IMG/VR virus record: IMGVR_UViG_3300031884_001504
Coordinates: 1-29,656 of that record
Origin: a virus
Length of the DNA: 29,656 bases
Reading direction: 5' to 3' (one strand)
The notes under the pieces are model-generated. The model searched no databases. It was not told the origin of the DNA and saw only the letters and a program-made list of their open reading frames with translations. The position numbers were made by a program, and so were the translations under genes. Positions within the stretch are counted from its first letter, which is position 1; each line of letters starts with the position of its first letter. This document shows positions 1 to 29,656 of the stretch, piece by piece.

Positions 1-1
1 C

Positions 2-886
2 AGCAAAACACAAAAAGCCGGCGAGGAAGAACGGGCATTCTATGATTCAAAACAAGCCACCCTGCTGTATAACGATGCCACCGTCAAAGTGGTAGTTCCG
101 CATACCGAGGCAGCCAGCTGTTATTTTAGCGTCAATACCCGGTGGTGTACGGCTGCAAAAAATAACAACCAGTTTAACTATTACAACAAAATAAGTCCGC
201 TTTATATCGTGTTGATCAAGCCAATAAATCAGCGATTCCAATTTTATTGGGGAGCAGGGCCGCAGTTCAGGGATGAACAAGATAACGAAATCAATCCCAA
301 CGAGTTAGCTGACAAATATCCTGTGCTGTGGAAGATATTCACGCCTATTGCCACAAAATACAAGAGTTTGGTATTGAATCAAAACCCATCGCCTGAAGTG
401 CAAATGGCAGCGGTAAAACGGGACGGCTGGGCCATCGGTCCCATCAAAAACCCATCGCCTGAGGTGCAAATGGCGGCGGTACAACAGAACGGCTGGGCCC
501 TCCAATTCATCAAAAACCCATCACCTGAGGTGCAAATGGCGGCGGTACAAAGTGATGACAGGGCTATCCAATTCATCAAAAACCCATCGCCTGAGATGCA
601 AATGGCGGCGGTAAAACAGGACGGCTGGGCCATCCAATACATCAAAAACCCATCACCTGAGGTGCAAATGGCGGCGGTAAAACGGGACGGCTGGGCCATC
701 CGTTACATCAAAAACCCATCGCCTGAGGTGCAAATGGCGGCGGTAAAACAGGACGGCTGGGCCATCCAATACATCAAAAACCCATCGCCTGAGGTGATAG
801 CACTGGCTCGATCACAGGGCTATCCGGTCGCCTATGCCTATTTGCCCGCCCAGAAGATCCATGAGGGTCAGATCACAGGGATATGA
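2..886 (+). CDS. Phage repeat protein with WCTA-type N-terminal domain (5' end outside window)
   Basis: The reading frame is open from the left edge, so the start lies upstream; the GTG at 89 is internal. The N-terminal part (to about base 360) has the pattern NTRWCTA, an LYIV strand and a KYPVLWKIF stretch, which I recognise from uncharacterised phage proteins. From base 383 follow seven near-identical 22-residue units of the type NPSPEVQMAAVKQDGWAIQ, resembling DUF4116-like helical repeats. The gene ends IHEGQITGI with tandem TGA codons. It is clearly richer in G+C than its neighbours (GGC, CGG and GCG codons are frequent), which suggests separate ancestry or recent repeat expansion. The repeats suggest a binding scaffold; no enzymatic motif is visible. 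Confidence 0.8.
   Translation, partial: SKTQKAGEEERAFYDSKQATLLYNDATVKVVVPHTEAASCYFSVNTRWCTAAKNNNQFNYYNKISPLYIVLIKPINQRFQFYWGAGPQFRDEQDNEINPNELADKYPVLWKIFTPIATKYKSLVLNQNPSPEVQMAAVKRDGWAIGPIKNPSPEVQMAAVQQNGWALQFIKNPSPEVQMAAVQSDDRAIQFIKNPSPEMQMAAVKQDGWAIQYIKNPSPEVQMAAVKRDGWAIRYIKNPSPEVQMAAVKQDGWAIQYIKNPSPEVIALARSQGYPVAYAYLPAQKIHEGQITGI
383..844 (+). repeat. Seven tandem 66-bp coding repeats
   Basis: Units begin at 383, 449, 515, 581, 647, 713 and 779 with the same start (AACCCATCRCCTGA). The spacing is exactly 66 bp, that is 22 codons, so changes in copy number keep the frame. Units 2-6 are nearly identical at the DNA level and the seventh diverges after about 20 bases. Variation is concentrated in the codons after WAI (QYI, QFI, RYI, GPI). 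Such uniform DNA implies recent duplication or ongoing homogenisation. Confidence 0.95.
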
Positions 887-926
887 TGAAAAAGGCAACA
901 AAATCGCATGAGAATTAATTAAGCAG

Positions 927-954
927 TTTACAGCTATGGTAAATGTGCTATAAT
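927..954 (+). promoter_or_regulatory. Sigma70-like promoter
   Basis: TTTACA (927-932) and a perfect TATAAT (949-954) are separated by 16 nt in the gap after the repeat-protein gene. Transcription would start near 961, ahead of a 20-codon ORF with an AGGA ribosome site. The gene opposite (endonuclease, minus strand) does not use it. Confidence 0.5.
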
Positions 955-988
955 GCTCCTGGCAACATAAAAGCAGTAGGAATAATCT

Positions 989-1051
989 ATGAAAAATACG
1001 AGATCAAACACTGGTCCGATAGCCGGCTGGACAATTTGCTGTGAAATATGA
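989..1051 (+). CDS. Possible 20-residue microprotein or gene remnant
   Basis: ATG at 989 follows AGGA by 7 nt and lies about 28 nt after the predicted start of the 927-954 promoter. It encodes MKNTRSNTGPIAGWTICCEI and ends in TGA. An overlapping frame (ATG 943 to TGA 1044, 33 residues, containing YEIKHWSDSRLDNLL) also looks protein-like but has no ribosome site. This may be the stump of a gene interrupted when the neighbouring endonuclease arrived, a true small peptide, or chance. No homologue is recognised. Confidence 0.22.
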   Translation: MKNTRSNTGPIAGWTICCEI

Positions 1052-1075
1052 TCCTACAAATTCCATAATGAAACG

Positions 1076-1540
1076 TTATGTTGTTGCAACCTTGTACGAC
1101 CTGGCTGTATTGCGTTGCCATGTTTCCCTTTTTTGATTTGCAAGATTTTCTTTTTCATCAGGTGTCATAGTAGCTAGTCGTTTGCGGCTTGCATCTTGCC
1201 ATTTTTGATACAATGTATTTTGCGCTTCTTTTGATAAATGACCATGATTATAACCTCCTGTAGCATTGGGCGATACGTTGTAGTATTGTTTGTTATTGAC
1301 GATGTTATCAACGGAATCTAAATAATGTTGCTCGCGAGCTTTAAGCTCTTTTACCCCTCCTTGAACATATTCCAATATGGTTCGTACAAATCTATCTGTA
1401 TTTTTATTAAATGCTCGTAAGAAGTATTTGCCCGATCCTATATATCCATCGTCATCTTTACCACAATGTGACCCTATATATTTCTTTTGATTTTTTTGGT
1501 TAGTCCATTGGTAGACGAATCCAACATATTCGCTTGACAT
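1076..1540 (-). CDS. Freestanding GIY-YIG homing endonuclease (Seg-like)
   Basis: The 154-residue protein starts with GFVYQWTNQKNQKKYIGSH, the GIY-YIG core (Y for I is common), followed by DDGYIGSGKYF and the conserved acidic helix (KAREQHYLDSV) of phage GIY-YIG nucleases. A YYNVSPNATGG segment, typical after the nuclease domain, precedes a basic C-terminal tail suited to DNA binding. GGAGAG sits 4-9 nt before ATG. Such genes cut intron-less or gene-less alleles and spread by repair. It lies on the strand opposite its flanking genes and no intron core is visible around it, so it appears freestanding. It separates the repeat gene from a nucleotidyltransferase fragment. Confidence 0.88.
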   Translation of the reverse strand: MSSEYVGFVYQWTNQKNQKKYIGSHCGKDDDGYIGSGKYFLRAFNKNTDRFVRTILEYVQGGVKELKAREQHYLDSVDNIVNNKQYYNVSPNATGGYNHGHLSKEAQNTLYQKWQDASRKRLATMTPDEKENLANQKRETWQRNTARSYKVATT

Positions 1541-1597
1541 ATCTCTCTCCGTGCTGTAAATTTACTTATCATGTTGTTTATTTAGCAAGGATATGCC

Positions 1598-2062
1598 ATG
1601 TTAGAACATCTTACCGATGAAGAACTATCCAAGCTTGAGAAGCTGTATCAAGAGTATCCGCTGAAACAGAATTTAAAGCGTCGATCGGATGCCGTCGAAT
1701 ACGGATATTCTACCAAGTTCGCTTACCATGTGGTACGATTGCTCAACGAAGTAGAACAGATTTTGGTTGAAGGTGATCTGGATCTACAGCGTAACAACGA
1801 GCAGCTTAAAAGTATCAGACGTGGCGAGTGGACACTAGAACAGCTTGAAGCTTGGTTTGTTAATAAGGAAAAGATCCTTGAAACAACTTATGCAAACTGT
1901 TCATTGCCTCATAGCCCTGATGAGGAAAAGATCAAAGGACTGTTGATGAACTGTCTAGAAATGCACTACGGCAGTCTTGGATCTGCAGTAGTGCGTGTTC
2001 CTCAACTGGATCAGCTTGTTAATGATCTCAGTGCACTAGTTGATCGATATTGTGTAAAGTAA
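1598..2062 (+). CDS. C-terminal half of a phage predicted nucleotidyltransferase
   Basis: The 154 residues match, from memory, the C-terminal helical region of phage pol-beta-type nucleotidyltransferases. Hallmarks are TKFAYHVVRLLNEVEQIL (about 39-56), the SIRRGEWTLEQLE segment (about 72-84) and the LPHSPDEEKIKGLL segment near 105. The catalytic N-terminal domain (GSxxYG and paired Asp) is absent, and nothing upstream encodes it; that space holds the endonuclease. AAGGA precedes ATG by 7 nt, so the fragment is translatable by itself. Either it is a relic, or a separately encoded helical subunit whose catalytic partner lies outside the window. The stop codon is inside a terminator hairpin shared with the convergent gene. 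Confidence 0.65.
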   Translation: MLEHLTDEELSKLEKLYQEYPLKQNLKRRSDAVEYGYSTKFAYHVVRLLNEVEQILVEGDLDLQRNNEQLKSIRRGEWTLEQLEAWFVNKEKILETTYANCSLPHSPDEEKIKGLLMNCLEMHYGSLGSAVVRVPQLDQLVNDLSALVDRYCVK

Positions 2063-2082
2063 GCGCTTTAGGCGCTTACTTT
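2056..2082. terminator. Bidirectional hairpin terminator between convergent genes
   Basis: AAAGTAAGCGC (2056-2066) and GCGCTTACTTT (2072-2082) are perfect 11-bp arms around a TTTAG loop. The + gene's TAA is in the left arm and the - gene's TAA is in the loop. Flanking A/T runs allow function in both directions. Confidence 0.75.
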
Positions 2083-2826
2083 ATTGGCTTCCCATTCATA
2101 TGCCTTTTGTAGGTCACGCATATAATTATCATATGCACGTTGCCTGTAGGCAATTAACTTATCAGGGGGCATTTTCATTGGAACCATTTGAAAGGTTTGA
2201 AGGTCAATTACCATTGGATCAAATACTTCTGCTTCTTTGTCTTTAGACGTAACTCGCAACATTGTGTGGCAAGATGTTGCAACTTGCATGCCTTGTGGCA
2301 TCTCTGTTGCGACACGTTCTAATTCAGCAATTAGGCGTTTGTTCCAATCATAAAATATTTTCCAATTTTGTTCGTTTTCTTTATCGCTGGCAATGTTCTC
2401 AAGTGTTGCCCTGTCAAAATTTTCGAGTATATCAATTACTTTGGTTTTTGCTGCTTCTAATGAATCGTACTTGGCTAGTAGCTTTGAAACATCATCACGA
2501 TTTTTCACAGTTATATGTTCATTATAGTAATTATAGGTTTGAACATGCTTGACAGTTTCAGCAAGCACTTCTTTCATAATTTCTACTCGTTTAGCAGCAG
2601 TGCTGTTCCACATTTTACAAAATATAGAATGTGCATCGTCGTCCCATTCAGCTGCCTGTTTAAGTAACTGCTGTGAGGTTTTATTTTCCACGTCTTTGGC
2701 CCATTCTGGTGCGTTTTCTGCGGACTCTTCTGCAATTTCTTTTTTACCTGTGTAATTGGCCAACGCAATAATGCGTTGAATCTCGGAATCATCAACTTCA
2801 GGTTTTTTTTGGTTTGACTGCGCCAT
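2068..2826 (-). CDS. Hypothetical acidic helical protein, 252 aa
   Basis: Not recognised. The protein is rich in charged residues and predicted helix, with an acidic N-terminal third (KKEIAEESAENAPEWAKDVE), a central DNWKIFYDW-like region and a C-terminal part with FDPMVIDLQTFQMVP. No signal peptide, membrane segment or catalytic motif is visible. It overlaps the upstream gene by 29 nt (its ATG precedes that gene's TGA), so the two are probably translationally coupled. GGAAG lies 3 nt before ATG. The gene ends at a perfect hairpin shared with the convergent fragment gene. Confidence 0.75.
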   Translation of the reverse strand: MAQSNQKKPEVDDSEIQRIIALANYTGKKEIAEESAENAPEWAKDVENKTSQQLLKQAAEWDDDAHSIFCKMWNSTAAKRVEIMKEVLAETVKHVQTYNYYNEHITVKNRDDVSKLLAKYDSLEAAKTKVIDILENFDRATLENIASDKENEQNWKIFYDWNKRLIAELERVATEMPQGMQVATSCHTMLRVTSKDKEAEVFDPMVIDLQTFQMVPMKMPPDKLIAYRQRAYDNYMRDLQKAYEWEANKVSA

Positions 2827-3247
2827 CTTCTTCCAGAAACTGTTCTACAGTTTCTCTGACACCTGGAAATTTGTTTTCCCAATATTCTTCCATTGGTGAT
2901 GTGCCGGCTAGTTTGCCAATTTTTGAATCCATAGTCTTAACTACAGATATTAAATCTGCCATACCTTTTGTATATCTATCCACAGCAATAGCATTCATTT
3001 GCTCGTAAACATTGTTAACCAATATTTCAAACCTATCACTGGTTTTATTATTGGTTTCAGGATGCAGCTTTACAGTCTTGCAAATTTCCAATAATTGTGC
3101 AATTTCTGGACAGCGACTGAGACAACTGGTTGTCTCTTCTTCTGCTAGTTTAGTATCTATTTGACCGACTAACCCTTCAATATTTTTAAGATTAGCCACA
3201 ACTTCGTTACGCAGAGACTCTAGCTCTGCTTTTATGTTTTTGTCCAC
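2798..3247 (-). CDS. Hypothetical protein, 149 aa, GTG start
   Basis: Not recognised. The frame extends up to 3319, but the start is set here at GTG 3247 because AGGAGGT lies 6 nt before it, the strongest ribosome site in this part of the window. An in-frame ATG at 3265 sits directly after a 10-bp hairpin and has no ribosome site. The product (DKNIKAELESLRNEVV...) is helical and may form a coiled coil in the first 40 residues. Three Cys occur near residues 50-65 (SCLSRCPE, EICK). It is the first gene of a two-gene minus-strand operon. Confidence 0.7.
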   Translation of the reverse strand: MDKNIKAELESLRNEVVANLKNIEGLVGQIDTKLAEEETTSCLSRCPEIAQLLEICKTVKLHPETNNKTSDRFEILVNNVYEQMNAIAVDRYTKGMADLISVVKTMDSKIGKLAGTSPMEEYWENKFPGVRETVEQFLEEDGAVKPKKT

Positions 3248-3265
3248 GTTTTTACCTCCTGCCAT

Positions 3266-3289
3266 GTTGTAAACACAATTGTTTACAAC
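3266..3289. promoter_or_regulatory. 10-bp inverted repeat upstream of minus-strand operon
   Basis: GTTGTAAACA (3266-3275) and TGTTTACAAC (3280-3289) are perfect arms separated by CAAT. It lies about 20 nt upstream of the GTG start of the minus-strand gene and about 50 nt from the divergent promoter at 3337-3365. It may be an operator for both directions or a 5' stabilising hairpin on the minus transcript. Confidence 0.5.
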
Positions 3290-3336
3290 CCGTTCGTTGA
3301 CATGTGTATTTATATGCATAGTTAATTTTCTGACTA

Positions 3337-3365
3337 TTGACTGATCGAAATTTTTAGTTTATAGT
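3337..3365 (+). promoter_or_regulatory. Sigma70-like promoter for the small-paralogue/CYTH operon
   Basis: TTGACT (3337-3342), a 17-nt spacer and TATAGT (3360-3365). Transcription would begin near 3372, about 29 nt before the ATG at 3401. The next three genes are close-packed on the same strand. Confidence 0.65.
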
Positions 3366-3400
3366 GTTACGATATACTTTCATAGGATTTGAATTCTAGA

Positions 3401-3751
3401 ATGAGTGTTTCTCAATGGTTATTAACGCGATGGTTATTGTTATTGGCATTTTTGCGGCGAACAGACGTTGTTATGGTAAGAGAAGAAATTTCTAAAAAAA
3501 TAAGTTTTCACTTGGTTAGGTCTGGTAGTTGGGATCCATTTGAACACAATACGCATAGATATATTTCAATAAGATCCAATGGAGCGGGAAAAGATTTGTT
3601 AAAACTTGAAAAAGATGGAACAATACTTGCGCCCTATCCTTATAGCATAAAGTTGTCTTATGGCAAAGCTGAACCCATACCAAGGTATAGATGGATTTAT
3701 CTTAATCAATCCAAAGCAGTCTTTATGAATCTACGTGGCGAAGACGAGTAA
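3401..3751 (+). CDS. Small phage protein, paralogue 1 of a tandem pair
   Basis: ATG 3401 is preferred over TTG 3389; ATAGGA is upstream. The 116-residue product begins with a hydrophobic stretch (QWLLTRWLLLLAFLRR) that could be a membrane anchor or an amphipathic helix. The following gene has the same layout: Arg/Asp-Val near residue 25, a KKxxxHLxxV strand, DPF or DPW, an LxxDGTI or LxxDGTL turn, and an aromatic RWxYxN segment near the end. The pair therefore arose by duplication. The function is unknown. Confidence 0.65.
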   Translation: MSVSQWLLTRWLLLLAFLRRTDVVMVREEISKKISFHLVRSGSWDPFEHNTHRYISIRSNGAGKDLLKLEKDGTILAPYPYSIKLSYGKAEPIPRYRWIYLNQSKAVFMNLRGEDE

Positions 3752-3754
3752 TTT

Positions 3755-4102
3755 ATGATGACTAAACTCTGGTTCAGATTAATTCAACTATGGTGTTTTG
3801 TCACACGGCAGGACGCTGTGTGGCTCAAAACAGAACAATTGAAAAAAAGAATTCATTTGCGTATTGTACACAAAGAATACGACCCCTGGAAATCAGACCC
3901 ACTGCTATATGTTAATTTTCGTTTTAGACGTTTTTATCTAGATGAGGATGGCACATTATATGTACGAGCGGCTAGTCTAGGGACATTGTATGGTAATGTA
4001 AAATCTGGTAATGTAAAATTTGTAATAATAAATTACAAAGATCAATGGAAATACGTGAATAAACAAAAGCAGATGTTTTATGATTTGCGAAATAGAGCAT
4101 AA
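3755..4102 (+). CDS. Small phage protein, paralogue 2 of a tandem pair
   Basis: This 115-residue product lies 3 nt after its paralogue and abuts the CYTH gene, whose ATG immediately follows its TAA. It shares with the first copy the TRQDAVWL/RRTDVVMV element, KKRIHLRIV, DPW, LDEDGTLY and a QWKYVN segment. The N-terminal hydrophobic stretch is less marked (LWFRLIQLWCFV). Two adjacent ATG codons (3755, 3758) could each start. The function is unknown. Confidence 0.65.
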   Translation: MMTKLWFRLIQLWCFVTRQDAVWLKTEQLKKRIHLRIVHKEYDPWKSDPLLYVNFRFRRFYLDEDGTLYVRAASLGTLYGNVKSGNVKFVIINYKDQWKYVNKQKQMFYDLRNRA

Positions 4103-4609
4103 ATGGCAAAAGAAATTGAACACAAGTATCTTGTTGTAGACCCTTCGCTTGTCAAACAAACCTGTCCTTTACCTTGGTCTATACAGCAAGGATATCTGTC
4201 AACAGATCCAGACGGCACTATACGGCTGCGTCTGGCAAACTGGAGGACTTGGCATTATAAAGCAACTCTTACAGTAAAAAATAAAACACGCGGAGCTGAA
4301 AGAGATGAATGGGAATTTAACTTGGCAGACTGGGACGCTGCACAGGCTCTTTTCAATGCTCAGTGCAAATACTCTATTCGTAAAAACAGATACACAATAA
4401 CATCTGGTCCGCACAAATGGGAAATAGATGAGTTTTTAGGTGATAATACTGGATTATGGTTAGCTGAAATAGAGCTTGAAAATTCTAATGAGATCTATAA
4501 TATACCAAACTGGTGCGGACAAAATGTTACTGACGATTCTAGGTACTATAATTCTAATCTAGCAATGGTACCATTTAACTCGGCTAAATTTAACGCAGAT
4601 AAGTCCTAG
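4103..4609 (+). CDS. CYTH-domain triphosphatase-like protein
   Basis: The 168-residue protein opens MAKEIEHKYLVV, the ExExK signature of the CYTH superfamily (adenylate cyclase CyaB, thiamine triphosphatase, inorganic triphosphatase). Later strands fit the tunnel fold: IQQGYLSTDPDGTIRLRL, then YKATLTVKNKTRGAERDEWE, a WEIDEFLG strand and LAEIELEN. Known members hydrolyse inorganic triphosphate or other triphosphates with divalent metal; which substrate applies here cannot be read from sequence. It is co-transcribed with the two small paralogues (0 nt gap). Its last 20 bases overlap the convergent cupin gene. Confidence 0.85.
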   Translation: MAKEIEHKYLVVDPSLVKQTCPLPWSIQQGYLSTDPDGTIRLRLANWRTWHYKATLTVKNKTRGAERDEWEFNLADWDAAQALFNAQCKYSIRKNRYTITSGPHKWEIDEFLGDNTGLWLAEIELENSNEIYNIPNWCGQNVTDDSRYYNSNLAMVPFNSAKFNADKS

Positions 4610-5066
4610 ACATCATGGGGTTTAGTTCATCTCTTGGACCATCCTCTGAATCGGGATGATAAACGGCTAAGCTCATGTTATCCTCAAGTGTAATAAATCT
4701 ATGTAAAGTGTGCCGGTCTAAAACAAACACTGTGTCTTGTTCCAGCGGCACAGATTCTACTACATCTTTTGATCGCTTTATCTCTGCATAACCTTTACCA
4801 CTAAGCACGTAACCAATTCTAAAGCTAGGATGAGTATGGAAAGTTTGTTCTATTCCAGCTGGGAAAAATAGATAGTTTAAACAAGGATCTCCATTACGAT
4901 ATGGATCAATTAGGTTACTGTTTGAGCATCCGTCAATATAAGACAACTGGCCAGGCTTATCTGGAATAAAGTCTGTTAACTTGGTTTCTGTATACGAAAG
5001 TCCTTTGTTTTCAATAACCACAGCGGGTCCGCATACATCTAGCGTTTTGTGTCCTGCACTTACCAT
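4590..5066 (-). CDS. Cupin-domain protein (start uncertain)
   Basis: The 158-residue frame contains a single cupin barrel: NYLFFPAGIEQTFHTHPSFR supplies the HxH of cupin motif 1, followed by RIGYVLSGKGYAE, and DTVFVLDRHTLHRF gives motif 2 with its histidine. A metal site of three His (two in HTH, one in LHRF) plus an acid is plausible. I recall similar proteins in marine phages but no activity. ATG 5066 has no ribosome site, and the frame stays open for 46 more codons upstream (to 5069-5204), encoding protein-like sequence (KITVNNPCYMVSAGHKT) but no start codon. Beyond a TGA at 5205-5207 the frame reaches ATG 5237. The true N-terminus is thus uncertain. Confidence 0.75.
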   Translation of the reverse strand: MVSAGHKTLDVCGPAVVIENKGLSYTETKLTDFIPDKPGQLSYIDGCSNSNLIDPYRNGDPCLNYLFFPAGIEQTFHTHPSFRIGYVLSGKGYAEIKRSKDVVESVPLEQDTVFVLDRHTLHRFITLEDNMSLAVYHPDSEDGPRDELNPMMSRTYLR

Positions 5067-5260
5067 ATAGCAAGGATTATTTACAGTTATTTTATTGTCG
5101 AAAACAGCAGATGAATTTGCAAATATTCCAAATAGACTACCTATAGTTTTAATAGATTTCGTTCGTTGGCTTTTACCATATGGATGGTTGCAATATGACG
5201 CTGTTCAATAACCAAGGTATTGAAAGATTTTAAACATGTCAACATGGTACTGAACTATTA

Positions 5261-5797
5261 TTATAGATACTTTATCAACATCACAATATCATTGTAACTA
5301 TTTGTATCTGGATCGTACATAGCTTGCTTTTCAGTGTGTGTGATTTCAAAACCGACGGCTAGACACATTCTAATGCTCAATGTATTTTCAGCGGCAATTC
5401 CAGCGGTAACAATTTTAATGCCAGACCTTTTAAGATGTTCCATCATGGCGTTCATAAGTTGCTGACCTAAATTGGTAACATTGCTTGAAACAAAATTAGG
5501 TTGTGAAATAAGCTTGTACTTGTCTATAAAAGCACCCCAGCAGATTGCTCTGTGTGCAATTTTCTTTTTTGTTCCGCCGCTGTATCTTGAAGCAATTACA
5601 TACCCACATAAGATGTCATTGTAGTACAAACCAATAACAAAATTGTCTCGCAGCATGCACATGAAATGAACCAGTGTTTTGCTGCGTTCTTCACTGTACA
5701 GATCTCCCATAGATCTACTGTGTATTTTAAGAGATTTTAAACGCAGTTCTTGGAAGACTTCAACTTCGTTGAGTCTAACAAGCCTAAACAAAATCAT
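5261..5797 (-). CDS. GNAT-family N-acetyltransferase
   Basis: The 178-residue protein has the GNAT layout: RLVRLNEVEVFQELRLKSL (strand 1/helix 1), then FVIGLYYNDILCGYVIASRY as strands 2-4, NVTNLGQQLMNAMMEHLKRS as a degenerate acetyl-CoA pyrophosphate loop with its helix, IVTAGIAAENTLSIRMCLAVG as the strand 5/helix 4 signature, and FEITHTEKQAMY at the end. The usual R/Q-xx-GxG/A loop reads NLGQQ, so cofactor binding is likely but not certain. The acceptor cannot be predicted. It starts 12 nt after the upstream unknown gene ends, so they form an operon. Confidence 0.82.
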   Translation of the reverse strand: MILFRLVRLNEVEVFQELRLKSLKIHSRSMGDLYSEERSKTLVHFMCMLRDNFVIGLYYNDILCGYVIASRYSGGTKKKIAHRAICWGAFIDKYKLISQPNFVSSNVTNLGQQLMNAMMEHLKRSGIKIVTAGIAAENTLSIRMCLAVGFEITHTEKQAMYDPDTNSYNDIVMLIKYL

Positions 5798-5809
5798 AAA
5801 AACTACCTA

Positions 5810-6106
5810 TTATGAACTGGCGGTAGACAATGTTTCAGTTATGTTATTCTTTTTGTCATACGCAGTTCTAGCAGCCATAAATGCCGCAATTACCGGATCC
5901 GCTAGAAAAGAATTCCAATCGGCCTCTTCTTTCCACGTATTTACAATGGTTTTGGTTAGTTTGTCAGGCGTTAGACTTTCACTACGTGATACAAGCAGCC
6001 CTGTGGTTACATAAGTAGTGGTCCAATGACTGAGTGTTGCAGCATCAACCGCATGGAAAGGTGTACTGGTATTTTGACGAGTCAAAACTAATTGGGATGT
6101 AAACAT
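5810..6106 (-). CDS. Hypothetical protein, 98 aa
   Basis: Not recognised. TAGGAG lies 6 nt before ATG. The protein is rich in Thr/Ser, with a segment TPDKLTKTIVNTWKEEADW and a short alpha-helical region (DPVIAAFMAARTAYDKKN). No signal or membrane segment is seen. It leads the minus-strand operon with the GNAT gene. Divergent to it, 111 nt away, starts a rightward gene from an apparent leaderless promoter. Confidence 0.65.
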   Translation of the reverse strand: MFTSQLVLTRQNTSTPFHAVDAATLSHWTTTYVTTGLLVSRSESLTPDKLTKTIVNTWKEEADWNSFLADPVIAAFMAARTAYDKKNNITETLSTASS

Positions 6107-6182
6107 GTATATCTCCTATTCGTATGTGTATTTATTCAAGATACGAGTGTAACTTTAAAAAAGTTTTTTCAAAATTAAGCAG

Positions 6183-6211
6183 TTGACAGATCGCTGGCTA
6201 GATTCTACTAT
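6183..6211 (+). promoter_or_regulatory. Promoter predicted to give a leaderless mRNA
   Basis: TTGACA (6183-6188), a 17-nt spacer and TACTAT (6206-6211). The start codon is at 6218, exactly where transcription would begin, and no ribosome-binding sequence precedes it. Confidence 0.6.
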
Positions 6212-6217
6212 TGTTGT

Positions 6218-6532
6218 ATGTCAAATCATTTCTTAAAAAATCTAGAAAAAATCGCAGAGGATTGGTCGAAAGCTGAAGAAGCCTATGACGCTGATTGTGA
6301 TGCGTGGTGGAATAGTCTTCCACAGGATCAACAACTGCAGGCGTTTTACTCTGTAATTAAGCGAGTGACAAAAGCAGAACTAGGTGAACACGGGTCATAT
6401 AGATATATTTTGTATGATGTTTTTGGATTTGGACCAGGAAGTTATACTGTGGGTATGCAATGTGGATTTATGGATTTGCATAATGCAATCTACACACCAG
6501 ATGATATTGCAAACATAAAGGATAAAAAATGA
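6218..6532 (+). CDS. Conserved phage protein, 104 aa
   Basis: I recognise the pattern (YDADCDAWWNSL, then YRYILYDVFGFGPGSY and CGFMDLHNAI) from uncharacterised proteins of T4-like cyanophages and other marine myoviruses; no function is known. No signal or membrane segment. Its ATG has no ribosome-binding sequence and coincides with the predicted transcription start. It ends in TGA overlapping the ATG of the next gene (ATGA), indicating coupled translation. Confidence 0.8.
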   Translation: MSNHFLKNLEKIAEDWSKAEEAYDADCDAWWNSLPQDQQLQAFYSVIKRVTKAELGEHGSYRYILYDVFGFGPGSYTVGMQCGFMDLHNAIYTPDDIANIKDKK

Positions 6533-6948
6533 AAGTAGGTCTTAGTTTTAGTAGATGTTTAGTAGATATTGTCGATGGTCGTGTAGATATTGAGGACGTA
6601 CTGGTTATTATTTCACGCACAAATTTTGATCCGCATGACGACGGGCAATGGAAACAAATATGGAACGGGTATCGCTTTGGCGGTAGGTCCGAGGCTGTAT
6701 GGGCAAATTATGAAGAATCACAAGAGGACCTATTTAGACAAACCACCCTTGCTTTATACACACAAGGTAAATTGCATCAACCTCGACGGTTTGGTAGCTA
6801 CAGAGAGCGTCTTAATTTCATATGGCTAGAAACTGTTTTGTTTGATAAGGATCTAGAATCAAATCCAGCTTTGAAAGATGCATGGGAAACCTTTCAGGTT
6901 ATGGCAGAATTAACAGAGCTAAACATGAACAAACAAGTAGGATCGTAA
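6529..6948 (+). CDS. Conserved phage protein, 139 aa
   Basis: This protein overlaps the previous gene by ATGA. The N-terminus MKVGLSFSRCLVDIVDG, the strand VLVIISRTNFDP and the C-terminal LHQPRRFG...WLETVL...PALKDAWE pattern recall uncharacterised cyanophage proteins that often neighbour the preceding family. No catalytic motif is evident. Its C-terminal NPALKDAWETFQ resembles the ending (NPALNDAWETYQ) of the small gene at 21166-21393, suggesting a shared structural element. Confidence 0.8.
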   Translation: MKVGLSFSRCLVDIVDGRVDIEDVLVIISRTNFDPHDDGQWKQIWNGYRFGGRSEAVWANYEESQEDLFRQTTLALYTQGKLHQPRRFGSYRERLNFIWLETVLFDKDLESNPALKDAWETFQVMAELTELNMNKQVGS

Positions 6949-6963
6949 TAGTAGCACACAGGT

Positions 6964-7989
6964 ATGACCCTTGTAAAACGCATACATATAGAACTGTCAA
7001 CTAGGTGCCAAGCTAGTTGTCCAATGTGTCCAAGAAACCATTCTGGAGGTATCACACGCAGCTTTGTAGGGCCAACTGATATAAGTTTTGAACAATTCAA
7101 AAAATGGTTTACTGACAATTGGTTGTCTCAGTTAGAATATTTTTTGGCATGCGGGAATTATGGCGACCCTGTAATGAACAAAGACAGTTTGCCAATTCTC
7201 GAGTATCTGAGATCGCATAACCAAACCTGCAAAATAAGTTTTCATACCAATGGAAGTGCTCGTGATAAAGACTGGTGGCAGCGATTAGCAGAGATAATTG
7301 GTAAACAAGGTCAAGCTGTATTGGCTATTGACGGTTTCCATGACACACATTCTCTGTATCGAATTGGAACTAACTGGGATCATGTAATGAATACAGCTGA
7401 TATTCTTATTGCATGCGGAATCGATGTGTGGGCGGAAACTTTGATTTTTGATCATAATAAACACGAAATAGATCAACTCAAAGAATTTCTATACAATCGT
7501 GGCTTTAGACATATAAATGTCAAATACACACAGAGATTTGCCGGAGGATCAGAATTTCCAGTGGCCAACGGATCAATTTTGAAATCTGCAGAAAACAAAC
7601 CTTGGCAGTCTGTAATCACAGGCGATACCTATGAAAACTGGTTGACCAATACTGAAATTGATCCAAAATGTCAGCAAAATGGTGGTGAAATTTATGTAGA
7701 TGTAGCTGGACGATTATGGCCTTGTTGTTGGGTAGCAGATTCTTACACGCGGCTCACAGATCCTGATCATGGAGATCATAATTGGTCTAAATGGAGTAGA
7801 ATTCAAGGACAGGAAATCAAAAAGATCGTTGAGCAGTCAATACCATTATACTTACGCGATAATAATATTGAAATTACGTTAGAAAACTATGCAAAGCAAT
7901 TGGATATTTGGAAAGATCTGTGGTTATCTGATCGCAAACCATGTGAATGCGTAATACATTGTAAGAAAAAATATATAAACAGGGTCTAG
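6964..7989 (+). CDS. Radical SAM enzyme with C-terminal cysteine cluster
   Basis: The 341-residue protein carries the radical SAM signature RCQASCPMCPR (Cys15, Cys19, Cys22; CxxxCxxC), which binds the 4Fe-4S cluster that cleaves S-adenosylmethionine. FHTNGS (GGE-like region) and FAGGSEFP follow in the partial TIM barrel. The C-terminal third has Cys in DPKCQQN, LWPCCWV and KPCECVIHCKKK, a SPASM/Twitch-like set for an auxiliary cluster. Such enzymes often modify peptides or proteins, but the substrate is unknown. It starts 15 nt after the previous gene, with CAGGT 5 nt before ATG, and is followed within 6 nt by two tiny ORFs that could be partners or simply neighbours. Confidence 0.88.
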   Translation: MTLVKRIHIELSTRCQASCPMCPRNHSGGITRSFVGPTDISFEQFKKWFTDNWLSQLEYFLACGNYGDPVMNKDSLPILEYLRSHNQTCKISFHTNGSARDKDWWQRLAEIIGKQGQAVLAIDGFHDTHSLYRIGTNWDHVMNTADILIACGIDVWAETLIFDHNKHEIDQLKEFLYNRGFRHINVKYTQRFAGGSEFPVANGSILKSAENKPWQSVITGDTYENWLTNTEIDPKCQQNGGEIYVDVAGRLWPCCWVADSYTRLTDPDHGDHNWSKWSRIQGQEIKKIVEQSIPLYLRDNNIEITLENYAKQLDIWKDLWLSDRKPCECVIHCKKKYINRV

Positions 7990-7995
7990 TACACC

Positions 7996-8202
7996 ATGAC
8001 AAAGTCTCCCATCGAGTGGAAAATTCGCGGCTACCCGTACATAGTTAATTATAATTGTAACAACAGTAAAGATGGCGATATCTTAGACTGGTTCGATGAA
8101 AATCTTGATTCAAACGCTTGGGTAAGAATAAACCATTATCAAATTGTTTTTTCAAATCAAGAATCTGCTGCACTATTTCAGTTGACATTCTCATATGAAT
8201 AA
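7996..8202 (+). CDS. Small phage protein, 68 aa
   Basis: It lies 6 nt after the radical SAM gene. The product has a central DWFDENLDSNAWVR segment and a C-terminal strand with a QESAALFQLTF motif; similar endings, with an acidic turn then Ala-xx-Phe-xLxW/F, are found in small T4-like phage proteins. The next ORF and the one after share this ending, so they appear to be tandem relatives. Its TAA overlaps the start of the next ORF by 8 nt. No homologue of known function is recognised. Confidence 0.65.
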   Translation: MTKSPIEWKIRGYPYIVNYNCNNSKDGDILDWFDENLDSNAWVRINHYQIVFSNQESAALFQLTFSYE

Positions 8203-8407
8203 ACAAGTGACGCAATTTCTCAGTCAGAATGAAATAGCTGATAGAATTATGTGGTGTTCAAATAGCTTGTCTCGCAATGCATATTCATATGCATTGAAAA
8301 ATTTTATTTGGGCACCAGATAAAGGAATTGTCTATCCTGTAACATGGGAATTTTATGACGAGTCTTCCTATCTTTTATATTTTTTAACGTGGGTAGACAG
8401 TGCATAA
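8195..8407 (+). CDS. Small phage protein, 70 aa
   Basis: It starts inside the end of the preceding gene (8-nt overlap). The product ends VTWEFYDESSYLLYFLTW, matching the small-protein ending seen in the gene before it. It stops at TAA 8405-8407, but the same frame continues open for another 61 codons with related sequence (next entry). The stop coincides with the expected domain end, so this copy is likely complete. The function is unknown. Confidence 0.6.
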   Translation: MNKQVTQFLSQNEIADRIMWCSNSLSRNAYSYALKNFIWAPDKGIVYPVTWEFYDESSYLLYFLTWVDSA

Positions 8408-8590
8408 AATACTTGTTGGGATCCAGAAAATTACTCAGAATTATGCAAGTGGGCTAATCTCAATTGCCATGATAGATGGTACGCTGAATGTGTTGATGTA
8501 TCAGATGTTTCGTTAACATATGATAAAATGGCAGAATTTACTTTTTGCAATTTAGCTGATGCGTGCTTCTTTGCAATGGTATGGTTGTAA
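8408..8590 (+). pseudogene. Third tandem small-protein copy without a start codon
   Basis: In frame with the preceding ORF, directly after its TAA, 60 codons read as protein-like sequence: NTCWDPENYSELCKWANLNC, a DRWYAECVDVSDV strand and an ending FCNLADACFFAMVW that matches the ADAxxFxLxW-type ending of this small family. No ATG or GTG start with a ribosome site exists in this frame. It is either a decaying copy or a readthrough extension of the previous ORF. It fills most of the gap before dnaK; the rest (8591-8717) holds the dnaK promoter and leader. Confidence 0.5.
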
Positions 8591-8627
8591 CGAAGCGTGC
8601 CCTGAGGAAGAACTATAGAAATTTATG

Positions 8628-8657
8628 TTGACAATAGATAACAAAATAAGACATAAA
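8628..8657 (+). promoter_or_regulatory. Probable dnaK promoter
   Basis: TTGACA (8628-8633) followed at 17-18 nt by an A/T-rich -10 region (ACATAAA, 8651-8657). The -10 match is weak. It is the only consensus -35 between the small ORFs and dnaK. Confidence 0.4.
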
Positions 8658-8693
8658 TATTATTGATGATGCTATATAGGCCATCAATATTAT
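8657..8693 (+). promoter_or_regulatory. Long inverted repeat in the dnaK leader
   Basis: ATATTATTGATG (8657-8668) and CATCAATATTAT (8682-8693) pair over 11 of 12 positions around a 13-nt loop. The repeat overlaps or directly follows the -10 region and ends about 11 nt before the AAAGGAG ribosome site. Cellular dnaK genes often carry a CIRCE operator here, but this sequence does not match CIRCE. It could be an operator or a structured leader. Confidence 0.5.
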
Positions 8694-8702
8694 CTTGCTT
8701 AG

Positions 8703-10540
<1,838 letters not shown>

Positions 10541-11704
10541 GAAGACTTTGACGAGCGTCTTGTTAATTACATGGCAGACGATTTTAAAAAGACTAACGGC
10601 ATAGACTTACGCAATGACAAACTGGCTTTGCAGCGTCTACGCGAATCAGCTGAACGTGCCAAAATTGAACTGTCAAGCACAACAGAAACAGAAGTAAACA
10701 TTCCATATGTTACTGCTGACGCAAGCGGTCCAAAACATCTTTTGTTAAAAATTTCAAGGGGTAAATTTGAAAGTTTAATAAGCGATCTAATTGAAAGAGC
10801 TATAGCTCCTTGCAAAGCTGCACTAGCCGATGCTGGTTTAAAGCCCGGTGACATAAAAGAAGTTATTCTAGTTGGTGGTTCAACACGTATTCCTGCAATT
10901 CGCAATGCTGTTAAAAACTTCTTCGGTAAAGAACCTAGCAATGCTGTAAATCCTGATGAGGCCGTTGCCATAGGAGCTGCCATTCAAGGTGGTGTTCTTC
11001 AAGGTGACGTTAAAGATGTACTACTTCTTGACGTTACACCTCTTTCACTTGGTTTGGAAACATTAGGCGGAGTGTTTACACGATTGATAGATCGGAACAC
11101 TACTATTCCAACAAGAAAGAGCCAGGTTTTTTCAACAGCAGAAGACAATCAAAATGCAGTTACAATAAGAGTTTTCCAAGGGGAACGCGAAATGGCTGCT
11201 GATAACAAGCTTCTTGGGCAATTTGATTTAACAGGTATACCGCCTGCACGCAGAGGAACACCTAAAATCACTGTCACCTTTGATATTGATGCTAATGGAA
11301 TTGTTTCAGTAAGTGCCAAAGATGAAGCAACAGGAAAAGAGCAACAAATTACTGTCACTGCAAACGGTGGACTGTCAGACGAAGACATTCAACAAATGGT
11401 AGCCGATGCTGAGAAAAATAAAGCAGCTGACCAGGCTAAAAAAGAAATGGCAGACGCACGCAATGCAGCACAGGCCGCTATTAATTCAGCTGAACGTCAA
11501 GTTGAAGAAGGTGAAGATCTTGATCAAAATCTAGTAGATCAGCTGAATGCTGCTAAAGCAGAACTGCAGAATCTACTAAATGATGACGCTGTTGCTTTAG
11601 ATCAATTACGAGAAGCAAGCAGTAAACTGATTAATGCATCAATGGCTCTTGGTCAAAGTCAGTATCAAACAATTAATCCAGAAACGGCTTCAACTGAGCA
11701 ATAA
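10541..11704 (+). CDS. dnaK: DnaK (Hsp70) chaperone, exon 2 (residues 224-610)
   Basis: Exon 2 begins [17 protein letters not shown] and contains the rest of the ATPase domain ([44 protein letters not shown]), the interdomain linker ([20 protein letters not shown]) and the substrate-binding domain ([18 protein letters not shown], then [12 protein letters not shown] and [15 protein letters not shown]), followed by the helical lid. The lid ends [10 protein letters not shown] and lacks the acidic EEV-type tail of many bacterial DnaK proteins. The linker is intact, so coupling between domains should work. It terminates at a perfect hairpin shared with the convergent release-factor gene. In-frame ATG or GTG codons upstream are in the intron. 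Confidence 0.93.
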
Positions 11705-11706
11705 TA

Positions 11707-11737
11707 AAAAAGGTGTAGCTAAAAACTACACCTTTTT
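11707..11737. terminator. Bidirectional terminator between dnaK and the release factor gene
   Basis: AAAAAGGTGTAG (11707-11718) and CTACACCTTTTT (11726-11737) are perfect 12-bp arms with a 7-nt loop. A-tract and T-tract flanks make it an intrinsic terminator in both directions. The minus gene's TAA begins within the right arm. Confidence 0.9.
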
Positions 11738-12428
11738 ACCATAATAAGTCAATCATTCCTTTTGACAATTGTCTTGTGTTAATAGTTTTATTATTTCTAT
11801 GATCACAAATTTCATCATGCTGTAAACGATAGGTGCGTATTTTATCACCTCTCTGGCCAGACCCAACTTGTGCCTTTTTTTCTGAGCTTATTTTTTCATG
11901 CTGCTGTATACCAAAGTATTGTCGCAGTTTAGCAGTTAGATCGTTTTTAGCTTGGGTATAACTAGTTTCTCTACTGCGAGTCTGAGCCGTAACTGTGATT
12001 CCAGTTGGCGTATGGGTAAGCCTTATACTATTCTGATGTTTATTTCTGTGCTGGCCTCCTTTACCTGTACCGCTGAACCACGATAAACTTAGATCTTTTT
12101 CATCTAATACAAACTCATTGGTCAAGTTTGGATCTATAACACTAACGGTAACAGTACTGGTGTGCACTCTACCTTTTTTCTCAGTAGGTGGCACACGTTG
12201 CCATCGATGACCTCCGGCTTCTGCTTCAAGTTTTTCTAAATTTTGTCCTGAAAATTCAAGTGAGATGGCAAAATTGCCGTGCCCTTTTGTGCTGGGTCTC
12301 ACATCTGCCCAGCGGCACTTTCAACCAACTCTGGTTGCTAGATTAAAATAGATGTCTGCTAAATCTTTAACTAACAGCTGACTATCAGCACCGCCTTCGG
12401 CAGCGTGTATTTCTATTATTCTACGCAT
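11736..12428 (-). CDS. Class I peptide chain release factor with in-frame UGA at codon 36
   Basis: ATG 12428 has AAGGAG 7 nt upstream. The frame reads MRRIIEIHAAEGGADSQLLV..., the EIxAxEGGxDA start of phage release factors without domain 1, then TRVG-TGA-KCRW, then AGGHRWQRVPPTEKKGRVHT (domain 2; the PPT fits the RF1-type PxT anticodon-like motif, so UAA/UAG recognition) and WFSGTGKGGQHRNKHQNS, the GGQ peptidyl-tRNA hydrolysis loop. Total 230 positions including the TGA at 12321-12323. Relatives have Trp at this exact place (RRGW/RRxWK), so TGA replaces TGG. Without readthrough only 35 residues, or a GTG-initiated 188-residue product (from 12302) that keeps PPT and GGQ, would be made. Whether this is regulation or a nonsense mutation is undecided. 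Confidence 0.85.
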
Positions 12429-12478
12429 GCTACGTCTCCTTTTACATGGTTTCTATACTATTTAATTATTGTCTAAGA

Positions 12479-12522
12479 ATGTCAAGAAAAGACTTGACAT
12501 CTATAATGGCTCATGGTATTGT
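12479..12522. promoter_or_regulatory. Divergent promoters on a perfect inverted repeat
   Basis: ATGTCAAG (12479-12486) and CTTGACAT (12493-12500) are perfect arms 6 nt apart and form back-to-back TTGACA -35 boxes. Rightward: TTGACA 12494-12499, 17-nt spacer, TATTGT 12517-12522. Leftward: TTGACA with an A/T-rich -10 region around 12455-12465. A regulator binding the repeat would control both the release factor and the next gene. Confidence 0.6.
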
Positions 12523-12555
12523 GAAGTCAATCGCATTAGTGAAAAGGAGATAGAT

Positions 12556-12894
12556 GTGGAAAAAACTTTTACTATCGTTGGCGTAAGTACTATTGGAACT
12601 CCGACCAACAACCAGACAAAATTTCGCGTTGCCAATGGCGATCTTGCTGCTCGACGTAAGGTGCTTGAGCGAGTAGGACATTTTGATATTAATCTTATTG
12701 ATCTTCCTACTCCAATGACCAAGCTGGCAGCTATTGAATATTATAAATCACTTTATCCAGAAGCAGCTGGCATTCGAATGCTAAATCAAAAAGAAGTTTC
12801 ACCAAAAGCCAAAACAGTTGTTCTGCGAGGAGCGAACAAAAAGTCCGTAGCAGACGCTGCGTCAGAACTTTTGCGAGCGATCGAAGAAGTATAA
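12556..12894 (+). CDS. Conserved phage protein, 112 aa, GTG start
   Basis: The frame is open from TTG 12469, but GTG 12556 is chosen because AAGGAG precedes it by 6 nt and the predicted transcription start (about 12529) excludes the longer version. The product EKTFTIVGVSTIGTPTNNQTKFRVANGDLAARRKVL... resembles, from memory, uncharacterised cyanophage proteins with an FTIxGVS strand and an INLIDLPTPMTKLAAIEY element. It looks like a small alpha/beta protein. No catalytic residues can be assigned. Confidence 0.65.
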   Translation: MEKTFTIVGVSTIGTPTNNQTKFRVANGDLAARRKVLERVGHFDINLIDLPTPMTKLAAIEYYKSLYPEAAGIRMLNQKEVSPKAKTVVLRGANKKSVADAASELLRAIEEV

Positions 12895-12899
12895 TAAAG

Positions 12900-12928
12900 T
12901 TGGCTTATCGGAGTTAATGCTGTATAAT
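12900..12928 (+). promoter_or_regulatory. Promoter predicted to give a leaderless mRNA
   Basis: TTGGCT (12900-12905), a 17-nt spacer and a perfect TATAAT (12923-12928). The predicted start of transcription (about 12935) coincides with the first ATG of the 15-bp repeat array. The competing upstream ATG at 12917 lies inside the promoter spacer. Confidence 0.55.
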
Positions 12929-12934
12929 TTGCAT

Positions 12935-13024
12935 ATGGATAAAGTAGAAATGGATAAAGTAGAAATGGATAAAGTAGAAATGGATAAAGTAGAAATGGAT
13001 AAAGTAGAAATGGATAAAGTAGAA
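12935..13024 (+). repeat. Six perfect 15-bp repeats (MDKVE codons)
   Basis: ATGGATAAAGTAGAA is repeated six times without a mismatch from 12935 to 13024. Each unit is five codons and carries its own ATG, so gain or loss of units by slippage keeps the frame and gives a shorter or longer charged N-terminal tail. Confidence 0.97.
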
Positions 13025-13423
13025 ATCATATTCAAAAAACAAATAGCTAATTCTCCGTGTATGGCAATGATGTTACAAGCTCATGCTGAACTAATTGAAA
13101 AAAGCTGGGCAATGAATATACTTCCGTTTGGGCATAAAAGCAGTTGCATTTATGCTCAAATTGAAAATGACATTGCAGGTGCTATAGTTTTTATTTTTGA
13201 CCCTGATATTGAAGTTGTACACACTCAGTTATCCTATGTGAAACCACAGTATCGTGGCCGGCGCATATACCAGTCAATGCACAAATACCTGCATGATTAT
13301 GCACGTAAAGTCGGAGCGCATAGAATAACCAGTACAGTTCATATAGACAATCAGCCACTTTTGCAAGCAAGTACACGAAGCGGCATGACTACTCGCTGGG
13401 TTGCACAGATTTTAGAATTGTAA
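12935..13423 (+). CDS. GNAT acetyltransferase with MDKVE repeat leader
   Basis: The protein begins with six copies of MDKVE and then a GNAT domain: IIFKKQIANSPCMAMMLQAH, SSCIYAQIENDIAGAIVFIF (strands 2-3), VVHTQLSYVKPQYRGRRIYQ (strand 4 and the Q/RxxGR-type acetyl-CoA loop) and HRITSTVHIDNQPLLQASTRSG (strand 5/helix 4). The domain matches small phage N-acetyltransferases; the acceptor is unknown. The start could be ATG 12917 (GGAG 4 nt before, MLYNLH added) or any of the six repeat ATGs; 12935 fits a leaderless transcript. It is followed after one base by the PP-loop gene. Confidence 0.8.
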   Translation: MDKVEMDKVEMDKVEMDKVEMDKVEMDKVEIIFKKQIANSPCMAMMLQAHAELIEKSWAMNILPFGHKSSCIYAQIENDIAGAIVFIFDPDIEVVHTQLSYVKPQYRGRRIYQSMHKYLHDYARKVGAHRITSTVHIDNQPLLQASTRSGMTTRWVAQILEL

Positions 13424-13424
13424 T

Positions 13425-14399
13425 ATGGTTACACTTTCATATACAAATAGTTTTAAATTTGGCTATAACGGTGAGTGGTTCAACTCACGAGTATCAAAAA
13501 ATGACCAATGGATGACACAGTATGATCCAATTGAAAGACCTGTAGTTGATTTTGGAACAGAGTGTATAAACACAGCAAAATTAATACGTGAAACAGCTAC
13601 TGGTCCGATAGATGTTTTGTTTTCAGGTGGACAAGACAGCGAGGTGTGCTTAAACGCATTCTTGCTAGCAGGGATATCTGTTAATGTATTAATCATGCGT
13701 TTTAAAGATGGGTTTAACGCATTTGATACAGCTTATGCAACCAAATATTGTCAAGCACACAATATTGAACCAATTTATGTAGACCTGGATATTTGTAAAT
13801 TTTTAGAAACAGATGCCTGGGATTATGCTGCACTTACGCAGTGCACCTCTCCGCCGTTGTTACCTCATTTGTGGCTAATAGATCAAAGCGATCACTATGT
13901 GGTAATTGGGTCAGGTGATGTTTTTTTGTATAAAAATATTTTAATTGCTCAAGGCACAGTACCAGATACAGAATTTTACACAATTAACCAAAAGATTACA
14001 CCTAAAACAACGTTTGATAACAAATGGTATTATAGGGAACACGAGTCAATTGCAGCATTGCATCGTCTGTTTATGTTACGTAATAGAGACGGATGCCCAG
14101 GATTTTTCCAGTACAATCCTGAGCTAGTTCTAAGTTGGCTAAATGAACCAGAGGTCAACAGAGACTTAAGTGGATCAAATGACAGAGTCAGTACACTGTA
14201 TACCAAATACGAAATTTATCAAAGGATTTGGCAGATTCAAAATAGACCTAAATTTGATGGATTTGAAATAGTTCGGCATGCTGTCAGCATTCCAAAAATG
14301 CGGCAGAGTTTGGAAACACAGAATGCAGATTTCATGCAAACCTACAAAGTACAAGTTGACGATTTGCGCAAACAATTACAAGGCGATATAAATGGATAA
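13425..14399 (+). CDS. PP-loop (N-type) ATP pyrophosphatase family protein
   Basis: The 324-residue protein has the PP-loop FSGGQDSEV (residues 66-74), the SGGxDS signature of enzymes that adenylate a substrate (asparagine synthase, QueC, TilS, ThiI and PAPS-reductase relatives). An LDICKFLETDAWDYAALTQC segment and a GSGDVF motif follow as in phage homologues I recall. The preceding strand-loop IDVLFSGGQD is well kept; Gln replaces the usual variable residue. Substrate and pathway cannot be named: tRNA or DNA base modification and amidation are all possible. One base separates it from the GNAT gene, and its last codons overlap the next gene by 8 nt, so it is in an operon. Confidence 0.85.
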   Translation: MVTLSYTNSFKFGYNGEWFNSRVSKNDQWMTQYDPIERPVVDFGTECINTAKLIRETATGPIDVLFSGGQDSEVCLNAFLLAGISVNVLIMRFKDGFNAFDTAYATKYCQAHNIEPIYVDLDICKFLETDAWDYAALTQCTSPPLLPHLWLIDQSDHYVVIGSGDVFLYKNILIAQGTVPDTEFYTINQKITPKTTFDNKWYYREHESIAALHRLFMLRNRDGCPGFFQYNPELVLSWLNEPEVNRDLSGSNDRVSTLYTKYEIYQRIWQIQNRPKFDGFEIVRHAVSIPKMRQSLETQNADFMQTYKVQVDDLRKQLQGDING

Positions 14400-14685
14400 G
14401 AAGGCGATTTTTGTATGCCAGTGTCATTCACATGAACATATGGTATCAGTTGATTTGTACGATTGGGATAATGGCGATGTAGATTTTTGTTTGTCCGTAA
14501 CAGCAGAAACACATCTATCATGGCTAAAACGATTGAAAATCGCTGTGAAATACCTATTTGGCTTACCAGGACTATCCTGGCACGATGTAATGCTAAAGGA
14601 CGAAGATGTGCTAACATTGTCACAGTTGATTGCAGATTATAATGCGTTAAAAAACAGCCAACCGGAAAATAACCGACATGTCTGA
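14392..14685 (+). CDS. Hypothetical protein, 97 aa
   Basis: Not recognised. It starts 8 nt inside the PP-loop gene. The N-terminus AIFVCQCHSHEHMVSVDLYD contains Cys-x-Cys-His-x-His, a possible metal site in a strand pair, followed by DWDNGDVDFCLSV and an amphipathic C-terminal half (LKRLKIAVKYLFGL). No signal peptide. Its TGA overlaps the start of the next small gene by 8 nt. Confidence 0.6.
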   Translation: MDKKAIFVCQCHSHEHMVSVDLYDWDNGDVDFCLSVTAETHLSWLKRLKIAVKYLFGLPGLSWHDVMLKDEDVLTLSQLIADYNALKNSQPENNRHV

Positions 14686-14809
14686 AATTATTTCATACAA
14701 AGGTGACCCTTGGTACGCCGACGAAAGTGACGACTGTGTGCGCCTATTTAGAGGCAACCTCCAAATACTCAAAGCGCCAAAGAACGGAACCCCTTACGAG
14801 GAATATTAG
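14678..14809 (+). CDS. Small hypothetical protein, 43 aa
   Basis: ATG 14678 overlaps the end of the previous gene, with GGAAAA about 10 nt upstream. The product MSEIISYKGDPWYADESDDC... is acidic and ends TPYEEY at TAG 14807-14809. The same frame continues after the TAG through four codons into the ATG of the next gene (14822), so the two could once have been one protein or could be joined by readthrough. A different frame here also reads protein-like (SAKERNPLRGILARAKNAK), so the coding assignment is uncertain. Not recognised. Confidence 0.4.
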   Translation: MSEIISYKGDPWYADESDDCVRLFRGNLQILKAPKNGTPYEEY

Positions 14810-14821
14810 CCCGAGCCAAAA

Positions 14822-15082
14822 ATGCTAAAGTGGATGCTTGATGCATTGAATGAAAAAGAACGTAGTGAAAGATTGGCACCTGTATTGAATGGAACTGATA
14901 CCTGCTGGTGCTATCATTGCATGGAAAAGAGAACGGATCCAAACACGGGATGGCCGATGACCTTATCAACATTTATCACCTGTCCCAACTGCGGAAACAA
15001 GCGTTGTCCACGAGCTACAGACCACAATTTAGCCTGCACCGGCAGCAATGAACCAGGACAAAAAGGCAGTAGATATGAGTGA
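14822..15082 (+). CDS. Small zinc-ribbon-like phage protein, 86 aa
   Basis: The protein has CWCYHCMEKR and CPNCGNKRCPRATDHNLAC, two pairs of CxxC-type ligands plus extra Cys/His, followed by TGSNEPGQKGSRY. The ending CPxCGNKRCPRA...CTGSNEPGQ is a pattern I recall from many phage proteins of unknown role, often described as zinc-finger-like. The start lacks a good ribosome site; ATG 14834 is an alternative. Its end overlaps the deaminase gene (ATGAGTGA shared). Confidence 0.75.
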   Translation: MLKWMLDALNEKERSERLAPVLNGTDTCWCYHCMEKRTDPNTGWPMTLSTFITCPNCGNKRCPRATDHNLACTGSNEPGQKGSRYE

Positions 15083-15542
15083 GCGTCCTGATATTGACAC
15101 CTGGGCACTGGATCTAGCAGACCTAGTCGCAACACGTAGCCGTGACCCAAACACAAAGGTTGGCGCAGTAATCCTTAGGCCTGATAACACTATTGCAGCG
15201 GCTGGCTATAATGGCTTTCCAAGAGGTACTTACGACGACGATGAGATTTATGCAGATAAAACACGTAAACTGCTGAGAGTGGTCCATGCTGAGTTGAATG
15301 CAATTTTAACCAGCCGAGAGCCGTTACATGGTTACACACTTTACGTTTCGCCATTACATCCTTGTAGCCAATGCGCTGCGGCTATTATACAAAGCGGAAT
15401 TAAAACGGTGATTGCGCGAACTGATCCTTCTAGAGAAAGTACAACATGGCGCGAAAGTTTTGCCGAAGCCGGCCGGATGTTTAAAGAAGCAAATATCAAA
15501 GTAAAACTATTGACAGACTCGCATATAGAAATTAGTTTATGA
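15075..15542 (+). CDS. dCMP deaminase
   Basis: The 155-residue protein has the zinc deaminase signatures HAE (His71, Glu73) and PCSQC (Cys97, Cys100), with TRSRDPNTKVGAVI and GYNGFPRG before them, as in phage and cellular dCMP deaminases (T4 Cd is a relative). The reaction converts dCMP to dUMP and feeds dTMP synthesis. The frame extends to ATG 15048, but ATG 15075 overlaps the previous stop and gives the family's usual N-terminus (WALDLADLVATRS), so it is preferred. It ends in TGA, 17 nt before the next gene. Confidence 0.9.
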   Translation: MSERPDIDTWALDLADLVATRSRDPNTKVGAVILRPDNTIAAAGYNGFPRGTYDDDEIYADKTRKLLRVVHAELNAILTSREPLHGYTLYVSPLHPCSQCAAAIIQSGIKTVIARTDPSRESTTWRESFAEAGRMFKEANIKVKLLTDSHIEISL

Positions 15543-15559
15543 AATAAGGGAGTTGCAAA

Positions 15560-15751
15560 ATGCACAAGGATAAACTACAACATCATCTAGAACATCTTAA
15601 AGAAAAGCATGCCAAACTAGATGATCAAATAGATAAAATGGAATCTTCTGGAGTTTTCCAAGATTTTCAACCTAATGAAATGAAAAAACAACGGCTGTTG
15701 ATAAAAGATGAAATGTCTATTACAGAACAAAAAATTGCAGGCTGTGCATGA
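15560..15751 (+). CDS. YdcH/DUF465-like coiled-coil protein, 63 aa
   Basis: A small, charged, helical protein: LQHHLEHLKEKHAKLDDQID, then FQDFQPNEMKKQRLLIKDEM and a last helix. The pattern H-xx-LDxxIxxME...ExxxKKxRLxIKDE matches the DUF465 (YdcH) family, short coiled-coil hairpins of unknown function found in proteobacteria and their phages. AAGGGAG precedes ATG by about 9 nt. Its TGA overlaps the ATG of the next gene (ATGA). Confidence 0.8.
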   Translation: MHKDKLQHHLEHLKEKHAKLDDQIDKMESSGVFQDFQPNEMKKQRLLIKDEMSITEQKIAGCA

Positions 15752-16137
15752 GCAAATTGAATCTAATTGATGTGTCTAAGGCGTTAGGTTGGCGCATCGC
15801 CGAGGGCAGCAGTTATAACTGGCTGAGTTATGGTCCTCAGTGTCGGTATTTTGATTTTTCTGATTCAATTGAAGAGTCTAAATGGTACATTAGTATTATT
15901 GCTAATGTAGAGACACTTGAGATTCGAGAAGTTACAGGGTACGGTTCTATCTATGAATTGGTTGCAAGTCCATGGAAATGGATTGATAATCAGTATTCTG
16001 ACGCATATCTCAATGAATGCAAAGAACGTCAATTACGTCCTGATATCGCCTGGGACGATGTAAAATATTACAATGTTGAATCTGTGGACGAACTGCAAAA
16101 ACTAATTGATATGGTAGGTGCCATAGACAATGTTTGA
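15748..16137 (+). CDS. Hypothetical protein, 129 aa
   Basis: Not recognised. It overlaps the preceding gene by ATGA and the next by 8 nt. The product reads as a mixed alpha/beta protein rich in aromatic residues: LNLIDVSKALGWRIAEGSSY, an SKWYISIIANVETLEIREV strand pair and an acidic C-terminal part (SVDELQKLIDMVG). No metal or nucleotide motif is visible. The tight overlaps tie its expression to the YdcH-like and SGNH genes. Confidence 0.7.
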   Translation: MSKLNLIDVSKALGWRIAEGSSYNWLSYGPQCRYFDFSDSIEESKWYISIIANVETLEIREVTGYGSIYELVASPWKWIDNQYSDAYLNECKERQLRPDIAWDDVKYYNVESVDELQKLIDMVGAIDNV

Positions 16138-16525
16138 ATGTATTATTTTAGGTGATAGTATTGCAGTAGGTACACATCAAGCAAAAACAGAATGTGTTGC
16201 TTATGCACAAGGCGGTATCAGCAGCTATCAATGGAATAGAAAATACAATCACACAAATCTGGAAGCGAAAATAGTGGTTATATCGTTGGGCTCAAATGAC
16301 TCAACGGCTATTCACACTGAACAAGAGCTGCGGACATTGCGTAATAGAATAACATCTGCACATGTGATGTGGATAGTTCCTAATGTTAAACCTTATATTC
16401 AGCAGATTGTTAAAATGCTAGCTAGAGAATACGGCGATAGCGCTATACCTATTAAACACTCTAGTCCAGATGGTATTCACCCTACAGTTCCAGAATACAA
16501 GTCTATAGCAAGGGCTATTCAATAA
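16130..16525 (+). CDS. SGNH/GDSL-type hydrolase
   Basis: The 131-residue protein carries the SGNH blocks: LGDSIAVG (nucleophile Ser10), YAQGG (Gly block II), SLGSNDS (Asn56, block III) and SPDGIHPT (Asp114 and His117, block V). It is short for the family but contains every catalytic block. Members hydrolyse esters of lipids, polysaccharide acetyl groups or cell-wall compounds; phage versions often act on surface glycans. No signal peptide is seen, so it acts in the cytoplasm or is released by lysis. The next ATG overlaps its stop. Confidence 0.85.
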   Translation: MFECIILGDSIAVGTHQAKTECVAYAQGGISSYQWNRKYNHTNLEAKIVVISLGSNDSTAIHTEQELRTLRNRITSAHVMWIVPNVKPYIQQIVKMLAREYGDSAIPIKHSSPDGIHPTVPEYKSIARAIQ

Positions 16526-16839
16526 TGTATACGGTTGTAAGTGATTATTATGGAACAGGCGAAGGACGTACCATTATGATGTGTATTTGCAGAGGTTTTC
16601 CAGATGCAACGCATCCTAAGTACGATACTGAAACTGATCCAAAATTTTGGGCATTAGAAAGTTTTAAAAAGCAATTTGGTGAATTTTATACCTATGGCGC
16701 CGATCTGCACGAAGGTTTATTTTTAGACTTTGAAGGAGCAGAGTTTTTGATTTCAGACCAATTAAGGAAATCGTTAACACAATGGCAAAGCTGCGCAAAT
16801 CTATTTTACGCTGCTAAATTTCATTTTAATTTCAGCTAA
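16525..16839 (+). CDS. Hypothetical protein, 104 aa
   Basis: Not recognised. It begins on the last base of the SGNH gene's TAA, so it is coupled to it. The sequence has MYTVVSDYYGTGEGRTIMMC and FGEFYTYGADLHEGLFLDFE, with many aromatic residues and few basic ones; it ends in a helical region (LTQWQSCANLFYAAKFHF). No membrane or signal segment. It ends 2 nt before the end of the convergent glycosyltransferase-like gene; no strong hairpin separates them. Confidence 0.65.
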   Translation: MYTVVSDYYGTGEGRTIMMCICRGFPDATHPKYDTETDPKFWALESFKKQFGEFYTYGADLHEGLFLDFEGAEFLISDQLRKSLTQWQSCANLFYAAKFHFNFS

Positions 16840-16841
16840 AA

Positions 16842-17573
16842 CTACCTGCGTATCCAAATTCCAACATCTGGACGATTACTCCAGGGAATTCCAAATTCAT
16901 GAAAGTGAGCTGACAACCATTCATGTGGTCCTAAACTAAGTGTGCCGGCTCTAGCAAGTATGTCAAGGCTTTCAAATTGTTTCCCCCATTTATGCATTAG
17001 ATCACTTGGTCCGCATGCCCATGCATCTGAGATAACGTCTGGCCCGTACATCCCGTCGAGAGATACTATTGTACTATCAAGATTATCTAGATCAATTGGG
17101 TGCAAATAATCTATATCATATCTAGTGCAAACTATACGATCAAATTTTTTGCCCAACTGATTTTCATAATCTCTTGCCATGTTTAGACTTGTTGATCTAC
17201 TATAGACCTGGCCTAATGTCCCTTTAGGTCTATGGTGCGGATCTGGGTGATGAAAGGATTTATATTGTTCTACCAGTTTACTAAACATAGCGTCATGTAG
17301 ATGATACCTGTCAAATACTAGAGAAACAGGTTTTAATCTATCAAAAAGCTGCACAATATAGTCTGTATCTACTGACGCACTGTTTCTATCGTAGCCTACA
17401 TGAGCTAGAGGATTAGATGCTTCAGTCGGATGCTGAAAAAACCCCATGCTGTCTGTCCATGCCATTATGAAAATTTTATCTATGCTATTGCATGCAATAA
17501 GATTTGCATGCAGTTGTGGCCAACATTCATTAAATGATCGAAAATGTCCATACAGACAAAGTGCGGTGTTCAT
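16842..17573 (-). CDS. Probable glycosyltransferase-like protein, 243 aa
   Basis: The N-terminus NTALCLYGHFRSFNECWPQL is typical of phage and viral proteins with an ALCLSGxxR start, thought to be GT-A-type glycosyltransferases. A FDRIVCTRYDIDYLHPIDL segment supplies a strand followed by an RYDID (DxD-like) motif, the usual metal/nucleotide-sugar site. The C-terminus has GPHEWLSAHFHEFGIPW. If the assignment is right it transfers a sugar to DNA, protein or surface glycan; the acceptor is unknown. It follows an unknown gene by 8 nt on the minus strand. Confidence 0.7.
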   Translation of the reverse strand: MNTALCLYGHFRSFNECWPQLHANLIACNSIDKIFIMAWTDSMGFFQHPTEASNPLAHVGYDRNSASVDTDYIVQLFDRLKPVSLVFDRYHLHDAMFSKLVEQYKSFHHPDPHHRPKGTLGQVYSRSTSLNMARDYENQLGKKFDRIVCTRYDIDYLHPIDLDNLDSTIVSLDGMYGPDVISDAWACGPSDLMHKWGKQFESLDILARAGTLSLGPHEWLSAHFHEFGIPWSNRPDVGIWIRR

Positions 17574-17581
17574 GCTACAAT

Positions 17582-17869
17582 TTATAATAATCTTTTTGGA
17601 TTAACCAAATATGAAAAAGCAGAATTTTCTAATTGTAATGTAATTTGGTCATATATTGACTTTAATTCGCACAGCATTGCTTTATTAGGAAAGTCTAAAA
17701 AATCTACAAATGCTATTTCAAAAATTTGAGATAAAAACCCCACTGCCGATGCTGCGTCTAAATCTATAACTGCTGACGAGTTATCAAGATAATCTTTGAA
17801 TACCATAACGCGCCTGCGCATTGTACAAGCAGCATTAATAGACAAACTGATCCATTCTTTGTGTATCAT
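17582..17869 (-). CDS. Hypothetical protein, 95 aa
   Basis: Not recognised. It starts ATG ATA CAC at 17869 and ends 8 nt before the glycosyltransferase-like gene, so the two probably share a transcript. The product (HKEWISLSINAACTMRRRVM, then a strand/helix region SAVGFLSQIFEIAFVDFLDF) looks like a small globular alpha/beta protein. The ribosome site is weak. It could be a chance frame, but the opposite strand lacks a better candidate. Confidence 0.5.
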   Translation of the reverse strand: MIHKEWISLSINAACTMRRRVMVFKDYLDNSSAVIDLDAASAVGFLSQIFEIAFVDFLDFPNKAMLCELKSIYDQITLQLENSAFSYLVNPKRLL

Positions 17870-17918
17870 ATGATCACCTATATATTAAATATTTATATTG
17901 AAACATGCTGGATATCTC

Positions 17919-17946
17919 TTGACTTACCATACAATTATTGTATGTT
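17919..17946 (+). promoter_or_regulatory. Promoter with overlapping palindrome ahead of the Nudix gene
   Basis: TTGACT (17919-17924), 16-nt spacer, TATGTT (17941-17946). A near-perfect 17-nt palindrome, CATACAATTATTGTATG (17928-17944), spans the spacer and the -10 box, in a position expected for a repressor site. Confidence 0.5.
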
Positions 17947-17971
17947 TTCTAATAGTTTGGAGGGGATAGGA

Positions 17972-18391
17972 ATGGCAAAAAGTCTCAGTGCCGGTGTTGT
18001 AATTACCAATGGAACTAGTATTCTGTTATGTCATGTAACAGGTAATAAACATTGGGATTTGCCAAAGGGTAAAGTAGAATCTGGCGAACATGTTCTTAAT
18101 GCTGCGATTAGAGAATGTTTTGAAGAAACCAGCATCAAATTGCAAGAAGATCAGTTGGTCGATTTGGGCATATTCAAATATAAAAAAGATAAGGACCTTC
18201 ATCTTTTTCTACAACTTACTGCTGACATGCCTGACACTGATAAACTGGATTGTTCAAGTACGTTTGATAGTGGTAAAGGCATACACAAAAAAGAAATGGA
18301 TGCATTTGCAAACGTTACATGGGATAAAATTCACAAAAAAGTATTACCTGACATGTTACGTGTGTTAATGGAAGTAAAAGACCAACTGTGA
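17972..18391 (+). CDS. Nudix hydrolase
   Basis: The 139-residue protein contains a complete Nudix box, residues 33-55: Gly33, Glu39, Arg47-Glu48 and Glu51-Glu52 in GxxxxxExxxxxxxREUxEE, with Ser for the final Gly. The lead-in KHWDLPKGKVESGE is typical of MutT/diadenosine-polyphosphate types. Members cleave nucleoside diphosphates linked to another group, using divalent metal; the substrate (dNTP, ApnA, NAD or RNA cap) is not evident. ATG 17972 is chosen since GGAGG and ATAGGA precede it; the longer frame to 17861 has no ribosome site. The next gene overlaps by 4 nt. Confidence 0.9.
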   Translation: MAKSLSAGVVITNGTSILLCHVTGNKHWDLPKGKVESGEHVLNAAIRECFEETSIKLQEDQLVDLGIFKYKKDKDLHLFLQLTADMPDTDKLDCSSTFDSGKGIHKKEMDAFANVTWDKIHKKVLPDMLRVLMEVKDQL

Positions 18392-18924
18392 AACCAAAAA
18401 CACTATTTGATAAAATAATTACATTTTGGTGGATATTCTGTTGCGTTGCAGGAATAGCAATAGGCTTTCCACTAAGCGTGTATTTTGATACGTGGTACCT
18501 GATTTTATTACAACTTGTACCATTATGTGTCTCATTTTTTTCTTTTTTAATTCATAGTATGCACTCTTGCCAAGACAGAGTTTGGTTAGTTAGGTTGGTA
18601 TGCTCATTATCTAGAAATCTTACGCCTGTAGAATTATATAGTTACCGTGCAGAAAAAACATACTCGGTAGCCAAAATAGATCAAGATGGATTATTGCATG
18701 CATACTGCTGTTGGTTTTATGAAATCGGTGATTGTATTTTGCTTCCAAATGGTCATATTAGTGAAAATTCCGACGTAAGTTATCAGTTTTTCTGGATGCC
18801 ATTGCGCAGAAACGAAAGGGTTGAATTTATCTTACGCAACGATTTACCTGATTTTGCACAGATTGCACAACTGCCAAAAGCGGAACGCTGCCGTCTTATG
18901 TCCCAGTATAAGGATAAACAATGA
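18388..18924 (+). CDS. Predicted membrane protein, 178 aa
   Basis: It begins by GTG AAA in an overlap with the Nudix stop. Two hydrophobic segments are clear: IITFWWIFCCVAGIAIGFPL (about residues 10-29) and LILLQLVPLCVSFFSFLI (about 37-54), giving a likely two-helix membrane hairpin. A soluble C-terminal part (VWLVRLVCSLSRNLTPVELY to the end) resembles in layout the two small paralogues at 3.4-4.1 kb, with an LxxDG turn and a W/F-rich strand. The function is unknown. It could act on the host inner membrane. Confidence 0.65.
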   Translation: MKPKTLFDKIITFWWIFCCVAGIAIGFPLSVYFDTWYLILLQLVPLCVSFFSFLIHSMHSCQDRVWLVRLVCSLSRNLTPVELYSYRAEKTYSVAKIDQDGLLHAYCCWFYEIGDCILLPNGHISENSDVSYQFFWMPLRRNERVEFILRNDLPDFAQIAQLPKAERCRLMSQYKDKQ

Positions 18925-18950
18925 GCAACTATGGATTAGCTAATTTTTCG

Positions 18951-18979
18951 TTGTGCATTACCTGATACTAGTGTACAAT
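18951..18979 (+). promoter_or_regulatory. Promoter for the Thg1-like gene
   Basis: TTGTGC (18951-18956), a 17-nt spacer and TACAAT (18974-18979), 27 nt before ATG 19007. A GGGGA ribosome site is preceded by a T8 run. No gene lies between. Confidence 0.5.
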
Positions 18980-19006
18980 GTTTTTAATATTTTTTTTGGG
19001 GATAAC

Positions 19007-19831
19007 ATGACTGATAATACAGCGTTAGGTGATCGTATGAAGGAATACGAATCCTATGAAACAAATAGAAAGTTCATGCCTGGACTACCAATCTACGCAC
19101 GGGTAGACGGTCGCGGATTTTCTAGATTCACAAGAGGCATGGAACGGCCCTATGACATTCGTATGAGTAATGCAATGATCGAAACAACCAAAGTGTTGGT
19201 TGAACAAACGCATGCTACTATCGGCTATACTCAAAGCGATGAAATTTCATTGGTATGGATCCCTAATGAACACGGGCACAATTGGTTTGACGGTAAAGTA
19301 ATGAAAATGACCAGTGTGCTGGCAGGTCTAGCAACTGCTGCGTTTGGCCAGGCAATTTTGCTGGAATTCAGCAACATGCACGGTCTTCCTTTGTTGCAAA
19401 AAATGCCTCACTTTGATACCCGTGTGATCAGCATGCCTAGTGAGATTGAAGCTGCTAACATGTTGCTGTGGCGAAATCAGGATTGCGCAAAAAATAGCAT
19501 AACAATGGCAGCAAGCTCTCTTTACAGTCATAAAGAACTTCAAGGTAAGAATTCAGCTAACAAGCACGACATGCTATTCGACAAGGGCATAAATTGGTCA
19601 ACCGACTATCCGTATTTCTTTAAGCGTGGGACATTTGTTAGACGACGCTCTGTTGAAAGATTGTTGGCCGAACACGAGTTGAATTCTATACCAGAAGAAT
19701 ATCGACCTGCATCAAATGAGAGAGTTGTTAGATCAACGGTTGACCCGTACGATCTACCTCCACTTTCTAAAATAGAAAATTTAGTCCCTGTGTTGTTCAA
19801 GGATGCTGACCCTGTGTTACGATCTGGGTAA
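19007..19831 (+). CDS. tRNA-His guanylyltransferase-like (Thg1-like) 3'-5' polymerase
   Basis: The 274-residue protein matches Thg1: YARVDGRGFSRF with Asp34, GYTQSDEISLVW with Asp78-Glu79 (metal ligands of the palm), a WRNQDCAKNSITMAA segment at the HINNLY position and KRGTFVRRR near the C-terminal third. Thg1 adds G to the 5' end of tRNA-His; bacterial and phage relatives often repair tRNA 5' ends by template-directed 3'-5' synthesis. ATG 19007 has a GGGGA ribosome site. The second half is duplicated downstream at 20650-20970 beyond an endonuclease gene. The stop codon lies inside a perfect hairpin that it shares with that gene. Confidence 0.88.
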   Translation: MTDNTALGDRMKEYESYETNRKFMPGLPIYARVDGRGFSRFTRGMERPYDIRMSNAMIETTKVLVEQTHATIGYTQSDEISLVWIPNEHGHNWFDGKVMKMTSVLAGLATAAFGQAILLEFSNMHGLPLLQKMPHFDTRVISMPSEIEAANMLLWRNQDCAKNSITMAASSLYSHKELQGKNSANKHDMLFDKGINWSTDYPYFFKRGTFVRRRSVERLLAEHELNSIPEEYRPASNERVVRSTVDPYDLPPLSKIENLVPVLFKDADPVLRSG

Positions 19832-19839
19832 CACAGGGT
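19809..19839. terminator. 12-bp hairpin holding both convergent stop codons
   Basis: ACCCTGTGTTAC (19809-19820) and GTAACACAGGGT (19828-19839) are perfect arms around GATCTGG. The Thg1 stop (19829-19831) and the endonuclease stop (19817-19819, minus strand) both lie in the stem. No long T-tract follows, so termination may be partial. Confidence 0.6.
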
Positions 19840-20560
19840 AATACAATCTTCTTTCAATCCATCCGTCGCCTGGATGCTTAAATGATATTTTATTTGTTAT
19901 ACCATTATTATACCATTTTCGACCAACTCGTGCATGACTTAGTTTTCTTTTAGATTCTGTTGTGTGTGGCGTACCAGATCTACCTTTTAGTTTGCTCGGT
20001 TTACCTTTTTTCGCAAAACTTATCTTTGCACATCTCTCTGCGATCCATATCTGATTTTTACCCGCATCTCGTATTTTTTCAATGGTTTCTGGTGTATGAC
20101 GTTGTAGACCAATCTTACCTTTATTCCACGGAACAGATCCTAATTTTAATTGAGATATTTTAGCACACGTTTCGGCAGTTACAACTCGGTTACGTTTTGC
20201 AACAGACATCTTGTGTTTTGTTTCGTTGGATATAGGCGCATCTCGCCTGAAAGCTACCCCTCTAATATTTCCGTTTAGCCATTTTGGGTCTTGTAACACT
20301 TTCATCCGGCGTAATACTTTTTCTTCCCAGATAATTGCGTCGTTGGGTGTGTCAAACTCGCGTCGAATTTCAAATAGAAATGCTGAATCTCCGTATTTTT
20401 TTCTTAATTTTGCTATTTTCTTACTACTGGTAAAGTAATGAATCCAAAAATCTTGCTTTGCCTGTAGACGATTTCGCCATCTTACCCCATAATAGTATTG
20501 ATTTGTTGGAATACACTTCAACAGGTATGTATAAGGTCTAGGACCTGCATAAGTAGTCAT
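19817..20560 (-). CDS. GIY-YIG homing endonuclease with NUMOD3-type repeats
   Basis: The 247-residue protein has YTYLLKCIPTNQYYYGVRW (GIY-YIG core), a basic recognition helix (KIAKLRKKYG) and the acidic IIWEEKVLRR with the catalytic Glu. After it come NUMOD3-like DNA-binding repeats: APISNETKHKMSVAKRN, then TAETCAKISQLKLG, TPETIEKIRDAGKN and TTESKRKLSHARVG. AAAGGAG lies 8 nt before ATG. It is convergent to the Thg1-like gene, overlapping its 3' end by 15 nt, and lies between that gene and a second Thg1 C-terminal half. The DNA arrangement implies it moved into a thg1 allele. Confidence 0.88.
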   Translation of the reverse strand: MTTYAGPRPYTYLLKCIPTNQYYYGVRWRNRLQAKQDFWIHYFTSSKKIAKLRKKYGDSAFLFEIRREFDTPNDAIIWEEKVLRRMKVLQDPKWLNGNIRGVAFRRDAPISNETKHKMSVAKRNRVVTAETCAKISQLKLGSVPWNKGKIGLQRHTPETIEKIRDAGKNQIWIAERCAKISFAKKGKPSKLKGRSGTPHTTESKRKLSHARVGRKWYNNGITNKISFKHPGDGWIERRLYYPVLPRS

Positions 20561-20583
20561 GTGCTGTTGCTCCTTTCAAGCAA

Positions 20584-20633
20584 TAGAGTGGTCGGAGAGT
20601 GCGAATCTCGTGGACCACACTTATTTAGCTCTA
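20584..20633. promoter_or_regulatory. Branched inverted repeat in the endonuclease leader
   Basis: TAGA/TCTA, GTGGTC/GACCAC and GAGA/TCTC arms nest to form an extended hairpin (20584-20633) between the endonuclease start and the Thg1 fragment. It lies in the endonuclease 5' leader (minus strand), and in + orientation just ahead of TATAGTCTG, a 9-mer shared with the 3' core of the dnaK intron. Confidence 0.4.
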
Positions 20634-20649
20634 TAGTCTGCAGGATAAC

Positions 20650-20970
20650 ATGGCCACTAGGCACTATTACAGCCACAAAGATATGCATCTTAAGAATCAA
20701 GCTGTCATGAATGAAATGCTTTTTGCCAAGGGAGTTAATTTTAACGACTATCCTACTTTTTTCAAAAGAGGTACATGGGTTCGAAGAGTAACTGAAGAAC
20801 GGATTCTCACAGCCGAGGAATTGGATAGAATTCCTGAGAAATATCGCCATATGTCAACAGAATTGCATTTACGGAGTAAGATGGTAGATTTTGATTTGCC
20901 TCCTCTTAATAAAATTGCCAACCTAAGGGATTTGCTCTTTTATAGTAAATCTATCGTTAACAAAACCTAA
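20650..20970 (+). CDS. Second Thg1 C-terminal half (displaced fragment)
   Basis: The 106 residues align with the C-terminal part of the Thg1-like protein: YYSHKDMHLKNQAVMNEMLF against LYSHKELQGKNSANKHDMLF, then FKRGTWVRR against FKRGTFVRR, and DFDLPPLNKIANLRDLLF against PYDLPPLSKIENLVPVLF. Similarity begins exactly at the first codons (MA), so the piece starts where the other gene was cut. The palm metal ligands are missing, so it cannot be active alone. AGGA precedes ATG by 5 nt, leaving translation possible. It is likely the displaced native 3' end of thg1 after endonuclease-driven replacement. Confidence 0.85.
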   Translation: MATRHYYSHKDMHLKNQAVMNEMLFAKGVNFNDYPTFFKRGTWVRRVTEERILTAEELDRIPEKYRHMSTELHLRSKMVDFDLPPLNKIANLRDLLFYSKSIVNKT

Positions 20971-20980
20971 GGAAAATAAC

Positions 20981-21169
20981 ATGAAGACAATGCTATTAAT
21001 GTTTATGACACTAAACGGAAACCCTGTTGGACCAACAGAATACATTTTACCTGTATCTGATTCATGCAGGTCAGAACTTAATTATATCAAAGGTATTAAT
21101 CAAGTATACGAACAAGGAAAAACTGGCATGTTTATCTATGCCAGTTGCGAACCTGTTAAAATCAAATGA
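20981..21169 (+). CDS. Small hypothetical protein, 62 aa
   Basis: Not recognised. AAGGAAA precedes ATG by about 5 nt. The N-terminus KTMLLMFMTLNGNPVGPTEY is mildly hydrophobic but reads more as a beta strand than a signal peptide. Two Cys (DSCRSEL, ASCEPVK) are present. The C-terminus overlaps the start of the next ORF by ATGA, typical of a coupled small-gene pair in phages. Confidence 0.65.
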   Translation: MKTMLLMFMTLNGNPVGPTEYILPVSDSCRSELNYIKGINQVYEQGKTGMFIYASCEPVKIK

Positions 21170-21393
21170 TTACAATTTCAAACGATCGACCGGATTGGTG
21201 TCACATCTCTGTTACTGACACATAGGGCGGCAAGAATATTCATGTGACATGGAGTTTGGAACTTGAACAAATAATTCAATGGGCTAAAAAGAAAATGCAG
21301 TATGAAAAACAGGAAATAGCTGTGCGAGAAAATAACCCTGCACTGAATGATGCGTGGGAAACCTATCAAACGCTCTATAAATTGATTAGGTAA
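21166..21393 (+). pseudogene. Small phage protein interrupted by one UAG codon
   Basis: The ATG overlaps the preceding stop (ATGA), the local style for real genes. The frame reads MITISNDRPDWCHISVTDT, then TAG (21223-21225), then GGKNIHVTWSLELEQIIQWA and on to NPALNDAWETYQTLYKLIR before TAA, 75 codons in all. The layout (short strand, gap, IxWSLELxxIxxW helix, NPAxxDAxExY) matches small conserved proteins I recall from T4-like marine phages, continuous there. The UAG is thus a nonsense mutation, an error, or a suppressed codon. GTG 21238 could restart the second part. Confidence 0.6.
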
Positions 21394-21420
21394 AAATAAC
21401 ATACCTGCCTGGTATTGCAT

Positions 21421-21443
21421 TTTATGTTGCAATGCAGCATAAA
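21421..21443 (+). promoter_or_regulatory. 10-bp hairpin upstream of a 33-codon ORF
   Basis: TTTATGTTGC (21421-21430) pairs with GCAGCATAAA (21434-21443) over ten positions including one G-U, with an AAT loop. It lies 22 nt before the next ATG. No T-tract follows, so a leader structure is more likely than a terminator. Confidence 0.4.
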
Positions 21444-21465
21444 TAATCTACTAGGGAGACTAGGT

Positions 21466-21567
21466 ATGTTAAAGAAATGGTTCAAATGTTTTATCACTGC
21501 GGTTATCACAGCACAACAAGCCAGAGCCGATAAGGTGATACAAGAAGGACGCCTTTTTGTTTTTTAG
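21466..21567 (+). CDS. Small basic peptide, 33 aa
   Basis: An AGGGAG site lies about 10 nt before ATG 21466. The product begins MLKKWFKCFITAVITAQQA, a basic then hydrophobic run like a short amphipathic or membrane-associated helix, then RADKVIQEGRLF and a TAG stop. The AxQQARAD pattern recalls small uncharacterised proteins of enterobacteria and phages, but the match is too short to trust. It precedes the rIIA promoter. Confidence 0.45.
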   Translation: MLKKWFKCFITAVITAQQARADKVIQEGRLFVF

Positions 21568-21574
21568 ATTTTGA

Positions 21575-21602
21575 TTGACCTTGTGTATTACTGTGCTATA
21601 TT
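21575..21602 (+). promoter_or_regulatory. rIIA promoter
   Basis: TTGACC (21575-21580), 16-nt spacer, TATATT (21597-21602). Transcription would start about 21609, some 25 nt before the rIIA ATGs, which follow AAGGAT. Confidence 0.65.
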
Positions 21603-21635
21603 GACTGCATAGACAACATACACAAGGATGTAATG

Positions 21636-23774
21636 ATGAAGATTAACGCGACAGAAACGGCAATTGTCGAGCGCAATGGTATTGCATCTGATGGTGCATT
21701 TACTATTCAGTTCAATGCCAAAATGGCTAAGATCCTCAGCGATGGTCTTTACAGCGATAAAATTCAAAGCATCATTCGCGAACTTACCTGCAATGCTATT
21801 GACAGTCATGTTGAAGCCGGCAAGGCAGATGAACCAATCGAAGTCCATCTTCCTACCATTTTTGAACCATGGTTTTATGTGCGAGATTTTGGCGTAGGAC
21901 TTGATCACGAGCAGGTGATTAAGATTTATACCTGCTATGGAGCATCTACAAAAACAAATTCAAATGAATTTATTGGACAGCTTGGGCTAGGCAGCAAGAG
22001 TCCGTTCTCATATGTAGATGCCTTTGACGTTACAGCACGTAAAAACGGCATTGAACGGCAGTATTCAATGTATAAAAATGAAGAGGGCATGCCTAGCGTT
22101 GCTCTTTTGCACGAATCTTCTACAACAGAACCCAACGGCATTACTGTCAAAATGCCTGTCATTAATGGGGATTACAACCGATTTATTGACAAAGCCAGGC
22201 AGGTATTTCGCTGGCTGTCAGTTAAGCCTCTTGTAACAGGTGTTAGTGAGTTTTCTGTTATGCCTGTTGAAAACATGTGGGAAGGTGATGGGTGGGCTGT
22301 TCGTCGCAAGAGTATTGACAGCTACTACAATTCAAGTGCTAATTTTGCTGTTGCACTTATGGGAAAAGTTGCATACCCTATTGCAAGTAATAGTATTTCA
22401 AATCTAACCGATGTGCAGCGAGCTGCGTTGTCGTTACCTATCACGTTGACGTTTGATATTGGCGAACTTGACGTGGCCGCCAGTCGTGAAGCACTTGGCT
22501 ATAATGCCTATACTCAACAAAATATCAAAAACAAGCTTGATGTAGTGGTGCGCGAGATTGGTAAGGTATTTGAGGAAAAGGTTTCTAACGCCAAAACTGA
22601 ATGGGAGGCACGAGAGCTCTTTGGAAGGATTTTTGATCGAAGCACTGGCTTTCGTCATGAACTGGAAACAATTTATGGCAAACAAGGTCTAAATTGGCGA
22701 GGAATCGTAATTAAAAACAATTATATCGAACTTGATACCAGTGAGCTATGGGATAAAAGTATTACTCCCGGAGTATACAGTTTTCTTGGTGGTTACAAGA
22801 ACCTGCGACAGTTCACCTATCATGATAAAATTGCTTTTCGGTGTTCCAGCCAGATTCGGATTGTATTTGATGACATGCCTGTTGGCGGCAAAAACCGCAT
22901 GAAATATTTGCGTGAATGTGTAGGCCCTGATCCGGATATCTTCTATTTGGAACCAAGCCCGCTCAAAACTGTTGAAGAAGTCGCTGCAATGCTTGGTAAT
23001 GCACCTTACACGTTTACCAGTATGCTTCCTAAGAAGCCGGCTGAAAAGCGGGAACGTGTGCACATGCTGCGGTTTACTGGTTATGATAAAGCAAAGAAGG
23101 CTTGGGCGCCCGTTGATATTGAAATTGATGACGGCGGATTTTATGTGCAACTGTCACATTACGATGTGATGGACGGTGAGCAGGTTCATAGCAATTTTGA
23201 GAGCACAATTCAATGGGCACAAAAATGCGGAATTATCTCAAGCGATACTGTCATTTATGCTCCTCGATATGGATTGAAGAATAAAGTTGCTGAACACGAC
23301 GATTGGGTTGAATTTTTTGGCTGGTTGCGTAATCAAATCACGCAGAAGCTCAGTGTAAAAGTTGCACAAATCGCCGCAGACAGTCATGAATATAGGCAAT
23401 TTACCGCAAATATGCGTGACAAAACGCTTTGGCAGTCGCATATGCAACTTGTCACAGCCAACAGCCTGTTTGCCAGGTTTAGATCAGCAATGATGCTGCT
23501 TGAAGCGAAACATCAACAAGCAGATAAAAACGAAGCACTTGTTTCTCTAGCACTACGGTTTGGGCATGATACCAACAAAGTTCCGCCAAGCGAAAATGTC
23601 CATCAACTGTGGGAAATGATCAAACAAGTTTATCCTATGTTGCCATTGGCACTAGATCGGTATGGCTATTCAGCATATGGCAATAATCAGCACGTTATCA
23701 ACTATATCAACATGGTTGATAAAATGACTGAAGTTTCTATAGAAACAGCAGTGTCAGACGTAATTAACGCTTGA
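21636..23774 (+). CDS. rIIA: RIIA-like protein with GHKL ATPase domain
   Basis: The roughly 712-residue protein carries a GHKL (Hsp90/histidine-kinase/MutL-type) nucleotide fold near its N-terminus: IRELTCNAIDSH (Glu and Asn of the N-box), VRDFGVGLD (G1, DxGxG) and GQLGLGSKSPF (G2). In T4, RIIA is a membrane-associated protein needed to overcome exclusion by the lambda Rex system. AAGGAT precedes two ATGs (21633 and 21636); the second has better spacing. It has its own promoter, and the rIIB promoter overlaps its TGA. The C-terminal half, as in other RIIA homologues, has no recognised motif. The rIIA-rIIB order is the same as in T4-like phages. Confidence 0.9.
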   Translation: MKINATETAIVERNGIASDGAFTIQFNAKMAKILSDGLYSDKIQSIIRELTCNAIDSHVEAGKADEPIEVHLPTIFEPWFYVRDFGVGLDHEQVIKIYTCYGASTKTNSNEFIGQLGLGSKSPFSYVDAFDVTARKNGIERQYSMYKNEEGMPSVALLHESSTTEPNGITVKMPVINGDYNRFIDKARQVFRWLSVKPLVTGVSEFSVMPVENMWEGDGWAVRRKSIDSYYNSSANFAVALMGKVAYPIASNSISNLTDVQRAALSLPITLTFDIGELDVAASREALGYNAYTQQNIKNKLDVVVREIGKVFEEKVSNAKTEWEARELFGRIFDRSTGFRHELETIYGKQGLNWRGIVIKNNYIELDTSELWDKSITPGVYSFLGGYKNLRQFTYHDKIAFRCSSQIRIVFDDMPVGGKNRMKYLRECVGPDPDIFYLEPSPLKTVEEVAAMLGNAPYTFTSMLPKKPAEKRERVHMLRFTGYDKAKKAWAPVDIEIDDGGFYVQLSHYDVMDGEQVHSNFESTIQWAQKCGIISSDTVIYAPRYGLKNKVAEHDDWVEFFGWLRNQITQKLSVKVAQIAADSHEYRQFTANMRDKTLWQSHMQLVTANSLFARFRSAMMLLEAKHQQADKNEALVSLALRFGHDTNKVPPSENVHQLWEMIKQVYPMLPLALDRYGYSAYGNNQHVINYINMVDKMTEVSIETAVSDVINA

Positions 23775-23798
23775 CATTAACATAAACACTGCTACACT
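23771..23798 (+). promoter_or_regulatory. rIIB promoter overlapping the rIIA stop
   Basis: TTGACA (23771-23776), 16-nt spacer, TACACT (23793-23798). The -35 box contains the rIIA TGA. Transcription would start near 23805, and an AAAGGAG ribosome site lies 9 nt before the rIIB ATG. Confidence 0.65.
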
Positions 23799-23833
23799 TA
23801 CAACGCAACAACAGCTCAAAGGAGAGCAACACA

Positions 23834-24997
23834 ATGACAATTACTGCAAGTATCGTTGGGCCTACGTTTGTTACCGTCATGGTAAACGGACAAACCCATA
23901 CTATCAATTCAGATCATGCGAATTACAATAAAATTCGTGAAGCACTGAAAACCAAAGATCTTGATTTGGTTGAAAAGCTTATTAACGTAGCGAAGGCTGT
24001 AACAAAATACGTAGCTGGGCGAGTTACTGTAGTCGGCGATAAGGTCATGTACGGCGACCATGAAGTCAAAGGCAGTGTTGTGCAGCGCATCATTGCCATG
24101 CTAAATGAAGGATTTGATGCAGAGCCAGTTATCAAGTTTCTTGAAAATCTCATGTCTAATCCATCTAAGCGTGCAGTTGACGAGCTTTACGGCTTCCTAG
24201 AAGCAACATCACTGCCTATTACCGAAGATGGTTGTTTCCTTGCTTACAAGAAGGTAAACAATGATTACATGGATTTCTATACCAGGCGTATTAGCAACAA
24301 GCTAGCAAGTCTTATGTCTCCACAAGAGCTTGCTGCACTACCAGTTACTGTGGGCAATGTCACTACTGAAGTTGTAAATGGTGTAACCACACTAAGTATG
24401 CCTCGCAATCAAGTGGATGACGAGCGTGATCGCACTTGCTCATATGGTCTGCATTTTTGCAGTCTTTCATATTTGCCACATTATCACGGTGGTGCCGGCT
24501 GTGTTCTAATTGTAAAAATTAATCCAGCGGATGTTGTTAGTATTCCATCGGATTACAACAATGCAAAAGGACGCACATGTCGCTATGAAGTAATCGGTGA
24601 ACATACTTCAGAATACTCCGAAGCCTGGACAAAGCCAGTATGGGTAGATTCAACTGATGATCTTGACGATGACATCGGTGAAGATGAAGATGATCAGTTT
24701 GATAATGGATATGATGCTGGCCAGTTAGCTGCTGAAAATGCAAGTAATGCTCTCAGCGCATATGACGCTACACCTCCTTCTGGTAGTTCTACAAGTTTTG
24801 TAAGGGGTTACGTAGAAGGCTATGCCGGTAATTATCGTGTTGACTGGTATGATGTTGGTTATGCAGCAGGTCAAGACGATGTAAATGATTCTAACAGTTA
24901 CGAAGATTTGGTACCAGCTGCATGCGATGACTCAAATCAGTATCGCGAAGGCTATGCAGATGGCTGGCGTGATGCTAAAGTTGAAAAACTAGGTTGA
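23834..24997 (+). CDS. rIIB: RIIB-like protein with acidic, GYxxG-rich C-terminal extension
   Basis: The 387-residue protein contains the RIIB core of marine T4-like phages: LYGFLEATSLPITEDGCFLA, KKVNNDYMDFYTRR, DDERDRTCSYGLHFCSLSYL and the ADVVSIPSDYNNAKGRTCRY segment. In T4, RIIB acts with RIIA against Rex exclusion. After about residue 275 comes an extension not in T4 RIIB: an acidic run (DDLDDDIGEDEDD) and four spaced units of the form GY(D/V/A)xGx (NGYDAGQ, RGYVEGY, VGYAAGQ, EGYADGW). This part looks like a helical repeat. AAAGGAG precedes ATG. It directly precedes the LpxC gene. Confidence 0.88.
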   Translation: MTITASIVGPTFVTVMVNGQTHTINSDHANYNKIREALKTKDLDLVEKLINVAKAVTKYVAGRVTVVGDKVMYGDHEVKGSVVQRIIAMLNEGFDAEPVIKFLENLMSNPSKRAVDELYGFLEATSLPITEDGCFLAYKKVNNDYMDFYTRRISNKLASLMSPQELAALPVTVGNVTTEVVNGVTTLSMPRNQVDDERDRTCSYGLHFCSLSYLPHYHGGAGCVLIVKINPADVVSIPSDYNNAKGRTCRYEVIGEHTSEYSEAWTKPVWVDSTDDLDDDIGEDEDDQFDNGYDAGQLAAENASNALSAYDATPPSGSSTSFVRGYVEGYAGNYRVDWYDVGYAAGQDDVNDSNSYEDLVPAACDDSNQYREGYADGWRDAKVEKLG

Positions 24998-25011
24998 TCC
25001 AAGCAACTGGC

Positions 25012-25908
25012 ATGTCAGACAAAAAACTAATCTGGCATGCCAGTACAATGGTTACTAGACAACAAACTATTAAAAATCCAATATGGTGTTGCGGCAACGG
25101 GTTGCATTCTGGAGAGAATACTAGAGTGCAACTTTGTCCTGCTAAAGAAAATACAGGAATTGTGTTCCATGTTATGGAACATCATGATATCAAAGGAATA
25201 ATTCCTGCTAGTATTTCATCTATAAAATCTGGACAGTTTAGAACTGTTTTACAGAATGGCAACCATTCAGTACAAACTACCGAACACTTGCTTGCAGCAA
25301 TTTCTGCTTTTGGAATTTCAAATTTAATAATCGAAGTATGGGGTAATGAAATACCCATACACAACGGAAGTGCCAATGCATGGACATTGCTTATCGAAAT
25401 GGCAGGAATTGTTGAGCAACAGGAAATAGTTCCAAAAATTCGTATATTGAGGACCATTGAAGTAGATGATAAAAATGGATGGTGTAAATTTATACCTTAT
25501 CCACATTTTGAAATTGAATATCATTTGAACTACACTTGTCAGCCAATTGGTGTTCAACACTTTAAAATTGTACCGAACAAAAAGAATTTTGTAGAACAAA
25601 TAGCAGATGCGAAAACGTTTGGACTGCTATCAGATTATCATATCCTACTTGAAAAAAATCTAAGTAACGGTTCTAATCTGCAAAATACTTTGGTATTTAC
25701 GGAGACAGGACTATTAAATCCACATATGTCTAAATGGGATAACGAACCTGTGCGACATAAAATACTAGATGCTATAGGTGACCTTTCGTTAATTGGAAAA
25801 CCAGTAATTGGAAAATTTATAGGACATCAAAGCGGGCATTGTTTAAATTTAAGATTAGCTGAAAAATTGATCAACAGTAGTTCAAATTGGATGTTGGAAG
25901 ACTGTTAA
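25012..25908 (+). CDS. lpxC: UDP-3-O-acyl-N-acetylglucosamine deacetylase (LpxC)
   Basis: The 298-residue protein (E. coli LpxC has 305) matches the full LpxC fold. It contains GNGLHSGENTRVQLCPA, the zinc-ligand region QTTEHLLAAI (Glu91, His92), IIEVWGNEIPIHNGSA, the ADAKTFGLL segment, RHKILDAIGDL (His249 and Asp253, the other zinc ligands) and GHQSGHCLN (His276, catalytic base). LpxC catalyses the first committed step of lipid A synthesis in the cytoplasm. ATG 25012 is chosen; TTG 24994, overlapping the rIIB stop, and ATG 25048, which best fits the bacterial N-terminus, are alternatives, and none has a strong ribosome site. A 2OG-oxygenase-like gene follows 11 nt later. All active-site residues are present, so activity is plausible. 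Confidence 0.92.
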   Translation: MSDKKLIWHASTMVTRQQTIKNPIWCCGNGLHSGENTRVQLCPAKENTGIVFHVMEHHDIKGIIPASISSIKSGQFRTVLQNGNHSVQTTEHLLAAISAFGISNLIIEVWGNEIPIHNGSANAWTLLIEMAGIVEQQEIVPKIRILRTIEVDDKNGWCKFIPYPHFEIEYHLNYTCQPIGVQHFKIVPNKKNFVEQIADAKTFGLLSDYHILLEKNLSNGSNLQNTLVFTETGLLNPHMSKWDNEPVRHKILDAIGDLSLIGKPVIGKFIGHQSGHCLNLRLAEKLINSSSNWMLEDC

Positions 25909-25919
25909 ATAATTGCGCT

Positions 25920-26486
25920 ATGACTCCTCATCCTGATTATTGTTATAAAACCAATATAAACATAGACAACGCTTTTAAACCAGATTGGGTTCTGCCTGGT
26001 GCCGGTAATGTCAACGGAGTTTGGACATTTAATGCGCAGCAAATATTTCAATCAGAATGGCTGGACTATATGAAAAATATAGGGTATCCGGTTGAGTTTG
26101 TTCTTGTGTTTTATAGACCAGCTGGCTTTCAACATGCAAGTGCGCATGTAGACATTACTGACAAACAAGTTGAAGTAGCTGCATTAAACTGGATCATTGG
26201 CGGTAGAGATAGTGTAATGAAATGGTACCGTGGTGATCAGAAAGATTATGAACTAAGATACACTGAAAACCGTATACCATTTGTTTATATACCTTTTGAT
26301 AGAATTACTGAGCAGCACAGCACTAATATAAATGGTGTAGTAAGTTTAGTACGTGTCGACGTTCCCCACGCAATTTTTTTAGATCATGAACCACGTTGGT
26401 GTATTAGTCTAAGAAATACGCAGCCACGTAGTTCATGGGAAGAAACTGTAGAATTTTTCAAAATACTAAATTTATTAGTGGACTAA
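25920..26486 (+). CDS. Probable Fe(II)/2-oxoglutarate-dependent oxygenase
   Basis: The 188-residue protein has a double-stranded beta-helix layout: ASAHVDIT gives His76-x-Asp78, AALNWIIGGRDSVMKWY is the central strand with the M/W-W-Y pair common in phage oxygenases, RVDVPHAIF gives the distal His150, and RWCISLR places an Arg at +9 (Arg159), the usual 2-oxoglutarate contact. Such enzymes hydroxylate proteins, nucleic acids or small molecules; the target is unknown. The start ATG 25920 lacks a ribosome site and lies 11 nt after lpxC, suggesting coupled translation. The whole fits a viral oxygenase better than a simple cupin. Confidence 0.7.
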   Translation: MTPHPDYCYKTNINIDNAFKPDWVLPGAGNVNGVWTFNAQQIFQSEWLDYMKNIGYPVEFVLVFYRPAGFQHASAHVDITDKQVEVAALNWIIGGRDSVMKWYRGDQKDYELRYTENRIPFVYIPFDRITEQHSTNINGVVSLVRVDVPHAIFLDHEPRWCISLRNTQPRSSWEETVEFFKILNLLVD

Positions 26487-26487
26487 T

Positions 26488-26517
26488 TTGATTTTATCTC
26501 CTTGATAATTTTATAAT
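26488..26517 (+). promoter_or_regulatory. Promoter for the glycosyltransferase gene
   Basis: TTGATT (26488-26493), 18-nt spacer, perfect TATAAT (26512-26517), 29 nt before ATG 26546, which follows AAGGA. Confidence 0.6.
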
Positions 26518-26545
26518 TAATAATGTAAGATTACAAGGATTTAGA

Positions 26546-27259
26546 ATGAATATTGATCAACGTCAATTAGACTACTTGCGCACATTACGTATACATTTTT
26601 GCATACCTTGTTATGGCGGTATGCTAAATGAATGTTTTTTTATTAGCATGCTAAAGTTCATGGCAGCAGCTAATCAATTGCATTTACAATTTACAATTGA
26701 CACAATGGTCAATGAAAGCCTAATTCCCCGAGGGCGTAATAGTTTGGTAGCTAAATTTCTAGCATTTGAACCAAAAAGCACCCACCTTATGTTTATTGAT
26801 AGCGATATCGGGTTTGAGCCAGAAGAAGTGATAAAACTAATGTTAGCTCAGAAAGATGTTGCTGGAGGACTTTATCCAAAAAAGGCTCTTCCGGTGCAGT
26901 ATGTGGTGAACAAAATTCCAAACAGTTCAAAAGAAGGCAATTTAGTTGAAGTTGCTAATCTTGGTACAGGATTTATGTTAATTAAACGTGAAGTTATTGA
27001 AACACTAATTCGTGCAAAACCAGAACTACATTATCAAGATGCGATTGGTCTTGACGAAAAATATTCACCTTATAAATATGCTTTGTTCGATACTCTTATC
27101 GATCCTGTAACAAAGGAGTATTTAAGTGAAGACTATTATTTCTGTAAATTGTGGAGAGAGATGGGAGGAAAAATCTGGGCAGATCTTACCATCAAACTTG
27201 ATCACGCAGGATACTACAAGTTCGGAGGAGATGCAACACAACTTGCTCCTCACCTGTGA
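26546..27259 (+). CDS. GT-A family glycosyltransferase
   Basis: The 237-residue protein begins IHFCIPCYGGMLNECFF and has LMFIDSDIGFEPEEV with the DxD motif Asp85-Ser-Asp87 for metal and nucleotide-sugar binding, preceded by NESLIPRGRNSLVAKFL as in cyanophage-type family members. The end, EDYYFCKLWREMGGKIWADL...DHAGYYKFGGD, is the conserved acceptor side. The acceptor (modified phage DNA base, host glycan or protein) is not given by the sequence. AAGGA lies 7 nt before ATG, and it has its own promoter. Its last 134 bases overlap the endonuclease ORF in another frame, and the tail TQLAPHL after the conserved GGD is short. Confidence 0.85.
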   Translation: MNIDQRQLDYLRTLRIHFCIPCYGGMLNECFFISMLKFMAAANQLHLQFTIDTMVNESLIPRGRNSLVAKFLAFEPKSTHLMFIDSDIGFEPEEVIKLMLAQKDVAGGLYPKKALPVQYVVNKIPNSSKEGNLVEVANLGTGFMLIKREVIETLIRAKPELHYQDAIGLDEKYSPYKYALFDTLIDPVTKEYLSEDYYFCKLWREMGGKIWADLTIKLDHAGYYKFGGDATQLAPHL

Positions 27260-29120
27260 TTGTATTAATTGGGTAATATCAGAAAATACAAAACTAAGAG
27301 TATCATATGATAATTTGAAGAATGGTCCGTTTGGACCATTCTTCAAATACCTTTCTGATTTACTACATACCACAGAACCTAGACAGTTGATGTGGCATGT
27401 TATACACGAAAACATTGCCCCCGCATTATGTAAGTGTGGTTCCCCACGTAAATGGGTTAAAAACAATAATGATTATAGATATACCTGTGGCCCAAAATGT
27501 GCAGGCGCTGAGAAATCTAAAAAGAAACCTAGAAAACCTAAATTTCTAAAAGGATTGTATTATAACGATCCAGATCGACTTGCAGCAGCTTTGAAAAAAC
27601 GTCAGGAAAATAGTTTAGAAAAATATGGCACCGATTGTCCAACAAGCCGGACCGAAGTGTATGAAAAAAGAAAAAAGACAAATCTAGAAAGATATGGAGT
27701 AGAGCATCCATTTCAAAATTTAGAAGTGCAGACTAAGGCTGCAACCACTTTTAAAGAAAATCACAAAAAGGGCAGTGAAAATCATACCAATCTTATAGAT
27801 AAACGAACAAAAACCAGTATTAAACGATATGGCACTGAACATCCTATGCAATCTGATCTGATAAAGGATAAGCAACATGCAACTATGATAGATTTATATG
27901 GCAATTCGCATGCACTATTAGTACCAGAATTGAATAATAAACGTAAAAGGACAAATTTAGAAAAATTTGGTTGTGAAGAAGCTATCGCATCATCAGCAGT
28001 TAGACAGAGTATTTCGACTTCTAATCAAGCCAAATATGGTGTTGATAATTGGACGCAAACTTTATATTCCGATTATACAAAAGAAATATTGTTTGATCCT
28101 TCAAAATTTGAAATAACATTGTCAGGAAAAACATTAGATGAATCGCGAGATTTATTACAGGTATCGTTACGAACAATATTAAATTTTGCATCGAAATACA
28201 GTCTTAGACATATATTCTCTAGAGTTAAAACAACATTAATAGAAGCTAAAATAGACAATCTACTATTTGAACATCTCGGAAATACCGGATATATACGAAA
28301 CAGTAAATCAATAATTCCGCCAAAAGAATTAGACTTCTATATAGACCGTTATAAATTAGCAATTGAAGTCAATAGATTATACTGGCACAGTGAACTAGGT
28401 GGTGCATCACGTGATAGAAATTATCATATAAATAAATGGAAGATTTGCAACGAAAAAAATATCACACTATTACAGTTCAATAGTATCGACATCGAGAATA
28501 ACTGGCATATTGTAGAATCAAAAATAAAAAGGCATATTGGTGTACCAATACAAGTAATAGGTGCAAGAAAACTATCTATACAAGTATTGTCTGATACTAA
28601 AATTGAACGAGAATTCTTAAATCAATGGCACCTACAAGGTGCAACAACTAATCGCAATTTCATCATCGGAGCATATTATGAGAACAATTTAATTGGAATC
28701 AGTACATGGAAATATATTGGTAATAAAGCAGAGTTAGTTAGATTTGCTACAAATATAAATTTCAGTTTTCCAGGTCTACTTTCAAGAATGATTAAACGAT
28801 TTATTCAAGAAACAGGATTTTTTGGAAAACTATTGAGTTATTCTAGTAATAATCACGGTGATGGCAAGGTTTATAGAGCGTGTGGATTTACATGTGACGG
28901 TAATACTGCTCCAGGATATCTTTATACATGTGACTATCTACATCTAGAATCAAGAGTTAAATATCAAAAACACAAATTGCAAAAAATGTTTAATTTGACT
29001 GACGAGCAGATTAAAATGAAATCTGAATGGGAAATTATGCAAGAGCAAGGTTACGATAGAATTTGGGATTCAGGAAACACCAGATGGGTGAAAATAGTAG
29101 GATGTGGTGATGCGCAGTAG
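27126..29120 (+). CDS. Large EDxHD-type homing endonuclease with KYG repeats
   Basis: GTG 27126 has a strong AAAGGAG site 7 nt upstream but lies inside the glycosyltransferase gene; ATG 27231 is an alternative giving 629 residues. The protein has a Cys cluster (LCKCGSPRK, CGPKC), four or five repeats around KYGT/RYGVEHPFQ (residues about 160-320), then a Vsr-like domain: PPKELDFYIDRYKLAIEVN plus RLYWHSE (bases 28320-28395) shows the E-D-H pattern of I-Bth0305I-type enzymes, with a QFNSIDIENNW stretch after it. The C-terminal 200 residues (SYSSNNHGDGKVYRACGF) are a separate domain of unknown role. Freestanding, no intron core seen nearby. Confidence 0.85.
   Translation: MKTIISVNCGERWEEKSGQILPSNLITQDTTSSEEMQHNLLLTCDCINWVISENTKLRVSYDNLKNGPFGPFFKYLSDLLHTTEPRQLMWHVIHENIAPALCKCGSPRKWVKNNNDYRYTCGPKCAGAEKSKKKPRKPKFLKGLYYNDPDRLAAALKKRQENSLEKYGTDCPTSRTEVYEKRKKTNLERYGVEHPFQNLEVQTKAATTFKENHKKGSENHTNLIDKRTKTSIKRYGTEHPMQSDLIKDKQHATMIDLYGNSHALLVPELNNKRKRTNLEKFGCEEAIASSAVRQSISTSNQAKYGVDNWTQTLYSDYTKEILFDPSKFEITLSGKTLDESRDLLQVSLRTILNFASKYSLRHIFSRVKTTLIEAKIDNLLFEHLGNTGYIRNSKSIIPPKELDFYIDRYKLAIEVNRLYWHSELGGASRDRNYHINKWKICNEKNITLLQFNSIDIENNWHIVESKIKRHIGVPIQVIGARKLSIQVLSDTKIEREFLNQWHLQGATTNRNFIIGAYYENNLIGISTWKYIGNKAELVRFATNINFSFPGLLSRMIKRFIQETGFFGKLLSYSSNNHGDGKVYRACGFTCDGNTAPGYLYTCDYLHLESRVKYQKHKLQKMFNLTDEQIKMKSEWEIMQEQGYDRIWDSGNTRWVKIVGCGDAQ
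27313..27348. other. 16-bp perfect palindromic hairpin near the endonuclease start
   Basis: ATTTGAAGAATGGTCC (27313-27328) and GGACCATTCTTCAAAT (27333-27348) pair perfectly around a 4-nt GTTT loop. It begins 54 nt after the glycosyltransferase stop and lies inside the endonuclease ORF, encoding KNGPFGPFFK. No T-tract follows. It could end or process the upstream transcript, or slow translation of the endonuclease. Confidence 0.85.
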
Positions 29121-29144
29121 TTTACCTAACCAAGGCTTTGATCT

Positions 29145-29656
29145 ATGTTTGACTATATTAAAAAATACATTTATGATAACACCACCGTTCATCATCATGA
29201 CACCATATATTATAACAACAATATTGATGGACATTTAGTAGTAGCATCAAAAACCGATACAGAATTACTTGGATACGCGGTATGTGTAATAAAAAATAAT
29301 TTAAAATACACAACTATCCAAAATTATATAGTTCCTCAAAATCTATATTCCTGGGCAAACGATCATGGAAAAACTGCGTTGTCTATCATTAAATCAGTCA
29401 TTAATATTTCCAATGTACCAGTCCTTAGTGATCTAGAGTTAAGTCCTAGTGCCAAAAAATTTTTAGAGCGGTCAATAGATAGTAATCAACTCCGTGCAAA
29501 AACATTCAATCTCACAAATGGCGATGTTACTGCGTATGACCCTAGTATATGGAAACACGATGATACATATAGAGTTTTGATTATGAATGAACACGGAACG
29601 AATCCACATACGAGCAAATTTCCAATCTATGAAGGAACATGGAATTGGTCGCAGTT
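29145..29656 (+). CDS. Hypothetical protein, 3' end beyond window
   Basis: ATG 29145 follows AAGG by about 10 nt and the frame stays open for 170 codons to the right edge. The product starts MFDYIKKYIYDNTTVHHHDT and contains two short strand-rich regions (LLGYAVCVIKNNLKY, VPVLSDLELSPSAKKFLERS). No catalytic motif is seen, and I do not recognise it. It begins 24 nt after the endonuclease stop, on the same strand. Confidence 0.75.
   Translation, partial: MFDYIKKYIYDNTTVHHHDTIYYNNNIDGHLVVASKTDTELLGYAVCVIKNNLKYTTIQNYIVPQNLYSWANDHGKTALSIIKSVINISNVPVLSDLELSPSAKKFLERSIDSNQLRAKTFNLTNGDVTAYDPSIWKHDDTYRVLIMNEHGTNPHTSKFPIYEGTWNWSQ

Follow-up and report, generated by a model that had tools for sequence, protein, structure and literature searches.

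prfB, the gene of RF2, is a class I release factor gene in which an early stop codon gates synthesis of the product. The stop lies at codon 26, within the sequence CUU UGA C, and is passed by a +1 frameshift. According to the figures given in a 2025 survey of 8,164 prfB genes, this stop is TGA in 98.6%, TAA in 1.4% and TAG in none (PMC12421855). A review by Atkins and colleagues in 2016 mentions that a switch for the RF2 gene based on UGA readthrough had been entertained (PMC5009743). According to the relevant passage, no RF2 gene was then known in which a UGA stands in frame without a change of frame, and neither was an RF1 counterpart with UAG; the passage also points to a gene of a giant amoeba virus that has both readthrough and frameshift (PMC5009743).

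Release factor genes with conserved UGA readthrough have been reported in Mimivirus (R726) and Megavirus (mg280), where Trp was proposed at the readthrough stop and a frameshift at CUU UAG C or CUU UAA C is added (PMC3521657). As presented in that report, these genes of amoeba viruses encode factors of the eukaryotic/archaeal type, and belong to a family other than the one described below. Among phages, a paper on huge phage genomes lists release factors 1 and 2 (PMC7162821), and a word search of its main text found neither "frameshift" nor "readthrough".

Here we describe a phage locus in IMG/VR virus record IMGVR_UViG_3300031884_001504. The stretch analysed, hereafter the window, comprises positions 1 to 29,656 of that record and is 29,656 nucleotides long. 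Judged from comparison with its relatives, it probably contains a gene for a short class I release factor whose synthesis depends on programmed readthrough of a UGA standing in frame at codon 36. The gene resembles prfB in that an early stop gates synthesis of a class I factor, and the CUU-stop of prfB recurs in its frameshifting relatives. The recoding site of this family lies in domain 2, and the window and its close relatives keep their frame where prfB shifts by +1, so that no prfB-type frameshift is found there.

A release factor gene with an in-frame UGA

The gene lies on the minus strand (11736..12428). Its frame opens with ATG at 12428, runs for 35 codons (12324..12428) to a TGA at 12323-12321, continues for 194 codons (11739..12320) and closes with TAA at 11738-11736. 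If UGA terminates, the short upstream ORF is the entire product. The downstream part carries the PPT codon-reading motif and GGQ, and matches the PCRF and RF-1 Pfam domains above cut-off. Taking UGA as Trp gives a 230-aa translation that aligns with class I release factors along its whole length. The first-pass annotation had seen a frame continuous on both sides of the TGA, requiring no change of frame in contrast to prfB, and both points hold for the window and its close relatives. It had also placed the UGA at the Trp of a GWK/RW stretch, and the alignment of the readthrough product agrees, assigning the codon (12321..12323) to the conserved Trp of the GW(K/R) stretch of class I factors. 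An AF2 model of the readthrough protein (pLDDT 85, pTM 0.72) matches ribosome-bound Thermus RF1 with a TM score of 0.86; in the model, the UGA position falls between a helix (14-34) and a strand (37-44).

On direct reading, a Shine-Dalgarno-like AGGAG (12436..12440, minus strand) stands 7 nt upstream of the ATG, and by eye many relatives have a comparable purine-rich stretch before their release factor ATG. At the other end, a putative terminator-like hairpin, AAGGTGTAG...CTACACCTT with a run of T after it (11705..11735, minus strand; direct reading only), separates the release factor gene from a converging dnaK gene.

Conservation of the UGA

Relatives were collected in four scans of IMG/VR viral contigs with search patterns that exclude the UGA codon, and the best 80 of 302, 466, 239 and 239 relatives were read. 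The resulting 284 loci, less two that were unreadable at the site, reduce after removal of duplicates to 117 different DNA sequences of the N-terminal part. Comparison of the codon in related phage contigs had been suggested by the first-pass annotation; among these best 80 per scan, each of the 117 distinct viral sequences is interrupted by a single stop, always TGA and always at this codon, far more consistently than chance would allow. Two other tryptophans of the same genes serve as controls. The invariant Trp 117 is TGG in 91/91 distinct genes, and Trp 230, which adjoins the C-terminus, is TGG in 89 of the 90 genes readable there (91 distinct; L020 is cut before Trp 230). L187 has TGA at the Trp 230 position and TAA one codon on, and this TGA may be an ordinary stop or a second recoding site.

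The same codon is TGA in eight cellular or plasmid copies, from Thalassospira (L227), Jiella (L228), an alphaproteobacterial MAG (L229), Rhodovibrio (L230), a Sphingomonas MAG (L232), Gemmobacter (L233), Rhizobium pRlX5 (L277) and Bosea pBSY19_1 (L278). On the Bosea plasmid (5995-6627), the recoded gene is missing from the annotation, which has an antisense "hypothetical protein" over the same place.

Selection and local nucleotide constraint

The pN/pS ratio, computed over 85 pairs drawn from 48 genes, amounts to 0.12 upstream of the UGA, 0.27 in the next 40 codons and 0.17 in the remainder. On these ratios, purifying selection is acting on the frame on both sides of the UGA. In the 40 codons after the UGA pS itself is reduced, at 0.29 versus 0.44 and 0.50 in the other segments.

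Synonymous constraint was gauged by codon identity among 63 representatives below 85% identity, using a pair-corrected expectation because columns with variable residues compare closer relatives. Among 214 intervals compared, the ratio of observed to expected synonymous identity peaks at 1.85 at codons -1 to +5, and at codons +1 to +6 it is 1.78; away from the site it is 0.98 ± 0.11. The constrained stretch, codons -1 to +6 (12303..12326, minus strand), reads roughly GGY UGA AVN NNY CRC and is likely, on this evidence, to be an mRNA context that stimulates readthrough. Codon +2 ends in a pyrimidine in 63/63 representatives though the residue varies. The +4 base following the UGA is A, G or C and in none of the 117 sites U, a base that follows 60 of 203 ordinary TGA-ended ORFs in contig G014 and 8 of 20 in G001. 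A +4U is reported to lower readthrough (PMC5289835). RNAalifold found no conserved RNA hairpin around the UGA in the 63 sites. The comparative marks of programmed stop-codon readthrough are a conserved stop, flanks that are both constrained as coding sequence and a constraint on the nearby nucleotides, all of which are found here.

Protein family and codon reading

Searched as a profile with its relatives, the product aligns to 1rq0 from residue 87 (E 4e-57) and to E. coli RF1 from residue 112. On these alignments it is a protein without domain 1 that starts where the RF1 alignment starts (domains 2-4). RF1 (prfA) is its closest relative in sequence and fold. The recognition motif PPT, described as RF1-like in the first-pass annotation, is kept in 140/143 family members, as is the equivalent of Gln185, and by PxT and Gln185 the family groups with RF1. 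It differs from RF1 in lacking domain 1, in being recoded, in scoring below the curated prfA cut-offs and in having Asp in place of Glu123. The part after the UGA scores 151.7 of 423.25 bits against TIGR00019 and 154 of 400 against NF001859, and the uninterrupted relative L236 reaches 212.3 and 217.1 bits, respectively. With the region located by a motif that permits D or E only, the Glu123 equivalent is Asp in 143/143 family members, versus Glu in 6/6 RF1/RF2 sequences, and under the same limit it is Asp in 64/66 loci of another scan. In RF1, Glu123 (T. thermophilus Glu119) is reported to contact the first stop base (PMC3974865).

The score against the RF-H model TIGR03072 is 44.8 of 166.65 bits, below cut-off, and the RF-H PDB chain 9mor is matched at E 4e-13, more distantly than 1rq0. 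RF-H (PrfH) is a class I release factor without domain 1 that is not known to have PxT; it shares the absence of domain 1 with this family and is the more distant relative. The 67 ORFs neighbouring the cellular loci match 30 Pfam families, and each of the 25 families listed occurs in one ORF, with neither RtcB nor a common neighbour among those 25 of 30. In 12 large phage contigs there is one RF-1 domain match each, namely the recoded gene. RF1 does not read UGA, so the RF1-like PPT and Gln185 leave a simple feedback at UGA without guarantee.

Recoding across the family

By their sequences, most sampled members of the family are recoded, having either a single in-frame UGA, two such codons, or a CUU-stop with a +1 frameshift as in prfB. 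At the corresponding place, genes of Myxococcota and other bacteria have CTT-stop-N with the second part of the gene in the +1 frame, and a GGAGG- or GGGAG-like stretch often stands directly 5' of the CTT, as in prfB. Cellular shift sites are CTT TGA in 22 loci, several being close Nannocystis strains, and CTT TAG C in four (L234, L244, L251, L253). Further indels are present in L242 and L262, neither of which entered the tree or the counts; in L262 (Nannocystis pusilla Na p29) the indel lies upstream of the shift site and reflects an assembly error or a shiftless variant.

A viral scan for the shift class, with the best 80 of 386 read, gave 66 distinct viral N-termini. Shift types account for 37 with CTT TGA, 13 with CTT TAG (one with an extra indel) and two with CTT TAA. 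Three have one in-frame UGA, five have two, and L360 has an in-frame UGA followed by a shift. The remaining five were called uninterrupted, one of which (L332) is actually of the shift type, as is L335. L320, L322, L331 and L341 stayed outside this classing; judged from their sequences, L320 is uninterrupted and L331 is a shift type. Over all frameshift relatives the stop at the shift site is UGA in 59, UAG in 17 and UAA in two, and every stop seen in the in-frame class is UGA. UAG shift sites, present here, contrast with their absence from the prfB figures above. Since UAG and UAA occur besides UGA, the family is not bound to UGA alone.

Both modes occur among huge phages. Two in-frame UGAs are found in LR745206 and LR756501 (635 and 735 kb), one in-frame UGA elsewhere in domain 2 in LR756502 and LR756504, and a CTTTGAC shift site in LR745208; LR756511 has no recoding. 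Among cellular copies, Variovorax L231 and the Rhodospirillales MAG L235 have an in-frame UGA at the place of the shift in L239 and L241. The Variovorax gene is annotated as a "peptide chain release factor-like protein" plus a "hypothetical protein". Culture-collection numbers appear in the records of Thalassospira xianhensis, Rhodovibrio sodomensis and Gemmobacter caeni, which have the readthrough form, and of Nannocystis exedens and Minicystis rosea, which have the shift. An uninterrupted minority consists of L236-238 (one MAG), L270, L320, L334, L338, L345 and L352. In the UGA column these have Tyr (L236-238), Leu (L270, L320, L338, L345) or Trp (L352), L334 having no placement in the alignment from which the residues were taken. 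L341 resembles genuine RF1.

A tree was built from 63 family members and six RF1/RF2 sequences (41 readthrough rows, 20 shift, 2 without recoding, 6 RF1/RF2). The family forms one side of a branch with SH-aLRT 99, and the distribution of these types on the tree requires seven changes, versus a mean of 24.9 after shuffling. The frame is unchanged in the readthrough clade, so the UGA must be read through there. Placed inside this clade with support 98 is the Hahella MAG copy L234, which has TGG at the UGA position and a CTT TAG C that starts five codons on. This natural swap supports Trp as the inserted residue. It also means that a premature stop was kept although the UGA was lost, which argues for selection for recoding as such.

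UGA as a stop codon and tRNAs of the phages

Outside the release factor gene, these phages use UGA as an ordinary stop. Among mechanically called ORFs of at least 100 aa, TGA is the terminal stop of 11/36 in the window, 20/71 in G001, 20/45 in G002 and 202/377 in G014; in the window these include the rIIA and deaminase ORFs.

Of 15 contigs searched for tRNAs, 13 large ones have 27 to 61 matches each. Ordinary-sized tRNAs with a UCA anticodon occur in two of the 13, G014 (two) and G006 (one), and a non-exhaustive pattern search found none in the other 11. A phage suppressor tRNA, one of the meanings raised in the first-pass annotation, is therefore possible in some phages and does not serve as a general explanation. 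ARAGORN detects tRNA-Trp(CCA) in nine of the 13. In both L010 (5769-5841) and L025 (5577-5650) this gene precedes the recoded release factor gene and shares its strand; in L010 it ends 18 nt ahead of the release factor ATG. About half of the phage tRNA-Trp genes, scored by eye and taken on their own instead of against a general bacterial frequency, have U11-A24 in the D stem, a pair we take to be "Hirsh-like". The 27-43 pair is mismatched in L010, L025 and L031, that is, in three of 18 tRNA-Trp entries (17 distinct genes), five of them having been scored by eye. Such a mismatch is reported to let tRNA-Trp(CCA) read UGA in a 2026 report (PMC13092985).

As a separate observation, ordinary-sized, amber-suppressor-like tRNAs with a CUA anticodon (labelled Pyl by ARAGORN) are present in phages with this release factor (L056, L067, L069, L094, L129, L130, L131, L396).

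Other features of the window

The phage dnaK gene (8718-11704) is split into two parts, 8718-9395 and 10424-11704, by an ORF (9415-10482) that matches homing endonuclease families; Rfam at the gathering threshold returned no intron in this region. The region 18953-20970 contains a Thg1-like tRNA-His guanylyltransferase gene and, after it on the opposite strand, a GIY-YIG/NUMOD3 endonuclease ORF (19817-20560). Next comes an ORF (20650-20970) without a Pfam match, which on inspection by eye looks similar to the terminal part of the Thg1-like gene. A full-length match to LpxC, the lipid A deacetylase (24994-25908, Pfam E 1.4e-84), perhaps points to a Gram-negative host. Two repeats were also seen. 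Six perfect copies of ATGGATAAAGTAGAA, with an in-frame ATG in each, occupy the start of a GNAT acetyltransferase gene (12935-13026), and a 66-bp repeat in 6.3 copies (381-796) lies in an ORF with DUF4116/HEAT-like matches.

Discussion

The first-pass annotation had listed UGA readthrough as a sensor among several meanings, and it is the reading best supported by the sequences, through conservation, two-sided selection and local constraint. The mechanism we propose would work as follows. When UGA termination is efficient, ribosomes would stop after 35 residues and no factor would be made. When it is slow, through scarcity of RF2 or of the factor itself or through a wider failure of termination, near-cognate tRNA-Trp would read the UGA and full-length factor would appear, aided by the conserved nucleotides around and directly 3' of the codon. 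Reading by tRNA-Trp is the simplest route to the protein. Such a switch would resemble the autoregulation of RF2 by prfB, with same-frame readthrough replacing the +1 frameshift, and gating of a back-up release factor by termination capacity would probably be autoregulatory. A factor active at UGA would close a feedback loop as in RF2; one limited to UAA and UAG would be a back-up factor turned on by RF2 shortage. What the comparison provides is the family itself, the conserved UGA, coding on both sides, the local constraint, the use of UGA as a stop elsewhere and the exchange with frameshifting. From these we infer a useful rate of readthrough, the insertion of Trp, the sensing of termination capacity and the feedback by the product, as well as its codon specificity.

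The main competing account accepts that readthrough is real but lets it respond to RF2 of the host, to a phage tRNA-Trp or to a suppressor tRNA; the product would act at UAA and UAG only and exert no feedback. The RF1-like PPT and Gln, each in 140/143 members, are consistent with it, as are the tRNA-Trp(CCA) genes of the phages, above all the one next to the release factor ATG in L010, and the 27-43 mismatch. That mismatch is nevertheless confined to three entries, and the UAG and UAA shift sites of the relatives favour a role wider than RF2 sensing, be it of the factor or of the sensor; we consider this account rather unlikely. UGA might instead be reassigned to Trp, by genetic code 4 or by a suppressor tRNA, which would make codon 36 an ordinary sense codon. 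The genera of the cellular copies presumably use the standard code, and three of those copies (L228, L233, L277) themselves end in TGA. The many TGA-ended ORFs in the window, G001, G002 and G014, the TGG at Trp 117 and Trp 230, and a synonymous constraint that would be unexpected at a plain sense codon also weigh against reassignment. In its favour, G014 and G006 do carry UCA-anticodon tRNAs, which the non-exhaustive pattern search did not find in the other 11 tRNA-bearing contigs, and certain code-4 phages reportedly have genes for RF1, a UGA-reading tRNA and TrpRS (PMC10746230). On the whole, reassignment is very unlikely.

The remaining alternatives dispense with recoding by Trp. Translation could restart after the UGA and yield a shorter factor, or two peptides could assemble; the first-pass annotation had pointed to a GTG at 12302, which is indeed present in the window. 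A start-like codon stands at that offset in 6/91 genes, over the 44 codons that follow the UGA such codons reach at most 9/91 at any single offset, the first ATG mostly comes 163 alignment columns on (34/91), past PPT and GGQ, and the constraint block spans the UGA, all of which makes restart highly improbable. The same annotation had allowed for a simple nonsense mutation, to which a sequencing error in a decaying gene may be added. TGA and TGG differ by one base, but conservation in 117/117 sequences and pN/pS of 0.12-0.27 leave this next to no credibility. Selenocysteine insertion would likewise account for an in-frame UGA, yet the relatives without UGA have Trp, Tyr or Leu at this place and the 63 sites gave no conserved hairpin; its probability is negligible.

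Starting again from programmed readthrough, a wider role can be considered. As a tentative possibility, the family would be a third kind of class I release factor, one that acts at all three stops or upon general failure of termination and is gated by its own stop, with UGA readthrough and shifts at CUU-UGA, UAG or UAA as interchangeable modes. Under this proposal, Asp at position 123 would underlie the widened choice of codons.

Gating by readthrough fits the self-regulating switch once proposed for RF2 and is new for bacteria and phages among the open-access literature searched. Recoding of this family is unreported in those open-access full texts. If the proposal is true, the family fills the gap described in 2016, in phages and in cultured bacteria, and the idea becomes testable. 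Readthrough and frameshifting would then substitute for each other at nearly one place in one family. Recoded release factor genes can be missed or annotated as fragments, and the genomes of huge phages may encode a termination factor responsive to how translation is proceeding.
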